From the NCBI RefSeq assembly GCF_021391495.1, contig NZ_CP090063.1, forward strand, positions 4,216,001 to 4,280,000: a stretch of DNA of 64,000 nucleotides, read 5' to 3'. The position numbers and the translations under genes were made by a program. Position 1 is the stretch's first letter. Every line of letters begins with the position of its first letter. Source of the DNA: Amycolatopsis acidiphila (lineage in GTDB: Bacteria; Actinomycetota; Actinomycetes; Mycobacteriales; Pseudonocardiaceae). This document shows positions 1-64,000 of this stretch, one piece after another. Below the pieces are notes generated by a model, which did not search any database, was not told the origin of the DNA, and saw nothing but the letters and a program-made list of their open reading frames with translations.

Positions 1-1010
1 TCTTCCACGTCGAGCTGCCGCTGTGGATGTCCGGAGCGCCCGGCACCGAGCCCGACGGGGTCGCCGCGGGCTCGTACAAGGTGAACCTGTTCGCCGTCGT
101 GCTGTGCCTGCTGATCGCGTTCGTGCTGAACCTCGGCATGCGCTCAGCGGCCCGGTTCGAGACCCTGCTGGTGTACCTGAAGATCGCCCTCGTGGTCGTG
201 GTCATCGTGGTCGGCGCCTTCCACGTCGACGCCGGCAACTGGTCGCCGTTCCTCCCGTTCGGCATCAGCGGCGCCTTCACCGGCGCGGCGACGGTCTTCT
301 TCGCCGTGTTCGGCTACGACGCGATGTCCACCGCGGCCGAGGAGTCCCGCGACTCGCAGAAGCACATGCCCAAGGCGATCCTGTACTCGCTGGGCATCTC
401 GATGGTGCTCTACGTGCTGGCCTGCCTCGTGCTCACCGGCATGGTCGACTACCACGACATCGACCCGGAAAGCGCCTTCTCGAGCGCCTTCGCCTCCGTC
501 GGGCTGCGCGTGCTCGGCGCCGTGATCGCGGTCGGGGCGATCCTCGGCATCCTCACCGTGCTGTTCACGTTCCTGCTCGGCGCGACCCGGGTGGGCTACT
601 CGATGAGCCGGGACGGCCTGCTGCCGAGGTGGTTCTCCGGCACCCACCCCACCCGCCGGGTGCCGGTCCGGATGACCTGGGTGCTCGGTGTCGCCGCCGC
701 GGTGATCGCGGGCCTGCTGCCGATCGGCGAGGCCGCGGAGCTGACCAACATCGGCATCCTGCTCGCGTTCGTCGTCGTGTGCGTGGCGGTGATCGTGCTG
801 CGCTACCGCCGTCCCGAGCTGCCCCGCACGTTCCGCACCCCGGGCATGCCGGTGGTCCCCGCGATCGGCGTGGTGTTCTCCATCTGGCTGATCACGTTCC
901 TCAAGCCCGAGACCTGGCTGCGCTTCGCGATCTGGTTCGTCATCGGGCTGGGCGTCTACTTCGGGTACTCCCGCCGCCACTCGCGGCTCGCCACGGCGAA
1001 CGAGGAGTGA
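1..1010 (+). CDS. APC-superfamily amino acid permease (3' part, 5' end outside window)
   Basis: The reading frame is open from base 3, so the gene begins before the window. About 335 residues remain. They hold repeated hydrophobic segments, a conserved loop with FAVFGYDAMSTAAEES that is typical of transmembrane segment 6 of cationic amino acid (CAT/YfnA-like) transporters, and the later RVGYSMSRDGLLP motif. The family imports amino acids with protons across the cytoplasmic membrane; the exact substrate cannot be read here. The stop TGA is five bases before the end of the convergent ABC-F gene, so the two genes are tail to tail. The identity of the superfamily is secure and the substrate is open. 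Confidence 0.88.
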   Translation, partial: FHVELPLWMSGAPGTEPDGVAAGSYKVNLFAVVLCLLIAFVLNLGMRSAARFETLLVYLKIALVVVVIVVGAFHVDAGNWSPFLPFGISGAFTGAATVFFAVFGYDAMSTAAEESRDSQKHMPKAILYSLGISMVLYVLACLVLTGMVDYHDIDPESAFSSAFASVGLRVLGAVIAVGAILGILTVLFTFLLGATRVGYSMSRDGLLPRWFSGTHPTRRVPVRMTWVLGVAAAVIAGLLPIGEAAELTNIGILLAFVVVCVAVIVLRYRRPELPRTFRTPGMPVVPAIGVVFSIWLITFLKPETWLRFAIWFVIGLGVYFGYSRRHSRLATANEE

Positions 1011-1014
1011 GGGC

Positions 1015-2655
1015 TCAGCCGGCCTCGCGCACCTCGCCGTCGTCGACGACGAGCCGCCGCGTGGTCCGGACCACGTCCAGCATCCGGCGGTCGTGCGTGA
1101 CGAGCAGGAGCGTGCCGGGGTAGCCGTCGAGGGCCGATTCGAGCTGCTCGATGGCGGGCAGGTCGAGGTGGTTGGTCGGCTCGTCGAGGACCAGCAGGTT
1201 CACCCCGCGCCCCTGCAGCAACGCGAGCGCGGCCCGGGTCCGCTCCCCCGGCGACAGGGTGGCCGCGGTGCGGGGCACGTGGTGGGCGCCGAGGCCGAAC
1301 TTGGCGAGGAGCGTGCGGACCTCGGCGGGTTCGGTGTCCGGCACTGCGGCACGGAACGCGTCGAGCAGCGTTCCCGAGCCGTGGAACAGGGCGCGGGCCT
1401 GGTCGATCTCGCCGACGCGGACACCCGAGCCGAGCGTCGCGTGCCCCGCGTCCAGCGGCACCCGGCCGAGGAGCGCGCCCAGGAGCGTCGACTTGCCGGA
1501 GCCGTTGGCGCCGGTGATCGCGATCCGGTCCGCCCACTCGACCTGCAGCGTCACCGGCCCGAGCGTGAAGCCGCCGCGCCGGACCTGCGCCCCCTGCAGC
1601 GACGCCACGATCGTGCCGGAGCGCGGCGCGGCCGCGATCTCCATCCGCAGCTCCCACTCCTTGCGGGGCTCCTCCACGACGTCGAGCCGCTCGATGAGGC
1701 GCTCGGTCTGCCGCGCCTTCGCGGCCTGCTTCTCGGTCGCCTCGGCGCGGGTCTTGCGGGTGATCTTGTCGTTGTCGGTCGCCTTGCGGCGGGCGTTGCG
1801 GGTGCCCTTGTCCAGCCACGCCCGCTGCGTGCGCGCCCGTGTCTCCAGGTTCGACCTGCGGTCGGCGTACTCCTCGTACCGTTCCCGCGCGTGCCGCCGG
1901 GCGACCTCGCGCTCCTCGAGGTAGGCGCCGTACCCGCCGCCGTACAGGTTGATCTGCTGCTGGGCCAGGTCCAGCTCCAGGACCTTGGTGACGGTGCGGG
2001 TGAGGAACTCGCGGTCGTGGCTGACGATCACCGCGCCCGCCTGCAACCCGGTCACGAACCCTTCGAGCCGGGCCAGCCCGTCCAGGTCGAGGTCGTTCGT
2101 CGGTTCGTCGAGCAGGAACACGTCGTAGCGCGACAACAGCAGCGACGCGAGCCCGGCGCGCGCCGCCTGGCCGCCCGAGAGCGCGACCATGGGCTTGCCG
2201 AGGCCGACGGCGAGCCCGAGGGAATCGGTCACCGCCTCGGCGCGCTCGTCGAGGTCCGCGCCGCCGAGGCCGAGCCACCGCTCCAGCGCGTCGGCGTACG
2301 CCTCGTCCGCGCCCGGGGCACCATCCACGAGGAGCTGGGTGGCCTGGTCCATCGCCTGCTGGGCGGCGCCGACCCCGGTGCGGCGGGCGAGGAACCCGCC
2401 CACCGTCTCGCCGGGCCGGCGCTCCGGCTCCTGGGGCAGGTACCCGACGGTCGCGGTGGGCGGGGACAGCAGCACCTCGCCCTGCTCCCCGCGCTCGAGC
2501 CCGGCCAGCAACCGCAGCAGGGTCGACTTCCCGGCCCCGTTCGCGCCGACGAGGCCGATCACGTCGCCGGGCGCCACCACCAGTTCGAGCTCCGCGAACA
2601 GCGAACGGGTGCCGTGCCCCGCGGCGAGGTCCTTGGCGACGAGAGTGGCCGACAT
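1015..2655 (-). CDS. ABC-F family ATPase (duplicated ATP-binding cassettes)
   Basis: The protein has 546 residues, two nucleotide-binding cassettes and no membrane segments, which defines the ABC-F family. Cassette 1 shows Walker A GANGAGKST and signature LSGGQAARAGLA; cassette 2 shows GANGSGKST and LSPGERTRAALA; both have Walker B with LLDEPTNDLD or LDEPTNHLD. A basic, Arg/Lys-rich linker joins them. ABC-F proteins act on the ribosome E site, either as translation factors or as antibiotic-resistance ribosome protectors, and the sequence alone does not separate these. I chose the ATG before SATLVAKDL because it gives the normal short N-terminus; an in-frame GTG nine codons upstream is less likely. 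The upstream leader has a long inverted repeat (separate entry). Confidence 0.93.
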   Translation of the reverse strand: MSATLVAKDLAAGHGTRSLFAELELVVAPGDVIGLVGANGAGKSTLLRLLAGLERGEQGEVLLSPPTATVGYLPQEPERRPGETVGGFLARRTGVGAAQQAMDQATQLLVDGAPGADEAYADALERWLGLGGADLDERAEAVTDSLGLAVGLGKPMVALSGGQAARAGLASLLLSRYDVFLLDEPTNDLDLDGLARLEGFVTGLQAGAVIVSHDREFLTRTVTKVLELDLAQQQINLYGGGYGAYLEEREVARRHARERYEEYADRRSNLETRARTQRAWLDKGTRNARRKATDNDKITRKTRAEATEKQAAKARQTERLIERLDVVEEPRKEWELRMEIAAAPRSGTIVASLQGAQVRRGGFTLGPVTLQVEWADRIAITGANGSGKSTLLGALLGRVPLDAGHATLGSGVRVGEIDQARALFHGSGTLLDAFRAAVPDTEPAEVRTLLAKFGLGAHHVPRTAATLSPGERTRAALALLQGRGVNLLVLDEPTNHLDLPAIEQLESALDGYPGTLLLVTHDRRMLDVVRTTRRLVVDDGEVREAG

Positions 2656-2953
2656 GCTGCCGATGGTACGGAGGCGTCCCACGCACGAGCGGCCGGCGGG
2701 TTCAACTCGCGGGCCGGAGTGTGAGCACGCTCGCGACCGTGAACCCGCGCCCAGCCCGTGCCGGGGTCTTGCGTGCAGGCAGTTTTTCGGTGCGGAGGGA
2801 AGAAAGCGTTACCGGGAAATGGGTTTCACCGGCCTCGCGGCGTCGTTCGCGGCCGGTTGTGGCGCCCCGGCGGCGCGGACCACCGGTGACGGCGTCGTGG
2901 GGGCTACTGACCGTCCTCATCGGACCGGGCGTGCGTGGCACGGCCGGCAACGG
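2656..2953. other. Intergenic leader/promoter region between ABC-F gene and S4-domain gene
   Basis: These 298 bases have no convincing gene. The stretch around 2780-2830 is less GC-rich than its surroundings and could carry the ABC-F promoter. The inverted repeat at 2696-2748 lies between that stretch and the ABC-F start. Confidence 0.5.
2696..2748 (-). promoter_or_regulatory. Inverted repeat in the ABC-F 5' leader
   Basis: Perfect 9-base arms (GCGGGTTCA at 2696-2704 and TGAACCCGC at 2740-2748) enclose a second, nested pair TCGCG/CGCGA (2707-2711 and 2732-2736). The structure ends about 40 bases before the ABC-F start codon on the transcribed strand. Leader hairpins control several antibiotic-induced ABC-F genes, so an attenuator is possible. 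No run of U follows and no clear leader peptide has a ribosome site, so this stays tentative. Confidence 0.35.
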
Positions 2954-3319
2954 TCAGAGGCGGCCGGAGCGGAACCGGTCGAGCACGCGGCGCTCGCGCT
3001 TGGTCGGGCGGCCCGCGCCCCGCTCACGCCGGGCGACCGGCAGAGCCGTCTCCGGCGGCGGGGCGGGCGTCCGGTCGACGAAGCAGGTGGCGGCGTCGGC
3101 CGCGCCGACCCGCTTCTGGATCACCCGCACCACCTCGACGACCCGGGTGATGTCGCCGACGCGGGCCCGCACCTCGTCACCGGGCGACACCGTCGTCGCC
3201 GGTTTCGCGGGGCGGTCGTTGACCCGCACGTGCCCGCCGCGGCAGGCCGCCGCGGCGTCCGGACGCGTCTTGGTCAACCGGACCGCCCAAAGCCAGCGAT
3301 CCACACGAGTGGACTCCAC
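2954..3319 (-). CDS. S4-domain RNA-binding protein (Hsp15/HslR-like)
   Basis: This 121-residue protein begins with RVDRWLWAVRLTKTR, the hallmark of the S4 RNA-binding fold in Hsp15-type proteins, followed by the GGHVRVNDRPAKPATTVSPGD segment of the same domain. The C-terminus is basic (GRPTKRERRVLDRF), as in the family. Hsp15 recognises stalled 50S subunits carrying peptidyl-tRNA in E. coli; the actinobacterial paralogues are less studied. The start is GTG; no alternative start fits. It is a single gene with free sequence upstream of the ABC-F leader. Family assignment is firm, and the ribosome-rescue role is by analogy. Confidence 0.88.
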   Translation of the reverse strand: MESTRVDRWLWAVRLTKTRPDAAAACRGGHVRVNDRPAKPATTVSPGDEVRARVGDITRVVEVVRVIQKRVGAADAATCFVDRTPAPPPETALPVARRERGAGRPTKRERRVLDRFRSGRL

Positions 3320-3349
3320 AACGTCCCATCATGGCCCATGCCGCCGCCC

Positions 3350-4322
3350 TCACGCGCGGCCCGTGCCCGGCGGGGCGAACGGCCGGCGCCGGCCGATCCC
3401 GACGTGCAGGATGATCGACGTCCCGATCGCGTTCAGGCCGACGGGCCCGACGCAGCCCTGCGCCGAGGCACGCGTCCACTCCAGACCGCCGGCGAGCCAC
3501 GCCAGGAGCAGGTACACCACCGCGGCACAGCCGAGCACCAGCCCCAGCGACAGCGCGCGCTCCCGCCCGGGGGAAAGCCGGGCCGGGAGCGCGCCCTCGA
3601 AGAGCATGCCCACGACCAGCCCGCCCGCGACGAACGAGCCGGCCAGCGCGCCGAGCGTCTCGGTCGGCAGACCGGCCCAGCCGTACAGCAGCGTGTAGCT
3701 CAGCCCGCCGGCCAGCAGGACGCCCGCGTTCGCGGCAAGCAGCCGGACCGGGCGGCGGGCCAGCCCGGCGAACGGTCAGCCGCGCCACACCACGAACACC
3801 CACACCTGCCACGCCCCGACCAGCGTGAGCAGCGCGCCCAGCTCTCCCCCGGGTGAGCACGCCGTGCCCGGGACCGCGAAACGGCCGGCCGCCCAGCAGC
3901 ACGGCGTACAGCGCGACCGCGACCAGCCACGACAGCGCGAGCGCGAGCGGCGCGGCCGCCTCGAGCGCGGCGCCGAGGTCGTGCAGCACCCAGTACCGGG
4001 CTTCGGCCGCGCCGCCGAGCTGACGCGCCACGCGCGGATCGACCACCGGTGGCTCGCCGTCGGCCAGTGCCGCGAGCAGCGGGGCGAACGGGACGCCCTG
4101 CCGGCTTTCGAACGCCTCGCCCAGCAGCGGCCGGACACCCGCTTCCCGCGCCAGCGCACGGATCTCGGCCAGCAGCCTGGTCTTGCCGATGCCCGGCGGC
4201 CCCTCGAACACCAGCACCTGGCCGTGCGTGTGCGGCATCGTGGCCAGCGCCGCCTCGGCCACGGCCAGCTCCGCGTCCCGCCCCCGGAGGGCGGGCCGCA
4301 CGGTGTCAGGTCGGCTGTGCAT
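3350..4322 (-). pseudogene. Chimeric remnant: LuxR-type AAA regulator N-terminus joined to a broken membrane-protein gene
   Basis: From the ATG at 4322 the frame encodes a typical large LuxR/LAL regulator start: LRGRDAELA, Walker A FEGPPGIGKTRLL, then ALLAALADGEPPV. Near 3955, just where the family expects LLDDLHWAD, it turns into hydrophobic sequence (LALALSWLVAVALYAVLLGG). Around 3860-3910 the sensible membrane-protein reading jumps to another frame (GGELGALLTLVGAWQVWVFVVWRG), meets TGA at 3776-3778, and continues in the same frame through more transmembrane-like sequence to about 3350. This suggests a deletion that fused two genes, followed by a frameshift and a nonsense change. The GTG at 3613 could start a residual 87-codon frame, but that looks like decay rather than a gene. 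Confidence 0.72.
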
Positions 4323-4463
4323 CGCGGGCTCCGGCGAATTCGGCTTCAGGCAGCCTAACCCCGGCCGGCCCCTGGTCCCGTCGATGTCGCGCGACGGGCA
4401 CGAAAGTTCACCGAACGCGTCCCCATCCGGCATCGACAGTGGAGCCGGTCGGGATGTCCTGGG

Positions 4464-4643
4464 TCACCGGGCTTCACGACCGGCTCTTGGTGGCTCTCCT
4501 GGGTGGACAGCCTTCAGCCCGCCGGTGCGACGTCGCTCCCCGGCTCGACGGTCGTCGTCCCGGTGCTCGACCGCGTGTTCGACCTTGTCCATCAGCACGG
4601 CGAACACGAGCACGAGCAGCGGGACGCACAGCCCAAGCCACAT
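4464..4643 (-). CDS. Possible small single-pass membrane protein
   Basis: An ATG at 4643 opens 59 codons starting MWLGLCVPLLVLVFAVLMDK, one clear membrane segment, followed by an acidic/basic tail (EHRDDDRRAGERRR). A purine-rich GGGGGG lies about 13 bases upstream of the ATG, which is a poor ribosome-site spacing. If this is not a gene, the 366 bases between the pseudogene start (4322) and the next gene are empty. I do not recognise a family. The evidence is one membrane helix plus charge pattern, so treat it as hypothetical. Confidence 0.4.
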   Translation of the reverse strand: MWLGLCVPLLVLVFAVLMDKVEHAVEHRDDDRRAGERRRTGGLKAVHPGEPPRAGREAR

Positions 4644-4688
4644 GACCAGGGGTTACCCCCCAGGCACGAGTCGTAATCGTCTGAGGTC

Positions 4689-5369
4689 CTAGCGTTGTGC
4701 GGCGGCGAGCGCGGCCCGCAGGACCTCCACACCGGCGGGCTCGCCGGGAAGGTCCGCGAAGTTCGGCTTCCCGCCCACGTACGGCTGCCCGTACGCCGGG
4801 GTGCCGGGCTCGAAGCGCCGGCCCTCGGCCAGCGGGCCGGCATCGAGGGCGTCGTAGCCGATGGCGTCGAGGAACTCCCGCACCGTCTCCTTGGCCTGCG
4901 CGTCGTCGCCCGCGATGGCGAGCGCGCTGCGTTCGGGGGAACCGGCCGGACGGGCCAGCTCACCGAGGTGGCGGTAGAAGATGTTGTTGAAGCCCTTCAC
5001 CACCTTCGCGCCCGCCAGGTGCCGCTGCACAAGCTCGGTCGTCGTGGTGGTCCCGGAGTCGAGCTCCGGGATCCGCCCGTCCCGCGACGGGTAGTAGTTG
5101 CCGGTGTCGATCACGACCTTGCCCGCGAGCGGCGCGGCCGGGACGTCCTGGTAGCCCTTCAGCGGGATCGAGACGAGGACGAAGTCGCCCGCCTCGGCGG
5201 CCTCGGCCGCGGTCGCGGGCCGCGCGTGCGGCCCCAGCTCGCCGACCAGTTCCTGGAGGGTTTCCGGCCCGCGGGAGTTGCTCAGGACCACGTCGTACCC
5301 GGCCGCCACGGCCAGCCGGGCGACGGTCGAGCCGATCAGGCCGCTGCCGATCACGCCGAGTGTTGTCAC
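4689..5369 (-). CDS. NADPH-dependent F420 reductase family oxidoreductase
   Basis: The 226-residue protein has an N-terminal Rossmann motif GVIGSGLIGSTVARLAVAAG, followed by VLSNSRGPETL, which in F420-dependent NADP reductases (FNO) binds the NADP phosphate (N-S-R). The segments VVIDTGNYYPSRDG and KGFNNIFYRHL also match the FNO-like NAD(P)-binding family (pfam F420_oxidored). True FNO passes hydride between F420 and NADP; many actinobacterial paralogues have undefined substrates. The start is GTG, placed so that the glycine motif lies at residues 6-14. It is divergent from the MFS gene with 192 bases between them, suggesting a shared promoter region. Confidence 0.82.
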   Translation of the reverse strand: MTTLGVIGSGLIGSTVARLAVAAGYDVVLSNSRGPETLQELVGELGPHARPATAAEAAEAGDFVLVSIPLKGYQDVPAAPLAGKVVIDTGNYYPSRDGRIPELDSGTTTTTELVQRHLAGAKVVKGFNNIFYRHLGELARPAGSPERSALAIAGDDAQAKETVREFLDAIGYDALDAGPLAEGRRFEPGTPAYGQPYVGGKPNFADLPGEPAGVEVLRAALAAAQR

Positions 5370-5561
5370 ACCGGCTCGCAACACCGGAGCGATCAAGCCG
5401 TATTCCCGCGGCGCGGCGAGCCGGACGTCCACCGTGGGCTCGACGTGGCGGGCGAGGCGCGCGGGTGCGACCGGGACCACACCGGCGGATGGGCCGGTAG
5501 CGGGCGATAATGACCGGGTGCCCGACGCCGCCGCGAACCTCCGTACCCAGCCGGTGGCGGC

Positions 5562-6947
5562 GTGACCGCATGGCCCGGCCGTGGCCTCGCGCTCCTGGTC
5601 GCCGGCACGTTCTTCATGGAGAACCTGGACGGCACCATCATCGCCACCGCCGCGCCCCGGATGGCCGCCTCCTTCGGTGTGCCTTCGGTCGACATCAGCG
5701 CCGCGATGACCGCCTACCTGGTCACCCTCGCGGTCGGCATCCCCGCCAGCGGCTGGCTCGCGAGCCGGTTCGGCACCCGCGCGGTGTTCGGCTCGGCCAT
5801 CGTGATCTTCACCGTGGCCTCGGGCCTGTGCGCCGCCAGCGTCAGCCTCCCCATGCTCATCGGGATGCGGGTGCTGCAGGGCCTGGGCGGCGCGATGATG
5901 GTGCCGGTCGGCAGGCTGGCGGTGCTGCGCAGCACGGACAGGCGCGACCTGATCCGGGCGATCGCCTACCTGACCTGGCCGGGGCTGATCGCGCCCGTGC
6001 TGGCGCCGGTGCTCGGCGGGTTCTTCACCCAGTACGCGTCCTGGCGCTGGATCTTCCTGGTCAACCTCCCGCTCGGCGTGCTCGCCGGGCTGCTCGCGGC
6101 GCGCATGGTGCCCGCCGCCCGCGCCGGCGTCGAGTCCACCTTGGACTGGCTCGGCTTCCTGCTCACCGGCGTGAGCCTGGCCGCACTGGTACTCGGGATG
6201 CACTGGGTCGGCCAGTCGCCGGTCCACTGGGGCGGCGTGGTCGCGGCGCTGGCCGTCGGCGCCGGCACCGGCCTGCTCGCGGTGCGGCACCTGCGGCGCG
6301 GCGCACAGCCGCTGATGGACCTGCGGACGCTGCGGGTGCGCACCTACCGGATCGCCACCGCAGGCGGGTCGGCCTACCGGGCGGTGATCACCGCGGTCCC
6401 GTTCCTGCTCCCGCTGCTGTTCCAGGACGCGTTCGGCTGGGACCCGGTGCATTCCGGCCTGGTCGTGATCGCCGTGTTCGCGGGCAACGTCGGGATCAAG
6501 CCCTTCACCACCCCGATCATGCGCCGGTTCCCGTTCCGGCCGGTGCTGCTGGCGAGCCTCGCCGGTGGGGTGGCCACCCTCGTCGGCTGCGCCCTGCTGA
6601 CCACCGCCACCCCGCTGTGGCTGATCCTGGCGGTGCTGTTCGTCAGCGGCGTGTTCCGCTCGATCGGCTTCACCGCCTACAACACGCTGCAGTTCGCCGA
6701 CGTCGGCAAGGCGGAGCTGCCGAGCGCGAACACCCTGGCGGCGACGAGCCAGCAGCTCGCGGCCGGGCTGGGCGTCGCGCTCGGGGCGCTCGCGCTGCGC
6801 GTCGGCGTGCCCATCGCCGGTGACGCGGGCACCGGCGCCTACCGGGTGGCGTTCGTCATCCTCGCCGCCGCGATGGCGGCCTGCGCGCTGGAGGTCGTCC
6901 GGCTCCCGGCCGGAGCCGGGGACCAGGTCCGCGCCGGCTCCCGCTAG
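5562..6947 (+). CDS. MFS drug transporter, DHA2 (14-helix) type
   Basis: The 461-residue membrane protein begins with the DHA2 signature in helix 1, FFMENLDGTIIATAAPRMAAS, the counterpart of the common LDxTIVNVALP motif. Motif A-like SRFGTRAVFG and motif C-like GLIAPVLAPVLGGFF are present. These proteins export drugs or other small hydrophobic compounds by proton antiport in the cytoplasmic membrane. The start is GTG. The gene is convergent with the PRC-barrel gene: the two share one CTAG, each using TAG as its stop, so there is no space between them. The transported substrate cannot be inferred. Confidence 0.9.
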   Translation: MTAWPGRGLALLVAGTFFMENLDGTIIATAAPRMAASFGVPSVDISAAMTAYLVTLAVGIPASGWLASRFGTRAVFGSAIVIFTVASGLCAASVSLPMLIGMRVLQGLGGAMMVPVGRLAVLRSTDRRDLIRAIAYLTWPGLIAPVLAPVLGGFFTQYASWRWIFLVNLPLGVLAGLLAARMVPAARAGVESTLDWLGFLLTGVSLAALVLGMHWVGQSPVHWGGVVAALAVGAGTGLLAVRHLRRGAQPLMDLRTLRVRTYRIATAGGSAYRAVITAVPFLLPLLFQDAFGWDPVHSGLVVIAVFAGNVGIKPFTTPIMRRFPFRPVLLASLAGGVATLVGCALLTTATPLWLILAVLFVSGVFRSIGFTAYNTLQFADVGKAELPSANTLAATSQQLAAGLGVALGALALRVGVPIAGDAGTGAYRVAFVILAAAMAACALEVVRLPAGAGDQVRAGSR

Positions 6948-7222
6948 CGCGGCTCGTCACCGGCCTCCCAGCGGATCTCCGCCCAGGGCACCTCCCGCGG
7001 GCGCCCGAAGACGATCCCGGCGAACTGTGACAGCAACCAGGGCCCCTGCCGGCCGGGCCGGTCGTAGCCGAGCAGTCGCCCGCGCCTGCGACGGGACACC
7101 AGCACCGCCACGAGCACCGGGCTGCCCGTGGCGTCCGGGCCGACGACCAGGTCGATCACCTTGCCCAGCGGCCGCCCGGCGCGGTCGGTGACCCGGCGGT
7201 GCAGCAGCTCACTCGCCCGCAC
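6944..7222 (-). CDS. PRC-barrel-like small protein (second of a pair)
   Basis: This 92-residue protein carries ELLHRRVTDRAGRPLGKVIDLVV, the N-terminal beta-barrel pattern of PRC-barrel domains, and a C-terminal VPWAEIRWE that fits the end of such a fold. PRC-barrel modules regulate RNA processing or ion transport in other proteins. It begins with GTG inside the end of the preceding PRC-barrel gene (14-base overlap) and is the last gene of the lipoprotein-NRAMP-PRC-PRC operon. The likely job is as a regulatory partner of the transporter, which is inference from position only. Confidence 0.7.
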   Translation of the reverse strand: MRASELLHRRVTDRAGRPLGKVIDLVVGPDATGSPVLVAVLVSRRRRGRLLGYDRPGRQGPWLLSQFAGIVFGRPREVPWAEIRWEAGDEPR

Positions 7223-7583
7223 GGTCCGCTCCCGGGATCCGGCCGATCAGCCGCCGGCGCAGCAGGCTCTCCAGCGGCGGGACGTCGAGCACCTCGGCCC
7301 GCAGCGACAGGGTGACGTGGCTGCCGACCTCCAGCACGTGGTCGTAGGTGATGCGCAGTGCGCCGGGGCGCGCCCGCCGCAGAGCGCGCCCGAGCAGGCC
7401 GCCGACCCGCTCCGCGAGCACCCGCCTGCCGGTCAGCAGCGCCACCACCCGGTAGCCGCCGTCTCCGGTGGGCTCCAGCTCGACGTCGTCGACCTTGCCC
7501 ACGAGCTGCCCCTCGACGTCGACGATCTGGCGGTCGAGCAGGTCGAACACGATGCGGAGCTGGTCGGGTCTGCGCACGCTCAC
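7209..7583 (-). CDS. PRC-barrel-like protein encoded directly after the NRAMP-like transporter
   Basis: The 124-residue protein contains FDLLDRQIVDVEGQLVGKVDDVEL near its start, a PRC-barrel pattern, then a less clear C-terminal half with LGRALRRARPGALRITY. The GTG start overlaps the TGA of the NRAMP-like gene (shared GTGA), indicating translational coupling. In several actinobacterial NRAMP-family neighbourhoods, PRC-barrel or MgtE-N/CBS regulatory proteins accompany the transporter, so a metal-responsive gating or regulatory subunit is plausible. That role is inference; the domain call rests on the G-x-L-V-G-K-V-D-D pattern. Confidence 0.72.
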   Translation of the reverse strand: MSVRRPDQLRIVFDLLDRQIVDVEGQLVGKVDDVELEPTGDGGYRVVALLTGRRVLAERVGGLLGRALRRARPGALRITYDHVLEVGSHVTLSLRAEVLDVPPLESLLRRRLIGRIPGADRAGE

Positions 7584-8812
7584 GACTCCCCCATCCCGGT
7601 GAAGATCATCAGCGGCAGCGCGGCGACCGCGGCGACCAGGATGATCACCAGGAAGATCACCCCGAGCACGTTGGTGATCCGGCCGTTGACCTTGTCGCCC
7701 AGGTAGTCCCGGTCGTTCGCGACGACGAGGATCGGCAGGTAGGTCAGCGGCAGCACGACCGCGCTGAACACCAGGGACAGCTCGGTGATCTGCACCGGGT
7801 CCACGGTGGTCAGCAGCAGCGCCGTGCCCAGCAGGACGCTCACCAGCACGACGGTGTGGAACCGGGCGGCCTGGCGGGGCCGCACGAGCTTGCCCCACTG
7901 CCAGCCGAAGTACTGCGCGACGGAGTAGCCGGTGGACAGGCCGGTCTCCAGCGCCGCGCCGAAGGTGGCGGCGAAGAACCCGATCATCACCACCACCAGG
8001 CCGATCTTCCCCAGCCCCAGCGCGACCGGCAGCGCGGTCTGGCTCAGCTGGTCGACCTGGATCCCGCCCGGCTCGAACACGGTCGCCGCGCAGGCCATGA
8101 TCGCGAGCCCGAGCAGGCCGCCGAGCGGGAAGCCGACGAACGTGTTGGTGCGCTCGGTGGCCAGGTCCTTCGGGCTCCACTTCTCCTCGACGCCGCCGGA
8201 GGAGAAGAAGAACACCTCGTACGGGGTCAGCGCCGAGGCGAACAGCGAAACCGCCATGTACCCGTAGGTGCCCCAGTTCTCCCCGTCCGGCGGGCTCGAA
8301 TGCACGACGTCACTGGCGAAGCTCCCCCATGGCGGGTGCAGCGCGAAGAGCGCGATCACGAACACCACCAGCGCGAGCCCCGCGAAGCCGAAGATCTGTT
8401 CCATCAGCTCGAACTTCACCCGCCACAGCACCACCCATACCGCGAACCCGGCCAGCGGCACCCACAGCAGGTGCGGCAGGCTCGTCGCGAGCTGGAGGGT
8501 CAGCGCCACGCCGCCGATCTCGGCGGTCAGCGTGAGCAGCGTGACCGCGTAGGAGCCCACGAGGTTCGCCATCGCCATCCGCGGCCCGAGCCGTTCCCGC
8601 ACCAGGTCGAACACCGGGCGGTGGCTGACCGCGGCGACCCGGCCCGCCATCTCGGCGAACAAGCAGATCCCGACGACCCCGACGACCACCACCCACCCCT
8701 GGCGCAGGCCGAACCGCGCGCCGGACTGGGCGTTGGCGACCAGGTCCCCGATGTCGACGAACCCGCCGATCGCGGTCAGGATGCCCAGTGTGACGGCCAG
8801 GCCCTTCTTCAT
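7580..8812 (-). CDS. NRAMP-related divalent cation transporter with atypical metal-site motifs
   Basis: The protein has 410 residues and about 11 hydrophobic segments in the NRAMP order. Helix 1 reads GGFVDIGDLVANAQSGARFG where classical Mn/Fe NRAMPs have the DPGN motif, and helix 6 reads ALTPYEVFFFSSG where they have MPHN. Helix 1 therefore keeps Asp but replaces Asn with Asp, and helix 6 has lost the metal-selecting Met and His and gained Glu. The NRAMP-related Mg2+ transporters also lack that Met, so a hard cation such as Mg2+ is a reasonable guess. The ATG overlaps the stop of the lipoprotein gene (ATGA) and the 3' end overlaps the PRC-barrel gene, so the four genes are one operon. Confidence 0.85.
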   Translation of the reverse strand: MKKGLAVTLGILTAIGGFVDIGDLVANAQSGARFGLRQGWVVVVGVVGICLFAEMAGRVAAVSHRPVFDLVRERLGPRMAMANLVGSYAVTLLTLTAEIGGVALTLQLATSLPHLLWVPLAGFAVWVVLWRVKFELMEQIFGFAGLALVVFVIALFALHPPWGSFASDVVHSSPPDGENWGTYGYMAVSLFASALTPYEVFFFSSGGVEEKWSPKDLATERTNTFVGFPLGGLLGLAIMACAATVFEPGGIQVDQLSQTALPVALGLGKIGLVVVMIGFFAATFGAALETGLSTGYSVAQYFGWQWGKLVRPRQAARFHTVVLVSVLLGTALLLTTVDPVQITELSLVFSAVVLPLTYLPILVVANDRDYLGDKVNGRITNVLGVIFLVIILVAAVAALPLMIFTGMGES

Positions 8813-9234
8813 TGCCGGCTCCGCACGAACGCGTCCAGCTGGTCACGCACCTCGGAGAGCCGCCGATCCGCCGCCGCGGCCCGCGGCCCGTCGCCGAAGG
8901 CGTCCCGCACCTCGGTGGCGGTGGCGACCAGTCCCTGCAGCTGGGGATGCAGCCGGCCGAAGACCTGGGCTGCTTCGGGTCCGGGCGGCGGCTCGCTCTC
9001 CAGGTCGTCGAGGGCCTTGGTCGCGGTGCTGAGCACGTCGTCGACCGCGACCGCCCGGTACGGCGGCAGCAGGCGTCCCGCCGAGTCCGCCCTGATCAGC
9101 TGTTCGAGCGTGCCGGCGGCGCTGAGCCCCTCTTGCGCGGACTGCTCGGCGCTGCTCAGGTAACCGCTTTCCGAGCCGCCGGAGCACGCGGTCACCGCGA
9201 CAGCGGAGACCGCGATGATCCACTTTCCGCGCAC
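8809..9234 (-). CDS. Predicted lipoprotein, hypothetical
   Basis: Starting from GTG at 9234, a short basic N-terminus (RGK) and hydrophobic stretch WIIAVSAVAVTAC lead to a lipobox (VTA-C) with the lipidated Cys at residue 17, followed by a Ser/Gly-rich linker. The mature part is about 125 residues, helical and acidic, without a family I recognise; it could form a helical bundle (LEQLIRADSAGR, LDDLESEPPPGPEA). It is first in an operon with the NRAMP-like transporter, to which it is coupled by an ATGA overlap. An extracytoplasmic partner for the transporter is possible, but nothing in the sequence proves it. Confidence 0.72.
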   Translation of the reverse strand: MRGKWIIAVSAVAVTACSGGSESGYLSSAEQSAQEGLSAAGTLEQLIRADSAGRLLPPYRAVAVDDVLSTATKALDDLESEPPPGPEAAQVFGRLHPQLQGLVATATEVRDAFGDGPRAAAADRRLSEVRDQLDAFVRSRQ

Positions 9235-9278
9235 GGGCCGGAGTACCCGAAGGTCCTCCCGGCAAACCCGGGAGAGCG

Positions 9279-9956
9279 TCACCGCGCGGGCGAGCCGTCC
9301 TCCAGCGCGGAGATCGCGGCCGCCGTGAGGCTCTGCTCGATGTGCTCGCGCATGAGCCGCCCGGCCGCCTCGGCGTCGCCGTCGATCACCAGCCGCATCA
9401 TGGTCTGGTGCTCGGCGTGGTCGCGCAGCCGCGGCTCCTCGCCCGGCGGCAGCTCCAGGCCCATCCGGCGGTAACGGTCCGACTTGTCCCACAGCCCGTC
9501 GAGCATGCCGACCAGGTTCTCGTTGTGGGAGGCCCGGTAGAGCGCACGGTGGAAGGCGTGGTGCGCGACCAGCGCCTCCTCCCCCCACTGGCGCGTGACC
9601 GGCAGCAGCCGGCCCGCCGTCTCGCGCAGCGCCGCCATGTCCTCGTCCGTGCGGCGGCGCGCGGCCAGCCCGGCGGCCAGCGGGTCCAGCGCCAGCCGGA
9701 TCTCGAACAGCTCGCGGGCCTCCGCCGCGTGCAGCGGCGCGACCCGCGCGTCGCGGTGCACGTCCAGCTCGACCAGTCCCTCGCCCTTGAGCCTGCGCAG
9801 GGCCTCGCGCAGCGGGGTGATGCTCATCGACAGCGACTCCGCGAGGTCGTACTGCGCGAGCACGGATCCCGGGGCCAGCTCCCCGGACAGGATCCGGCGG
9901 CGGACCTCCGCGTAGGCCGCGTCGCTCTTGGTGAGGAAGACGTTCGGGCCGGTCAC
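9279..9956 (-). CDS. GntR-family regulator with FCD ligand domain, likely controls tartrate genes
   Basis: Residues 10-75 form the GntR winged helix (AAYAEVRRRILSGELAPGSVL, then LAESLSMSITPLREALRRLKGEGLVEL). Residues 85-215 match the FCD domain with its metal-ligand pattern: an Asp near LALDPLAAG and His residues in AHHAFHRALY and HAEHQTMM, followed by AGRLMREHI. FCD regulators sense organic acids and usually repress the adjacent operon. The GTG start has GAGAGGG five bases upstream. It is divergent from the D-tartrate dehydratase gene across 75 bases that contain the CTTATAAG palindrome, so autoregulation and control of tarD-dctA are likely. Confidence 0.9.
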   Translation of the reverse strand: MTGPNVFLTKSDAAYAEVRRRILSGELAPGSVLAQYDLAESLSMSITPLREALRRLKGEGLVELDVHRDARVAPLHAAEARELFEIRLALDPLAAGLAARRRTDEDMAALRETAGRLLPVTRQWGEEALVAHHAFHRALYRASHNENLVGMLDGLWDKSDRYRRMGLELPPGEEPRLRDHAEHQTMMRLVIDGDAEAAGRLMREHIEQSLTAAAISALEDGSPAR

Positions 9957-10007
9957 TGCACCCTCTCTTGCGCCGGGACGAGGTCCGACCCTAACATCGG
10001 CTCGTAT

Positions 10008-10015
10008 CTTATAAG
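10008..10015. promoter_or_regulatory. Candidate GntR operator in the tarD promoter region
   Basis: CTTATAAG is a perfect 8-base palindrome inside an AT-rich island (ATCTTATAAGTTAT) in otherwise GC-rich DNA. It lies 17 bases before the tarD start codon and about 52 bases before the divergent GntR-FCD start. Its position fits an operator or promoter overlap; binding is not shown. Confidence 0.45.
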
Positions 10016-10031
10016 TTATGACAGGCAGGTC

Positions 10032-11201
10032 ATGAAGATAGTCTCCGTGCACGAGGGCACCGTCCCGATCAGCTCCGCCATCCGCAACGCGTGGATCGAC
10101 TTCAGCTCGATGGACTGCTCCGTCGTCGCCGTGGTCAGCGACGTGGTCCGCGAAGGGCGCCCGGTCGTGGGCTACGGCTTCAACTCCAACGGCCGCTACA
10201 GCGCCGGCGAGATCCTCCGCCGCCGGATGATCCCGCGCCTGCTCGCCGCCGAGCCCGCGGAGCTGCTGGCCGACGACGGCGACTTCGTCGACCCCGCGAA
10301 GGCGTGGGCGGTCATGATGCGCAACGAGAAGCCGGGCGGGCACGGGGAACGCTCGGTGGCCGTCGGCGTGCTCGACATGGCCCTGTTCGACCTCGCGGCG
10401 AAGATCGCCGGGGAGCCGCTGTACCGGTGGCTGTCGCGGCGCCACGGCGACGGGCAGCCCGACGAGTCGGTCTTCGTCTACGCGGCAGGCGGCTACTACG
10501 CGCCCGGCAAGGGGCTGCGTGAGCTGCAGGACGAGATGAAGGGCTTCCTCGACCTCGGCTACCGCGTGGTCAAGATGAAGATCGGCGGGGCCTCGCTGGC
10601 CGAGGACCTCGAACGGATCGAAGCCGTCCTGGAGGTGCTGGGCGGCGACGGCTCCCGCCTCGCGGTGGACGTCAACGGCCGGTTCGACCTCAGGACCGCG
10701 CTGGAGTACGGCGCCGCGCTCGAGCCGTACGGGCTGTTCTGGTACGAGGAGGCCGGCGACCCCCTCGACTACGCGCTCAACGCGACGCTGGCCGAGCACT
10801 ACCCCGGCCCGCTGGCGACCGGGGAGAACCTGTTCTCCCTGCAGGACGCGCGCAACCTCATCCGCTACGGCGGGCTGCGCCCGGACCGCGACTACGTCCA
10901 GGTCGACCCGGCGCTGAGCTACGGGCTGGTGGAGTACCTGCGGATCCAGCGGATGCTCGCCGGGCACGGCTGGTCCTCGCGGCGCTGTGTCCCGCACGGC
11001 GGGCACCAGTTCTCGCTGCACCTGGCCGCCGCGCTCAAGCTCGGCGGCAACGAGTCCTACCCCGGCGAGTTCCAGCCCACCGGCGGGTTCGCCGACGACG
11101 CCGTGGTGCGCGACAGCCGGGTGGGCCTCACCGAGATCCCCGGCATCGGCTTCGAGGCCAAGGCGGCCTTCCACCGGGTGCTGCGCGAGCTGCACGACTG
11201 A
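10032..11201 (+). CDS. tarD: D(-)-tartrate dehydratase, enolase superfamily
   Basis: The 389-residue protein closely follows the Bradyrhizobium D-tartrate dehydratase pattern as I recall it: PISSAIRNAWIDF, VVGYGFNSNGRY, NEKPGGHGERSVAVG, FVYAAGGYYAPGKG and PHGGHQFSLHLAAAL. Key superfamily residues are visible: Lys181-Met-Lys183 in VVKMKIGG, metal ligands Asp213 (VDVNG), Glu239/240 (WYEEAGDPLDYAL) and Glu265 (TGEN), and the acid His322 (PHGGHQ). The reaction dehydrates D-tartrate to oxaloacetate in the cytoplasm. The ATG follows AGGCAGGTC. The gene lies between a divergent GntR regulator and a dicarboxylate carrier, consistent with uptake and entry of tartrate into central metabolism. Another 2-hydroxy-diacid is the main alternative. 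Confidence 0.9.
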   Translation: MKIVSVHEGTVPISSAIRNAWIDFSSMDCSVVAVVSDVVREGRPVVGYGFNSNGRYSAGEILRRRMIPRLLAAEPAELLADDGDFVDPAKAWAVMMRNEKPGGHGERSVAVGVLDMALFDLAAKIAGEPLYRWLSRRHGDGQPDESVFVYAAGGYYAPGKGLRELQDEMKGFLDLGYRVVKMKIGGASLAEDLERIEAVLEVLGGDGSRLAVDVNGRFDLRTALEYGAALEPYGLFWYEEAGDPLDYALNATLAEHYPGPLATGENLFSLQDARNLIRYGGLRPDRDYVQVDPALSYGLVEYLRIQRMLAGHGWSSRRCVPHGGHQFSLHLAAALKLGGNESYPGEFQPTGGFADDAVVRDSRVGLTEIPGIGFEAKAAFHRVLRELHD

Positions 11202-11230
11202 CCTTCCCACGCCGCCTGAAGGAGACGACG

Positions 11231-12532
11231 ATGTCACGGTTGCGGTTCTTGAAGCAGCTCTGGGTGCAGGTCCTGCTCGGCGCGGTGCTCGGCATCGCGG
11301 TGGGCCTGGCCTTCCCCGGTTTCGGCGGTGCGATGAAGCCGCTGAGCGACTGGTTCATCGCGCTCATCACGATGATCGTGGCGCCGGTGATCTTCTGCGT
11401 GGTGACCACGGGCATCGCGTCGATGGACAACGTGCGCCGCGTCGGGCGGATCGGGGTGAAGGCCCTGGTCTACTTCGTCGGGCTGTCGCTGCTGTCCATG
11501 CTGATCGGCCTGGTGGTGGCGAACGTGTTCAAGCCCGGCGCGGGCATGCACGTCGACGTCGGCTCGCTGGACGCGAGCTCGGTGCCGGGTGTGAAGAACA
11601 CCCACACCGGCTTCACCGACTTCGTCTCCGGCATCATCCCGGACACCCTGCTCTCGGCCTTCACCGGCGACAACATCCTCTCCGCGCTGTTCGTGGCGAT
11701 CCTGTTCGGGTTCGCCCTCAACGTCGCGGGCGAGCGCGCCAGGGTGCTGACGAACCTCATCTCCGGACTGTCCGACGTGGTCTTCCGGATCGTCTCGTGG
11801 ATCATGCGGCTCGCCCCGATCGGCACGTTCGGCGCGCTCGCCGCGGTGGTGAGCACCTACGGCGCGGGCAGCCTCGCCCAGCTCGGCTACCTCATCCTGC
11901 TGTTCCTCGCGACCTGCGTGCTCTACGTCCTCGTGGTGCTGGGCGGGGTGATGCGCGCCTGCCGGCTCGGCCTGTTCGCCCTCATGCGGTTCCTCAAGGA
12001 CGAGCTGCTGATCGCGCTGAGCACCTGTTCGAGCGAGGCCGTGCTGCCGCAGTTCATCCGCAAGCTCGAGACGCTCGGTGCGGGCAGGCCGGTCGTCGGG
12101 ATCACCGTCCCGGCGGGGTTCTCGTTCAACCTCGACGGCTCGGCCGTCTACCTCACGATGGCCTCGCTGTTCCTGGCCCAGGCCGTGGACATCCACCTGT
12201 CCTGGCAGCAGCAGCTGGTGATGGTCGGGGTGATGATGCTGACCAGCAAGGGCACCGCGGGGGTCGCGGGCGGGGCGTTCGTGGTGCTGGCGAGCAGCGT
12301 CACCGCGATCGGGCACGTGCCGCTGGCCGCGCTCGCGCTGATCGTCGGCGTGGACCGGATCCTCAACGAGGGGCGGGTGTTCATCAACGTGCTGGGCAAC
12401 GCCGTCGCCACCATCGTGGTCGGCAAGTGGGAGAAGGACTTCGACCACGCGCGGGCCCGCCGGGTCCTGGCGGGCGAGGACCCGGTCGAGCACGAAGAGC
12501 CGGCGCGGGAGGCCCGGGTCACCACCGGCTGA
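11231..12532 (+). CDS. dctA: Dicarboxylate/cation symporter (DAACS family, DctA-type), probable tartrate carrier
   Basis: This 433-residue membrane protein has the family landmarks: MIVAPVIFCVVTTGIASM in helix 3, LSTCSSEAVLPQF (the Ser-rich hairpin HP1 motif), the SFNLDGSAVYLTMASLFLAQA motif in helix 7, MLTSKGTAGVAGGAFVVLA (HP2) and VDRILNEGRVFINVLGN (substrate Arg/Asp/Asn region of helix 8). DctA proteins import C4-dicarboxylates with protons or sodium. A strong ribosome site GAAGGAGA precedes the ATG, and only 29 bases separate it from tarD, so the two are co-transcribed. The substrate is likely tartrate, inferred from context; the family is certain. Confidence 0.92.
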   Translation: MSRLRFLKQLWVQVLLGAVLGIAVGLAFPGFGGAMKPLSDWFIALITMIVAPVIFCVVTTGIASMDNVRRVGRIGVKALVYFVGLSLLSMLIGLVVANVFKPGAGMHVDVGSLDASSVPGVKNTHTGFTDFVSGIIPDTLLSAFTGDNILSALFVAILFGFALNVAGERARVLTNLISGLSDVVFRIVSWIMRLAPIGTFGALAAVVSTYGAGSLAQLGYLILLFLATCVLYVLVVLGGVMRACRLGLFALMRFLKDELLIALSTCSSEAVLPQFIRKLETLGAGRPVVGITVPAGFSFNLDGSAVYLTMASLFLAQAVDIHLSWQQQLVMVGVMMLTSKGTAGVAGGAFVVLASSVTAIGHVPLAALALIVGVDRILNEGRVFINVLGNAVATIVVGKWEKDFDHARARRVLAGEDPVEHEEPAREARVTTG

Positions 12533-12730
12533 CCTGCTCGGCGTCGGCGGCGGGAACGAGCTGGGCCCGGGTGAGCGCGAGCAGCCGGTGCAGCCCCGCC
12601 CATCGCAGTCCGGCCTCGTGCGCCGCGGCGTCGCGACCCCGCCGGCCACCACCACCTGCGGTTATCCAGCGAAGCTGGGCCGAACGGGTTACCGTCGGGA
12701 AACGGCGGGCCCGGTGGAACGGAGGTCGGT

Positions 12731-14743
12731 ATGGCGCGCGTCGCCCCGAGTGCCCGGTCCCGCGTCCCGGACTGGGTCGAGCCGATGCTCGCCAAGCCCG
12801 ACGGTGGCCGGCTGCGCAGCGGGCCCGGCTGGGCCTACGAGTACAAGCTGGACGGCTACCGTTGCGCCATGCGGATCGCCCCGTCCGGCACGACGGTGCT
12901 GACCAGCCGCAACGGGATCGACTTCACCGACGAGTTCCCCACCCTCGCCGGCGCGCTCGGCGTCGCCCTCGGCGGCCGTGCCGCCGTGCTCGACGGCGAG
13001 ATCGTCGCGTGCAACGAAGCCGGCCAGATCGAGTTCGGCCTCCTGCAGGAACGCCGGGGCCGCTACCAGAAGTACCGCACCGCGGGCCACCACGAGCCGT
13101 TCGAGGACGCCCGGGTGCGGTTCCTGGCGTTCGACCTGCTCCAGCTGGGCGACACCCGGCTGCTGGAGCAGCCCTACGACGAGCGCCGCCGGCTGCTCGC
13201 CGCGCTGCCGATGCCCGCGCCGGACCGGGTGTCGATCGTGCCCGCCTTCACCTTCGACGAGCTCGCCGGCGACGGGCTCACCCCGCAGGACCTGCTCGAC
13301 CGGGCCGGCTCCGAGGGGTACGAGGGCCTGATCGCGAAGCTGCGCAGCTCGATCTACGTGCCGGGGCACCGCCCCGACGCGTGGCTGAAGCATCCGCTGA
13401 TCCAGACCCAGGAGGTCATCCTGTGCGGCTGGCGGCCGGGGCAGCGCGGGTTCACCGGCACGCTCGGCAGCCTCCTGCTCGGCGCGCACGACCCCGGCAC
13501 CGGCGACCTGGTCTACCTCGGCGACGTCGGCACCGGGTTCAGCCGGCACGAGCGAGCCGAGCTGCAGGCCCGGCTGGAAGAGCTCGAACGCCGCACGCAC
13601 CCGTTCGCCACCGCCCCACCGCGGGAGGACGTCGTGCGTGCCCACTGGGTCGAGCCGGTGCTCGTCGGCGAGGTCCAGTACCGGCAGTTCACCCGCGGCG
13701 CGGGCCGCCTGCGGCACACGTCCTGGCGGGGCCTGCGCGCCGACCGCAGCCCCGACGAGGTGATCGCGCCCCGTGCCGTCGAGCCGGCCGCGGCCCCGCC
13801 GCCCCCGGCTAAGAGAATCACCGTGCAGGCCGGAAAACGACGGCTCACACTGTCCAACCTGGACAAGCCGCTGTACCCGGACGGCTTCACCAAGGGCGAG
13901 GTCATCAACTACTACTCGCACATCGCGCCCGTGCTCCTGCCCCACCTGGCGGGCCGTCCGGTCACGTTCATCCGGTTCCCGGACGGCGTCGGCGGGCAGC
14001 AGTTCTTCGAGAAGAACGTGGCCAAGGGCGCGCCGGACTGGCTGCGCACCGTAGTGCTGCCCAGCAGCGGCTCCCGCGGCAACGGCGACTCCGTCGAGTA
14101 CGCGCTGATCGAGGAGCTGGCCGCGCTCGTGTGGGCGGCCAACATGGCCGCGCTCGAGCTGCACGTTCCACAGTGGAAGGTGGGCCGCGAGGCGAAGGCC
14201 CGGCACCCGGACCGCCTCGTGTTCGACCTCGACCCCGGCGAGGGGACCACCATCGTGGAGTGCTGCCGGGTGGCCGAGCGGCTGCACGACGCGCTCGTCG
14301 CCGACGGGCTCACCCCCTACGCCAAGACCTCGGGCTCCAAGGGGATGCAGGTCTGCGCCGGCATCCGGACCCGCAGCCCGCGGGCGCCCTCGGCCTACGC
14401 CAAGGCGCTCGCCGAGCAGTTCGCGGCGCAGACCCCCGCGCTGGTCACCGCGAAGATGGCCAAGGCACTGCGCCCGGGCAAGGTGTTCATCGACTGGAGC
14501 CAGAACAACCCCGCGAAGACCACCATCGCGGCGTACTCGCTGCGCGGCCGCGACCGGCCCACCGTCTCCACCCCGCTCACCTGGGACGAGGTGCGCGCCT
14601 GCCGCCGCGCCGCGGAGCTGGTCTTCACCGCCGACGACGTCCTCGGCCGGGTCGAGGACCTCGGCGACCTGATGGCCGGCATCGACGACACCCGGGCCCG
14701 GCTGCCGAACCGTCTTCCGGACGGGCACCGGACGGCGTCATGA
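12731..14743 (+). CDS. ligD: LigD-type ATP-dependent DNA ligase with C-terminal primase-polymerase domain
   Basis: The 670-residue protein is a two-domain end-joining enzyme. The ligase part (about 1-345) has the nucleotidyl-transfer lysine in EYKLDGYR (Lys39), the DGE of motif III (88-90), EGLIAKL (198-204) and WLKHP (218-222). The polymerase part (about 365-650) has the metal-binding Asp pair in FDLDPGEG (Asp499, Asp501), SGSKGMQVCAGI and VFIDWSQNN. The order is LIG-POL, unlike mycobacterial POL-PE-LIG, and no phosphoesterase module is present. LigD works with Ku in non-homologous end joining; no ku gene is nearby. The ATG follows GGAGGT. It could be a secondary LigD paralogue. Confidence 0.93.
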   Translation: MARVAPSARSRVPDWVEPMLAKPDGGRLRSGPGWAYEYKLDGYRCAMRIAPSGTTVLTSRNGIDFTDEFPTLAGALGVALGGRAAVLDGEIVACNEAGQIEFGLLQERRGRYQKYRTAGHHEPFEDARVRFLAFDLLQLGDTRLLEQPYDERRRLLAALPMPAPDRVSIVPAFTFDELAGDGLTPQDLLDRAGSEGYEGLIAKLRSSIYVPGHRPDAWLKHPLIQTQEVILCGWRPGQRGFTGTLGSLLLGAHDPGTGDLVYLGDVGTGFSRHERAELQARLEELERRTHPFATAPPREDVVRAHWVEPVLVGEVQYRQFTRGAGRLRHTSWRGLRADRSPDEVIAPRAVEPAAAPPPPAKRITVQAGKRRLTLSNLDKPLYPDGFTKGEVINYYSHIAPVLLPHLAGRPVTFIRFPDGVGGQQFFEKNVAKGAPDWLRTVVLPSSGSRGNGDSVEYALIEELAALVWAANMAALELHVPQWKVGREAKARHPDRLVFDLDPGEGTTIVECCRVAERLHDALVADGLTPYAKTSGSKGMQVCAGIRTRSPRAPSAYAKALAEQFAAQTPALVTAKMAKALRPGKVFIDWSQNNPAKTTIAAYSLRGRDRPTVSTPLTWDEVRACRRAAELVFTADDVLGRVEDLGDLMAGIDDTRARLPNRLPDGHRTAS

Positions 14744-14750
14744 TCGTCGG

Positions 14751-16202
14751 ATGAGCAGTGCACGACGCAAGCGGGTCTTCCTGACCCGCGCGACCGGCAA
14801 CTGGGGCCGCCACGTACTCGCTTAGTTCGCGAGCCGGTCCGCCGAGTTCGAGGTGACGGCGCTGGTCCTGCCGACCGAGCAGGACCGCGCGATCATCCGC
14901 GGCTACCGGGACATGGACAACCTGCGGGTGGTCGAGGGCGACGTGACCGACTACGCGGCCGTCGAACCGGCTCTGCGTGGCGCCGACTTCGTCCTGCACA
15001 CCGGCGCGGTGGTGTCCCCGGTGGCCGACGACCACCCGGAGCTGACCCACCGGGTCAACGTCGGCGGTGCCCGCACGATCATCCGGGCGGTCCGGGCCCA
15101 GCCCGACCCCGGCACCATTGGCGTGGTGATGATCGGCTCGGTCGCCGAGACCGGCGACCGCAACCCGCCGCACCACTGGGGCCGGGTGGGCGATCCGCTG
15201 CGGGTGTCCCGCTACGACGAGTACGGGCAGAGCAAGGTCGCCGCCGAGCGGGAGCTGGTCGACTCGGGCCTGCCCCGGTGGGCGTGGCTGCGCCAGACCG
15301 GCATCTTCCACCCCGGCCTGCTCCGGGTCCGTGACGCGATCATGACCCACACCCCGATCGGCGGCGTGCTGGAATGGGTGTCCGCGGAGGACGCCGCCCG
15401 GCTGCTCGCCGGCATCTGCGAGGACGACGTGCCGGCTGGGTTCTGGGGCCACGTGTACAACATCGGCGGCGGCGAGGGCTGGCGACTGACCAACTGGGAG
15501 TTCCAGACCCGGATGATGGCGGCGCTGGGGGTGCCGGACGTGCGCCGGTGGTACGACCGGGACTGGTTCGCCACGCGCAACTTCCACGGCCACTGGTACA
15601 CCGACTCCGACCGGCTGGACGAGCTGGTGCCCTTCCGGCGGGACACCTTCGACGGCGCCCTCGCCCGGGCCGTCCGCGGCGCGCCCCCGTCGGTCCGGCT
15701 GGCGGGCAGGGTCCCGCCGTGGCTGGTCAAGCACCTCGTGGTCAAGCCGCTCACCCGCCACCCGCGCGGCACGATGGCGTGGCTGCGCGACAACGACGAG
15801 GAGCGCATCCGCGCCTACTTCGGCTCCCGCGAGGAGTGGGCGCGCATCGGCACCTGGGCGGACTTCGAGGAACCACGGCCCGCACGCACCCCCACCTTCC
15901 TCGACCACGGCTACGACGAGGACCGGGACCCGGCGCGGTGGACGGCGCGGGACCTCGCCGGGGCCGCCGCCTTCCGCGGCGGCGAGCTGCTGTCGGAGCC
16001 GGTCACCGGCCGGCCCCGCAGGCCCCTGCGGTGGCGGTGCGGCCTCGGGCACGTCTTCACCGGCAGCCCGTACCTGATCCTCGCGGCCGGGCACTGGTGC
16101 CCGGAGTGCGTCCGCGACACCGCCGGGTACCGGCGTCAGGCCGGGCACAACCGCTTCCTCGCCCAGCTGCTCGACGACGAGTCCAGCTCGGTCAGGGCGT
16201 GA
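14751..16202 (+). pseudogene. NAD-dependent epimerase/dehydratase with an in-frame TAG after codon 24
   Basis: From the ATG at 14751 the frame reads RVFLTRATGNWGRHVLA, the glycine-rich nucleotide-binding start of an extended SDR, then hits TAG at 14823-14825 and continues in the same frame for about 459 codons. The continuation keeps family features: GDVTDYAAVEPAL, the catalytic YGQSK (Tyr and Lys), and a C-terminal Cys/His-rich ribbon with CGLGH and CPEC. The first in-frame start after the stop (GTG at 14853) would omit the NAD-binding loop, so such a product should not bind cofactor normally. TAG is one step from CAG, a likely ancestral Gln. True nonsense mutation, readthrough or sequence error are all possible. 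The 3' end overlaps the HxlR gene by 11 bases. Confidence 0.75.
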
Positions 16203-16815
16203 CCGCGGACCGTACGAGGCGACGGAAGGCCGGCAGGCTGCCGGTGACGACCACGCGCCCGTCCGACACCGCGGTGTCGAGGGTCGCGGCGTCGGAGAGC
16301 AGCTCGTTCAAGGTCGCCGGATCGGTGCGGATCGAGGCGTCGGCCTCGGCCGGTTCGCCGGCCGCCACGGACACTTCGCCGCCGCCGGTGCGGACCGTCC
16401 ACACGCGACCGTCGAGCTCGATGCGGTAGGACGCCTCAGGCCCCGGGCGCACGACGCCCCGCAGGAAGATCATGACCGAGGTGGCGTTGAGCGCCGGCCC
16501 GGGCGGCAGCGGGACGCGCAGGCCCCAGCCGCCGAGCGCCAGCAGGATCGGCTCCAGCCGCCGTCCCCATTCGGTCAGCTCGTAGACCCAGGCACCGTCC
16601 ACGCGGCGCCGGTGCAGCACCCCGTTGCCCTCGAGCTCGCGCAGCCGGTCGGTCAGCAGGTTCGTGCTCGCGGCCGGAAGCGCCTTGCGCAGCACCGAAA
16701 ACCGCTGCGGCCCGAACAGCAGCTCGCGCACGACGAGCAGCGCCCAGCGCTCCCCCACGACGTCGAGGGCGCGCGCGATTCCGCACGCCTCCTGGTAGCT
16801 CCGGCTCGTCGGCAT
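16192..16815 (-). CDS. HxlR-family regulator with C-terminal SCP2-like domain
   Basis: Residues 1-100 form the HxlR winged helix: ARALDVVGERWALLVVRELLFGPQRFSVLRKAL, ASTNLLTDRLRELEGNGVL and YELTEWGRRLEPIL. The remaining half (about 115-205) resembles a small SCP2/sterol-carrier-like ligand fold (SYRIELDGRVWTVRTGGGEV, ADASIRTDPATLNELLSD), a common fusion in actinobacteria. HxlR proteins often sense electrophiles or redox state. It is divergent from the VOC-family gene across 76 bases containing two perfect palindromes, so it probably controls that gene and itself. Ligand unknown. Confidence 0.87.
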   Translation of the reverse strand: MPTSRSYQEACGIARALDVVGERWALLVVRELLFGPQRFSVLRKALPAASTNLLTDRLRELEGNGVLHRRRVDGAWVYELTEWGRRLEPILLALGGWGLRVPLPPGPALNATSVMIFLRGVVRPGPEASYRIELDGRVWTVRTGGGEVSVAAGEPAEADASIRTDPATLNELLSDAATLDTAVSDGRVVVTGSLPAFRRLVRSAVTP

Positions 16816-16838
16816 GCCCGCATCCTAGAGATAAGCGA

Positions 16839-16851
16839 TTGTTTTTAACAA
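16839..16851. promoter_or_regulatory. Palindrome TTGTT-TTT-AACAA, candidate HxlR operator
   Basis: Perfect 5-base arms around a TTT spacer, in an AT-rich patch between the divergent HxlR and VOC genes, 24 bases from the HxlR start. HxlR dimers bind short palindromes close to promoters, so this is a natural operator candidate. Confidence 0.45.
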
Positions 16852-16852
16852 G

Positions 16853-16869
16853 TCACGCTGCTAGCGTGA
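16853..16869. promoter_or_regulatory. Palindrome TCACGCT-GCT-AGCGTGA in the HxlR/VOC divergent region
   Basis: Perfect 7-base arms with a 3-base spacer, starting one base after the TTGTT palindrome and ending 22 bases before the VOC start codon. It could be a second operator or a promoter-overlapping site. Confidence 0.45.
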
Positions 16870-16891
16870 GCCACCCCGAAGGGAGCACGTC

Positions 16892-17263
16892 ATGCCACAA
16901 CCCGTTGTCCACTTCGAGATCATCGGTACCGACCCGGCCGCTCTGCGCGGCTACTACGGCCGGCTGTTCGGGTGGGAGTTCGACACGTCCGGGCAGGTCG
17001 CCGAGGAGGTGTCCGAGGCCGGGAACTACGGGTTCACCGAGACCGGCGAAGGCATCGCTGGCGGGGTCGGCGGTGGCGCCGGGCGCGAGCGCCGCGTCCT
17101 GTTCTACGTCGGCGTCCCGGACGTGGAGGCCGCGCTGCACAAGGCCGAAAACCTCGGCGGGACACGGAAGATGGGGCCGTCGCGGGCGCCGGGCCGCGAT
17201 CTCGTCGTCGGACACTTCACCGATCCCGAAGGCCACCTGATCGGCCTCGCCGGCCCGGCCTGA
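16892..17263 (+). CDS. VOC-family (glyoxalase/bleomycin-resistance fold) protein
   Basis: The 123-residue protein has one VOC repeat pair: VVHFEIIGTDPAALRGYYGRLFGWEF at the start and VLFYVGVPDVEAALHKAENLGG with HFTDPEGHLIGLAG at the end. The metal-site pattern of His/Glu is partly present (HFEI near the start, DPEGH near the end). Such proteins act as small dioxygenases, isomerases, or drug-binding resistance proteins; this subgroup is usually annotated only by fold. It has an ATG with an upstream GAAGGGAG. Its promoter region is shared with the HxlR regulator, suggesting inducible expression. The substrate is not readable. Confidence 0.85.
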   Translation: MPQPVVHFEIIGTDPAALRGYYGRLFGWEFDTSGQVAEEVSEAGNYGFTETGEGIAGGVGGGAGRERRVLFYVGVPDVEAALHKAENLGGTRKMGPSRAPGRDLVVGHFTDPEGHLIGLAGPA

Positions 17264-17293
17264 CGCCACGCCGCTCGGCACGATCAGCGGAAC

Positions 17294-18427
17294 TCAGGGA
17301 CCCGCCGGCCAGCCGAGCAGCCGCGCGCCCAGCACGGCGGCCTCCAGCGTGAAGCGCTGCGACGGCTCGCGCGGGTCGTAGCCCGTGAGGTGGCGGACGC
17401 GGTCGAGCCGGTAGGTCACGGCCCGCACGCTGAGGAACAGCTGCCGCGCCGTCTCCGCCGCCACCCCGCCGGTCGCGAAGTACGCCGAGAGGGTGTCGAG
17501 CAGTGGACGGGCACCGCCGCGGGTGCCCTCCAGCGGGCTGAGCACCGTCTCGACCAGGTCGACGATCGCGGCCCGGTCGCGGTAGAGCACCTGGAAGACC
17601 AGCAGCTCGGCGGCGTCGAGCACGTGGGCGGTGAGGCCGAGTGAACCCGCGAGCTCCAGCGCGGTGCGGGCCTCCTCGTAGGACCGCAGGATGCCGCCCG
17701 GGCCGGGGTGCGGTCGCCCGACGCCGATCTGCCAGTCCCGCTCGCCGGTCAGCAGCAGCTCGACCTGGCGGGCGAACTCGGCGGGCACGTCGGCCGCCGT
17801 GCCCGGGGCGATGCACAGCAGCAGCCCGTCCTTGGCGGTGATCAGCACGTCGCGGATGTCGAACCGGCCGAGCAGGGCGGACTCGACCCGCCGGGTGGTG
17901 GCGTCGCCGTCGGTGAACGGGTTGCCGGCGCGGGCCGCCGCAACGAGGTAGCTGCCCGCGAGGCGCAGCCCGAAATGCTCGGCGCGCTCGGCGAGGCGCC
18001 CCAGGTCGCCACGCCCGTAGAGCAGGTCGTCGATGAACTCGCGCCGTTCGGCCTCCTCCTGGCGCACCTGCAGGCGCTGCGCCTGGTCGTAGCCGTCGGC
18101 GAGCGCGACGACGACGTCGTCGGTGGCCCGCAGCACCGCTTCGGCCACCCCGCGCAGCTGCTCCGCCCCGGCCGCGATCGCCACCGCCGGCAACGCGCCC
18201 CAGCACAGCCAGTTCGCGCTCAGGTACAGGTCGACGAGCGCGCGCAGCGGCACGCCCTGCTCCGCGGCGGCGGCGCCGAGGGCGCGGCGGGAGTCCAGCT
18301 CGTCGCGGGCGACGCGCCGGCCGGTCCTGCTCACCCGGTCGAGCATCTCCAGGTATCCCTCCAGCAGGGCCGGGGAGACTCCGCCCGCGTCCCGGCTGGC
18401 TCGCGCCGCCACCTCGGCGATGTTCAT
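17294..18427 (-). CDS. PucR/CdaR-family transcriptional regulator
   Basis: This 377-residue protein ends with the PucR helix-turn-helix (about 315-372): TLSAYFATGGVAAETARQLFLS, then VRAVTYRLDRVRHLTGYDP. A central GGDEF-like CdaR region covers roughly 155-290 (RFDIRDVLITAKDGLLLCI, IGVGRPHPGPGGILRSYEEA). The N-terminal part is helical with an aromatic-rich segment (LSANWLCWGALPAV). PucR-type proteins regulate purine, sugar-acid or secondary metabolism. ATG at 18427 is supported by GGAGGG five bases upstream. The gene is divergent from the NfeD-SPFH pair with 211 bases between; its target is unknown. Confidence 0.88.
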   Translation of the reverse strand: MNIAEVAARASRDAGGVSPALLEGYLEMLDRVSRTGRRVARDELDSRRALGAAAAEQGVPLRALVDLYLSANWLCWGALPAVAIAAGAEQLRGVAEAVLRATDDVVVALADGYDQAQRLQVRQEEAERREFIDDLLYGRGDLGRLAERAEHFGLRLAGSYLVAAARAGNPFTDGDATTRRVESALLGRFDIRDVLITAKDGLLLCIAPGTAADVPAEFARQVELLLTGERDWQIGVGRPHPGPGGILRSYEEARTALELAGSLGLTAHVLDAAELLVFQVLYRDRAAIVDLVETVLSPLEGTRGGARPLLDTLSAYFATGGVAAETARQLFLSVRAVTYRLDRVRHLTGYDPREPSQRFTLEAAVLGARLLGWPAGP

Positions 18428-18638
18428 GATCCCTCCATCCCCGGTTGCCGGAGCCCGGCAGCTCCTGATGACGAGCCTAGCCGCAAGCGCCCGGTCAGCT
18501 CGGAAGTCTCGTTGCCGGGCGCCGGCAACAAAGAGACCGTCAGCGTGGCCGGTCGCCCGCCTTGTCGGTGATGTGCCGGGGCGAACACGATGGGTTGTAC
18601 GGGAAAGGTCCGCACTGCTCGACAGGCAGGGGGTCGCC

Positions 18639-19070
18639 ATGCAGCTCTGGGTCATCTGGCTGATCGCGGCGGTCGTGCTGGGCGGTGTCGAGATCTTCAC
18701 CCTGACCGCCGCGCTGGGCATGCTCGGCGCGGCGGCGCTGATCACGGCCGGGTTCGCCGCCGCCGGGATCCCGCCGCTCGCACAGGCGCTCGTCTTCGCC
18801 GCCGGTGCGGCCGCCGGGCTCGTCCTGGTCCGGCCGGTCGCGCTGCGCCACCTGGCGGTCCCGCCCCGCGAACGCTTCGGCGTGGACGCGCTGATCGGCA
18901 AACGCGCGTACGTCCTGCAGCAGGTCGACGGGTTCGGCGGGCGGGTCCGGATCGACGGCGAGGAATGGACCGCCCGCGCCTACGACGAGACCCTGGTGAT
19001 CCCCGCCGGGGCGGCCGTCGACGTGATGGAGATCAGTGGCAGCACCGCGCTCGTCTACCCGAGGGAGTAG
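18639..19070 (+). CDS. NfeD-like membrane protein
   Basis: The 143-residue protein starts with hydrophobic segments WVIWLIAAVVLGGVEIFTL and AAALITAGFAAAGIPPLAQALVFAAGAAAGLVLV and ends with an OB-fold-like domain (IGKRAYVLQQVDGFGGRVRIDGEEWTARA) that characterises NfeD proteins. NfeD proteins partner with SPFH/stomatin proteins in membrane quality control and microdomains. The stop codon TAG is two bases before the ATG of the SPFH gene, so they form a bicistronic unit. ATG preceded by GGCAGGGGG. Confidence 0.9.
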   Translation: MQLWVIWLIAAVVLGGVEIFTLTAALGMLGAAALITAGFAAAGIPPLAQALVFAAGAAAGLVLVRPVALRHLAVPPRERFGVDALIGKRAYVLQQVDGFGGRVRIDGEEWTARAYDETLVIPAGAAVDVMEISGSTALVYPRE

Positions 19071-19072
19071 TC

Positions 19073-20110
19073 ATGGAAGTGTCCATCCTGTTGGTCGTCG
19101 GGATACTCGTCGCCCTGTTCGTCGTCATCACCGTGCTGCGCGCCCTGCGCGTCGTGCCGCAGGCCCGTGCGCGCAACGTCGAACGGCTCGGCCGGTACCA
19201 CCGGACCCTGCAACCCGGGCTCAACTTCGTCATCCCCTACATCGACCGCGTCTACGCGCCGCTGGACCTGCGCGAGCAGGTGGTGTCGTTCCGGCCGCAG
19301 CCGGTCATCACCGAGGACAACCTGGTGGTGGAGATCGACACGGTGCTCTACTTCCAGATCACCGACCCGCGTGCCGCCGCCTACGAGATCGCCAGCTACC
19401 TGCAGGCGGTCGAACAGCTGACCGTCACGACCCTGCGCAACGTCGTCGGTTCGATGGACCTCGAGAGCACGCTGACCTCCCGCGACACCATCAACAGCCA
19501 GCTGCGCGGGGTGCTCGACGAGGCCACCGGCAAATGGGGCATCCGGGTCAACCGGGTGGAGATCAAGGCGATCGACCCGCCGCAGACCATCAAGCAGGCC
19601 ATGGAGAAGCAGATGCGCGCCGAGCGGGACAAGCGCGCGGCGATCCTCGGCGCCGAGGGGCAGCGCCAGTCCCAGATCCTGACCGCCGAAGGCGACAAGC
19701 AGGCCGCGGTGCTGCGGGCGGAGGGCAACCGGGCGGCGGAGATCCTCAAGGCGGAGGGCCAGGCGCGCGCGATCGACCAGGTCTTCCAGGCCGTGCACCG
19801 CAACGACCCCGACCCGAAGCTGCTGGCCTACCAGTACCTGCAGGTGCTGCCGCAGCTCGCGCAGGGCGAGGGCAACACGTTCTGGGTCATTCCGAGCGAG
19901 GTCACCTCCGCGCTGCAGGGCGTCTCCCGCGCGTTCACCGAGGCCCTGCCCGCGACCCCGGCCGCCCGGGAGGCGACCGCGACGGACAGCGTCGCGGCGC
20001 GGGCCGCCGACGAGGCCGCGCACGCCGCGGAAGCGGCGGCGGACGCGGTCGCCGACGCCGCGCAGGTCAACGGGCTCGCCCCGGCCGCCGCTCAGGGCGA
20101 CCAGGGCTGA
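19073..20110 (+). CDS. SPFH/Band 7 (stomatin/QmcA-like) membrane protein
   Basis: The 345-residue protein has one N-terminal membrane anchor (ILLVVGILVALFVVITVL), then the SPFH domain: RLGRYHRTLQPGLNFVIPYIDRVY, LDLREQVVSFRPQPVITEDN and VVGSMDLESTLTSRDTIN. A Glu/Ala/Arg coiled-coil (roughly 190-245) contains repeats of the type AEGQRQSQI, AEGDKQAAV, AEGNRAAEI and AEGQARAI. The C-terminal tail is Ala/Glu-rich and low complexity. Such proteins form large cage-like oligomers and, with NfeD, help organise membrane proteases. The start follows the NfeD stop by two bases. Confidence 0.93.
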   Translation: MEVSILLVVGILVALFVVITVLRALRVVPQARARNVERLGRYHRTLQPGLNFVIPYIDRVYAPLDLREQVVSFRPQPVITEDNLVVEIDTVLYFQITDPRAAAYEIASYLQAVEQLTVTTLRNVVGSMDLESTLTSRDTINSQLRGVLDEATGKWGIRVNRVEIKAIDPPQTIKQAMEKQMRAERDKRAAILGAEGQRQSQILTAEGDKQAAVLRAEGNRAAEILKAEGQARAIDQVFQAVHRNDPDPKLLAYQYLQVLPQLAQGEGNTFWVIPSEVTSALQGVSRAFTEALPATPAAREATATDSVAARAADEAAHAAEAAADAVADAAQVNGLAPAAAQGDQG

Positions 20111-20118
20111 CGAAGGAA

Positions 20119-20157
20119 GCGGCTTCGCCCCGGATCGGGGGGCCGGGGCGAGGCCGC
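20119..20157 (+). terminator. Strong hairpin terminator after the SPFH gene
   Basis: CGCCCCGG (20126-20133) pairs with CCGGGGCG (20143-20150); the stem extends outward by seven pairs (GCGGCTT with AGGCCGC, one G-U) for about 15 pairs with a 9-base loop. A short T-containing run (GATTCCTTT) follows. It separates the NfeD-SPFH unit from the next gene. Confidence 0.7.
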
Positions 20158-20192
20158 GATTCCTTTCGGCCCGCGCGCGAGTCGGAACCCGT

Positions 20193-20750
20193 ATGACGCA
20201 ACAGAACTCCCGCCGGCTGGTGCAGGCGGTGCTGGTTTCGCTGAACGGTGTGACGAGCGAGCCGCTGCGGTGGGCCGGCCCCTACTTCGGCGAGGGCAGC
20301 GCGGCACGCTCCCGCACGGTGCTCGAGGACAGCGGGGCGATGCTGATGGGCAGGCACACGTACGAGGTCTTCTCCCGCCAGTGGCCGTCGGTTCCGGGCC
20401 CGTACGCCGACCGGCTCAACGCGATGCCCAAGTACGTGTTCTCCGCGACCCTCGACCGTCCCGAGTGGACGAACACCACCGTGGTGCGCGGTGCCGTCGT
20501 CGAGGCGGTCTCGGCGCTGAAACACCAGCACGGCAAGGATCTCGTCGTGTACGGGCACGGCCGGTTCGGCCAGACCCTGTGCGACGCGGGCCTGGTGGAC
20601 GAGCTGACGCTCACCGTCGTGCCGGTGTTCGTCGCGGACGGCGAGACGCTCTACCGGCCGGGCGGATCCGCGCGGACGTGGGAGCTCGTCGGCGCCGGGC
20701 CGGGCAGCGATCCCGGCCTCGCCTCGCTCACCTACCGGCCGCGGGCCTGA
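20193..20750 (+). CDS. Dihydrofolate reductase-fold protein (RibD C-terminal-like)
   Basis: The 185-residue protein follows the bacterial RibD-C/DHFR-like family seen in many actinomycete genomes: LVQAVLVSLNGVT at the start, GAMLMGRHTYEVFSRQWP, KYVFSATLDRPEWTNTT, and LVVYGHGRFGQTLCDAGLVDELTLTVVPV. The fold binds NADPH; physiological substrates of this subgroup are mostly unknown. It stands alone behind the terminator of the SPFH gene and is convergent with the molybdenum hydroxylase operon. The ATG has no strong ribosome site. Confidence 0.85.
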   Translation: MTQQNSRRLVQAVLVSLNGVTSEPLRWAGPYFGEGSAARSRTVLEDSGAMLMGRHTYEVFSRQWPSVPGPYADRLNAMPKYVFSATLDRPEWTNTTVVRGAVVEAVSALKHQHGKDLVVYGHGRFGQTLCDAGLVDELTLTVVPVFVADGETLYRPGGSARTWELVGAGPGSDPGLASLTYRPRA

Positions 20751-20760
20751 CGGGATCGGC

Positions 20761-21966
20761 TCACCGGGAGCGGCGCCGGAGCCTGCCGAGCAGGGACCGC
20801 AGCAGCAGCCGGAAGGCGCCGGGCGCCTTGACCCTGCCCTGCGGCGCGTCGCCGGTCGTCGCGGTCTCGCTCACGGCGGCGGCGAACTGCTCGAACATGT
20901 GCCGGCTCACGTCTCCCGCCAGTGCCCGGCCGAACTGCGCGATCCGGCCGGTCAGGTACACCTTCGCCTCGGCGTGCAGGCGGGTGCCGCCCTCGGCGGC
21001 GGGTTCGGTGCGCAGCAGGATGTCCGCCTGTGTCTGGGCGCCGCCGGTGTCCCGGCCCTGGGCGAGCACCCGCATCCGCCGCGCCGCCCGGTCGTGCTCG
21101 GCGATGTGCGCGACGCCCTTGAAGGCCAGCTTGATCGGACCGACGGAGACCCGCGCGCGCCCGGCGTAGTAGTCCTCGCCCAGCTCCTCGGTGAGCTCGG
21201 CGCCGGGCAGGCAGCGCGCGAGCCGGTGCACGTCGTCGAAGACCGCCCACACCTGGTCCTGCCCGACGCCGACCTCGGTCGCGACGTCCACGGCGATGGT
21301 GGGTTCCCCTTCGGGGAGCACGATCTCCGCCTTCGCGGCGCTCTGTTCGGCGGGGGCGCCGGTCGGTTCCTCATCCACAACGGACCGGCCGGTGCCGCGG
21401 CCCGCGAGTGCCCGCCGCGCGCAGTTCCCCGGGGCGGGGATGCCGCCGGGATGGGCCTGCTGGGCCTCGCGCACCGCGGTCACGATGTTGCGGTAGCCGG
21501 TGCAGCGGCAGATCACCCCGGACAGCTCCTGCGGCAGGTCCTGCTCGCGCACGCCGGGCTGGTGGGTCAGCAGGTCGTAGGAGCTCATCAGGAACCCCGG
21601 GGTGCAGAACCCGCACTGCAGCGCGTGGTTGCGGCCGAACGACTCCTGCAGCGGGTGCAGCTCGTCCGGGCGGCCCAGCCCCTCGACGGTGACGACCTCG
21701 GCCTGGTCGAGCTGCACGGCGAACAGCAGGCAAGCCCGGGCGGCCTCGCCGTCGACCAGCACGGTGCACATCCCGCACACCCCGTGCTCGCAGCCCACGT
21801 GCGTGCCGGTGAGACCCAGCTGGTCCCGCAGCACGTCCGCGAGCGTGACGCGGGCCGGCACGTGCACCGTCACCGGCGTGCCGTTCACCGTCATCCGCAC
21901 CTCGACCGGTTCCCCGGCGCCCGCCCGCACCGGCCTCGGCCGGTTCGGCGCTTCGCTGCTCGTCAT
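20761..21966 (-). CDS. Molybdenum hydroxylase [2Fe-2S] subunit fused to a CoxG/SRPBCC domain
   Basis: The 401-residue protein is a fusion. Residues 22-170 are the small subunit with plant-type cluster Cys59, Cys64, Cys67, Cys79 (GCEHGVCGMC) and the second cluster Cys118, Cys121, Cys153, Cys155 (CGFCTPG, ICRCTGY). After a linker (about 171-220), residues 225-365 form a CoxG-like SRPBCC domain (VWAVFDDVHRLARCLPGAEL, VSVGPIKLAFKGVA). CoxG-type domains help assemble or membrane-attach CO dehydrogenase-like enzymes; here the helper is built into the electron-transfer subunit. It overlaps the FAD-subunit gene by four bases and is last in the operon. It corresponds to HmfC if the furoyl-CoA reading is right. 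Confidence 0.88.
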   Translation of the reverse strand: MTSSEAPNRPRPVRAGAGEPVEVRMTVNGTPVTVHVPARVTLADVLRDQLGLTGTHVGCEHGVCGMCTVLVDGEAARACLLFAVQLDQAEVVTVEGLGRPDELHPLQESFGRNHALQCGFCTPGFLMSSYDLLTHQPGVREQDLPQELSGVICRCTGYRNIVTAVREAQQAHPGGIPAPGNCARRALAGRGTGRSVVDEEPTGAPAEQSAAKAEIVLPEGEPTIAVDVATEVGVGQDQVWAVFDDVHRLARCLPGAELTEELGEDYYAGRARVSVGPIKLAFKGVAHIAEHDRAARRMRVLAQGRDTGGAQTQADILLRTEPAAEGGTRLHAEAKVYLTGRIAQFGRALAGDVSRHMFEQFAAAVSETATTGDAPQGRVKAPGAFRLLLRSLLGRLRRRSR

Positions 21967-22847
21967 GCCTTCTCCTCGTGTGCACGGTGGTACGCCTTGG
22001 CGAGCTCGCGGCCCGCCAGCACCCGGAACAGCCGGCGGCGGTAGTCGCCCGACGCGTGCGCGTCGCCCTCGGTGTCCACCAGCTCGTCGGCCACGGGCGC
22101 GAGCCGCTCGCCCAGCTCCTCGGCGAGGCGGCCGCGGTCACCGCACGCCGCCCGCACCGCCTCGTCCAGCACGCCGGAGACGTCCGTGGTCACCGGGCGG
22201 TCCGACACCCCGAAGCCGGTGAGCACGGCTTCGCCGCCGACCCGCACGGCCACGACCACGCCGGCGAGCGCGAAGTCGCCGTGGCGGCGTGCGATCTCGG
22301 CGAAGCCGAAGCCCTCGCCGGCACGCGCGACCGGCAGCCGGACCGCGGTGAGGATCTCGTCGGGCTCGAGCGCTGTGGTCATCGCGCCGGAGAAGAACTC
22401 CCGCGCCGGGATCCGTCGCTGCCCGCCCGGCCCGGTCGCCACGATCTCCGCGGCCAGGCAGCACGCCACGGCCGGGAGCTCGGCAGCCGGGTCGGCGTGG
22501 GCGAGGCTGCCGCAGACGGTGCCGCGGCTACGCAGCTCCCGGTGCCCGACCCACGGCAGGGCCATCCCGAGCAACGGGACCGCGGCGCTCGCCGGGTCGT
22601 GCTCGACGCGGCGCTGCCGCACGGTGGCGCCGATCTCGAGGAAGCCGTCACGACGGGCGAACCGGTCGAGCCCGTCGACCGCGTTGATGTCGATCAGGGT
22701 GTCGGGCCGGGCGAGACGCATGGCCAGCACGGGGGTCAGCGACTGCCCGCCCGCGATGACCTTGCCGCCCCCGCCCGTGCCGCCGAGCTCGGCCACCGCC
22801 TCGGGCAGCGACGACGGCCGGACGTAGGCGAAGGGTGCGGCTTTCAT
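21963..22847 (-). CDS. Molybdenum hydroxylase FAD-binding (medium) subunit
   Basis: The 294-residue protein shows the CoxM/XdhB FAD motifs: GGGGKVIAGGQSLTPVLAMRLARPDTLIDI (pyrophosphate-binding AGGQS loop), LRSRGTVCGSLAHADPAAELP (second T-x-G-G-S-like motif) and the CO-DH medium-subunit C-terminal domain (FGFAEIARRHGDFALAGVVV). It passes electrons from the Fe-S clusters to the final acceptor. It overlaps the Fe-S/CoxG gene (ATGA) and follows the crotonase gene by nine bases. It corresponds to the HmfB-type subunit in a furoyl-CoA dehydrogenase model; as a generic family assignment it is secure. Confidence 0.92.
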   Translation of the reverse strand: MKAAPFAYVRPSSLPEAVAELGGTGGGGKVIAGGQSLTPVLAMRLARPDTLIDINAVDGLDRFARRDGFLEIGATVRQRRVEHDPASAAVPLLGMALPWVGHRELRSRGTVCGSLAHADPAAELPAVACCLAAEIVATGPGGQRRIPAREFFSGAMTTALEPDEILTAVRLPVARAGEGFGFAEIARRHGDFALAGVVVAVRVGGEAVLTGFGVSDRPVTTDVSGVLDEAVRAACGDRGRLAEELGERLAPVADELVDTEGDAHASGDYRRRLFRVLAGRELAKAYHRAHEEKA

Positions 22848-22856
22848 GGCTTCGGC

Positions 22857-23636
22857 TCACCGCCCCTGGAACTTCGGGGCCCGCTTCTCGCCGAACGCGG
22901 CGACGCCTTCGGCGAAGTCCTTGCTCGACCGCAGCATCGCGTAGGCCTTGCGCTCCAGCTCGATGCCCGAGTACAGCGGCGCGTCGACGCCCTTGTCGAG
23001 CACCTCCTTCGCGGTGCGGGCGGCCAGCGGCGAGTAGCCGAGCAGCACGCCCACGATGCGTTCGACCTCGGCCTCCAGGGCGGCCCGGTCCGGCACCACG
23101 TTGGCCACGAGGCCCCAGTCCCCGGCCTGCCGAGCCTTGATCCGGGACGCGGTCATGATGTGGTACTTGGCGCGGGAGAGCCCGATGAGCCGGGCGAGCC
23201 GCTGCGTGCCGCCCGAGCCCGGGATCATGCCCAGGCGCATCTCCGGCAGCGCGAACTCGCTGCGCTCGGTGCAGACCCGGATGTCGGTGGACAGCGCCAG
23301 TTCCAGCCCGACGCCGAAGCAGTAGCCGTCCACGGCCGCGATCACCGGCTTCGGGCTGCGGGCCGCTGCGGTCACGTTGTGGCCGAGGTCGGTGAAGTCG
23401 ACCGGATCGACCTCCATGAAGCCCGCGATGTCCCCGCCCGAGGAGAAGTGCTCCCCCTCGGCCCGCACGACCACCACCTGGATGTCGTCGTCCGCGTCGA
23501 TCTCGGCGAACCGGTCGGCCATCACCTGCCGGGTCTCCCAGGTGATGATGTTGTACCTGCCGTGGCTCAGGGTCAGGTAGGCGACACGGCCGTCGTGCCC
23601 GCGGTCCAGCTTGATCTCGCCTCCGGTGAGTGGCAT
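22857..23636 (-). CDS. Crotonase-family enzyme, candidate 2-oxoglutaryl-CoA hydrolase (HmfE-like)
   Basis: The 259-residue protein has the enoyl-CoA hydratase/isomerase fold: EGEHFSSGGDIAGFMEVD (oxyanion loop), AAVDGYCFGVGLELALSTDIRV, and LPEMRLGMIPGSGGTQRLARLIG. It has Pro-Glu-Met-Arg in the region of the first hydratase Glu and Pro-Gly-Ser-Gly at the second, so it need not be a simple hydratase. The unusual start with HGRYNIITWETRQ sets it apart. In hmf-type furoate clusters the crotonase HmfE hydrolyses 2-oxoglutaryl-CoA. Its position inside a molybdenum hydroxylase operon beside an acyl-CoA synthetase supports that reading; a true enoyl-CoA hydratase is the alternative. Confidence 0.8.
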   Translation of the reverse strand: MPLTGGEIKLDRGHDGRVAYLTLSHGRYNIITWETRQVMADRFAEIDADDDIQVVVVRAEGEHFSSGGDIAGFMEVDPVDFTDLGHNVTAAARSPKPVIAAVDGYCFGVGLELALSTDIRVCTERSEFALPEMRLGMIPGSGGTQRLARLIGLSRAKYHIMTASRIKARQAGDWGLVANVVPDRAALEAEVERIVGVLLGYSPLAARTAKEVLDKGVDAPLYSGIELERKAYAMLRSSKDFAEGVAAFGEKRAPKFQGR

Positions 23637-23639
23637 CGC

Positions 23640-26072
23640 TCAGCGTTTCCTTTCGTGGTCGCTGCCAGCGGGGCCGCTGAGCAGCTCGTGGAGCACGTTC
23701 CCGTGCAGGGGCAGGCTGGTGATCCGCACGCCGGCGGGCGAGAGCGCGTCGGCGACCGCGTTCGCGATCGCGACGGGCAGGCTCATGCTGCTGCCCTCGC
23801 CGCAGCCCTTCGCGCCCAGCCGGGTCAGCGGCGACGGGGTGACCAGGTGGTCGCTGTCGAGCTCGTAGGTCGTCTCGGCGCTCGTCGGGCAGAGGTAGTC
23901 CATGAACGTGGCGGTGGGCTGGCCCGCGTCGGTGTAGCGCATCTCCTCGTACATCGCGCCGCCGAGGGCCTGCGCGAGCGCGCCGTGCACCTGCCCTTCC
24001 AGCAGCGTCGGGTTGAGGATCGTGCCGGCGTCGTGCACGGTCACGACCTTCTCGAGGGTGAGCTGCCGGGTGGCGGGCTCGATCCGCACGACGGCCAGTT
24101 CCGCGACGAACCCGTAGCAGAGGCTGGAGTTGATCTGGTCGCTGCGGCTCGCGGCCTTGGACTGCGGTGGCGTGAACGCCGCTTCCTCGTACAGCCGCGC
24201 GGAAACGCCCTCGGGCAGCGAGCCCGGGTCCCAGTGGACCAGACCGGCAGCGTGCCGGAAGGCCACCGACCGGGTGGGGTCCGCGACGACGCGCACCGTT
24301 CCGTCGGCGAGCTCGACCTCGGCGGGATCGGCCTGCAACAGTGTGGCGCCCGCGACCCTGATCGTCGCGGCCAGCTTCTCGCTCGCCTCGACCAGCGCGC
24401 TTGTCAGCAACGGTGCGAAGCGCGAGGAGTAGCTGCCGGTGCTGATCGTCCACGGGGTGGTCGCGGTGTCCATCTGCACCACCGGGCGCACCTGGTCCAG
24501 CGGCAGGCCCAGCTGACCGGCGACGACCTCCTGTGCGACCGTCGCGTGGCCCTGTCCCTGCGGCACGGTGCCCAGCAGGACCGACACGATCCCGCCCGGG
24601 TCCACGCTGATCCGCACGTGCTCGGTGGAGCCGGACTTCCCCCGCCCCGGCGCCCGCTGCTCGGCGGGGGTGGCGAGGCCGACGTAGCCGATGTTCGTCG
24701 CCGAGGGGTCCACGATCGTCGCGACCCCGATGCCGAAGTACTCCCCGCGTTCGCGCGCCTGCCGCTGTCGCTCGCGCAACGCCTGGTAGTCGGCGTTCTT
24801 CACGAGCAGGTCCAGCGCGCGGGGGTAGTCGCCCGAGTCGTAGACGCCGCCGGTCGGGGTGGGGTACGGGAAGTCCTCCGGCTGCACGAAGTTGCGCCGC
24901 CGCAGCTCGACCGGGTCCAGGCCGCACACCCCGGCGACCTCGTCCATCAGCCGTTCCAGTCCGAAGTAGAGCTGCTGGCCGCCGAAGCCGCGGTTGAGCC
25001 CGGTCGGGGTCTTGTTGGTGACCACGGCACGCGAGCGCAGCGCGACCGCGTCGATCCGGTAGGCGCCGGTGATGTTGCCGAAGCAGCGGTAGAGGGTGCT
25101 CGGCTCGGGCGGGCGCAGGTAGGCGCCGACGTTGTCGACCAGGTCCGCGCGCAGCCCCCGGACCCGGCCGTCGGCGGACACCGCGGCCTCGAACCACATC
25201 GTGCGGTCCGAACCGGCGGAACTGGCCAGCAGGTGCTCGATCCGGTCCTCGGTCCAGCGCACCGGCCGCTCCGCGTGCTTGCTGGCCAGCGCCATCAGCG
25301 CCACGTAGGGGTACACGGCGGCCTTGATGCCGAAGCTGCCGCCGTTGTCGGCCGGGACCATCAGCCGGATCCGCGAGGCGGGCACGCCGAAGGCGCCGGC
25401 GAGCACCGCGAGCATCGAGAACGGGCCGTGGAAGTTCGTCCACGCCTGGATGGCGGGCCCGTCGGCCTCGTCCTGCCAGTCGGCGATCACCGAGTAGCAC
25501 TCCATCGGCGTGGAGGAGTAGCGCGGGAACGCGTACTTGCCCCGCACGACGTGGTCGGCGGCGGCGAACACCTCGTCCACGTCGCCGAAGGCGAAGGTCC
25601 GGTCGGTCGCGACGTTGCCCCCGGCCTCCTCGTGCAGCACCGGCGCGGCCGGCAGGAGCGCCTTCTCGACGTCGACCACCGGCGCCAGCGGTTCGTAGTC
25701 CACCTGCACCAGCTCGGCCGCGTCCTCGGCGACGTAGCGGTCCTCGGCCACCACGACCGCCACGGGCTCCCCGACGAACCGGACCTTGTCCACGGCCGTC
25801 GGGTAGTAGGGCATCGGCGTCTTCAGCGCGAGCGGGAACGGCCGCAGCCCGGCGGCGACCTCCTCGGGCCCGATCACCGCGGCGACGCCGGGATGCCGGC
25901 GCGCGGCCGCCAGGTCGACCCCCCGGATGCGGGCGTGCGCGTGCGGGCTGCGCACGATCGCCGCGGTGAGCGTCCCGGGCAGCGGGTCGATGTCGTCCAT
26001 GAACCGGCCGCGGCCGGTGAGCAGCGGCGGATCCTCGATCCGCGCGGTGGTGCGCGATGCGGCGGCGGTCAT
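23640..26072 (-). CDS. Molybdenum hydroxylase large (Mo-cofactor) subunit, candidate 2-furoyl-CoA dehydrogenase
   Basis: The 810-residue subunit belongs to the xanthine oxidase/CO dehydrogenase large-subunit family: RFMDDIDPLPGTLTAAIVRSPHAHARI at the start, GGSFGIK (244-250), TGLNRGFGGQQ (357-367), VPQGQGHATVAQEV and the catalytic Glu759 in GAKGCGEGSS. The active-site loop lacks the AYxCSFR of form I CO dehydrogenase, so it is not a CO oxidiser. Operon partners are a CoA ligase and a crotonase, matching 2-furoyl-CoA dehydrogenase HmfABC, which hydroxylates furoyl-CoA at C5. ATG 26072 is chosen with CAGGTGA upstream; the CoA-ligase stop is six bases before it. 4-Hydroxybenzoyl-CoA-type or other heteroaromatic substrates are alternatives. 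Confidence 0.85.
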   Translation of the reverse strand: MTAAASRTTARIEDPPLLTGRGRFMDDIDPLPGTLTAAIVRSPHAHARIRGVDLAAARRHPGVAAVIGPEEVAAGLRPFPLALKTPMPYYPTAVDKVRFVGEPVAVVVAEDRYVAEDAAELVQVDYEPLAPVVDVEKALLPAAPVLHEEAGGNVATDRTFAFGDVDEVFAAADHVVRGKYAFPRYSSTPMECYSVIADWQDEADGPAIQAWTNFHGPFSMLAVLAGAFGVPASRIRLMVPADNGGSFGIKAAVYPYVALMALASKHAERPVRWTEDRIEHLLASSAGSDRTMWFEAAVSADGRVRGLRADLVDNVGAYLRPPEPSTLYRCFGNITGAYRIDAVALRSRAVVTNKTPTGLNRGFGGQQLYFGLERLMDEVAGVCGLDPVELRRRNFVQPEDFPYPTPTGGVYDSGDYPRALDLLVKNADYQALRERQRQARERGEYFGIGVATIVDPSATNIGYVGLATPAEQRAPGRGKSGSTEHVRISVDPGGIVSVLLGTVPQGQGHATVAQEVVAGQLGLPLDQVRPVVQMDTATTPWTISTGSYSSRFAPLLTSALVEASEKLAATIRVAGATLLQADPAEVELADGTVRVVADPTRSVAFRHAAGLVHWDPGSLPEGVSARLYEEAAFTPPQSKAASRSDQINSSLCYGFVAELAVVRIEPATRQLTLEKVVTVHDAGTILNPTLLEGQVHGALAQALGGAMYEEMRYTDAGQPTATFMDYLCPTSAETTYELDSDHLVTPSPLTRLGAKGCGEGSSMSLPVAIANAVADALSPAGVRITSLPLHGNVLHELLSGPAGSDHERKR

Positions 26073-26077
26073 GCGGT

Positions 26078-27628
26078 TCACCTGTCTGCTTTCGTGGTGC
26101 TGTCGGCCAGTGCCCGGTAGTGACCCGAGGTGAGCTCGCGCCGGAGGATCTTGCCGACGGCCGACTGGGGAAGGGCGTCCACGGCGATCAGCCGTTTCGG
26201 CCGTTTGAGCGAGGGCAGCCCGGACTGTTCCCGGGCGAAGAGCTCGAGCACCGCCATCGCGTGCTCGGCGGTCGTGCCCTCCTCGGGCACGAAGAACGCC
26301 GTCGCCGCCTGGCCCCACCGGTCGTCGGGCAGCCCCACGACGACGACCGCGCGGACGACCGGACAGCGGATCAGGGCGTCCTCGATCTCGTCCGGATAGA
26401 TGTTCTCGCCGCCGGAGTTGATCATGTCGTCGACCCGGCCCGCCACCCACAGGTCGCCGTCCTCGTCCTCGACCGCGAGATCGCCGGGGAAGTACCAGCC
26501 GCCACGGATCGACCTGCCGTTCGCGTCGGGACGGCGCCAGTACCCACCGAACGCCTCGGGACTGCCCATGGAGACCGCGAGCTGCCCCTGCTGCCCCGGC
26601 ACCACCACGTCGTCCGGGCCCGCGGCGGGGTCGGGGTCGATCAGCCGGACGCGGGAGAACAGCCCGGCGCGGCCGGCCGACCCCGGTTTGGCCGCGACGT
26701 CCGGGCCGATGGTGAAGGTGTAGATCTCGGTGCTGCCGAAGTGGTTCACGAACGACTCCGGCTCCAGCGCGTCGCACAGCTGCTCGGCGAGCGCCGGGGT
26801 CATCGAGGCGCCCGCGTAGGCCAGCTTGCGCACCGACTTCGCCTCCGCGAGGCGGCCGGTCCGCACCAGGGACCAGTAGATGGTCGGCACCAGGTAGAGC
26901 GACCGGACCCGCTCGGCGACGATCAGCTCCAGCGCCTCCTCGGCGTCGAACCGGACCTGCGGCACCCAGGTGCCGGCGGCGGCGACCGTGGCCACGAGGG
27001 TGCGCAGGCCCATGGTGTGGAACATCGGCATGACGCCGAGCGCCGCACCGGCCAGCGGCTGCCCGGTCTGCACCAGGTGGGCGATCGCGGCGGCGTGCTC
27101 GGCGCGGTGCGACCGCGGCACGCCCTTGGGCTTCCCGGTCGTGCCCGAGGTGTAGAGCAACACGCTGATGTCCTCTTCGGACACCGTCGCGTCCGGCGCG
27201 GTGTCGGGCTCGGCCGGCGCCAGGCGCTCGATGGTGCCCGCCGCCGCGCCCGAGCGGACCCGGGTGAGCGGCGGCAGGTCCGCGAGCGCCTCGTCGGCGA
27301 CGGCTTCGGTCGACTCGTCCGTGACGAGCATGACCGGGGCGGCGTCGGCGACGCAGTAGGCCAGCTCCGCCGCGCCGAAGCGGAAGGACAGCGGCACCGA
27401 GACCGCGCCGAGCTTCTGCAGCGCGAAGTGCAGGCTGGCCAAGGGTTCGCCGCCGGCGAGCGACAGCACGACCCGGTCGCCGCGGCGGACACCGAGCCGC
27501 GCCAGCGCCCGCGCCAGGCGGTTGGTGTGGGCGTCCCACTCCGCGTACGACATCGGGTGCGGTCCGCCCACAGCCCGGCGCGCCGGATAGCGCTCGGCGG
27601 TCCAGCGCAGCACGGTGCCCAGATCCAT
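26078..27628 (-). CDS. Acyl/aryl-CoA synthetase, candidate 2-furoyl-CoA synthetase
   Basis: The 516-residue adenylate-forming enzyme has the P-loop-like [18 protein letters not shown], the A5-type HFGSTEIYT (normally YGxTE), GWYFPGDLAVEDEDGDLWVAGRVDDMINSGGENIYPDEIE and the C-terminal catalytic Lys in SAVGKILRREL. The HFGSTE motif is typical of aromatic/heteroaromatic acid ligases rather than fatty acid ligases, as I know the family. It is first in the operon; transcription probably starts between it and the PadR gene, where a candidate operator lies. It would activate the acid (2-furoate in the model) to its CoA thioester for the molybdenum hydroxylase. Confidence 0.88.
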   Translation of the reverse strand: MDLGTVLRWTAERYPARRAVGGPHPMSYAEWDAHTNRLARALARLGVRRGDRVVLSLAGGEPLASLHFALQKLGAVSVPLSFRFGAAELAYCVADAAPVMLVTDESTEAVADEALADLPPLTRVRSGAAAGTIERLAPAEPDTAPDATVSEEDISVLLYTSGTTGKPKGVPRSHRAEHAAAIAHLVQTGQPLAGAALGVMPMFHTMGLRTLVATVAAAGTWVPQVRFDAEEALELIVAERVRSLYLVPTIYWSLVRTGRLAEAKSVRKLAYAGASMTPALAEQLCDALEPESFVNHFGSTEIYTFTIGPDVAAKPGSAGRAGLFSRVRLIDPDPAAGPDDVVVPGQQGQLAVSMGSPEAFGGYWRRPDANGRSIRGGWYFPGDLAVEDEDGDLWVAGRVDDMINSGGENIYPDEIEDALIRCPVVRAVVVVGLPDDRWGQAATAFFVPEEGTTAEHAMAVLELFAREQSGLPSLKRPKRLIAVDALPQSAVGKILRRELTSGHYRALADSTTKADR

Positions 27629-27669
27629 GACCGTCCCTCCGTCGCGACAGCAGCTTACGATCTGTTTCA

Positions 27670-27685
27670 GATGGTCCGTTTCAGA
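27670..27685 (-). promoter_or_regulatory. PadR-operator candidate before the CoA-synthetase operon
   Basis: On the minus strand this reads TCTGAAACGGACCATC, 42 bases upstream of the CoA-synthetase start. The same 16-mer with two changes (TCTGAACCGGACGATC) sits before the PadR gene at 28346-28361. A further partial copy (TCTGAAACAG) lies next to it at 27660-27669. Two sites flanking the regulator's targets are typical for autoregulated PadR repressors. Confidence 0.55.
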
Positions 27686-27783
27686 CTATTGGAGAGTACG
27701 AGAAGGCCCGAGGCCCGTCAAGGCCGGTGGTGTGACGAAGACTCGCCTGGCAGCTCGAAGGCCAGGTCAGCCAGGAAGGACGA

Positions 27784-28314
27784 TCAGTACTCTTCCGCGA
27801 CGGACTTCCAGAAGCGCAGCGCCGCGTGCTCCATCTCCAGCCCGAGCCGCAGCGTGATCATCCGGCGGGCGACGCGGTCGTCGCCGCCGAAGCGGCGCTG
27901 CATCTGCTCGTACACCGAGATCCGCTCTTCGTGCTGCTTGATCTGCTCGCGTGCGAGGCTCGCCACGTTGCCGGGATCGCCCAGCTCGTTGAAGAACAGC
28001 TTCAGCTCGGCGATGTCACGCATCTCGAAGTGCTCGTTCGTGGGCGAGCCCAGCCAGTCGCGCAGCGCCTGCCTGCCCTCGGCGGTGATGCGGTAGGTCT
28101 TGCGCCGGCGCCCGGTCTCCTCGGTCTCGACCTCGAGCAGGCCCATCTTCTCCAGCCGCTCGGGCTCGGAGTACAGCTGCGCGTGCGGGAAGGACCAGAA
28201 GTAGCCCACGGAGTGGCCGACGGCGCGCTTGAGGTCGTACGGCGTCGACGGCCCGCGCAGCCCGATCGTCCCCAGCACGACGTAGGAGGTCGTGCTCAAC
28301 CGTCGGCTCGACAT
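27784..28314 (-). CDS. PadR-family transcriptional regulator
   Basis: The 176-residue protein has the PadR winged helix: LSTTSYVVLGTIGLRGPSTPYDLKRAVG, SVGYFWSFPHAQLYSEPERLEKMGLLEVE, then RRRKTYRITAEGRQALRDWL. The C-terminal part (about 90-176) is a helical Vir-like domain (FFNELGDPGNVASLAREQIKQHEERISVYE) for dimerisation. PadR proteins repress phenolic-acid and drug-efflux genes and release DNA when bound to ligand. It lies directly upstream of, and on the same strand as, the CoA-synthetase/molybdenum hydroxylase operon, with shared 16-bp motifs before both. It likely senses the aromatic or furanic substrate or its CoA ester. Confidence 0.9.
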   Translation of the reverse strand: MSSRRLSTTSYVVLGTIGLRGPSTPYDLKRAVGHSVGYFWSFPHAQLYSEPERLEKMGLLEVETEETGRRRKTYRITAEGRQALRDWLGSPTNEHFEMRDIAELKLFFNELGDPGNVASLAREQIKQHEERISVYEQMQRRFGGDDRVARRMITLRLGLEMEHAALRFWKSVAEEY

Positions 28315-28345
28315 GGCTTCGCACCCTATCCTACCGTTCCGATGA

Positions 28346-28361
28346 TCTGAACCGGACGATC
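28346..28361. promoter_or_regulatory. PadR-operator candidate before the padR gene
   Basis: TCTGAACCGGACGATC, 14 of 16 identical to the site before the CoA-synthetase gene but in the opposite orientation. It ends 32 bases upstream of the PadR start codon, close to its promoter. Flanking CCGTTC and GAACGG form a further inverted pair around it. Confidence 0.55.
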
Positions 28362-28490
28362 CCGAACGGATGGTGGCGCTCGCGGTCCCCTCACTCCCGC
28401 GTGACGGGGCGAGGGACTAAGTTCCTCGGCCATGGGATGGCCCCATCGCATTGACTATCCTTTATGGACATCAGACCGACGAGGAGTGGT

Positions 28491-28871
28491 GTGCCGGCGA
28501 AAACCCTGTCGCACGTCGAATGCGTGAAGCTGATCCGCTCCCCCGAGCGCTACCGCCCGGTGCTGGTGTCGATCGACGGGCAGCAGCCGGTGACCCTGAC
28601 GTGCTTCGTCCTCGACGACGGCGACCTGCTCGTGCCGGCGGGCCGCGACCGTGCGCTGGTCCGCCGCGCGGCCGGCCGGACCGCGTCGGTCAACATCACC
28701 CAGCGGAGCCTGCACCCGCCCGGCGGCTGGACGGTCACCGGGATCGGGCTGGCGCGCCCGCTCGTCGCCGCCGACCGGCCCGATTCGCTGCCCCGCAACC
28801 TCGCTCCCGGCGCCTTCGACGCCGGCATCCGTATCGCGATGGCCCGCCTGACCGGGTGCCGCGAACACTGA
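28491..28871 (+). CDS. Pyridoxamine 5'-phosphate oxidase-like (flavin-binding split-barrel) protein
   Basis: The 126-residue protein has the split-barrel pattern of PNPOx-like proteins: LIRSPERYRPVLVSIDGQQPVTLTCFVLDDGDLLVPAGRDRALVRRAAG, then ASVNITQRSLHPPGGWTVTGIGLARPL. This type usually binds FMN, F420 or haem; the cofactor is not clear here. I chose GTG at 28491 because GAGGAG lies a few bases upstream; the ATG at 28464 has no ribosome site. The gene stands alone, convergent with the GAF-ANTAR gene. Family confidence is moderate because the protein is short. Confidence 0.65.
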   Translation: MPAKTLSHVECVKLIRSPERYRPVLVSIDGQQPVTLTCFVLDDGDLLVPAGRDRALVRRAAGRTASVNITQRSLHPPGGWTVTGIGLARPLVAADRPDSLPRNLAPGAFDAGIRIAMARLTGCREH

Positions 28872-28897
28872 CCATTCTAGTCCACAATGCACAGTTC

Positions 28898-29641
28898 TCA
28901 GGGTGCGCCGTCCGGCGGGCGGAACCCTTTTCCGTTGTCCGGCAGCCGCAGCCGCCGTTCGACGACCGCGCGGGCCACGTCCGTCAGGGGCCGGTCCTGG
29001 CGGTAGGCGTGGGCCCGCAGGCGCACCAGGGCGTCGAGCACCGGCACGCCCAGCTGCACCGAGACCATGCCCGCCGCCTGGTGCACCTCCGCGTTCCAGA
29101 GCGCGGGCCGCTGGTCGTCGATGCCGGGCGGGGTCGCGATGCCGCCGCGGTCGTCGAGCACCAGCAGGAGCGCGGTGTCCGCGTACACGACCGCGTCCAG
29201 CAGCTCCTCGGTGTCCGGCTCGCCCGGCTCCGCGCGATACAGGTCGAGCACGCCGACCCGCAGCGCCCCCAGCGCGAGCGGGACGCTGTACATGCTCCGC
29301 ATCCCGCGCTGCACCGCCTCCGCCGCGAACACCGGCCACCGGCGTGCCCCCTCGGGCGCGGCCAGGTCACCGGCCACGACCGGACGGCCCGATTCCACCG
29401 CTTCGACCCCCGGCCCCTCCCCCAGGGTCAGCTGCAGCTCGGTCAGCCCGTCCACCCCCGGGCCGGTCACGTACGTGGGCTCCATCGTGCCCACGCCGCT
29501 CGCGACGATCAGGCCGGCTCCGTTCAGGGCAAGCGCTTCCACGCAGGCCAGGCACGCGTGGCTGGGGGCCAGCGCCTCGTCCCGCCGCCTGGCGCGGAGC
29601 GACACCGCGGCCCAGACCCGCGTCGCGCGATCACGATCCAC
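28898..29641 (-). CDS. GAF-ANTAR regulatory protein
   Basis: The 247-residue protein has a GAF domain at about 25-165 (ACVEALALNGAGLIVASG, LGEGPGVEAVESGRPVVAGDL, GMRSMYSVPLALGALRVGVLDLYR) and a C-terminal ANTAR domain (about 180-232: EVHQAAGMVSVQLGVPVLDALVRLRAHAYRQDRPLTDVARAVVERRL). ANTAR domains bind dual hairpins in RNA leaders and prevent termination, and GAF senses a small ligand or redox state. I chose GTG at 29641 because GGGAG is five bases upstream; an ATG four codons earlier is possible. It is a single gene, with two identical-arm palindromes in the upstream region. Confidence 0.88.
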   Translation of the reverse strand: MDRDRATRVWAAVSLRARRRDEALAPSHACLACVEALALNGAGLIVASGVGTMEPTYVTGPGVDGLTELQLTLGEGPGVEAVESGRPVVAGDLAAPEGARRWPVFAAEAVQRGMRSMYSVPLALGALRVGVLDLYRAEPGEPDTEELLDAVVYADTALLLVLDDRGGIATPPGIDDQRPALWNAEVHQAAGMVSVQLGVPVLDALVRLRAHAYRQDRPLTDVARAVVERRLRLPDNGKGFRPPDGAP

Positions 29642-29794
29642 TCGATCTCCCATTCCGGGTCGCAGCCCGGCGGTGCCGGAGTGCTCTCGGACGGGCGTCC
29701 CCCTCGGCCCACACGTCCAGTCCATCCTTCCCGCAATTGGCGACCTGCCGATAGGGGAGAAAGACCCTAGCGGCCGGACACCGGTCCTGTCGAA

Positions 29795-29807
29795 GTCCAT
29801 AGTGGAC
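29795..29807. repeat. Palindrome GTCCA-TAG-TGGAC (copy 1)
   Basis: Perfect 5-base arms, member of a recurring GTCCA-NNN-TGGAC family in this window. A related copy with one arm mismatch (GTCCACAATGCAC) lies at 28880-28892. Confidence 0.6.
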
Positions 29808-29899
29808 GAGTCGGCGCCCTGGGCCTCGTCGACCGGCTGGGCGCCACTCGCCGACGCCGACCGCGCCCGGGCCGGTCTCGCCGCCGCGACATCCACATC

Positions 29900-29912
29900 G
29901 TCCACAATGGAC
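29900..29912. repeat. Palindrome GTCCA-CAA-TGGAC (copy 2)
   Basis: Same arms as the copy at 29795, exactly 105 bases downstream (ten helical turns), so both face the same side of the DNA. Confidence 0.6.
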
Positions 29913-30002
29913 CCGGCAGGGCACGGTCGAAGTCCCACCGTTCCGGGGACCTTCGACCCTGTCGCCTCTCGCGCGGGGTTCGCCAGGCTCGGTGGCACCG
30001 AG

Positions 30003-30626
30003 ATGGAGACGAGGTGGCTTCGAGTGCCCTCCGACGACGTTGCAGGCGGCCGAGAACCGAGCCTGCTGGCGGAGTTCGCCCCCTGCCGCGACTTCGCCCT
30101 GACCGAGCACCTGGTGGTCGCGGCCTCGCCAGGGGAGACCTACGCCGTGGTGGCGCAGCTGCGGGGCGCGGACCTGCGCTCCCCCGTGCTGCGGGTGCTC
30201 ACCTGGGCGCGCGGGCTGCCGGTCCGGTTGCGCCCGGACGAAACGGCCCCGGCGTTCGAGGAGATCCTGCTCGGCGCGCGGTGGGTGCTGCTCGGCGAAC
30301 GGCCCTGCCAGGAGATCGTGCTCGGCGCGGCGGGCCGGTTCTGGACGCCGCGCATGCGGTGGGACGTCGTCGTGCCGCACGAGTTCGCGCGCTACGACCG
30401 CCCCCGGTCCGGCACGATCGCGCTGGCGCTCTCGATCCTGCCGTTCGACCGGGAGCAGACCCTGCTGACCCTCGACACCCGGGTCACGGTGCACGACCCG
30501 GTCGCCCGGCGCTGGGCGGAGCTGTACTGGCAGGCCATCAAGCCCACGGCGCGGCTCGTCGCCCGGCAGGTGCTGCACGCGGTCAACGACGAGGCCACCG
30601 GCAGGCACCGCTCCGCCCGCAACTGA
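30003..30626 (+). CDS. Hypothetical protein, possibly SRPBCC-like
   Basis: The 207-residue soluble protein shows LTEHLVVAASPGETYAVVAQL, VLLGERPCQEIVLGAAGRFW, PRSGTIALALSILPFDREQTLLTLDTRV and YWQAIKPTARLVARQVLHAV. The beta-rich centre followed by a long C-terminal helix with W/Y-x-x-I-K-P is reminiscent of SRPBCC (polyketide cyclase/Bet v1) proteins, but I do not recognise a defined family. The ATG at 30003 is the first plausible start; the open frame extends further upstream without coding character. It is a single gene followed by the shifted CPBP gene. Confidence 0.6.
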   Translation: METRWLRVPSDDVAGGREPSLLAEFAPCRDFALTEHLVVAASPGETYAVVAQLRGADLRSPVLRVLTWARGLPVRLRPDETAPAFEEILLGARWVLLGERPCQEIVLGAAGRFWTPRMRWDVVVPHEFARYDRPRSGTIALALSILPFDREQTLLTLDTRVTVHDPVARRWAELYWQAIKPTARLVARQVLHAVNDEATGRHRSARN

Positions 30627-30663
30627 CTGCGCGTTCCCTTCCCGGGACGCACAACCCAAGCAC

Positions 30664-31233
30664 GATGAGCACTGTGACCACCCACGCGCGACGGCCGGGA
30701 GCCCGCACGTCACGCCGTCGTCACGCTGCCGTGGCCTGCGCGGTGCCGATCCTCGCCGAACCGGGTGCTGCCCGGCCGGGCGTATCCGGTGTGCGGGGCA
30801 CTCACCGCGCTCGTGCTGGTCCTGCCCGGCCGCCTCGCCGGGCTGTCGTTCGCCGAGCTCGGGCTGGCCGGCTTCGGGCAGCTGCTCCTGCTGGCCCTGG
30901 TGCGCATCCCGCTGGGCACGGTGCTGGTGGAGGAGGTCGCCTTCCGCGGCGTGCTGCCGGCGTTGCTGGGCGCCGGGGACCGCTGGCGCTGGGACCCGGT
31001 GCTCGGGGCCGCGGCGCTGTTCGGGCTCTGGCACCTGCTGCCGTCGCCGGCGCTGGAGCAGAACGCGGCGGCCGGGGTGTTCCTCTACTGGTGGCACACC
31101 GGTCGCGGCCTGCTCGCGTACGGGCTGGTGCACTTCGCGACCAACTCGGGCGGCCTCGCGCTGGCCTGGCTCGTGGCGGTGCGCCAGCGGGTCACGCTCC
31201 GGCGACCACCGTCGGAAACAGCCCTACTCATGA
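30664..31233 (+). pseudogene. CPBP (CAAX) family intramembrane protease, apparently frameshifted
   Basis: Transmembrane-rich sequence with the CPBP motifs VEEVAFRGVLPALL (Glu-Glu-x-x-x-Arg), FGLWHLLPSP and VHFATNSGGLAL is read from about 30758 in frame 3. The natural N-terminus (ATG 30664, ending AAVACAVPILAE) is in frame 1, so a single-base change near 30758 is needed to join them. Frame 3 has no good start before GTG 30765, which would omit the first helix. At the other end frame 3 runs on to 31634, antisense to the DUF5313 gene, while frame 1 ends at TGA 31231-31233. Either the gene is a pseudogene or the sequence has indels; the enzyme motifs themselves are intact. Confidence 0.55.
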
Positions 31234-31616
31234 GGTGTCCGGTACCGGGCGATGTAGCGCTGCCGGGCCTCCTCGTCCTCCTCGGCGTGCGCCTCCGCGC
31301 GGACGCGCTTGCCGGTGCCGCGCGGGTAGCCGTGCTTGGCCAGCCGGTTCTCGGCCGCTTCCTCCATGTAGACGAAGGAGTAGAAGTAGCCGACCAGCGC
31401 GGCCATCAGCACCAGTGCCAGCCGCAGCCCGATCGGCGCCGGCAGCAGCAGCCACACCAGCATCAGCGGTCCGACCAGCACGGTGCTGCGCGCGGCGTGG
31501 CGCCAGACCCAGGTGCTCGACGTCGTGTCGTGCAGAACCCATTCGCGGCACCGGTCGGGCAGCCGGCCGCCGAGGGCGTACCAGGTCCATTGCAGCGGGT
31601 TCGGTCGTTGTCTCAC
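31224..31616 (-). CDS. DUF5313 family membrane protein
   Basis: The 130-residue protein starts RPNPLQWTWYALGGRLPDRCREWVLHDTT, the conserved opening of the actinobacterial DUF5313 family, followed by two membrane segments (TVLVGPLMLVWLLLPAPIGLRL, ALVLMAALVGYFYSFVYM) and a charged tail (AEAHAEEDEEARQRYIARYR). The function of this family is unknown. It is divergent from the MarR gene with 53 bases between the starts, which carry AT-rich operator-like repeats, so it may be regulated by that MarR protein. Confidence 0.8.
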   Translation of the reverse strand: MRQRPNPLQWTWYALGGRLPDRCREWVLHDTTSSTWVWRHAARSTVLVGPLMLVWLLLPAPIGLRLALVLMAALVGYFYSFVYMEEAAENRLAKHGYPRGTGKRVRAEAHAEEDEEARQRYIARYRTPHE

Positions 31617-31630
31617 ACCTACAGAGTAGA

Positions 31631-31650
31631 CTAATAATTAGCGTACTAAT
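31631..31650. promoter_or_regulatory. Candidate MarR/OhrR operator
   Basis: CTAAT-A-ATTAG (31631-31641) is a perfect odd palindrome, followed five bases later by another CTAAT (31646-31650), in an AT-rich patch 20 bases before the MarR start codon and 15 bases before the divergent DUF5313 start. MarR/OhrR repressors typically bind such AT-rich repeats at their own promoters. Confidence 0.5.
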
Positions 31651-31669
31651 CAATGGAGCGGGAGTGACG

Positions 31670-32122
31670 ATGGCGACGGTCGACCTGGGCGCGGACCCCC
31701 TTGCGCTGGACCGGCAGGTCTGCTTCGCGCTGTCGGTGGCCTCGCGCAGCGTCATCGCGATCTACCGGCCGCTGCTCAAGCCGTACGGGCTGACGCATCC
31801 GCAGTACCTGGTGCTGCTGGCGTTGTGGGACAAGGCGCCGCGCACGGTGAAGGACCTGTGCGACACGCTGCGCGCCGAGCCCGCGACCCTCTCACCGCTG
31901 CTCAAACGCCTCGAAGCGCTCGGCTACGTGACGCGTGAACGCAACCGCTCCGACGAGCGCGCGCTGACGGTCGAGCTGACCGGCGCGGGCCGCGCCTTCC
32001 GCAAGGATGCCGAGAAGATCCCGTACCAGGTGGTGCAGGAGCTGGGCATGGACCTCGCCGAGCTCGAACAGCTGCACGCCGCCCTGGGCCGCGTCCTCGC
32101 CGCCACCGACCCCCGCGCCTGA
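31670..32122 (+). CDS. MarR-family regulator of the OhrR type
   Basis: The 150-residue protein has LDRQVCFALSVASRSVIAIYRPLLKPYGLTHPQYLVLLALWD, very close to the OhrR pattern, including the N-terminal peroxide-sensing Cys (QVCFAL) and following Tyr. The winged helix TVKDLCDTLRAEPATLSPLLKRLEALGYVTRERNRSDERAL follows. OhrR represses organic hydroperoxide resistance genes until its Cys is oxidised. No ohr gene adjoins it, so the target is open; the divergent DUF5313 gene and the upstream repeats suggest local control. The ATG has GGGAGTG upstream. Confidence 0.88.
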   Translation: MATVDLGADPLALDRQVCFALSVASRSVIAIYRPLLKPYGLTHPQYLVLLALWDKAPRTVKDLCDTLRAEPATLSPLLKRLEALGYVTRERNRSDERALTVELTGAGRAFRKDAEKIPYQVVQELGMDLAELEQLHAALGRVLAATDPRA

Positions 32123-32125
32123 GCC

Positions 32126-33109
32126 CTACCAGCGGTCGTGCACCTGCGCGCGGATGCGGCGGTCGTACAGCGAGCGCACCGCGTCGAGGGTCTCCGGCGG
32201 CAACGGCGCCAGGCCGGCCGCCGCCGCGTTGGCCTGCGCCTGCCGCGGCGACCGCGCACCGGGGATCACCGAGGTCACGCCCGGCTGCTGGATGATCCAC
32301 CGCAGCGCCGTCTGCGCCGGGGTGGCGCCCTCGGGCGCGAGCTCGCCGAACTCGGCCGCCGCCTCGACGCCGGTCGCGAAGTCGACGCCCGAGAAGGTCT
32401 CGCCCTGGTCGAACGCCTCGCCGTGCCGGTTGAACGTGCGGTGGTCGTCCGGCGCGAACACGGTCTCCTTCGTGTACCGCCCGGACAACAGGCCCGACGC
32501 CAGCGGCACCCGCGCGATGATCCCGACCCCGGCTTCGGCCGCCGCGGGCAGCACCCGCTCGAGCGGCTTGAGCCGGAACGGGTTCAGGATGATCTGCACG
32601 CTCGCGGTGCCCGGCCGCGCGATCGCGGTCAGCGCCTCGTCGCAGGTCTCCACGCTCACGCCGTAAGCGGCGATCCGCTTCTGCGCCACGAGGGTGTCGA
32701 GCGCGTCGTACACCGCGTCGGCGGAGTAGACCGGCGTGGGCGGGCAGTGCAGCTGGACGAGGTCGAGGGTGTCCACCCCTAGGTTCGCCCGCGACCGGTC
32801 GGTCCACGCGCGGAAGTTCTCCAGCGTGTAGTTCGCCGGGTCGAGGCTCGCGCGCCGCCCCATCTTCGTGGCGACGAAGACGTCCGCGCCGCCCCGGCCA
32901 CGCAGGTACTCGCCGATGACCTGCTCGCTGCGGCCGTCGCCGTAGACGTCGGCGGTGTCGAAGAAGGTCACGCCCGCTGCCACGGCCGCGTCGAGCACCG
33001 CCTTGGCGTCCCCGGCGCTCACCTCGCCCCAGTCCGCGCCCAGCTGCCACGTCCCCAGCCCGACCACCGACACGCTCCGGCCGGTCCGCCCCAGCACCCG
33101 CTGCTCCAT
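32126..33109 (-). CDS. Aldo/keto reductase
   Basis: The 327-residue protein has the AKR landmarks: VGLGTWQLG, FFDTADVYGDGRSEQVIG (catalytic Asp and Tyr), VATKMG (Lys), LVQLHCPP (His), and the NADPH-binding tail LRWIIQQPGVTSVIPGARSPRQAQANAAA. It reduces carbonyl compounds with NADPH in the cytoplasm. The substrate cannot be inferred. It is convergent with the MarR gene (four-base gap) and divergent from the DUF998 gene with 37 bases between. Confidence 0.92.
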   Translation of the reverse strand: MEQRVLGRTGRSVSVVGLGTWQLGADWGEVSAGDAKAVLDAAVAAGVTFFDTADVYGDGRSEQVIGEYLRGRGGADVFVATKMGRRASLDPANYTLENFRAWTDRSRANLGVDTLDLVQLHCPPTPVYSADAVYDALDTLVAQKRIAAYGVSVETCDEALTAIARPGTASVQIILNPFRLKPLERVLPAAAEAGVGIIARVPLASGLLSGRYTKETVFAPDDHRTFNRHGEAFDQGETFSGVDFATGVEAAAEFGELAPEGATPAQTALRWIIQQPGVTSVIPGARSPRQAQANAAAAGLAPLPPETLDAVRSLYDRRIRAQVHDRW

Positions 33110-33146
33110 ACGGGAATCCTATCGCCGGCGTTCGTACCATCGGATC

Positions 33147-33797
33147 ATGAGCGTGCCGACGGTCCAGCCCAGCCGCGTCCCCGGGCTCATCGGCGCCGGC
33201 GGGGTGATCGCGATCGCCGCCGGCGCACTGCTCGTACTGCTGCTGCAGTTCCTGCCCCCCACGAACACGATCAGCCCGCTGCGCCGCACGATCAGCGAGT
33301 ACGGCCTGAGCACCAACAAGTGGATCTTCAACCTCGCACTGGTCCTCATCGCGCTCGGTTCCGCGGTGCTGTTCGCCGTGCACGCCCTGCGGCACACGCT
33401 GCCCCCGGCGGCGCTGTTCGCCGGCGCGGTGTGGACGGCGAGCCTGCTCGTGATCGTCGCCTTCCCCAAGACCGACTGGGCCGTCGGGCCGAGTGCGGGC
33501 GGCACCGTGCACCGCATCGCGAGCGTGATCGGGTTCGTCGTGCTGCCGGTCGGGCTGCTGATCGCCGCCGGCCGCGCGTTCCCCGCCGACACCCCGTGGC
33601 GGTGGGTGGCCCGGATCCTGAGCATCACCTCGCTCGGCTGGTTCGCGCTGATCCTCACGGGCGTGGTCGTGATGCTCGCCGGCGGCGGTCCGTGGTGGAC
33701 GTTCGTGCCGCTGGGCCTGGTACAACGGCTCATGGCGCTCAACGAACTGTTCGCGGTCGCCACCCTGGCCGTCCCGCTACTACGCTCGACCGGATAA
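33147..33797 (+). CDS. DUF998 family membrane protein
   Basis: The 216-residue protein has six hydrophobic segments and the DUF998 pattern NTISPLRRTISEYGLSTNKWIFNLALVLIALGSAVLF, AFPKTDWAVG (conserved FPTD-like motif) and GTVHRIASVIGFVVLPVG (conserved His). The function of the family is unknown. The ATG lies 37 bases from the divergent aldo/keto reductase start. A small inverted repeat (TAACCCA at 33795, TGGGTTA at 33810) overlaps its stop codon and may terminate transcription weakly. Confidence 0.82.
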   Translation: MSVPTVQPSRVPGLIGAGGVIAIAAGALLVLLLQFLPPTNTISPLRRTISEYGLSTNKWIFNLALVLIALGSAVLFAVHALRHTLPPAALFAGAVWTASLLVIVAFPKTDWAVGPSAGGTVHRIASVIGFVVLPVGLLIAAGRAFPADTPWRWVARILSITSLGWFALILTGVVVMLAGGGPWWTFVPLGLVQRLMALNELFAVATLAVPLLRSTG

Positions 33798-33852
33798 CCC
33801 ACAGTGACATGGGTTACACCCCTGTCCCGCACGGGCCGATACCGGTAGCTTT

Positions 33853-33868
33853 CTAAGCGCTCGCTTAG
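33853..33868. promoter_or_regulatory. TetR-type operator CTAAGCG-CT-CGCTTAG before the SDR-MaoC unit
   Basis: A perfect palindrome with 7-base arms, 22 bases before the SDR start codon and just upstream of its ribosome site GAGGAGGA. The core TAAGCG-NN-CGCTTA recurs at 48559-48572 between a TetR gene and an SDR gene, suggesting one TetR regulator for both. Confidence 0.6.
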
Positions 33869-33890
33869 CTCAACGTCGAGGAGGAAACAC

Positions 33891-34652
33891 GTGACCGAGT
33901 CCCACTCCCGCGTCGCGATAGTCACCGGCGCCGGCCGGGGTATCGGTGCCGCCGTCGCCCAGCGGCTCGCCGCCGACGGGTTCGCCGTGGGCCTGCTGGA
34001 CCTGGACGAGGCCGCTGTCAAGCAGGGCGCGGAGGACATCGTCGCCGGCGGCGGCAAGGCCACCGGAGTCGCACTGGACGTCAGCAACGCCGAGCAGGTC
34101 GAGGCCGCCGTCTCGAAGGTCGCCGACGAGCTCGGGCCGCCCACAGTGCTGATCAACAACGCCGGCATCACCCGCGACAACCTGATCTTCAAGATGACCG
34201 AGCAGGACTGGGACTCGGTGCTGGGCGTGCACCTGCGCGGCTCGTTCCTGATGACGCGCGCGGTGCAGAAGCACATGACCGCCCAGAAGTGGGGCCGGAT
34301 CGTCAACCTGTCCAGCACCTCGGCGCTGGGCAACCGCGGCCAGGTCAACTACTCCGCCGCCAAGGCCGGCATGCAGGGCTTCACCAAGACCCTCGCGATC
34401 GAGCTCGGCAAGTTCAACGTGACCGCCAACGCGATCGCCCCGGGCTTCATCGCCACCGACATGACGGCGGCGACCGCGGAGCGGCTCGGCGTCTCGTTCG
34501 AGGACTTCAAGGCCGGTGCGGCCCAGCAGATCCCGGTCCAGCGCGTCGGCACGCCCGACGACATCGCGCACACCGTCTCGTTCCTGGTGAGCGAGGGCGC
34601 CGGGTTCGTCTCCGGCCAGGTCATCTACGTCGCCGGCGGACCGAAGGACTGA
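33891..34652 (+). CDS. SDR oxidoreductase, FabG-like 3-oxoacyl reductase/3-hydroxyacyl-CoA dehydrogenase
   Basis: The 253-residue protein has the classical SDR motifs: VTGAGRGIGAAVAQRL (cofactor), LINNAGITRDNLIFKM, NLSSTSALGNRGQVNYSAAKAGMQG (catalytic Ser, Tyr, Lys) and NAIAPGFIATDMT. The FKMTEQDWDSVLGVHLRGSF pattern matches FabG-type reductases of fatty acyl thioesters. GTG start with GAGGAGG upstream. The next gene, a MaoC hydratase, starts three bases after its stop, giving hydration plus oxidation of an enoyl-CoA. A perfect TetR-type palindrome lies in the promoter. Confidence 0.9.
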   Translation: MTESHSRVAIVTGAGRGIGAAVAQRLAADGFAVGLLDLDEAAVKQGAEDIVAGGGKATGVALDVSNAEQVEAAVSKVADELGPPTVLINNAGITRDNLIFKMTEQDWDSVLGVHLRGSFLMTRAVQKHMTAQKWGRIVNLSSTSALGNRGQVNYSAAKAGMQGFTKTLAIELGKFNVTANAIAPGFIATDMTAATAERLGVSFEDFKAGAAQQIPVQRVGTPDDIAHTVSFLVSEGAGFVSGQVIYVAGGPKD

Positions 34653-34654
34653 GC

Positions 34655-35107
34655 ATGCGCGTCTTTGCGAGCCTGGACGAGTTCGCCGCCGCGGCCGGTG
34701 AGCAGCTGGGCACCAGCGAGTGGCACACCGTCACCCAGGAGCAGGTCGACACCTTCGCCGAGGCGACCGGGGACCACCAGTGGATCCACGTGGACGTCGA
34801 GAAGGCGAAGCAGGGCCCCTTCGGTGGCCCGATCGCGCACGGGTTCCTCACCCTGTCGCTGCTGCCGCGGCTGAGCGCCGCGACCTACCGCGTCGACGGG
34901 CTCAAGATGGGCATCAACTACGGCCTGAACAAGGTGCGGTTCCCGATGCCGGTCAAGGTGGGCGCGAAGGTGCGCGGCACCGCCGAGCTCGCCGAGATCA
35001 CCGACGTGCCGGGCGGCAAGCAGGCCGTGGTGCGCTGGACCGTCGAGATCGACGGCGAGCAGAAGCCCGCCTGCATCGCCGAGTTCGTCGTCCGCCTGCT
35101 CGCCTGA
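34655..35107 (+). CDS. MaoC-family (R)-specific enoyl-CoA hydratase
   Basis: The 150-residue hot-dog protein has the hydratase-2 motif FAEATGDHQWIHVDVEKAKQGPFGGPIAHGFLTLSLLP, including the catalytic Asp and His. GINYGLNKVRFPMPVKVGAKVRG completes the fold. It adds water to trans-2-enoyl-CoA to give the (R)-3-hydroxyacyl-CoA, which the preceding SDR could oxidise. The ATG is three bases after the SDR stop, so both are translated from one message. Confidence 0.92.
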   Translation: MRVFASLDEFAAAAGEQLGTSEWHTVTQEQVDTFAEATGDHQWIHVDVEKAKQGPFGGPIAHGFLTLSLLPRLSAATYRVDGLKMGINYGLNKVRFPMPVKVGAKVRGTAELAEITDVPGGKQAVVRWTVEIDGEQKPACIAEFVVRLLA

Positions 35108-35149
35108 CGCGAGCCCGGCGGGCGGCGGACCGCCGCTACCGTGGGGACA

Positions 35150-35165
35150 TACCGACTGGTCGGTA
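35150..35165. promoter_or_regulatory. TetR-type operator TACCGAC-TG-GTCGGTA before the kinase/acyl-CoA dehydrogenase operon
   Basis: A perfect palindrome with 7-base arms, 21 bases before the GTG start of the APH-like gene. A 12-of-16 related site lies directly upstream of the TetR gene at 40332-40347, which makes that TetR the likely regulator. Confidence 0.6.
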
Positions 35166-35186
35166 CCGGAGGCAAGGAGGCCACCC

Positions 35187-36206
35187 GTGACCCAGCAGGA
35201 CCCGCCGGGCCTGGACCTGGCCCGGCTGCGCGCCCATCTCGACGAGCAGGCGCCCGGCCTGGTCAAGGGCGAGCTGACCGGCGAGGTCGTGGAAGGCGGC
35301 CGGTCGAACCTCACCTACGTCGTGAGCGACGGCGCGTCCCGCTGGGTGGTCCGCCGCCCACCGCTGGGGCACGTGCTGCCGACCGCGCACGACATGGCCC
35401 GCGAGCACAAGGTGATCAGCGGCCTGCGCACCACGAAGGTGCCGGTGCCCGCGACGGTCACGCTGTGCCAGGACACCGCCGTGATCGGCGCCCCGTTCTA
35501 CGTCATGGAGTTCGTCGAGGGCACGCCGTACCGGTCGCGGGCCGAGCTCGAAGCGCTCGGCCCGCAGCGCACAGCGGCCATCGCGGACTCGCTGGTCGAC
35601 ACGCTCGTCGACCTGCACGCGGTGGTCCCCGAGGAGGTCGGGCTCGGGGACTTCGGCCGCCCGGAGGGCTTTCTCGAGCGCCAGCTGCGGCGGTGGAAGA
35701 AGCAGCTGGACTCCTCGCGCAGCCGGGACATCGAGGGCATCGACCAGCTGCACGACCGGCTGGCGAAGCACCTGCCGGCCTCGGGCGCGCCGGCGATCGT
35801 GCACGGCGACTACCGGCTCGACAACGTCCTCGTCGACGGCACCGACAAGATCACCGCGGTGCTGGACTGGGAGATGTCCACCCTCGGCGACCCGCTGACC
35901 GACCTCGCGCTGCTGGTCGCCTACGCCGAACGCGGCAAGGTCAACCTCGAGGTGGTCTCGAACGTCAGCACCGCCCCCGGCTATCCCGGCGTCGACGAGG
36001 TCGTCGCGCGCTACACACAGCGCTCGGGTCGCGACATCTCCGCGCTCAACTGGTATGTGGGCTTCGCGTTCTTCAAGCTCGCCGTGATCCTCGAAGGGAT
36101 CTTCTACCGCTTCAGCAAGGGCCAGACCGTCGGCGCCGGCTTCGACAAGATCGGCGAGGCGGTCGCCCCGCTCGTCGCGCTCGGCAACGAGACACTCAAG
36201 GACTGA
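35187..36206 (+). CDS. Phosphotransferase (APH) family protein, ACAD10/11-kinase-like
   Basis: The 339-residue kinase-like protein has VVEGGRSNLTYVVSDG (nucleotide loop), VVRRPPLGHVLPTAHDMAREHKVI, FYVMEFVEGTPYRSR, the catalytic loop IVHGDYRLDNVLVDG and the metal motif LDWEMSTLGDPLTDLALL. These features match the kinase domain fused to acyl-CoA dehydrogenase in animal ACAD10/11, which phosphorylates 4-hydroxyacyl-CoAs so they can be rerouted into beta-oxidation. Here it is followed two bases later by an ACAD11-like dehydrogenase, the split equivalent. GTG start preceded by GGCAAGGAGG. Confidence 0.9.
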   Translation: MTQQDPPGLDLARLRAHLDEQAPGLVKGELTGEVVEGGRSNLTYVVSDGASRWVVRRPPLGHVLPTAHDMAREHKVISGLRTTKVPVPATVTLCQDTAVIGAPFYVMEFVEGTPYRSRAELEALGPQRTAAIADSLVDTLVDLHAVVPEEVGLGDFGRPEGFLERQLRRWKKQLDSSRSRDIEGIDQLHDRLAKHLPASGAPAIVHGDYRLDNVLVDGTDKITAVLDWEMSTLGDPLTDLALLVAYAERGKVNLEVVSNVSTAPGYPGVDEVVARYTQRSGRDISALNWYVGFAFFKLAVILEGIFYRFSKGQTVGAGFDKIGEAVAPLVALGNETLKD

Positions 36207-36208
36207 CG

Positions 36209-37456
36209 ATGGACTTCGCATTCGATGCGCGCACCGAGGAGCTTCGCGCGCAGCTCCTCGAATTCATGGACTCCCACATCTACCCCGCCGAGCACGTGTT
36301 CGAGGAACAGCTGGCCGAGCGGGAGAACCCGTGGTCGGCCCCACCGGTCGTGGAGGACCTGAAGGCCGAGGCGCGCAGGCGCGGCCTGTGGAACCTCTTC
36401 CTGCCCGGCGGTGCCGGTGCCTCCGACGCCGGCGGGCACGGCTACGGCGCCGGGCTGACCAACCTGCAGTACGCGCCGCTGGCCGAGATCACCGGCCGCA
36501 GCCCGCACCTGGCCCCCATCGCGCTCAACTGCGCGGCCCCGGACACCGGGAACATGGAGGTGCTGGCGATGTTCGGCACCGAGCAGCAGCGCAAGCAGTG
36601 GCTGCAGCCGCTGCTGGACGGGGAGATCCGCTCCGCGTTCGCGATGACCGAGCCCGAGGTGGCCTCCTCCGACGCGCGCAACATCTCCACGAGCATCATC
36701 CGCGACGGCGACGAGTACGTGATCAACGGCCGCAAGTGGTACATCACCGGCGCGATGAACCCGAACTGCAGGATCTTCATCGTGATGGGCAAGACCGACC
36801 CATCGGCCGAGCCGCACCGGCAGCAGAGCCAGGTCCTGGTCCCGCGCGACACCCCGGGCCTGACCGTCAAGCGCGGCATGAAGGTGTTCGGCTACGACGA
36901 CAGCTCGCACGGCGGGCACGCCGAGGTGGTCTTCGACGACGTGCGGGTGCCCGCGGAGAACCTGCTCGTCGAGGAGGGCGCCGGTTTCGCCATCGCGCAG
37001 GCCCGGCTCGGCCCCGGCCGGATCCACCACTGCATGCGCTCGATCGGCATCGCCGAGCGGGCGATCGAGCTGATGTGCCGCCGGACCCTGGCGCGCACCG
37101 CCTTCGGCAGGCCGATCGCCGAGCAGGGCGTCGTGCAGGACTGGATCGCCGAGTCGCGGGTGCGGATCGAGCAGCTGCGGACGCTGGTGCTCAAGACCGC
37201 GTGGCTGATGGACACCGTCGGCAACCGGGGTGCGCACACCGAGATCCAGGCGATCAAGATCGCGACGCCGGCCACCGTGGAGTGGATCGTGGACAAGGCC
37301 ATCCAGGCGCACGGCGCCGGCGGGCTGTCGCAGGACTTCCCGCTGGCGGAGATGTGGGCCGGGATCCGGACCCTGCGCTTCGCCGACGGGCCCGACGAGG
37401 TGCACAAGCGCTCGCTCGCGCACCGTGAGCTCAAGAAGTACCGGGAGGCTCGGTGA
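36209..37456 (+). CDS. Acyl-CoA dehydrogenase, ACAD11-like
   Basis: The 415-residue flavoprotein has the motifs of the ACAD10/11 group: AFAMTEPEVASSDARNISTSI, YVINGRKWYITGAMNPNCRIFIVMGKT, GYDDSSHGGHAEVVFDDVRVP, RLGPGRIHHCMRSIGIAERA, RTAFGRPIAEQG and a C-terminus ending FADGPDEVHKRSLAHRELKKY. It oxidises an acyl-CoA with FAD in the cytoplasm. Paired with the preceding kinase it may handle 4-hydroxyacyl-CoAs. Its last four bases overlap the next dehydrogenase gene. Confidence 0.92.
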   Translation: MDFAFDARTEELRAQLLEFMDSHIYPAEHVFEEQLAERENPWSAPPVVEDLKAEARRRGLWNLFLPGGAGASDAGGHGYGAGLTNLQYAPLAEITGRSPHLAPIALNCAAPDTGNMEVLAMFGTEQQRKQWLQPLLDGEIRSAFAMTEPEVASSDARNISTSIIRDGDEYVINGRKWYITGAMNPNCRIFIVMGKTDPSAEPHRQQSQVLVPRDTPGLTVKRGMKVFGYDDSSHGGHAEVVFDDVRVPAENLLVEEGAGFAIAQARLGPGRIHHCMRSIGIAERAIELMCRRTLARTAFGRPIAEQGVVQDWIAESRVRIEQLRTLVLKTAWLMDTVGNRGAHTEIQAIKIATPATVEWIVDKAIQAHGAGGLSQDFPLAEMWAGIRTLRFADGPDEVHKRSLAHRELKKYREAR

Positions 37457-38646
37457 ACAACACTGTGACCACCGCGGAAGACCTGCGGGAGCGGGTCGGC
37501 GACTTCCTGGCCGGACACGACCCGGCGAGCACCGGCCGGCTCGAGTTCCTGCGGGCCCGGTTCGACGCCGGGCTGGCGTGGGTGCACTACCCCGCCGGGC
37601 TGGGCGGGCTGGACGCGCCGCGCGCGCTGCAGTCCGTTGTGGACAGCGCGTTCGCGAAGGCCGGCGCGCCGGACAACAACCCGCGCCGCATCGGCATCGG
37701 GCTCGGCATGGCGGCGCCGACGATCCTGCGGTTCGGCACCGAGGAGCAGAAGAAGCGCTACCTTCGTCCACTGTGGACCGGCGAGGAGGTGTGGTGCCAG
37801 CTGTTCTCCGAGCCCGGCGCCGGCTCGGACCTCGCCGCGCTGGGCACCCGCGCGGTGCGCGACGGGGACGACTGGGTGATCAACGGGCAGAAGGTGTGGA
37901 CCTCGGTCGCGCACATCGCCCGGTTCGCCATCCTGGTCACCCGCACCGACCCGGACGTGCCCAAGCACCAGGGCATGACCTACTTCGTGTGCGACATGAC
38001 CGACCCGGGCGTGGACGTGCGGCCGCTGCGGCAGCTGACCGGCGAGGCCGAGTTCAACGAGGTGTTCCTGTCGAACGTGCGGCTGCCAGACGCCAACCGG
38101 CTCGGCGCGGTCGGCGAGGGCTGGAAGGTCGCGCAGACCACGCTGATGAACGAGCGCGTCGCGATCGGCGGCAACGCGATGCCGCGCGAGGGCGGGCTGC
38201 TGGGCATGGTCGCGAAGACCTGGCGCGAGCACCCCGAGCTGCGCACCCCGGATCTGCACGAGCGGCTGCTGCGGCTGTGGGTCGACGCGGAGACCGCCCG
38301 CCTGGCGGGCTCGCGGCTGCGCCAGCAGCTCGCCGTGGGCGCGCCGGGCCCGGAGGGCTCGGCGATGAAGCTGGCGTTCGCGAAGCTGCAGCAGGCGCTG
38401 ACCGGGCTCGAGGTGGAGCTCGCCGGTGCGGACGGTCTGCGCTACGACGAATGGACGTTGCGGCGGCCGGAGAAGGTGGACATGGTCGGCCGCGAGCCCG
38501 GCTACCGTTACCTGCGGGCCAAGGGCAACTCGATCGAGGGCGGCACCTCCGAGGTGCTGCGCAACATCATCGCCGAGCGCGTGCTCGGCCTGCCCTCGGA
38601 ACCCCGCGTCGACAAGGACGTCGCCTGGAAGGACCTGCCGCGGTGA
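37453..38646 (+). CDS. Acyl-CoA dehydrogenase (FadE type, probable large partner)
   Basis: The 397-residue protein has WCQLFSEPGAGSDLAALGTRAV, WVINGQKVWTSVAHIARFAILVTRTD, EFNEVFLSNVRLPDANR and the C-terminal RAKGNSIEGGTSEVLRNIIAERVLGLP, the normal full-length dehydrogenase pattern. It overlaps both neighbours by four bases. With the shorter following protein it resembles actinobacterial FadE pairs that form alpha2-beta2 enzymes for steroid or branched side chains. The palindrome GTCCACTGTGGAC lies inside the gene at 37766. Substrate unknown. Confidence 0.92.
   Translation: MNNTVTTAEDLRERVGDFLAGHDPASTGRLEFLRARFDAGLAWVHYPAGLGGLDAPRALQSVVDSAFAKAGAPDNNPRRIGIGLGMAAPTILRFGTEEQKKRYLRPLWTGEEVWCQLFSEPGAGSDLAALGTRAVRDGDDWVINGQKVWTSVAHIARFAILVTRTDPDVPKHQGMTYFVCDMTDPGVDVRPLRQLTGEAEFNEVFLSNVRLPDANRLGAVGEGWKVAQTTLMNERVAIGGNAMPREGGLLGMVAKTWREHPELRTPDLHERLLRLWVDAETARLAGSRLRQQLAVGAPGPEGSAMKLAFAKLQQALTGLEVELAGADGLRYDEWTLRRPEKVDMVGREPGYRYLRAKGNSIEGGTSEVLRNIIAERVLGLPSEPRVDKDVAWKDLPR
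37766..37778. repeat. Palindrome GTCCA-CTG-TGGAC inside a coding region
   Basis: Perfect arms; encodes part of the dehydrogenase (ending RPLWTGE). It belongs to the same family as the intergenic copies at 29795 and 29900. Confidence 0.6.
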
Positions 38647-39740
38647 GTGATCTGCTGTACTCCGAGGTCGAAGAGGACCTCCGGGCGAGTGTCCGCGACC
38701 TGTTCGCCGACAAGGCGGCCGCCGCCTCGGTGCTGGCCAGGACCGAGAGCGCCGAACCGTACGACCTGAAGCTGTGGCGCACCCTCGCGGCGGAGCTGGG
38801 CACCGCGGGCCTGCACGTGCCCGAGGAGCTCGGCGGCCAGGGCGCGTCCACCCGCGAGCTCGCGGTGGTACTGGAGGAGCTGGGCCGGGCCGTGGTGCCG
38901 GTGCCGTTCCTCGGCAGCGCGGTGCTGGCGACCTCGGCGCTGCTGGCGTGCGACTCGGACGAGTCCGGGCAGCTGCTGCGCAGGCTCGCCGCGGGCGAGG
39001 CGATCGGGGCGCTGGCGGTCACGCTGAGCACGTGGCCCGGCGCGGAGTTCCCCACCGCCGCGCGGGCCGACGCGGACGGTGTCCTCAGTGGACGGATCGG
39101 CCTGGTCGCGGACGCGTCCGTCGCCGATGTGCTGGTGGTGCCCGCGCTCGGACCGGACGGGCCGGGGTTGTACGCGGTCGAGGGCGCGACGGTCACCGAG
39201 GCGACCTCGCTCGACCTGACGCGCCGCCTCGCGGACGTCACCGTGGACGGTGCCGCCGGGCGGCTGCTCGCCGGACCGGACCGCGCCGCGGAAGCGCTGC
39301 AGCACGCGCTGCTCGTGGGCGCCGGGCTGCTCGCGTCCGAACAGCTCGGGGTGGCGCAGTGGTGTCTCGACGAGACTGTCGGCTACGTCAAGCAGCGCTA
39401 CCAGTTCGGCCGCCCGGTCGGCTCGTTCCAGGCGCTCAAGCACCGCCTCGCCGACCTGTACCTGGAGCTCGTCACCGCCCGCGCGGCGGCCCGCAACGCC
39501 GCGGACGCGCTGGCCGACGGCCGGGACGTCGCCATCGCGGTCGCGGTGGCACAGTCGGCGTGCGCGTCGGTCGCGGTGCACGCCGCCGAGGAGGCCATCC
39601 AGCTGCACGGCGGGATCGGGATGACCTGGGAGCACCCGGCGCACCTCTACCTCAAGCGTGCCAAGAGCGACGAGCTGGCGCTGGGCACGCCGGGACGGCA
39701 CCGGGCGGCACTGGCGAAGCTGGTGGACCTGCCGGCCTGA
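38643..39740 (+). CDS. Acyl-CoA dehydrogenase (short FadE partner)
   Basis: The 365-residue protein is of dehydrogenase fold but has divergent central loops: instead of the canonical MTEPxAGSD segment it has GALAVTLSTWPGAEFPTAARAD, which suggests weak or absent flavin binding there. The C-terminus is normal (YVKQRYQFGRPVGSFQALKHRLADLYLEL, QLHGGIGMTWEHPAHLYLKRAKSDELALG). Such shorter subunits form heterotetramers with a full-length partner, here the gene just upstream (GTGA overlap). The start GTG is set by that overlap. Confidence 0.88.
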   Translation: MSDLLYSEVEEDLRASVRDLFADKAAAASVLARTESAEPYDLKLWRTLAAELGTAGLHVPEELGGQGASTRELAVVLEELGRAVVPVPFLGSAVLATSALLACDSDESGQLLRRLAAGEAIGALAVTLSTWPGAEFPTAARADADGVLSGRIGLVADASVADVLVVPALGPDGPGLYAVEGATVTEATSLDLTRRLADVTVDGAAGRLLAGPDRAAEALQHALLVGAGLLASEQLGVAQWCLDETVGYVKQRYQFGRPVGSFQALKHRLADLYLELVTARAAARNAADALADGRDVAIAVAVAQSACASVAVHAAEEAIQLHGGIGMTWEHPAHLYLKRAKSDELALGTPGRHRAALAKLVDLPA

Positions 39741-39745
39741 GGAGG

Positions 39746-40321
39746 TCAGGGACGCAACGCGCCCAGGAGCAACCCGGCGTAGTGCTCCCCCACCTGGTGC
39801 GCGGAGAGCTTGCCGCTGGTGCGGTACCACGCGCCCAGGTGGTGCACCGACCCGAAGAAGAAGTCGACGACGATGTCGGCCGGCTTGTCGGCGCGGAACA
39901 CCCCGGCCCGCTGGCCCTCCTCGATCAGTGAGCGGAAGCGCTCGTGATAGCGGCGCCGCTCGGCCCGGACGGCCCTGCTCCTGTCCGGACTGAGCTGGTG
40001 CACCGACTGCAGGAAGATCTTGGTGTCGTCGAGGTTCTCGATGGTGCTGACGACGACGTCGAGCGCCGCACGGCGCAGCCGTTCCGGTACCGGCGCCTCG
40101 GTGGCGGCGACCTTCTCCAGCTGTTCGGTCTGCAGGCGCAGCACCCGGCCGTAGATCTCCGACAGCAGGTCGTCCTTCGAGCCGAAGTAGTGGTACATCG
40201 CGCCCTTGGTGACCCCGGCGGCCGCCACGATCTCCTGCACGGACGTGCGGTCGAACCCCTTCTGCGCGAAGAGCTTCGTCGCCGCCGAGAGCAGGCGGCC
40301 GGGCACCCCGTCACCGACCAT
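39746..40321 (-). CDS. TetR-family regulator, likely controls the kinase/acyl-CoA dehydrogenase operon
   Basis: The 191-residue protein has the TetR helix-turn-helix at residues 8-55 (LLSAATKLFAQKGFDRTSVQEIVAAAGVTKGAMYHYFGSKDDLL) and a helical ligand domain. It is convergent with the dehydrogenase operon. The site TACCGACCGGCTGGTT just 10 bases before its ATG resembles the perfect palindrome at 35150 (12 of 16), so it probably represses itself and that operon, responding to an acyl-CoA. Confidence 0.92.
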   Translation of the reverse strand: MVGDGVPGRLLSAATKLFAQKGFDRTSVQEIVAAAGVTKGAMYHYFGSKDDLLSEIYGRVLRLQTEQLEKVAATEAPVPERLRRAALDVVVSTIENLDDTKIFLQSVHQLSPDRSRAVRAERRRYHERFRSLIEEGQRAGVFRADKPADIVVDFFFGSVHHLGAWYRTSGKLSAHQVGEHYAGLLLGALRP

Positions 40322-40331
40322 GGTCCGAGCA

Positions 40332-40347
40332 TACCGACCGGCTGGTT
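40332..40347. promoter_or_regulatory. Candidate autoregulatory TetR operator
   Basis: Reverse strand AACCAGCCGGTCGGTA shares the half-site GGTCGGTA with the sites at 35150 and 49285. It overlaps the region expected for the TetR promoter or ribosome site. Confidence 0.5.
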
Positions 40348-40368
40348 TGTGCACCGGCCCGCCGTACA

Positions 40369-40403
40369 CCGAAGGACCCGGCGGGCACCGCCGGGTCCTT
40401 CGG
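40369..40403 (-). terminator. Rho-independent-type terminator after satP
   Basis: A perfect 15-base stem (CCGAAGGACCCGGCG with CGCCGGGTCCTTCGG) and a 5-base loop, 17 bases after the satP stop. There is no clear U run, as often in actinomycetes. It should isolate acs-satP from the TetR gene downstream. Confidence 0.8.
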
Positions 40404-40419
40404 AGCTTTCCCTGTGGGA

Positions 40420-41052
40420 TCAGTTCGGCGCGAGCGGCACCACCGGCAGCACGGTCCGCTTGAACGTGCTGTTCAGCACGACGGCGAACGACGTGTACCA
40501 GGCGAGCACAGCGGTCACCAGGCCCAGCCAGCCGCCGAGCTTCCCGATGCCGTCGGAGCCGGAGAACTCCCCGATCGTCAGGAACAGGAAGGTCAGGAAC
40601 AGCAGCGTCACCACGGCCACGAGCGCCACGCTGGTGCGCAGGGACGCGACGGCCATGTAGGCGGTGAAGATGGTGAACACCAGCAGGAACATGCCGGTCG
40701 CGGTCGCCGCGTCGGAGGCGGGGATCTTGCCCGCGAACTGCCAGACGTAGAAGGCGAACGAGAGCCAGAACGCGCCGTAGGTGGCGAACGCGGTGGCACC
40801 GAACGTGTTGTTCTTGCGGAACTCCCACATCCCGGCCAGCAGCTGCGCGAGGCCACCGTAGAACAGGGCCAGCGGCAGCACGACCGGCTCGACCGACTTC
40901 GGCACCAGCCCCGCGTTCACGGCGCTCAGCACAAAGGTGGTCGCGGCGAAGCCGGCCAGCCCGAGCGGGCCCGGGTCGGCGATGTGCTTCGTCGGGTCTA
41001 CCGGCCCGACCGGTGCCGGCACGGTCGAGTGGTCTTCTTCTGTCGTGCTCAT
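40420..41052 (-). CDS. satP: Acetate uptake transporter, GPR1/FUN34/YaaH (SatP) family
   Basis: The 210-residue protein has six hydrophobic segments and the family signature near the start, ADPGPLGLAGFAATTFVLSAVNAG (NPAPLGL-type motif). AQLLAGMWEFRKNNTFGATAFATYGAFWLS carries the conserved FGATAF...GAFWLS. It transports acetate/succinate with protons across the membrane. It follows acs by 16 bases and is the second gene of an acetate uptake-activation operon ending in a strong terminator. Confidence 0.93.
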   Translation of the reverse strand: MSTTEEDHSTVPAPVGPVDPTKHIADPGPLGLAGFAATTFVLSAVNAGLVPKSVEPVVLPLALFYGGLAQLLAGMWEFRKNNTFGATAFATYGAFWLSFAFYVWQFAGKIPASDAATATGMFLLVFTIFTAYMAVASLRTSVALVAVVTLLFLTFLFLTIGEFSGSDGIGKLGGWLGLVTAVLAWYTSFAVVLNSTFKRTVLPVVPLAPN

Positions 41053-41068
41053 CGAGAGAACTCCCTTG

Positions 41069-43033
41069 TCATTCTTCGTTCTTGCCGGATTGCAGGCCGC
41101 TGGAGATGAGGTCCATGACGCTGGAGTCGGCGAGGGTGGTGACGTCGCCGATCTGGCGGTTTTCGGCGACGTCGCGCAGGAGGCGGCGCATGATTTTGCC
41201 GGAGCGGGTTTTGGGTAGTTCGGGCACGACCATGATCTGGCGGGGTTTGGCGATGGGCCCGATTTCCTTGGCGACGTGGTTGCGCAGTTCCTGCACGGCT
41301 TCCTCACCGCCGTCGACGGCGTTGCCGCGCAGGATGACGAACGCGACGATGCCCTGGCCGGTGGTGTCGTCGGAGGCACCGACCACGGCGGCTTCGGCGA
41401 CGGTGGGGTGTGACACCAGCGCGGACTCGACCTCGGTGGTGGAGATGCGGTGCCCGGACACGTTCATCACGTCATCCACCCGCCCGAGCAGCCAGATGTC
41501 GCCGTCGTTGTCGTATTTCGCGCCGTCCCCGGCGAAGTAGTAGCCCGCCTCGGCGAAACGCGACCAGTAGGTTTCCTTGAACCGTTCCTCATCGCCCCAG
41601 ATCCCGCGCAGCATCGAGGGCCACGGCTTGTCCAGCACCAGATAGCCGCCCCCGCCCGGGGGCACCTCCTTCCCGGCGTCGTCGACCACGATCGCGGAGA
41701 TCCCCGGCAACGCGGTCTGCGCCGAGCCCGGTTTGGTCGCGGTCACCCCGGGCAGCGGGGAGATCATGATCGCCCCGGTCTCGGTCTGCCACCAGGTGTC
41801 CACGACCGGGGCCTTGCCCGCGCCGATGTGTTCGCGGTACCACATCCACGCCTCGGGGTTGATCGGCTCCCCGACGCTGCCCAGCACCCGCAGGCTGGAG
41901 AGGTCGTACTTGGCGGGGATGTCATCGCCCCACTTCATGAACGTGCGGATCAGGGTGGGGGCGGTGTAGTAGATCGACACCTTGTAGTTCTGGATGATCT
42001 CCCAGTGCCGCCCCTCGTGCGGGGTGTTCGGGGTGCCCTCGTACACCACCTGCGTCACCCGGTTGGCCAACGGCCCGTACACGATGTAGGAATGCCCCGT
42101 CACCCACCCGATATCCGCGGTGCACCAGTACACGTCCTGACCCGGCTTGTGATCGAACACCACGTGATGGGTATAGGCCGTCTGGGTCAGATAACCACCC
42201 GAGGTGTGCAGGATCCCCTTCGGTTTCCCGGTGGTACCACTGGTGTAGAGGATGAACAACGGGTGCTCCGCGTCGAACGCCTCCGGCGTGTGCTCACTCG
42301 AGGCCGCCCCCACCAGCTCGTGCCACCACACATCCCGGCCCTCGGCCATCGGCACCTCCTGGCCGGTGCGGCGCACCACCACCACCTTCTGCACCGACGC
42401 CGCCCCCTCCAGGGCCTCATCGACGTTGGCCTTCATCGGGGCGGCCTTCCCCCGCCGGTACTGCCCATCCGAGGTGATCACCACCTTCGCCTCGGCGTCA
42501 TCCACCCGCGAACGCAACGCCGTCGGGGAAAACCCGCCGAACACCACCGAATGCAACGCACCGATCCGGGCACACGCCAACATCGCGATGATCGCCTCCG
42601 GGATCATCTGCAACTGGATCGCCACCCGATCCCCCGCACCCACCCCCAACGACAACAACGCATTCGCCGCCCGGGACACCTCGTCCTTCAACTCGCCATA
42701 GGTGATATCGCGGGTATCCCCGGGCTCACCCACCCAATGGATCGCGACCTGCTCCCCGTGCCCGGCCTCCACATGCCGATCCACACAGTTATAAGCCACA
42801 TTCAACTTGCCACCCACGAACCACTTCGCGAACGGCGCCCCCGACCAATCCACCACCCGCGACCACTTCGTATCCCACGACAACCGCTCCGCCTGCTCCG
42901 CCCAAAACGCCTCACGATCGGAGTCAGCCCGCAGGTACGACTCGGCCTTTTCGTTGGCGTTGGCGGTAAAGTCCTCCGATGGTGGAAATGTCCTGCTTTC
43001 GGTCAGCAGGTTCGACAACGCCTCGTTGCTCAT
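41069..43033 (-). CDS. acsA: Acetyl-CoA synthetase
   Basis: The 654-residue protein has the full Acs pattern: [34 protein letters not shown] (P-loop), [76 protein letters not shown] and the regulated lysine in [15 protein letters not shown]. It converts acetate, ATP and CoA into acetyl-CoA. It is first in an operon with satP and divergent from a LytS-type kinase across 163 bases. Codon use shifts within the gene: G/T-ending codons dominate the 5' half and C/A-ending codons the 3' third, unlike the C/G-ending neighbours. Confidence 0.96.
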
Positions 43034-43196
43034 GTGCCGGCTCCCGTTTCTCCGCTCGTCGCGGGTCGCGACGATAGAGGCGCGCTGCGCCTGTGGTCAC
43101 GGGGTCCACGACGGACGGTAGCCATCCCGGGACGAACGGTGGACGAGCGTCGGCCTACAATCGGCCACCGACCGTCGGCGGTGATGGGGTGGTGCG

Positions 43197-44225
43197 ATGC
43201 TTCAGACGAGGCCGGATCCCGCGGCCACGCTCGCGGCGGCGCGGCGGATCAACCATGAGATCCAGGGTGGCCCCGGCGCTCCCCGGGCCCGCCGGGCGCT
43301 GCGCCGGCTCCGGCAGCTGATCGGTGCCGACGCGGCCGGTCTCAGCGATCTGTCCGGTACGACTGTTTGGTCGGGTGAGTCGCCGCCGTCCGGAACCGTC
43401 GCCGAGCTGGTCCGCGACGCGCTGCATCACGAGGCGGTGCAAGGAAAGTCGCCACTGGTCGCGGTCCCGTTACACGTGCACGACGAGCCGGGCGGGGTGC
43501 TGCTCGTGGCCGGGACGGTGCCCGCCGCCACGGTCCGCGAGGCCGCGGCGCTCGTGGAACACGCGCTGGAGCGCGGCAAGCTCGAGGCCTCGGCCGACCA
43601 GGCGGCGCAGGCGGAGCTGCGGGCGCTCAGCGCCGAGATCTCCCCGCACTTCGTCTACAACGCACTGACGGTGATCGCGTCGCTGGTGAGCTCCGAACCG
43701 GACCGCGCCCGGGAGCTGATGCTCGACTTCGCCGACTACACCCGTTACAGCCTGGCGAAACACAACGAGTACACCGTGCTCGCCGAGGAGTTCCACGCCA
43801 TCGAGACATACCTGGCGCTGCAGAAGGCGGTGCTGGGCGACCGGCTGCACGTGCAGGTCCGGGTCGCGCCCGAGGTGCTCCCGGTCGCGATCCCCTACCT
43901 GGTGCTCGAACCGCTGGTGGAGAACGCGATCCGGCACGGCATCGAGCCGCGCGCGGGTACCGGTACGGTGCAGGTCCGCGGCGAGGCGGAGGGAAACGAC
44001 TGCGTGATCAGCGTCGAGGACGACGGCGTGGGCATGGAGCCCGAGCTGGCCAGGGAGATCCTCGCGGGGAAGGGCAGCCCCGGCAGCGTGGGACTGGCCA
44101 ATGTGGACAGACGACTGCGCACGGTGTACGGGCCGTGGTTCGGCCTGGTGGTCCACACGGCGCCGGGAGCAGGCACCAAGGTGCTGGTCCGGGTGCCGCG
44201 GTTCCAGCCGGGGGTGCTGCCGTGA
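43197..44225 (+). CDS. LytS-type sensor histidine kinase, soluble
   Basis: The 342-residue protein has no membrane segment. Residues about 1-130 are a GAF-like sensor region; then come the His_kinase phospho-acceptor ALSAEISPHFVYNALTVIASL (His in SPHF), the N-box LEPLVENAIRHGIEP, and GVGMEPELA, GSVGLANVDRRLRTVYG in the HATPase domain. LytS-type kinases work with LytTR regulators, here encoded with a GTGA overlap. Together with the downstream symporter this resembles BtsS/YpdA-type carboxylate-sensing systems, although those are membrane sensors; an internal signal is implied. A TACAAT at 43156-43161 may be the promoter -10. Confidence 0.92.
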   Translation: MLQTRPDPAATLAAARRINHEIQGGPGAPRARRALRRLRQLIGADAAGLSDLSGTTVWSGESPPSGTVAELVRDALHHEAVQGKSPLVAVPLHVHDEPGGVLLVAGTVPAATVREAAALVEHALERGKLEASADQAAQAELRALSAEISPHFVYNALTVIASLVSSEPDRARELMLDFADYTRYSLAKHNEYTVLAEEFHAIETYLALQKAVLGDRLHVQVRVAPEVLPVAIPYLVLEPLVENAIRHGIEPRAGTGTVQVRGEAEGNDCVISVEDDGVGMEPELAREILAGKGSPGSVGLANVDRRLRTVYGPWFGLVVHTAPGAGTKVLVRVPRFQPGVLP

Positions 44226-44977
44226 CCGGACTGCGCGTGCTCGCGGTCGACGACCTGCGCCCGGCCCTCGACGAGCTGGCCCGGATGCTGCACGACTGCC
44301 CGGAGGTCGGCGAGGTGACCGCCGTCGCCGACCCGCTGAGCGCGGTCAGGAGCATCCAGGCCGGCGGGTTCGACGCGGCGTTCCTCGACATCGCGATGCC
44401 CGGGATGGACGGGCTCGAGCTCGCCTCGCTGCTGTCCAAGCTGAACACTCCCCCGGTGCTCGTCTTCGTCACCGCCCACGACAAGCACGCGCTGACCGCG
44501 TTCGGGGTGGGCGCGGTCGACTACGTGCTCAAGCCGATCCGCGCGGAGCGGCTGTCGGCGGCCCTGACGAAGGTCAACCGGATGGTGCACGCGCTGCGCT
44601 CGCCGGTCCCGCCGGCGCCGGAGACGTTGCCCGCGCTCGCCGTGGAGGCCCAGGGGCGCACGCGGTACGTCCACCGGGACGACGTCCACTTCGTCGAGGC
44701 CCACGGGGACCACGTCCGCCTGCACACCGGCGCCGGGGTGCACGAGGTGCGGATGCCGATGGCGCGGCTGGAGGAGTACTGGGAGTCCAGCGGGTTCGCC
44801 CGCGTCCACCGCGGCTACCTCGTCGCCCTGCGGGCGGTGCGCGAGCTGCGCAGCGACTCCGTCGGCGGGCTCCTCGCGCACACCGGCGCCGGGGACGTCC
44901 CGGTGAGCCGGCGGCACTCCCGCGAGCTGAGAGAGCGCTTGCTGGAGGCCGCGCGGCAGGGCGAGCTGAGCCGGTGA
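44222..44977 (+). CDS. LytTR-family response regulator
   Basis: The 251-residue protein has an N-terminal receiver domain (LRVLAVDDLRPALDELARML, phospho-acceptor in GGFDAAFLDIAMPGMDGLELA, conserved VTAHDKHALTAFGVGAVDYVLKPI) and a C-terminal LytTR DNA-binding domain (VHFVEAHGDHVRLHTGAGVHEVRMPMARLEEYW, GFARVHRGYLVAL). It should bind direct repeats upstream of the co-encoded transporter or acs. It overlaps the kinase and the DUF485-like gene by four bases each. Confidence 0.95.
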   Translation: MTGLRVLAVDDLRPALDELARMLHDCPEVGEVTAVADPLSAVRSIQAGGFDAAFLDIAMPGMDGLELASLLSKLNTPPVLVFVTAHDKHALTAFGVGAVDYVLKPIRAERLSAALTKVNRMVHALRSPVPPAPETLPALAVEAQGRTRYVHRDDVHFVEAHGDHVRLHTGAGVHEVRMPMARLEEYWESSGFARVHRGYLVALRAVRELRSDSVGGLLAHTGAGDVPVSRRHSRELRERLLEAARQGELSR

Positions 44978-45324
44978 GCCGCACCAGGCGCGTCGCGGTC
45001 ACCAGCCCGCAGACCAGGCTGGCGCACGCCCACCGCCGGGCGAGCGGCCCGTGGCGGACGCCGCGCCTCGACGCCGCCGAGTCCGCCCGTGCCCTGTCGC
45101 TCTACCGCAGGCAGCGGCGGCCGGCCCTGCTCACCCTGGCCGGGCTGCTGACCCTCCTGTGTGGACTGCCGGTGGTGTTCACCCTGCTGCCCGGCCTCGA
45201 CCAGGTGCGGGTCGGCGGGATCCCGCTGTCCTGGCTGATGCTCGGGGTGCTGCCGTTCCCGGTGATGGTGCTGCTCGCGGCGTGGCAGCTGCGCCGCGCG
45301 GAGGAGATCGAGGACGACCGGTGA
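44974..45324 (+). CDS. Small membrane protein, DUF485 (YjcH)-like companion of the symporter
   Basis: The 116-residue protein has a basic N-terminus and two membrane helices (PALLTLAGLLTLLCGLPVVFTLL and SWLMLGVLPFPVMVLLAAWQL) ending with RRAEEIEDD. This is the topology and length of the DUF485/YjcH proteins encoded before acetate permease ActP. The gene overlaps the response regulator (GTGA) and the symporter (GTGA). Sequence similarity is weak by eye, so the name rests mainly on topology and position. Confidence 0.7.
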   Translation: MSRTRRVAVTSPQTRLAHAHRRASGPWRTPRLDAAESARALSLYRRQRRPALLTLAGLLTLLCGLPVVFTLLPGLDQVRVGGIPLSWLMLGVLPFPVMVLLAAWQLRRAEEIEDDR

Positions 45325-47141
45325 TCGCCGCGGTCGCCGTGCTGCCGGTCGTGCTCCTCACGCTGCTGATCGGCGTGCGCGGGGTCGCCGCGATGCGCAC
45401 GACCTCGGACTTCCTGGTCGCCTCGCGGCGGATCTCGCCGGTGCTGAACTCCGCGGCCGTCTCCGGTGAGTACCTGTCCGCCGCCTCGTTCCTCGGCGTC
45501 GCCGGCATGCTCGTCAAGGACGGTGTCGGCGCGCTCTGGTACACCGTCGGCTTCACCGCGGGCTACCTCGCGATGCTCTCGCTCGTCGCCGCGCCGATGC
45601 GCCGGTCCGGCGCGCTCACCGTGCCCGGTTTCGCCGAGGCACGCCTGGCCTCCCCCGCACTGCGGCGGCTGACCGCGGTCACCGTGCTGGTGATCGGCGT
45701 GCTGTACCTGATCCCGCAGTTCCGCACGGCCGGTCTCGTGCTCAGCGTCGTCAGCGGGACCCCGTACTGGGTCGGCGTGGTGATCGCGGGCGCGGCGGTC
45801 AGCGTCACGCTCGCCCTCGGCGGGATGCGCGCGGCGACCTACGTGCAGGCGTTCCAGTTCGTGCTGAAGCTGGTGCTGCTGGTGGTCCCCGCGCTGTGGC
45901 TGGTGCTCACCGTCGGTCCCGCCGTGCGCTACGAGGCCGTGCACCCGGTGCAGTTCACCCAGTTCGCCAAGGACACCGCGGTGACCTTCGAGGTGGACGT
46001 GACCCTGCGGCTCGACCGGCCCACCCCGGTCCGCGGGCCGGACGGGGTCCTGCACGTGTACCCCCCGGGCGAGCTGTCGATGGGTTCGGGCGAGCACGTG
46101 GTGTTCCCCGCCGGGGCGCCGGTCCCGCACGCCGGTGGCGGGCGGCTGCCGGGCGCGCCGGGCTGGGAGCGGCCGCTGCTCGACCTCGGCGGCGACGGGC
46201 ACCCGCTGCTGGGCACGCTCGCCGTGCTCGCCGCGACCGTGCTCGGCACGATGGGCCTGCCGCACGTGATCATGCGGTTCCACACCAGCCCCGACGGCCG
46301 CGCCGCCCGCCGCACGGCGGCGATCACCATCGGCCTGCTCAGCGTCTTCTACCTGATCCCCGGCGTGTACGGCACGCTCGGAAAGGTCCTGGTGCCGCAG
46401 TTGTACCTCTCCGGCGCGACGGACACGGCGGTCGTCGCGCTGCCCAGCCAGGTCGACACCGGCTGGGCGGGCACCACGTTCACCGCGCTGCTCACGGCCG
46501 GCGCGTTCGCCGCGTTCCTCGCGACCTCGCTCGGGCTGCTGCTCGTCGTGTCCGGGGCCACGGCGCACGACCTGATGTCCGGCGGCCTGCGCACACTGCG
46601 CGGCACCGTGCTGGTGACGGCGGCCGTCGTCGTGCTGCTCGCGCTGCCTGCCGCCCCCATCGACGCGGACGTGCTGGTGACCTGGGCGTTCACCGTCGCC
46701 GCGGCCACCTTCTGCCCGCTGCTGGTGCTGGGCATCTGGTGGCCACGGCTGACCGCCCCCGGTGCGATCGCGGGCGTGCTGACCGGCCTGCTGACCGTCT
46801 CCGCCTCGATCCTGCTCGCGCTGTCCGGGCCGCGTCTGGACGGCTGGGTCGCCGTGCTGGTCGCGCGGCCCGCCCCGTGGGCGGTGCCGCTGGCGTTCGC
46901 GGTGATGATCGTGGTCTCGCTGCGGGGGCGCCCGCCGTCCTGGTCCCGAGCCGCGATGCTGCGGCTGCACCTGGGCGAGCGCGCCCCGCTCAGCCCTGAC
47001 CGGTCGCCTGCTCGATCTTCCGCTGCAGCTTGTTCATCCCGCCCAGCCAGCGATCGGTCTCGGTGGCACGGCGGGCGTAGTAGTCCGCCACCTCCGGATG
47101 CGGCAGCACCAGGAACCGCCCGTCCGAGAACGCTTCCATGA
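45321..47141 (+). CDS. Sodium/solute symporter family transporter (acetate permease ActP-like)
   Basis: A long SSS-family membrane protein with DFLVASRRISPVLNSAAVSGEYLSAASFLGVAGMLVKDG near the start (the ActP-type SGDYxSAASFLG motif), VPGFAEARLASPALRRLTA, LPHVIMRFHTSPDGRAARRTA (GLPHVL-R-F-T motif) and LGLLLVVSGATAHDL. A Gly/Pro-rich extracellular loop of about 80 residues is inserted near the middle. It likely imports acetate or a similar monocarboxylate with cations. The frame has no stop where the family normally ends (about 46980) and runs 152 bases over the convergent SDR gene, giving 606 residues; a 3' frameshift is possible. Confidence 0.88.
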   Translation: MIAAVAVLPVVLLTLLIGVRGVAAMRTTSDFLVASRRISPVLNSAAVSGEYLSAASFLGVAGMLVKDGVGALWYTVGFTAGYLAMLSLVAAPMRRSGALTVPGFAEARLASPALRRLTAVTVLVIGVLYLIPQFRTAGLVLSVVSGTPYWVGVVIAGAAVSVTLALGGMRAATYVQAFQFVLKLVLLVVPALWLVLTVGPAVRYEAVHPVQFTQFAKDTAVTFEVDVTLRLDRPTPVRGPDGVLHVYPPGELSMGSGEHVVFPAGAPVPHAGGGRLPGAPGWERPLLDLGGDGHPLLGTLAVLAATVLGTMGLPHVIMRFHTSPDGRAARRTAAITIGLLSVFYLIPGVYGTLGKVLVPQLYLSGATDTAVVALPSQVDTGWAGTTFTALLTAGAFAAFLATSLGLLLVVSGATAHDLMSGGLRTLRGTVLVTAAVVVLLALPAAPIDADVLVTWAFTVAAATFCPLLVLGIWWPRLTAPGAIAGVLTGLLTVSASILLALSGPRLDGWVAVLVARPAPWAVPLAFAVMIVVSLRGRPPSWSRAAMLRLHLGERAPLSPDRSPARSSAAACSSRPASDRSRWHGGRSSPPPPDAAAPGTARPRTLP

Positions 47142-47778
47142 CCGTGTCGGCGACCTTCTCCGGCGCGATCGCGGAGGCGCCCATGATCATCTCGCCACCC
47201 GTGCCGGTGCCCGCGAGCATGTTCGTGCGCACGCCCTGCGGGCAGATCGCCTGCACCGTGATGCCGCGGTGCCGGTAGGTCGCGCTCAGCCATTCGGCGA
47301 AGGCGAGCGCGCCGTGCTTGGTCACCGCATACGGCGCCGAGCCGAGGATGGTCAGCAGCCCGGCGGCCGACACGGTCGCGAGGAAGTGCCCCTTCCCGCG
47401 CTCGAGCCAGTCCGGCAGCAGCAGCTTCGCGGCCCGGATGTGCGCCATCACGTTCACGTCCCAGGCCCGCGCCCAGACGTCCTCCGGGCTGGCCTCGGTG
47501 CCGTGCGGCGCGATGCCCGCGTTGGCGCAGAACAGGTCGATGGTGCCCAGCTCGCCCTTCGCGGCGGTGATGAGCTGCTCGACCCCGGGCTCCGACGCGG
47601 CGTCCACGGCGAGCCAGCTGCCGTTCACCTCGTCGGCGACCCGGGCGGCGGCATCCCCGTCCAGGTCGGCGACCACGACCCGCGCGCCTTCCGCGGCGAA
47701 CCGGCGGGCCAGCGCGCCGCCGATCCCGCCGCCACCGCCGGTGATGACGACGCCGGCGCCCTTCAGCTCCGTGATCAC
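46990..47778 (-). CDS. SDR-family oxidoreductase
   Basis: The 262-residue protein has VVITGGGGGIGGALARRFAAEGARVVVADLDG, LFCANAGIAPHG and TVSAAGLLTILGSAPYAVTKHGALAFAEWL (Ser, Tyr, Lys), followed by AICPQGVRTNML. It is a classical SDR acting on alcohols or ketones with NAD(P). It is second in an operon with another SDR (ATGA overlap); their promoter faces a TetR gene. The substrate is unknown. Confidence 0.9.
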   Translation of the reverse strand: MITELKGAGVVITGGGGGIGGALARRFAAEGARVVVADLDGDAAARVADEVNGSWLAVDAASEPGVEQLITAAKGELGTIDLFCANAGIAPHGTEASPEDVWARAWDVNVMAHIRAAKLLLPDWLERGKGHFLATVSAAGLLTILGSAPYAVTKHGALAFAEWLSATYRHRGITVQAICPQGVRTNMLAGTGTGGEMIMGASAIAPEKVADTVMEAFSDGRFLVLPHPEVADYYARRATETDRWLGGMNKLQRKIEQATGQG

Positions 47779-48527
47779 AGCCCACCGCCGAGCGCGCTGC
47801 CGCCGTCGAGCACGATCGTCTGCCCGGTCATCCAGCCCGCCTCGTCCGAGAGCAGGAAAGCGACCGCGGCGGCGACGTCCTCCGGCACGCCCAGGCGCTT
47901 GAGCGGGTAGTGCGACGCCACCTCTTCCTCGCGGCCCTCGTACAGCGCGGTCGCGAACTTGGTCTTGACCACGGCCGGGGCGACGGCGTTGACGCGGATC
48001 TTCGGGCCCAGCTCCACGCCGAGCTCCACGGTCAGCCGGATCAGCGCGGCCTTGCTCACCCCGTACATGCCGATGCCGGGCGAGGCCCGCAGGCCGGCGA
48101 TCGAGGCGACGTTGACGACCGAGCCGCCGTGCTCACCCATCCACGCATCCCGGGCGAGCTTGATCCACGACAGCGGGGCCAGCACGTTCACCCCGAGGAT
48201 CTTCGCCGCGGCCGCCGGGTCGATGTCGGTGACCGGGCCGTAGGCCGGGTTGATCCCGGTGTTGTTGACGAGCATGTCCAGCCTGCCGAAGGTCTCGATC
48301 GTCTTCGCGACCGCCTCCTGCTGGTGATCGGTGTCGTCCGCCTTGCCGGGCACGGCGATGGCGACGTCCGGGCCGCCGAGCTCGTTGACCGCCTCGGCCA
48401 GCGGCTCGGGCTTGCGGGCGGTGACGCACACCTTCGCGCCGCGCTGGACCAGCTCGCGGGCGACGCCGAGCCCGATGCCCCGGCTCGCCCCGGTCACGAT
48501 CGCGACGCGGTCCTTGAGGGAGTTCAC
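47775..48527 (-). CDS. SDR-family oxidoreductase
   Basis: The 250-residue protein has IVTGASRGIGLGVARELVQRGAKVCVTARKP, LVNNTGINPAYGPV, NVASIAGLRASPGIGMYGVSKAALI (catalytic Tyr/Lys) and WMTGQTIVLDGG. The NTG in place of NAG in the active-site helix is common in actinobacterial SDRs. I chose GTG at 48527 because GGAGAAGG lies a few bases upstream; an ATG six codons earlier lacks one. A TAAGCG-NN-CGCTTA palindrome is 31 bases upstream. Confidence 0.9.
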   Translation of the reverse strand: MNSLKDRVAIVTGASRGIGLGVARELVQRGAKVCVTARKPEPLAEAVNELGGPDVAIAVPGKADDTDHQQEAVAKTIETFGRLDMLVNNTGINPAYGPVTDIDPAAAAKILGVNVLAPLSWIKLARDAWMGEHGGSVVNVASIAGLRASPGIGMYGVSKAALIRLTVELGVELGPKIRVNAVAPAVVKTKFATALYEGREEEVASHYPLKRLGVPEDVAAAVAFLLSDEAGWMTGQTIVLDGGSALGGGL

Positions 48528-48557
48528 TGACCTTCTCCTGTCCACTCCGGGGCCTGG

Positions 48558-48573
48558 CTAAGCGCCCGCTTAC
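48558..48573. promoter_or_regulatory. TetR-type operator with core TAAGCG-CC-CGCTTA
   Basis: Perfect 6-base arms between the divergent SDR and TetR genes; 14 of 16 bases match the site at 33853-33868. The TetR encoded at 48629 is the probable binder. Confidence 0.6.
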
Positions 48574-48628
48574 ACTGTGCGGAGCCGGACCTGTGTGTCA
48601 AGTCCGCCCCCACTGAGAGGATTCGGGG

Positions 48629-49240
48629 ATGACTGTCTCGCTGTCCGCCGAACTGTGGCCCGACGTGCAGCCCGACGCTGCCCGCAGGCTGATGCTCGCC
48701 GCGGTCGAGTCCTTCGCCGAACGCGGCTACCACGCGACCACCACACGCGACATCGCCGCGGCCGCCGGCATGAGCCCGGCCGCGCTCTACGTGCACTTCC
48801 CGTCCAAGGCCGCGCTGCTGTTCGCGATCAGCCAGAGCGGGCACGAGCAGACCCTCACGCTCGTCGAGAGCGTCGCCGGGCGCGCGGAGAGCCCGCGGGA
48901 GCGGATGCGCAAGATCGTCGAGGACTTCGTGGCGTGGCACGCGCGGCGGCACACGGTGGCGCGCGTGGTGCAGTACGAGCTGCAGGCGCTGCCGGCGCAG
49001 GAGTACGCCGTGGTCGCCGACTTGCGGCGGCGCATCGAGCACCTGGTTCGCGAGGTGATCGCCGAGGGTGTCGAGAAGGGCGAGTTCAGCGTGGGCGACC
49101 TGCGGACGGCGGCGCGCGCCGTGCTCTCGCTCGGGGTGGACGTGGCCCGCTGGTACAGCGATCGGATGGGCAAGACCCCCAAGGCGCTGGGCCGGGAGTA
49201 CGGCGAGCTGGTGCTGCGCATGCTCGGCGCCCCTGCCTGA
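48629..49240 (+). CDS. TetR-family regulator, likely binds TAAGCG-NN-CGCTTA
   Basis: The 203-residue protein has the TetR helix-turn-helix in residues 17-65 (RRLMLAAVESFAERGYHATTTRDIAAAAGMSPAALYVHFPSKAALLFAISQSG) and a ligand-binding domain ending RWYSDRMGKTPKALGREYGELVLRML, a common pattern in actinobacterial regulators of acyl-CoA metabolism. It is divergent from the two-SDR operon and the palindrome lies between. A second near-identical palindrome before the SDR-MaoC unit at 33.9 kb suggests a small regulon. Confidence 0.92.
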   Translation: MTVSLSAELWPDVQPDAARRLMLAAVESFAERGYHATTTRDIAAAAGMSPAALYVHFPSKAALLFAISQSGHEQTLTLVESVAGRAESPRERMRKIVEDFVAWHARRHTVARVVQYELQALPAQEYAVVADLRRRIEHLVREVIAEGVEKGEFSVGDLRTAARAVLSLGVDVARWYSDRMGKTPKALGREYGELVLRMLGAPA

Positions 49241-49284
49241 GCACCGGGAAAGCCTCCTCGCCACGGGCATGACGGTACCGTACA

Positions 49285-49300
49285 TACTAAGCGGTCGGTA
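49285..49300. promoter_or_regulatory. Operator-like site TACTAAGCGGTCGGTA
   Basis: It joins a TAAGCG half (as at 33853 and 48559) to a GGTCGGTA half (as at 35150 and 40332). It lies 40 bases before the epoxide hydrolase start. It matches the perfect palindrome at 35150 in 12 of 16 positions. Confidence 0.45.
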
Positions 49301-49339
49301 ACCTCCCGGCGGGCGCGTGATCCGCCCTACGGTGGGCTC

Positions 49340-50422
49340 ATGCACCCTTTCCGCATCGACATCCCGCAGGCCCGGCTCGACGACCTGCACGCGCGGCTGG
49401 ACCTGACCCGCTGGCCCGACGAGCTGCCCGGCGTCGGGTGGGACCACGGCGTCCCGCTCGACTACCTGAAGGACCTCGCCCGGCACTGGCGCCACGAGTA
49501 CGACTGGCGCGCCCAGGAGCGCCGGCTCAACGAGTTCCCGCAGTTCCGCACCGAGATCGACGGCCAGCAGGTGCACTTCCTGCACGTGCGCGCCCCGCGC
49601 GAGGACGCCCTGCCGCTGATCGTCACGCACGGCTGGCCCGGTTCCGTGGCGGAGTTCCTGCAGATCCTGGAACCTCTGTCGCAGGACTTCCACCTCGTCG
49701 TGCCGTCGATCCCCGGCTACGGCTTCTCCGGGCCCACCACGGAAGCGGGCTGGGATGTCTTCCGCGTCGCGCGGGCCTGGGCGGAGCTCATGCACCGCCT
49801 CGGCTACGACCGCTACGCCGCGCACGGCGGGGACTGGGGTTCGCAGATCTCCCGCGAGCTGGGCCGGCTGGACGCCGAGCACGTCACGGCGGTGCACGTG
49901 ACGATGATCGGCGGCCTCCGCGACGACGAGGAGCTCAGCGAAGACGAGCAGCGGCGGGCCGCGACCGGGGCCCGGTACCAGCGCGAGCTGTCCGGCTACA
50001 GCACGATCCAGTCGCAGCGCCCGCAGACCCTGGCCTACGGCCTGCACGACTCCCCCGTGGGCCAGCTGGCCTGGATCGCCGAGAAGTTCTTCGAGTGGAC
50101 CGATTCGGCGAGCGCGCCCGAGGACGCCGTCGACCGCGACCAGCTGCTGACCAACGTGATGCTGTACTGGCTGACCGGCACCGCGGGCTCGTCGGCCCGG
50201 CTCTACAAGGAGTCGGCGCGGGTCTGGCGGGCCCGGCCGCAGCCCTCGGCCACGCCCACCGGCGTCGCGGTGTTCCCGAAGGACCTCGTCCTCCCGGTCC
50301 GCCGGCTGGCGGAGAAGACCAACAACATCGTGCACTGGACCGAGTACGACCGCGGCGGGCACTTCGCGGCGATGGAGCAGCCGGAGCTGCTGGTCGCCGA
50401 CATCCGGAAGTTTCTCCTCTAG
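49340..50422 (+). CDS. Epoxide hydrolase (EHN domain, alpha/beta hydrolase)
   Basis: The 360-residue protein has the N-terminal EHN segment FRIDIPQARLDDLHARLDLTRWPDE and the core hydrolase features: LIVTHGWPGSVAEFLQI (oxyanion HGWPGS), YAAHGGDWGSQISREL (nucleophile Asp in GGDWGS) and YDRGGHFAAMEQPELLV (catalytic His). It opens epoxides to diols, in the cytoplasm. The family contains juvenile-hormone-type and bacterial xenobiotic hydrolases. The next gene starts nine bases later, so it may be co-transcribed with the pyrimidine genes, though functionally unrelated. Confidence 0.93.
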   Translation: MHPFRIDIPQARLDDLHARLDLTRWPDELPGVGWDHGVPLDYLKDLARHWRHEYDWRAQERRLNEFPQFRTEIDGQQVHFLHVRAPREDALPLIVTHGWPGSVAEFLQILEPLSQDFHLVVPSIPGYGFSGPTTEAGWDVFRVARAWAELMHRLGYDRYAAHGGDWGSQISRELGRLDAEHVTAVHVTMIGGLRDDEELSEDEQRRAATGARYQRELSGYSTIQSQRPQTLAYGLHDSPVGQLAWIAEKFFEWTDSASAPEDAVDRDQLLTNVMLYWLTGTAGSSARLYKESARVWRARPQPSATPTGVAVFPKDLVLPVRRLAEKTNNIVHWTEYDRGGHFAAMEQPELLVADIRKFLL

Positions 50423-50431
50423 GGTGAGCCC

Positions 50432-50884
50432 ATGGATCTCGACCCGGCCCGGCTGCTCGCCGTCGCCCGCGAAGAAGCCCTGCTCGGCAAGTCCGAGGGC
50501 GGGGTCCCGATCGGCGCGGCACTGTTCACTGTGGACGGTGAGCTGCTGGGCCGCGGGCACAACCGCCGGGTCCAGGACGACGACCCGTCGACGCACGCGG
50601 AGACCGCCGCGTTCCGCGACGCGGGGCGCCGGGCGCACTACCGCGACACGGTGATGGTGACCACGCTCTCGCCCTGCTGGTATTGCAGCGGGCTGGTGCG
50701 GCAGTTCAGCATTCCGCACGTCGTCATCGGCGAGGCGCGGACCTTCTCCGGAGGCCACGACTGGCTCGCCGAACACGGCGTGTCCGTGACCGTCCTCGAC
50801 GACCCGGCCTGCGTCGCGCTCATGACGGAGTTCATCGCCGAACACCCCGACCTGTGGTTCGAAGACATCGGCACCTCGTCGTAG
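50432..50884 (+). CDS. Cytosine deaminase, yeast-type (zinc CDA fold)
   Basis: The 150-residue protein follows yeast Fcy1 closely in pattern: GGVPIGAALFTVDGELLGRGHNRRVQ, the zinc/catalytic THAET (His and Glu), TTLSPCWYCSGLV (two Cys ligands), GIPxxVVGE-like SIPHVVIGEARTFSGG, and the C-terminal LWFEDIG that in yeast forms part of the active-site lid. It deaminates cytosine or a close analogue. Followed by a 2-oxoglutarate/Fe(II)-type oxygenase and an NCS1 nucleobase permease, it forms a likely pyrimidine or modified-base uptake and conversion unit. Confidence 0.87.
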   Translation: MDLDPARLLAVAREEALLGKSEGGVPIGAALFTVDGELLGRGHNRRVQDDDPSTHAETAAFRDAGRRAHYRDTVMVTTLSPCWYCSGLVRQFSIPHVVIGEARTFSGGHDWLAEHGVSVTVLDDPACVALMTEFIAEHPDLWFEDIGTSS

Positions 50885-50894
50885 GAGGCATCCC

Positions 50895-51854
50895 GTGGGC
50901 TCGGTTCCGCTGATCGACCTGGCTCCGTGGTTCGACGGCACCGCACGCGACCGGGCGGACGTGGCGGCCCGGGTCGACCGGGCGCTGCAGGACTCCGGCT
51001 TCCTGCTGGTCACCGGGCACGGCGTGCCGGACGAGCTGCGGGCGCGCACGCGCGAGCTGTCCCGCGCGTTCTTCGCACTGCCGCAGGAGGTCAAGGCGCG
51101 GTACTCGGTGTCGGTCGGCGGCCGCGGCTGGCTGCCGCCGGGCGTGGAGGCCAACGGCTACGCCGAGGGCACCGAGACCCCGCCGGACCTCAAGGAGTCC
51201 TACTCGGCCGGCGCCGAGGCGACCGTCGGCATCCCGGAGGTCGACTCGTTCTGGTTCCAGCCGAACGTCTTCCCCGCCGAGGTGCCGGAACTGGCCGCGA
51301 CGGCCCGCGAGTACATGACGCGCATGCGCTCGCTGTCGGACGAGCTGCTCACGGTCTTCGCCGCCGCCCTGGACCTGGAGCCCGCGCATTTCACCCGCCA
51401 CACCGGCCATCCGACGTACACGTTCAACGTCAACTGGTACCCGCCGATGACCCGGGTCGGCACGCCGGAGAGCGGACAGTTCCGCATCGGCCCGCACACC
51501 GACTTCGGCACCGTCACGGTGCTGGACCGCGAGGCGGGCGTCGGCGGCCTGCAGGTCTGCACCAGCGACGGCGAGTGGGAGGACGCGCCGTTCGACCCGG
51601 CGGCGTTCACGATCAACATCGGCGACCTGATGGCCCGCTGGACCGGCGACCGCTGGCGCTCGACCCGCCACCGCGTGCTGCCCCCGCACGCGAGCGCCCC
51701 CGACGAGGACCTGGTGTCGCTGATCTTCTTCTACGAGACCGATCACGACGCCCGCATCGACTCGCTCGCCCCGCCGCGCGGGCGCACGTCCCACCCGCCC
51801 GTCGTCGCCTCGGAGTACCTGCGCGGGAAGCTCGACGCGATCACGGTCGGCTGA
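50895..51854 (+). CDS. Isopenicillin N synthase-like 2-oxoglutarate/Fe(II) oxygenase
   Basis: The 319-residue protein has the N-terminal VPLIDLAPWFDG and GFLLVTGHGVPDELRARTRELSRAFFALP of the family, and the iron ligands His and Asp in IGPHTDFGTVTVL plus His in STRHRVLPPHA. A conventional 2OG-binding Arg-x-Ser is not obvious (VSLIFFYE follows), so the cosubstrate is unproven. Strong AGGAGG before the GTG and an 11-base gap link it to the deaminase. Fungal thymine 7-hydroxylase is of this family, so a nucleobase oxygenase is a reasonable guess, but other oxidations are possible. Confidence 0.88.
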   Translation: MGSVPLIDLAPWFDGTARDRADVAARVDRALQDSGFLLVTGHGVPDELRARTRELSRAFFALPQEVKARYSVSVGGRGWLPPGVEANGYAEGTETPPDLKESYSAGAEATVGIPEVDSFWFQPNVFPAEVPELAATAREYMTRMRSLSDELLTVFAAALDLEPAHFTRHTGHPTYTFNVNWYPPMTRVGTPESGQFRIGPHTDFGTVTVLDREAGVGGLQVCTSDGEWEDAPFDPAAFTINIGDLMARWTGDRWRSTRHRVLPPHASAPDEDLVSLIFFYETDHDARIDSLAPPRGRTSHPPVVASEYLRGKLDAITVG

Positions 51855-51856
51855 TC

Positions 51857-51878
51857 GCAACATCGGCGCAACATCGCC
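51857..51878. repeat. Tandem repeat GCAACATCG(G/C)C x2 before the NCS1 permease
   Basis: Two adjacent 11-base units differing by one base lie in the 40-base gap between the oxygenase stop and the permease ATG, where no ribosome site is seen. One helical turn apart, they could be a regulator site or simple slippage. Confidence 0.4.
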
Positions 51879-51894
51879 CCTTTACGGTGCTCGC

Positions 51895-53280
51895 ATGGCA
51901 ACCACGGCAGAGGCGCAACCGGGCCGGTACGGCGACAAGGTCGTCGCGGTCGAACCGGGCGGGATCGAGCCGGTGGCCGCGGCCGACAAGCACGGCCGTC
52001 CCCGGCAGCTGTTCTGGACCTGGTCCTCGCCGAACCTGGAGTTCGCCACGATCTTCGTCGGGGTGCTCGGGGTGTCGGCGTTCGGGCTGAGCTTCTGGCA
52101 GACGCTGCTCGCCGCCGTGCTCGGCAACGCCCTCGGCGCGCTCTCGCACGGCATCCTCTCCGCGCGCGGGCCCAGGCACGGCGTGCCGCAGATGGTGCTC
52201 AGCCGCCTCGGCTTCGGCTACTGGGGCAACCTGGTGCCCGCGGCGCTGATGTCGGTGACGGCCGGCATCGGCTGGTTCGCGGTGAACAGCGTGAGCGGCG
52301 CGTTCGCGCTCAACACCCTCACCGGGCTGCCCGTGCTGCCCTGCCTGATCATCATCGTGGCGCTGCAGATCGGGATCGCGTTCTTCGGGCACAACCTCGT
52401 GCAGGCGTACGAGAAGTACATCTTCGGCGTGCTCGCGGTGATCTTCCTGATCGCGACCGTGTTCACCTTCGCCAAGGCGCATCCCGCCGCGCCGGGCGGG
52501 GGCGGCGGCGTCGGCGGGTTCCTGCTGACCACGGGCGCCGCCTTCGGGTACGCGGCCGGCTGGAACCCCTACGCCGCCGACTACACCCGCTACCTCCCGG
52601 CGATCGCCCGCGGCCGCGCGGTCGGCTGGTCCGCCGGGCTGGGCCTGTTCGTCTCGTGCACCGTGCTGATGGCGGCGGGCGCGGCCTCGGCCACGATCGG
52701 CGGCACCGGTGCGGCGGCGAGCCCGACCGCGGCGTTCACCGGGCACATGCCCGGCTGGCTCTCGGCGATCACGCTGCTGGCGATCGCACTGGGCGCGGTC
52801 GCGGCCAACGCGCTGAACGTGTACTCGGGGGCGCTCGCGTTCCTGTGCCTGGGCATCCGGCTGCCGCTGGCCTGGCGCCGGGCGATCGTCGCGCTGGGCT
52901 TCGGCGCGATCGGGTTCGTGCTGGCCTGGGCGGGGCTCTCCGACGCGGGCGAGGCGTACGAGAACTTCCTGCTGGTGATCTCGTACTGGATCAGCCCGTG
53001 GCTGGCCGTCGTGTTCGCCGACCAGTACCTGCGCCGGGGACGGGCGGCGGACACGCTCCTGGCGGACCGGTCACGGCGGGGCTGGGCGGGGCTGGTCTCG
53101 TTCCTCGTGGGCGCGGTGGTGTCGATCGTGTTCTTCGCGAACCAGTCGCTCTACACCGCGCCGGTGCCCAAGGCGGTGCCCGCGATCGGCGACGTCACGT
53201 TCTTCGTCGGCTTCGTGCTCGCGGGCGGTCTGTACCTGCTGCTCGGCCCGAGGACGCGAGAGCTCAGGCGGCGAGCGTGA
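51895..53280 (+). CDS. NCS1-family nucleobase permease (cytosine/purine/hydantoin type)
   Basis: The 461-residue membrane protein shows RQLFWTWSSPNLEFATIFVGVLG in helix 1, GHGILSARGPRHGVPQMVLSRLGFGYWGNLVPA, AAFGYAAGWNPYAADYTRYLP (the NCS1 signature with the substrate-site Trp/Asn/Asp) and YENFLLVISYWISPWLAVVFADQYL. It imports nucleobases or related heterocycles with protons or sodium. It follows the deaminase and oxygenase in one direction with a short gap, so it probably brings in their substrate. It overlaps the convergent hypothetical gene by 17 bases. Confidence 0.92.
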   Translation: MATTAEAQPGRYGDKVVAVEPGGIEPVAAADKHGRPRQLFWTWSSPNLEFATIFVGVLGVSAFGLSFWQTLLAAVLGNALGALSHGILSARGPRHGVPQMVLSRLGFGYWGNLVPAALMSVTAGIGWFAVNSVSGAFALNTLTGLPVLPCLIIIVALQIGIAFFGHNLVQAYEKYIFGVLAVIFLIATVFTFAKAHPAAPGGGGGVGGFLLTTGAAFGYAAGWNPYAADYTRYLPAIARGRAVGWSAGLGLFVSCTVLMAAGAASATIGGTGAAASPTAAFTGHMPGWLSAITLLAIALGAVAANALNVYSGALAFLCLGIRLPLAWRRAIVALGFGAIGFVLAWAGLSDAGEAYENFLLVISYWISPWLAVVFADQYLRRGRAADTLLADRSRRGWAGLVSFLVGAVVSIVFFANQSLYTAPVPKAVPAIGDVTFFVGFVLAGGLYLLLGPRTRELRRRA

Positions 53281-53542
53281 AGGCCGTGAGGGCGCCGCGG
53301 CCGGCGGCGGTCAGCTCGGCGGAGCCACCACCGGCGGCCCGGATGTAGCCGCCGTGCGCCAGCGCGTGCGCCGTCATCTGGTCGCAGCACGGCACGCCGT
53401 CGATGAACAGGTCCGGTTCGCAGCTGCTCGACATCACCGCGCGTCCATCGGCCACTGCTCGCAGCATGGCCATCGCGCGATGCGATAGGTCGTCGACCAC
53501 GGGTATCAACCCCCTCGGTTGAAACTGTGTGCACTGGGTCAT
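53264..53542 (-). CDS. Hypothetical small protein (Cys-containing, actinobacterial type)
   Basis: The 92-residue protein reads FQPRGLIPVVDDLSHRAMAMLRAVADGRAVM, then SSSCEPDLFIDGVPCCDQMTAHALAHGGYIR and a small C-terminal beta part. Cys residues in CEPD and CCDQ might bind metal or stay reduced. It resembles short winged-helix-like proteins common in Pseudonocardiaceae, whose function I do not know. I chose ATG 53542 because GGAGCA lies nine bases upstream; an ATG at 53557 has no ribosome site. Confidence 0.65.
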   Translation of the reverse strand: MTQCTQFQPRGLIPVVDDLSHRAMAMLRAVADGRAVMSSSCEPDLFIDGVPCCDQMTAHALAHGGYIRAAGGGSAELTAAGRGALTAFTLAA

Positions 53543-53562
53543 CGCACACTGCTCCATTAGTG

Positions 53563-54267
53563 TTAGCGCGCGAGCCCGGTGATTTCCCGCTTTCTGGGAC
53601 GCTTCGGCGTGTCGCCCGGTTCCGGCAGGCTCGAACCGAGCACCCGCGCCCACTGGTGGATGATCCGCGCGCGGCGACGTTCGTCGTCGGAGAGCAGGTT
53701 CGCCAGGCCCAGCCCGCGAGCCAGGTCGAGGGTGGCCTGGACCATCTCCCGCACGCCCGGATGGGCCTCGTCCACGCCCAGCAGCTCCAGCGCCACCCGG
53801 TGCGCCTCGCGCCCGACGCGCGCCTCCAAGGGCGCGAGGACCGCCCGCAGCGCGTCGTCGCTCGACGCCGCCACCCACAGGTGCAGGGCGGCGCGGAACA
53901 TCGCGCCGGTGTAGAGGTTGAGCAGCATGTCGACGACCGGTTCGATGCGCGACTCCCCCGGCGGCAGCTGCTCGGCACGCAAGCGCAGCTGCGCGACCTG
54001 CACCTCGCCGAGGTACTCGACGGCCGCGGTCACCAGGTCCTCGCGGGTGCGGAAGTGGTGCTGCGCGGCGCCGCGCGACACCCCGGCCCGCTGCGCGATC
54101 TCCGCGACCGTGGTGCCGCTCCAGCCGAGCTCGCCGAGGCATTCGACGGCGGCGTCGATCAGCCGCCGCCGGGTCGTGCGGCTGCGCTCCTGCCGCGGCT
54201 CGCGGGCGGGGGTGCTCAGGACCGCTCCACCCAGAAGTCCAGCTGCAGGTCCTCTTCCCGCTCGCAC
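53563..54267 (-). CDS. TetR-family regulator at the end of the Atu-like operon
   Basis: The protein has the TetR helix-turn-helix TRRRLIDAAVECLGELGWSGTTVAEIAQRAGVSRGAAQHHFRTREDLVTAAVEYL and a helical effector domain. The start is uncertain. The ATG at 54267 overlaps the SDR gene by 52 bases; a CTG at 54219, overlapping the SDR stop as CTGA and preceded by GGAGCGGT, would give a more usual 218-residue protein. As last gene of the operon it is the natural candidate for binding the palindrome at 63335. It would correspond to AtuR in Pseudomonas. Confidence 0.85.
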   Translation of the reverse strand: MRAGRGPAAGLLGGAVLSTPAREPRQERSRTTRRRLIDAAVECLGELGWSGTTVAEIAQRAGVSRGAAQHHFRTREDLVTAAVEYLGEVQVAQLRLRAEQLPPGESRIEPVVDMLLNLYTGAMFRAALHLWVAASSDDALRAVLAPLEARVGREAHRVALELLGVDEAHPGVREMVQATLDLARGLGLANLLSDDERRRARIIHQWARVLGSSLPEPGDTPKRPRKREITGLAR

Positions 54268-55046
54268 AGCCGGTACTTCGACAGGTCGGTGACGCCTTCG
54301 GCGGCGAGCACCTCGTCGTCGAGGTAGAAGTTACCGGTGGCCTCGGTGCTCGGCCGGTTGAGGACGACGTACGCGGCGTCGGCCATGATCTCCGGTGTCC
54401 TGGAGTAGTTCGCCAGTGCGGCGCCGACGACGTTGCGGATCGCCGCGGTGTCGATCGTCGTGCGCGGCCACAGCGAGTTCGCCGCGATGCCGTCCGCGCG
54501 CAGCTCCGCCGAGAGCCCCACGGTCACCAGGCTCATCGAGTACTTGGCGATGCTGTAGGCCAGGTGCCCGGCCTCGAACCACTTCGGCTCGAGGCGGATC
54601 GGCGGGGAGAGGGTGAGGATGTGTGCGTTGGCCGCCCGGCGCAGGTGCGGGATCGCGAGCTTCGACAACAGGAACGAGCCGCGCGCGTTGATGTCCTGCA
54701 TCAGGTCGTAGCGCTTCATGCCGATCGCTTCGGTCGGGCTCAGGTCGATCGCGCTGGCGTTGTTGACCACGATGTCGATGCCGCCGAACTGCTCGGCGGT
54801 CTTCGCCACGGCCGCGGCCACGGCGTCGTCGTCGCGGACGTCGCACACGACGGGCAGCGCGTGGCCGCCCGCGTCCTCGATCGCCTTCGCGGCGGTGTAG
54901 ATGGTGCCGGGCAGCTTCGGATGGGGCTCGGTGGTCTTGGCCAGCAACGCCACGTTCGCCCCGTCACGGGCCGCCCGCACCGCGATCGCCTCCCCGATCC
55001 CCCGGCTCCCGCCGGACATGATCAGCGTCTTCCCCGCCAGCGACAT
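54216..55046 (-). CDS. SDR-family oxidoreductase, HSDL2-like
   Basis: The 276-residue protein has IMSGGSRGIGEAIAVRAARDGANVALLAKTTEPHPKLPGTIYTAA (the HSDL2-type ATEPHPKLPGTIY segment), IVVNNASAIDLS, LSPPIRLEPKWFEAGHLAYSIAKYSMSLV (Tyr/Lys) and NSLWPRTTIDTAAI. HSDL2-like SDRs are linked to fatty acyl or terpenoid metabolism. It has a strong GGAGGAG before the ATG. It lies between an acyl-CoA dehydrogenase and the TetR in the Atu-like operon, where Pseudomonas clusters also carry SDRs (AtuB/AtuG). Confidence 0.9.
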   Translation of the reverse strand: MSLAGKTLIMSGGSRGIGEAIAVRAARDGANVALLAKTTEPHPKLPGTIYTAAKAIEDAGGHALPVVCDVRDDDAVAAAVAKTAEQFGGIDIVVNNASAIDLSPTEAIGMKRYDLMQDINARGSFLLSKLAIPHLRRAANAHILTLSPPIRLEPKWFEAGHLAYSIAKYSMSLVTVGLSAELRADGIAANSLWPRTTIDTAAIRNVVGAALANYSRTPEIMADAAYVVLNRPSTEATGNFYLDDEVLAAEGVTDLSKYRLCEREEDLQLDFWVERS

Positions 55047-55057
55047 GACAGCTCCTC

Positions 55058-56211
55058 CTAATAGGACTTGGGCAGGCCGAGGCTGTGCTGGGCGACGAAG
55101 TTGAGCACCATCTCGCGGCTGACCGGGGCGATCCGCCCGACGCGGACCGCGCCCAGCAGCGTACCCAGCCCGTACTCCGAGGCCATCCCGTTGCCGCCGT
55201 GCACCTGGATCGCCGTGTCGACCGCCTTGATCGCGACCTCCGCGCCCGCGTACTTCGCCATGTTCGCGGCCTCGCCGGCGCCGAAGTCGTCGCCCGAGTC
55301 GTAGAGGGCGGCGGCCTTCTGGGTCATCAGCTTGGCCAGCTCCAGCTCGATCTTCGTCTGCGCCAGCGGATGGGCGAGCCCCTGGTGGCTGCCGATCGGC
55401 GCGCCCCACACGCTGCGCTGCTTCGCGTACTCCACGCCCTTCTCCAGCGCGTACCGCGCGATGCCGATGGAGAACGACGCGCCCATGATCCGCTCGGGGT
55501 TGAGCCCCGCGAACAGCTGGGCGAGCGCGGCGTCCTCCGAACCGACCAGCGCGTCGTGGGGCAGCCGCACGTCGTCGAGGAACAGGCCGAACTGCTTGTC
55601 GGCGGAGACGAGGTCCATCTCGATCTGCTTGTACTCGAAGCCGGGCGTGTTCGTGGGCACGATGAACAGCGCGGGCTTGAGCTTGCCGGTCTTCGCGTCC
55701 TCGGTGCGGCCGACGACGAGCACGGCCTCGGCCTCGTCGACCCCCGAGATGAACACCTTGCGCCCGTTGAGGATCCAGTCCGCGCCGTCCCGCCGCGCGG
55801 TCGTGGTGATCCGGTGCGAGTTCGACCCGGCGTCGGGTTCGGTGATGGCGAACGACATCCGCACCTCGCCGGTGGCGAACCGGGGCAGCCACCGGCGCTT
55901 CTGCTCGTCGGTGCCGTAACGGGCGAGGACGGTCGCGCAGATCGCCGGGGAGACCACCATCAGCAGCATCGGCGTGCCGGCGGCGCAGAACTCCTCGCAG
56001 ACCGCGGCGAGGTCGCCGATCCCCGCGCCCCCGCCGCCGTACTCCTCCGGCACGGCGACGCCGAGGTAGCCCAGCCGGCCGGCCTCGTTCCACAGGTCGC
56101 TGGTGTGCCCGCCGCTGCGGGCGAGCTTCGTGTAGTACTCGTGGCCGTAGCTGCGGCCCAGTTCGGCGACGGCCTTGCGCAGCGCCCGGCGCTCTTCGGA
56201 CTCGGTGAAGC

Positions 56212-56215
<4 letters not shown>
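55058..56215 (-). CDS. Acyl-CoA dehydrogenase
   Basis: The 385-residue protein has SFAITEPDAGSNSHRITTTARRDGADWILNGRKVFISGVDEAEAVLVV, FGLFLDDVRLPHDALVGSED, QRSVWGAPIGSHQGLAHPLAQTKIELELAKLM and the C-terminal IQVHGGNGMASEYGLGTLLGAVRVGRIAPVSREM. It oxidises an acyl-CoA with FAD. GTG at 56215 overlaps the biotin carboxylase stop (GTGA), so translation is coupled. In an Atu-like pathway this could be the citronellyl-CoA dehydrogenase or a later step; the operon has a second dehydrogenase. Confidence 0.93.
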
Positions 56216-58092
<1,877 letters not shown>

Positions 58093-58100
58093 CCTCGCCC

Positions 58101-59699
58101 TCACATCCGGAAGACGCCGAAGCCCTCGGCGCCCCTGATCGGCCCGTTGTGGATCGCGGACAGGCTCATCCCGAGCACGGTCCGCGTGTCGCGCGGGTCG
58201 ATGATGCCGTCGTCGTAGAGCATCCCGGACAGGAACATCGGCATCGACTCGGCCTCGATCTGCTGCTCCACCATCGCGCGCATCGCCTTGTCGGCGTCCT
58301 CGTCGTAGGCCTGCCCGCGGTTGGCGGCCGAGGCCCGCGCGACGATCGAGAGCACGCCGGCCAGCTGTTGCGGCCCCATCACCGCGGACTTCGCACTCGG
58401 CCAGGCGTAGAGGAACCGCGGCCCGTACGCCCGCCCGCACATGCCGTAGTGCCCGGCGCCGTAGGAGGCGCCCATGAGCACCGAGAGGTGCGGCACCTTC
58501 GAGTTGGACACCGCGTTGATCATCATCGCGCCGTGCTTGATGATGCCGGCCTGCTCGTACTCCTTGCCGACCATGTAGCCGGTGGTGTTGTGCAGGAAGA
58601 TCAGCGGGGTGTCGGACTGGTTGGCCAGCTGGATGAACTGGGTGGCCTTCTGCGACTCCTGGCTGAACAGCACGCCCTGTGCGTTGGCGAGGATGCCGAC
58701 CGGGTAGCCGTGCAGGTCGGCCCACCCGGTCACCAGGCTGGTGCCGTACAGCGGCTTGAACTCGTCGAAGTCCGAGCCGTCGACGATCCTGGCGATCACC
58801 TCGCGCGGGTCGAACGGCACCTTCAGGTCCCCGGGCACGATGCCGGCGAGCTCCCCGGGGTCGTAACGCGGCTCGGCGTAGCCGGGTTTCGGGGCGGGGC
58901 CCTGCTTGTGCCAGTTGAGCCGCTTGACGATGCTGCGCCCGATGCGGATCGCGTCCTGCTCGTCGAGCGCGAGGTAGTCGGCGAGGCCGGAGGTGCGCGC
59001 GTGCATCTCGGCGCCGCCGAGCGACTCGTCGTCGGACTCCTCGCCGGTCGCCATCTTCACCAGCGGTGGCCCGCCGAGGAACACCTTCGCCCGTTCCTTG
59101 ACCATCACCACGTAGTCGGACATGCCGGGCAGGTACGCGCCGCCCGCGGTCGAGTTGCCGAACACGAGGGCGACGGTGGGGATGCGCTCGGCCGAGGCGT
59201 TGGTGAGGTTGCGGAAGGTGCGCCCGCCCGGGATGAAGATCTCCTTCTGGGTGGGCAGGTCCGCGCCGCCGGACTCGACGAGGTTGATCGTCGGAAGCCG
59301 GTTCTCGGCCGCGATCTCCGCCGCCCGCAGCCCCTTCTTGAGGCTGGCGGGGTTGCTCGCGCCGCCCTTCACCGTGGGGTCGTTGGCGACGATCACGCAC
59401 TCGACGCCCTCGACCGTGCCGATGCCGGTCACCACGCTGCCGCCGACGTGGTAGTCGGTGCCCCAGGCGGCGAGCGGGGACAGCTCCAGGAACGGCGAGT
59501 CCTCGTCCAGCAGCAGCTCGACGCGTTCGCGGGCCGGCAGCTTCCCGCGCCTGCGGTGCCGCTCGACGTACTTCTCCCCGCCCCCGGCGATCGCCTTGGC
59601 GTGCTCGGCCGTCAGCTCGGCGAGCTTGGCCAGCATCGCCTCGCGGTTCGCCGCGAACACCTCGCCCGCGGGGTCCACTGTGGATCGGATGACGCTCAA
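58101..59699 (-). CDS. Acyl-CoA carboxylase beta subunit (carboxyltransferase), MCC/GCC type
   Basis: The 532-residue protein has the carboxyltransferase pattern of methylcrotonyl-/geranyl-CoA carboxylases: RHRRRGKLPARERVELLLDEDSPFLEL, PTINLVESGGADLPTQKEIFIPGG, FGNSTAGGAYLPGMSDYVVMVKERAKVFLGGPPLVKMATGE, GILANAQGVLFSQESQKATQFIQL and AYGPRFLYAWPSAKSAVMG. The STAGGAYLPGMSD loop belongs to the LiuB/AtuC group. The probable start is a TTG at 59699 overlapping the previous stop (TTGA); a GTG seven codons later is the alternative. It pairs with the alpha subunit eight bases downstream. Confidence 0.93.
   Translation of the reverse strand: MSVIRSTVDPAGEVFAANREAMLAKLAELTAEHAKAIAGGGEKYVERHRRRGKLPARERVELLLDEDSPFLELSPLAAWGTDYHVGGSVVTGIGTVEGVECVIVANDPTVKGGASNPASLKKGLRAAEIAAENRLPTINLVESGGADLPTQKEIFIPGGRTFRNLTNASAERIPTVALVFGNSTAGGAYLPGMSDYVVMVKERAKVFLGGPPLVKMATGEESDDESLGGAEMHARTSGLADYLALDEQDAIRIGRSIVKRLNWHKQGPAPKPGYAEPRYDPGELAGIVPGDLKVPFDPREVIARIVDGSDFDEFKPLYGTSLVTGWADLHGYPVGILANAQGVLFSQESQKATQFIQLANQSDTPLIFLHNTTGYMVGKEYEQAGIIKHGAMMINAVSNSKVPHLSVLMGASYGAGHYGMCGRAYGPRFLYAWPSAKSAVMGPQQLAGVLSIVARASAANRGQAYDEDADKAMRAMVEQQIEAESMPMFLSGMLYDDGIIDPRDTRTVLGMSLSAIHNGPIRGAEGFGVFRM
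59673..59685. repeat. GTCCACTGTGGAT, one-mismatch copy of the 13-base palindrome
   Basis: Lies at the 5' end of the carboxyltransferase gene; differs from GTCCA-CTG-TGGAC at the last base. Confidence 0.5.
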
Positions 59700-60817
59700 G
59701 CGGTGTACCCCAATCGTTTCGCGGCCAGTCCGGTGAGGATCTCGCTCGTGCCGCCGCCGATGCCGAGGATGCGCACGTCCCGGTAGTGCCGCTCCACCTC
59801 GGACTCGCGCATGTAGCCGAGTCCGCCGTGCAGCTGCACCGCCTCGTTCACCACCCACTCGGCCGCCTCGACGGCGCTGTTCTTGGCGAAGCAGGCTTCC
59901 GCGATGACGTCCTCCCCCGCCACGTAGCGCTCCGCGACGTGGCGCGTGTAGACACGGGCGAGGTCGACCCGGCGGGCCATCTCGGTCAGCTTGTGCTGCA
60001 CGACCTGACGCGAGATGAGCGGCCGCCCGAAGGTCTCCCGCAGCCGGCACCAGTCCAGGGTGAGGTCCAGCGCGCGCTGCGCCGTCGCGTAGGCCTGCAC
60101 CGCGAGCGAGACGCGCTCGGTGACGAACTGCGTCGCGATCTGCACGAACCCGCTGTTCTCCGGGCCGACGAGGTTTTCCACCGGCACGTGCACATCCGCA
60201 TAGGACAGCTCGGCGGTGTCCGAGCAGTGCCAGCCCATCTTCTCCAGCTTGCGGCTCACCGTGAATCCCGGCCTGCCGCGCTCGACGACGAGCAGTGAGA
60301 TGCCGTGCGCCCCCGGCCCGCCCGTGCGCACGGCGGTCGTCACGAAGTCGGCACGGCAGCCGGAGGTGATGAACGTCTTGGCGCCGTTGACGACGTAGTG
60401 GTCGCCCTCGCGGCGCGCGGTGGTGCGGATGCCGGCGACGTCGGAGCCACCGCCGGGTTCGGTGATGGCGAGCGAGCCGATCAGCTCGCCCTCGAGCGTC
60501 GGGCGCACCCAGCGCTCGATCTGCCCCGGATCCCCGGCCGCCGCGATGTGCGGCACCGCGATCCCGTTGGTCAGCAGGGACGCGATCAGGCCGCCCGAGC
60601 CACCGGCGTGGAGCATCTCCTCGGCCACCGTCATCGCGTCGAGGTAGGTCCCGCCGCCGCCACCGACGCTCTCCGGGAACGACACCCCGAGCAGCCCGAT
60701 CGCACCGGCCTTGCGATGCAACTCGCGGGGCAGCTCCCCGGCCCGCTCCCAGTCGTCGAGGTGGGGCAGCACCTCGTTCTCGACGAAGCGCCGCACCAGT
60801 TTCCGCAGCTCGTTCAC
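59696..60817 (-). CDS. Acyl-CoA dehydrogenase
   Basis: The 373-residue protein has SLAITEPGGGSDVAGIRTTARREGDHYVVNGAKTFITSGCRADFVTTAVRTG, ELSYADVHVPVENLVG, RETFGRPLISRQVVQHKLTEMARRVDLARVY and the C-terminal QLHGGLGYMRESEVERHYRDVRILGIGGGTSEIL. This resembles the short/branched-chain dehydrogenases paired with MCC/GCC carboxylases. It is linked by GTGA to the AtuA-family gene and by TTGA to the carboxyltransferase, so it probably makes the alpha,beta-unsaturated substrate of the carboxylase. Confidence 0.93.
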   Translation of the reverse strand: MNELRKLVRRFVENEVLPHLDDWERAGELPRELHRKAGAIGLLGVSFPESVGGGGGTYLDAMTVAEEMLHAGGSGGLIASLLTNGIAVPHIAAAGDPGQIERWVRPTLEGELIGSLAITEPGGGSDVAGIRTTARREGDHYVVNGAKTFITSGCRADFVTTAVRTGGPGAHGISLLVVERGRPGFTVSRKLEKMGWHCSDTAELSYADVHVPVENLVGPENSGFVQIATQFVTERVSLAVQAYATAQRALDLTLDWCRLRETFGRPLISRQVVQHKLTEMARRVDLARVYTRHVAERYVAGEDVIAEACFAKNSAVEAAEWVVNEAVQLHGGLGYMRESEVERHYRDVRILGIGGGTSEILTGLAAKRLGYTA

Positions 60818-62499
60818 AGCAGCACCTCGGGAACATCCACGTGGCGGGACCGCAGCCACTCGCCGAGCGCCTTGGCCTGCGGGTCGAAGCGCGCCTGCGC
60901 GGCGACTCCCTCGCCGAGCAGGCCGGTCACCACGAAGTTCAGCGCCCGCAGGTTCGGCAGCAGATGCCGGCGCACCGGCAGCGAGGCCGTCTCGGGCAGC
61001 AGGCGCTGGAACTCTTCCACGGTGAGGGCGTTCGCGAGCCAGCGCCACGCCTCGTCGGAGCGCACCCACACGCCGAGGTTCGCGTCGCCGCCCTTGTCCC
61101 CGCTCCGGGCGCCGACGATCGTGCCCAGCGCCACCCGCCGGGTGCTCCCACCCAGGGGCGCCGGCAGCTCAGGTTCGTCCACATCGGACAACGGCAGCGT
61201 CTCGGCCGCCGGGTCGATGTCGGCGCGGGTACCGTCCGGCAGGACCGCGACGTGCGGCACGGTGCCGGCATCCACATAGGACGCGGTGTAGACGCCGTAC
61301 GGCGAGGCGTCCGACGGCGGCGCGGTGACGTGGAAGCCCGGGTAGCTGGCCAGCGCCAGCTCGATGGCCGCACCGCTGAACGCGCGGCCGGCGACCTTCG
61401 GGTCCGCGTCCTTGACCGCACAGTGCAGCAGGGCGCTCGCCCGCTGCTCGGTGTCGGCGTCCTCGTGGTCGGTGCGGGCCAGCGTCCAGCGGATCTCGGC
61501 CGGCGGGTTGTCCGTGAGCGAGCTCTCCAGCTGCTCCCGCACGAGCGCGGCCTTCGCCTCGATGTCGAGGCCGGTCAGCACGAACGTGGTCTCGTTGCGG
61601 AACCCGCCGAGGCGGTTGAGCGCGACCTTGAGCGTCGTCGGCGGCGGCTCGCCCTTCGCGCCGCTGATCCGGACCCGGTCCGGGCCTTCCTGGTCGAGCG
61701 CGAGGGTGTCGAACCTGGTGGTCACGTCGGGCCCGGCGTAGCGGGCACCGGTGATCTCGTACAGCAGCTGGGCGGTGACCGTGCCGACGGTGACCACTCC
61801 CCCGCTGCCCTCGTGCTTGGTGATGACGCTCGCGCCGTCGGCCTCGATCTCGGCGATCGGGAACCCGGGCGTGCCCAGGTCGTGCTCGGTGAAGAACGCG
61901 TAGTTCCCGCCCGTGGCCTGCGCCCCGCACTCGATGACGTGCCCGGCCGCCACCGCCCCGGCGAGCGCGTCGTAGTCCTGCCGGCCCCAGCCGTAGTGCG
62001 CGGCGGCCGGTCCGACGACCACGGAGGCGTCCGTCACGCGACCGGTCACGACCACCTCGGCACCCGCGTTCAGGCATTCGGCGATGCCCCATGCCCCGAG
62101 ATAGGCGTTGGCCGTGAGCGGCTCCCCGAGCCCCAGCTCCCCGGCACCGCCCACCAGGTCGTCGCCCTCGACGTGCGCCACGGCCACTTCGAGCCCCAGC
62201 TTCGCCGCCAGCTCGCGGATCGCGTCCGCGAGCCCCGCCGGGTTGAGCCCGCCCGCGTTCGTGACGATCTTGACGCCCTTTTCCTTGGCCAGCCCGAGGT
62301 TCTCCTCCAGCTGGCGCAGAAAGGTCCTGGCGTAGCCGCGGCCGGGGTCCTTGAGCCGGTCCCGCCCGAGGATGAGCATGGTCAGCTCGGCGAGGTAGTC
62401 ACCGGTGAGCACGTCGAGCGGGCCGCCGGTGAGCAGCTCGCGGACGGCGGAGAAGCGGTCGCCGTAGAACCCGGAGGCGTTGCCGATGCGCAGGGTCAC
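60814..62499 (-). CDS. AtuA-family protein (acyclic terpene utilisation, DUF1446)
   Basis: The 561-residue protein begins LRIGNASGFYGDRFSAVRELLTGGPLDVLTGDYLAELTMLIL, the DUF1446 opening, with KIVTNAGGLNPAGLADAIREL, VTGRVTDASVVVGPAAAHYGW, and ECGAQATGGNYAFF. A C-terminal AtuA-like domain (ALGTIVGARSGDKGGDANLGVWVRS) follows. AtuA is essential for citronellol/geraniol use in Pseudomonas but its reaction is not settled. It overlaps both neighbours by four bases (GTGA). Its presence beside an MCC/GCC-type carboxylase is the main reason for calling this an Atu-like cluster. Confidence 0.93.
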   Translation of the reverse strand: MTLRIGNASGFYGDRFSAVRELLTGGPLDVLTGDYLAELTMLILGRDRLKDPGRGYARTFLRQLEENLGLAKEKGVKIVTNAGGLNPAGLADAIRELAAKLGLEVAVAHVEGDDLVGGAGELGLGEPLTANAYLGAWGIAECLNAGAEVVVTGRVTDASVVVGPAAAHYGWGRQDYDALAGAVAAGHVIECGAQATGGNYAFFTEHDLGTPGFPIAEIEADGASVITKHEGSGGVVTVGTVTAQLLYEITGARYAGPDVTTRFDTLALDQEGPDRVRISGAKGEPPPTTLKVALNRLGGFRNETTFVLTGLDIEAKAALVREQLESSLTDNPPAEIRWTLARTDHEDADTEQRASALLHCAVKDADPKVAGRAFSGAAIELALASYPGFHVTAPPSDASPYGVYTASYVDAGTVPHVAVLPDGTRADIDPAAETLPLSDVDEPELPAPLGGSTRRVALGTIVGARSGDKGGDANLGVWVRSDEAWRWLANALTVEEFQRLLPETASLPVRRHLLPNLRALNFVVTGLLGEGVAAQARFDPQAKALGEWLRSRHVDVPEVLL

Positions 62500-63284
62500 C
62501 CGAACTGCCCCGCCTTCCGGCCGCGGCCGGGCGGGCCGGCGAACGCCTGCGCGATCTCCAGCCACTTCACCGCGTCCGCGCCTACGGCTTGGAGATCGGT
62601 GTCGGCGGGATGCCGCCGCTGCGTGACGACCAGGCAGAAGTCGAGCGCGCTGCCGGTGACGCGCTGCGTGGCGTCCGCCGGCCCGTAGGCCCACAGCTCG
62701 CCGTCGGGCGCCCGCAGCTCCACCCGGAACTCCGCGGCGGGCGGCGCCAGCGAGTGCACGGCGAAGGCGAAGTCCCGTGTCCGCACGCCGAACCGCGCGA
62801 TGTGCCGGAGGCCGCCGCCCGGTTCGCGGCGCAGGCCGAGCGCGTCGTACACGTCCTGTGCGTGGGCCCAGGTCTCCATCAGCCGGGCGGTCGTCATCGA
62901 CGCGGCGCTCATCGGCGGCCCGTACCAGGGGAACTTGCTGCCCGGCGGCGCCGCCGGCAACGCCGCGGCGAGCGCTTCTCGCCCCGCACGCCACCGCGCC
63001 AGCAGCTCCTCGCGCGGCTTCTTCGCCTCCTCGGCAATCCCTTCGCCGACGTAGCCGGGACCGGCGGCGAGCGCACGCTTGATCTCTTCCGGGAAGTCCC
63101 CCGGGGTGCGGACGGCGATCAGCGCCTTGGCGTCCGTCCAGGCCAGGTGCGCGATCTGATGGCCGATCGTCCAGCCCTCGGCCGGCGTCGGCGTCGCCCA
63201 GTCGGTGCCCGGCCCGGCCACGACGTCGTCCAGCGACTGGCTTTCGGCCGCCAGATCGCCCAGGATCGGTCCCAGATCCACCAC
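62496..63284 (-). CDS. TIGR03084-type protein with mycothiol-maleylpyruvate-isomerase-like N-terminal domain
   Basis: The 262-residue protein has the DinB/MDMPI metal-site pattern: an early His in EGWTIGHQIAHLAWTDAKAL and a later MTTARLMETWAHAQDVYDALG, with the three-His constellation typical of the fold. C-terminal sequence RHIARFGVRTRDFAFAVHSLAPP fits the TIGR03084 family. In actinobacteria these proteins occur next to AtuA-family genes; mycothiol-dependent chemistry is possible but not shown. I chose GTG at 63284 because GGAGG lies about nine bases upstream; an ATG at 63344 would sit inside the palindrome. Confidence 0.8.
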   Translation of the reverse strand: MVDLGPILGDLAAESQSLDDVVAGPGTDWATPTPAEGWTIGHQIAHLAWTDAKALIAVRTPGDFPEEIKRALAAGPGYVGEGIAEEAKKPREELLARWRAGREALAAALPAAPPGSKFPWYGPPMSAASMTTARLMETWAHAQDVYDALGLRREPGGGLRHIARFGVRTRDFAFAVHSLAPPAAEFRVELRAPDGELWAYGPADATQRVTGSALDFCLVVTQRRHPADTDLQAVGADAVKWLEIAQAFAGPPGRGRKAGQFG

Positions 63285-63334
63285 CGCACCCGCCTCCTCG
63301 CGCCTGCAGCGAGCGTGGCATCGGTGCAGAGAAA

Positions 63335-63352
63335 AATCAAGCACGCTTGATT
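63335..63352. promoter_or_regulatory. Perfect palindrome AATCAAGC-AC-GCTTGATT heading the Atu-like operon
   Basis: 8-base arms with a 2-base centre, between the divergent TIGR03084-type gene (start 63284) and the crotonase gene (start 63379). This is the size and form of a TetR operator, and the operon ends with a TetR gene, so it is probably the local regulatory site for both directions. Confidence 0.65.
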
Positions 63353-63378
63353 GTTTTATCCCCCGAAGGAGACCGCCG

Positions 63379-64000
63379 ATGGAGTACGCCGAGATCGTCT
63401 ACACCGTGGAGGACCACATCGCCACGGTCAGCCTGAACCGTCCCGAGGCCCGCAACGGCTACACCGTGCGGATGTCCGACGAGCTCGCGGACGCCTTCGA
63501 CCAGGCGGACTCAGACGAGCGGGTGCGGGTCGTGGTCTTCACCGGTGAGGGCGACGACTTCTGCGTCGGCGCGGACCTGTCGCAGGGCGGGTTCGACTTC
63601 GGCCCGGCCGAAGGCCCGTGGCAGGAGCCCGCCGGACGCTGCTCGAAGCGGGTCTACACGATGAACAAGCCGGTGATCGCGGCGATCCGGGGCGCGGCCG
63701 TCGGTGCCGGGATCACGATCACGCTGGCGTGCGACTACCGCCTCGCCGCGGCCGACGCCCGCTTCGGCTTCGTGTTCGCGCGCCGTGGCGTGTTCCCCGA
63801 GGGCGGGTCGGCGTGGTTCCTCCCCCGGCTCGTCAGCCTGGGCACGGCGCTCGACTGGATGATCAGCGGGCGGGTGTTCGGGGCCGGGGAGGCCAAGGCG
63901 GCGGGTCTCGTGCAGCGGGTGCACCAGCCCGGGGAGCTGCTGGACAAGGCGTACGAACTGGCGCGGGAGATCGCGGAGCGGACGGCGCCGGTGTCGGTCG
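63379..64000 (+). CDS. Enoyl-CoA hydratase/isomerase family protein (3' end outside window)
   Basis: The frame starts at ATG 63379 behind GAAGGAG and stays open to the window end (207 codons seen). It has the crotonase pattern: VSLNRPEARNGYT, VVFTGEGDDFCVGADLSQGGFD (oxyanion hole), KPVIAAIRGAAVGAGITITLACDYRLAAADARFGFVFARRGVFPEGGSAWFLPRLVS. The second active-site segment (RRGVFPEGG) keeps a Glu, while the first has Ala-Arg-Phe, so hydratase versus isomerase is unclear. Divergent from the Atu-like operon, sharing its operator, it could be the AtuE-like hydratase. Confidence 0.88.
   Translation, partial: MEYAEIVYTVEDHIATVSLNRPEARNGYTVRMSDELADAFDQADSDERVRVVVFTGEGDDFCVGADLSQGGFDFGPAEGPWQEPAGRCSKRVYTMNKPVIAAIRGAAVGAGITITLACDYRLAAADARFGFVFARRGVFPEGGSAWFLPRLVSLGTALDWMISGRVFGAGEAKAAGLVQRVHQPGELLDKAYELAREIAERTAPVSV

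Follow-up and report, generated by a model that had tools for sequence, protein, structure and literature searches.

A putative actinobacterial 2-furoate degradation locus in Amycolatopsis acidiphila with a CoxG domain fused to its [2Fe-2S] subunit

Heating of plant sugars gives rise to furan acids, whose aldehydes are inhibitory to microbes used in biorefineries. In the parts of the literature surveyed, the hmf clusters studied by experiment are proteobacterial, and the conserved actinobacterial set described here differs from them. Comparisons were run against the clusters of Cupriavidus pinatubonensis HN-2 and Cupriavidus necator NH9 rather than the C. basilensis HMF14 proteins, whose accessions PMC6678421 gives as ADE20399-ADE20403; the gene set of these two clusters matches the published hmfABCDE as given in the available portion of PMC6678421, and one of the compared E proteins is a 2-oxoglutaroyl-CoA hydrolase by its NCBI name. 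Among related molybdenum enzymes, a coxG mutant of Oligotropha lost its particulate CO dehydrogenase and grew about 7-fold more slowly on CO (PMC4240915, in excerpt). According to the accessible sections of PMC11962113, an archaeal dehydrogenase is brought to the membrane by CoxG-like proteins, and the dehydrogenases of that study did not need CoxG to reduce quinones, so its role may be limited to anchoring.

Gene content and recurrence of the locus

A six-gene locus occupies positions 20761-28314 of the window, which is the whole 64,000-nucleotide stretch of the A. acidiphila genome that was analysed. All genes lie on the minus strand, in the order padR, D, A, E, B, C, and the Pfam families of all six confirm the set proposed by a sequence-only reading of this DNA (ligase, molybdenum subunit, crotonase, FAD subunit, [2Fe-2S] subunit and PadR). 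The hmfD-like gene (26078..27628) encodes a predicted 2-furoyl-CoA synthetase of 516 residues, an adenylate-forming ligase with AMP-binding domains PF00501/PF13193. The hmfA-like gene (23640..26072) encodes the predicted molybdenum subunit of 2-furoyl-CoA dehydrogenase (810 residues; PF01315/PF02738/PF20256); its start at 26072 was chosen by us, and the database copy (P0007) has the identical 810 residues. The remaining enzyme genes are an hmfE-like crotonase (22857..23636, 259 residues, PF00378), an hmfB-like FAD subunit (21963..22847, 294 residues, PF00941) and an hmfC-like [2Fe-2S] subunit (20761..21966, 401 residues, PF00111/PF01799), which continues into a CoxG (SRPBCC) domain and a tail. 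Spacing is operon-like, with gaps of 5 nt (D-A), 3 nt (A-E) and 9 nt (E-B) and an overlap of 4 nt (B-C). The padR gene (27784..28314) encodes a PadR-type regulator of 176 residues with PF03551 and PF10400.

Genes for A, B, C and E co-occur in all 34 relatives retrieved and D in 33 of them, the one locus that lacks it (L160) lying on a contig that stops just past A. Thus, the arrangement in the window is not a matter of chance, but because the 34 relatives were picked by an A or E match (24 of the 53 non-own places of the family search, all 7 class places and all 3 phylum places), the recurrence demonstrates linkage, not frequency. With the A. acidiphila genome included in every count, crotonase matches at E 1e-60 occurred in 4 of the 396 phylum genomes sampled, and molybdenum subunit matches at E 1e-200 in 53 of 297 genomes of the family sample and 8 of 394 of the class sample; these figures may be undercounts because only 6, 3 and 2 candidates, respectively, were scored per genome.

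Relationship to Hmf proteins and alternative assignments

The sequence-only reading had recommended alignment of each protein to HmfA-E and to the subunits of 4-hydroxybenzoyl-CoA reductase. All five enzymes match their Cupriavidus counterparts at 41-56% identity: A at 47%, B at 41-42%, D at 43-44% and E at 49%, each over nearly the full length, and C at 52-56% over about residues 15-165 of its 401. In the reverse direction, against the A. acidiphila genome, Cupriavidus HmfA found window A first among 23 matched places (727 versus 434 bits), HmfD found window D as the best of 102 (403 versus 250 bits), and HmfE found window E as the best of 67 (246 versus 106 bits), which at the level of sequence establishes A, D and E as orthologs.

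In a phylogenetic tree of molybdenum subunits, which was flagged for long branches among the paralogues and for atypical composition of six rows, 29 HmfA-type rows form one clade (support 100/100), within which window A sits in an actinobacterial clade of 12 rows (100/100). Outside it fall 14 paralogues from the A. acidiphila genome and Oligotropha CoxL, whose sister is another of that genome's paralogues (L178). The HmfA-type clade includes a haloarchaeal protein, the cluster of which has two ligases and no crotonase within the 18 kb read, so that the substrate cannot be read from membership of the clade alone. Many close homologues of A are named 2-furoyl-CoA dehydrogenase large subunit by JGI; other sources name them xanthine dehydrogenase family, aldehyde oxidase or CO dehydrogenase, and homologues of C are named YagT or CO dehydrogenase small subunit by JGI. 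No result rests on the regular expression written for a motif of the A subunit, which failed to match 32 loci.

Genes surrounding the relatives' loci also bear on the substrate. A UbiD protein at least 49% identical to that near the C. necator cluster is encoded nearby in 7 of the 34 relatives, and an MFS transporter at least 46% identical to that following C. pinatubonensis hmfE in 10 of the 34. A search of the 64-kb window at E 1e-3 for 14 proteins encoded beside the reference clusters (among them UbiD, UbiX, transporters, XdhC and aldehyde dehydrogenase) gave no match, so this support for the substrate comes from relatives, and from just some of those; the best-scoring matches in the A. acidiphila genome are 38% identical to the C. 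necator-cluster UbiD and 33% to the Cupriavidus MFS protein.

Ring heteroatoms are indistinguishable from sequence, and identities to the Cupriavidus proteins are modest, so the same chemistry might act on a close analogue (thiophene-2-carboxylate, pyrrole-2-carboxylate or several five-ring acids) instead of or besides 2-furoate. This is unlikely, given that the operon-linked UbiD of a same-genus relative (L136) has as its leading match PDB 6h6v, which we take to be HmfF (440 bits, versus 195 for the next different protein), and that the MFS transporter linked to the operon in relatives is shared with Cupriavidus hmf clusters. UbiD-family decarboxylases of pyrrole-2-carboxylate do exist, but C. 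basilensis HmfF and the B. megaterium pyrrole enzyme are only 31% identical (both from the part of PMC7976604 consulted).

It is far less probable that A is a CoxL-family enzyme, oxidising carbon monoxide or an aldehyde, whose neighbours are unrelated to it. The best solved structure for A is indeed a CoxL chain (455 bits), and carbon monoxide dehydrogenase is the name given to a homologue in one source, but A scores 450 bits against a cut-off of 991 for the CO dehydrogenase model TIGR02416 and has GLNRGFGG in place of the Cys loop VAYxCSFR of the CoxL chains shown, bearing out the sequence-only reading on this point. CoxL also lies outside the HmfA-type clade, and a crotonase accompanies A in 34 of 34 relatives and a ligase in 33. 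On the model score, the loop and the tree, CO dehydrogenase identity was rejected. Another aromatic acyl-CoA enzyme, such as 4-hydroxybenzoyl-CoA reductase with a dienoyl-CoA hydratase, would have gene types alike overall and gives distant model matches, but is equally improbable: A, B and C score 372, 73 and 137 bits against cut-offs of 995, 405 and 258 for the reductase subunit models (TIGR03194, TIGR03195 and TIGR03193), far enough below for this identity to be rejected, and all five proteins are near Hmf proteins. Conversion of 2-furoate to 2-oxoglutarate, as proposed by the sequence-only reading, is the best reading of the Hmf identities, the reverse matches of A, D and E, the HmfA-type clade and the UbiD and transporter genes of relatives. 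The locus very probably constitutes an actinobacterial Hmf lower pathway, with a proposed membrane-held ABC enzyme and putative repression by PadR.

The CoxG domain and the candidate PadR operator

The C-terminal CoxG domain of C (PF06240) spans residues 231-368 and scores 58.2 bits against a cut-off of 22.2; it is followed by the basic, leucine-rich tail APGAFRLLLRSLLGRLRRRSR. The fusion had no place in the sequence-only reading. Tail character in C homologues was assigned by eye, and several actinobacterial tails are mainly basic or polar (e.g. L141, L145, L149, L154 and L156). CoxG was surveyed in 118 loci (window included), being counted anywhere in the stretch at more than 15 bits; 17 loci incomplete for A or C received no verdict, and the domain was not found in the stretch for seven complete loci (L037 and L045-L048, Bacillota; L089, Pseudomonadota; L158). 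With a 6-kb limit instead, L033, L034, L035 and L162 score as having no CoxG, and the match of L044 is weak (49 bits). CoxG is mostly a protein of its own in Bacillota; in Pseudomonadota it is joined to A, and in actinobacterial loci to C. The rows are not all independent, as L036 and L037 come from one contig and L067 and L088 from one assembly. The CoxG domain on C, its basic tail and the phylum-specific arrangements suggest a membrane-tethered, quinone-linked enzyme, and the built-in domain probably ties the oxidising enzyme to the cell membrane. No report of CoxG fused to a furoyl-CoA dehydrogenase, or of PadR in connection with furoate, was found among the matches listed in a narrow open-access literature search.

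The PadR protein is 60.6-74.3% identical to those of 27 relatives. Its gene has the same orientation as the operon in the window, versus divergent in all 27 relatives having a PadR. The spacer separating padR from the operon contains a palindrome in 19 of 27 loci and lacks it in the other eight, the 27 being drawn from 28 PadR loci (window included) with L146 excluded for its spacer of 1,730 bp. The palindrome occurs twice in the window, as putative operators 27674..27686 (GTCTGAAACGGAC on the minus strand) and 27660..27672 (ATCTGAAACAGAT on the minus strand, with perfect palindromic arms). Matches number 20 in 3,084 bp of spacers versus 1 in the 488,099-bp remainder of those loci, an enrichment that is partly circular because the pattern was composed after the intergenic sequences had been viewed. 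Genome-wide there are 9 sites, of which the window pair is the only close pair. An imperfect copy with one mismatch upstream of padR (28345..28357) is one of only 3 matches in the 64 kb when one mismatch is allowed and is weak alone, as 1.27 are expected in shuffles. The palindrome, which the sequence-only reading did not describe, is likely to be the PadR operator. The suggestion of that reading that PadR stands in place of the proteobacterial regulator gains strength from synteny and the shared palindrome.

Predicted pathway and comparison with described systems

In the proposed pathway, D would activate 2-furoate to 2-furoyl-CoA, and the A-B-C molybdenum hydroxylase would place water-derived oxygen on C5. 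The product would tautomerise to a lactone, which would be opened and its thioester cleaved to yield 2-oxoglutarate, with E performing at least the thioesterase step; a lactone-opening gene, 'hyd', is named in the portion of PMC12064950 seen. In E, the two positions that are catalytic in enoyl-CoA hydratases are both Glu, and this pair is E/E in 117 of the 118 loci (window included) and unreadable in one. Electrons would pass from molybdenum to [2Fe-2S] to FAD, and the CoxG domain and basic tail of C would keep the enzyme at the membrane, where FAD could deliver them to the quinone pool. Repression by PadR would come from its binding to the two palindromes immediately upstream of D, with a furan acid or the corresponding CoA ester as the probable releasing ligand.

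More tentatively, 2-furoyl-CoA dehydrogenase may be membrane-tethered and quinone-linked in general, with its CoxG anchor joined to the molybdenum subunit in Pseudomonadota, joined to the Fe-S subunit in actinobacteria and separate in most Bacillota, and HmfE, which retains the Glu pair of hydratases, may act in lactone opening besides thioester cleavage; we regard this generalization as possible but doubtful. If it is true, holding the enzyme at the membrane matters and the attachment point of CoxG does not. The differing arrangements raise a testable question, namely by which route the electrons of the molybdenum enzyme reach respiration, and the actinobacterial genes, being conserved and having a regulator and putative operator of their own, could be used as a module for sensing and degrading furoate.

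Among described systems, 4-hydroxybenzoyl-CoA reductase is likewise a member of the molybdenum hydroxylase family acting on an aryl-CoA, but its subunit models score the window proteins below cut-off. Oligotropha CoxMSL belongs to the same enzyme superfamily and has a CoxG partner (PMC4240915, in excerpt), whereas the window locus lacks the Cys loop and has a ligase and a crotonase, the molybdenum subunits being 33% identical. The cluster on Geobacillus kaustophilus pHTA426 has the same enzymes, and of the reference clusters compared it gives the best BLAST matches for A and E; there, CoxG is a separate gene, and an extra ligase, XdhC, UbiD and molybdate-related genes lie nearby. The Cupriavidus hmfABCDE clusters (HN-2 and NH9, with the pathway of C. 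basilensis HMF14) share all five enzymes and a CoxG domain with the window, but the domain is fused to the molybdenum subunit rather than the Fe-S subunit, and the window contains neither a UbiD nor a linked transporter. The proteobacterial hmfABCDE operon is characterised by the order A-B-C-D-E and an AraC or LysR regulator (a LysR gene in Cupriavidus), whereas the window has the order D-A-E-B-C and PadR. Thus, the A. acidiphila locus is a variant of the proteobacterial operon and not a copy of it.

Gene content and enzyme identity

The six-gene set padR-D-A-E-B-C, comprising genes for a PadR regulator, an hmfD-like ligase (D), an hmfA-like molybdenum subunit (A), an hmfE-like crotonase (E), an hmfB-like FAD subunit (B) and an hmfC-like [2Fe-2S] subunit (C), lies on the minus strand at 20761-28314. 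Gene calls located all six genes and Pfam returned the expected families for them; the content described by the sequence-only reading was right. Intergenic distances among the five enzyme genes are 5, 3, 9 and -4 nt, a spacing as in a single transcription unit. By Pfam, the flanks hold gene types unrelated to the cluster: the C flank has genes for a RibD-type reductase and an SPFH protein, the latter adjoined, about 2 kb off the cluster, by a PucR-type regulator gene (17294-18901) with no evident link to the cluster. Beyond padR, to about 31 kb, none of the four ORFs tested had a Pfam match; past them are a CAAX-protease-like gene and then an aldo/keto reductase.

Plasmid clusters of Cupriavidus pinatubonensis and C. 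necator NH9 served as references, both with the order A, B, C, D, E that is also given for hmfABCDE in the available portion of PMC6678421. Identities of the window proteins to the two sets were 47% (A), 41-42% (B), 52-56% (C, spanning about residues 15-165), 43-44% (D) and 49% (E), in the alignment to Hmf proteins that had been proposed as a check; the C. necator E protein is named 2-oxoglutaroyl-CoA hydrolase by NCBI. When C. pinatubonensis A, D and E were searched against the 8.18-Mb window genome, the window gene was the top match each time, with 727 versus 434 bits for A (23 matched places), 403 versus 250 for D (102 places) and 246 versus 106 for E (67 places).

Two other identities were considered. 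4-Hydroxybenzoyl-CoA reductase, a comparison already suggested from the sequence, was rejected, all three subunits falling far short of the NCBIfam cut-offs (372 of 995 bits for A, 73 of 405 for B, 137 of 258 for C). CO dehydrogenase was rejected likewise: the score was 450 bits against a cut-off of 991, and its loop is absent from the window A protein, as had been noticed, with GLNRGFGG in that place. In a tree of 44 Mo-subunit proteins, in which the tool flagged long branches among paralogues, 29 HmfA-type proteins formed one clade (100/100), outside which fell 14 own-genome paralogues and Oligotropha CoxL; the window A protein sits in a 12-row actinobacterial clade (100/100). Membership of the HmfA-type clade is not proof of substrate, because it also contains a haloarchaeal protein from a Halorussus vallis plasmid cluster (L013, 1448-13377) in which no crotonase is annotated in the 18 kb read. 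That cluster has an HmfA-type Mo subunit, two ligases, a BenE transporter, a separate SRPBCC gene and a PaaI thioesterase, possibly in place of HmfE. The window genome has 15 places with a MoCoBD_1 domain, of which four besides the window have CoxG-like matches within about 5 kb.

Conservation and substrate context in relatives

The window A protein was matched at E 1e-200 or better in 53 of 297 genomes of the family sample, own genome counted, and in 8 of 394 of the class sample. From non-own places, 34 loci were fetched (24 of 53 family, 7 of 7 class, 3 of 3 phylum sample). A, B, C and E were present in all 34 and D in 33, with median identities to the window of 72% (A), 62% (B), 72% (C), 64% (D) and 76% (E). 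The order D-A-E-B-C was held in 29; the exceptions are L160, where D is missing at the end of a contig, L159, where D follows C, and L161-L163, with A-D-E-B-C. One genome, G607, has the five-gene set twice (L149 and L167), about 1.36 Mb apart.

Near the fetched loci were found a UbiD at least 49% identical to that near the C. necator hmf cluster (7 of 34, two of them truncated where the fetched stretch stops), an MFS transporter at least 46% identical to one following C. pinatubonensis hmfE (10 of 34, one cut likewise) and a BenE-type transporter at least 45% identical to that of the Halorussus cluster (6 of 34). The UbiD of a same-genus relative (L136) adjoins padR, and its best solved structure is 6h6v, which we take to be the furandicarboxylate decarboxylase HmfF, at 440 bits (next different protein, 195); the C. 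necator UbiD gave 445 and 194 bits. HmfF converts furandicarboxylate to 2-furoate, according to Table 2 of PMC12064950. This HmfF-like context is the best evidence for the predicted substrate and comes from the relatives; genes of these three kinds are absent from the window. Together with the five-protein identity and the reverse searches, the relatives' UbiD and MFS genes indicate that the proposed hmf-type degradation of 2-furoate is very probably correct.

PadR and a putative operator

The padR gene is divergent from the operon in all 27 relatives having PadR and co-directional only in the window (27784-28314), where its orientation is a local inversion in the window's lineage. Of 27 padR-to-operon spacers, window counted, 19 contain the palindrome RTCYGWWWCRGAY, and it occurs a single time in the remaining 488,099 bp of those loci. 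In the window it stands twice, 14 bp apart, and nowhere else (0.03 expected); these two are the only ones close together among nine sites genome-wide, and a copy with one mismatch lies upstream of padR. This placement fits a locally acting, self-regulating PadR, for which we infer both binding and an inducer.

Crotonase, CoxG domain and comparison with the known pathway

The two crotonase positions that hold the Glu pair used by enoyl-CoA hydratases (20 residues apart, placed as in rat crotonase) are E/E in 117 of 118 loci, window counted, one being unreadable. The available portion of PMC6678421 describes HmfE as a thioesterase and gives no enzyme for lactone opening, for which PMC12064950, as far as available, names a putative hydrolase, 'hyd'. 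With its Glu pair, the predicted crotonase might perform ring opening also.

Residues 231-368 of the window C protein correspond to a CoxG domain (PF06240, 58 bits), and the protein's C-terminal tail is basic and leucine-rich; PF06240 was present in all 120 matches listed of 2,338 (the query being one row), in a search whose length limit favours CoxG fusions. A profile made from six sequences for this analysis showed CoxG as a fusion to C in 30 of the 34 fetched loci of the window's phylum (3 stand-alone, 1 without; 3 further named actinobacterial loci incomplete), as a fusion to A in 34 of 45 loci of Pseudomonadota (10 incomplete, 1 without) and as a stand-alone protein in 26 of 35 of Bacillota (4 incomplete, 5 without). 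Short hydrophobic-basic tails, judged by eye, are frequent at the ends of the A- and C-fused forms. In one relative (L158, about 6,050-6,800) the profile recognises no CoxG in the [2Fe-2S] subunit, yet a short basic tail is present at the subunit's end, suggestive of an in-frame loss of the domain.

In the portion of PMC4240915 available, disruption of Oligotropha coxG left CO dehydrogenase functional, removed the particulate enzyme from extracts and lengthened the generation time on CO from 21 to 149 h. CoxG-like proteins of Sulfolobus are described, in the accessible part of PMC11962113, as bringing glycerol-3-phosphate dehydrogenase to the membrane, its quinone reduction being independent of them. 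The simplest reading for furoyl-CoA dehydrogenase is that CoxG would be a tether putting its FAD at the quinone pool. The window locus is best regarded as a variant of the known Hmf pathway, from which it differs in the gene order, the regulator and the position of the CoxG anchor.
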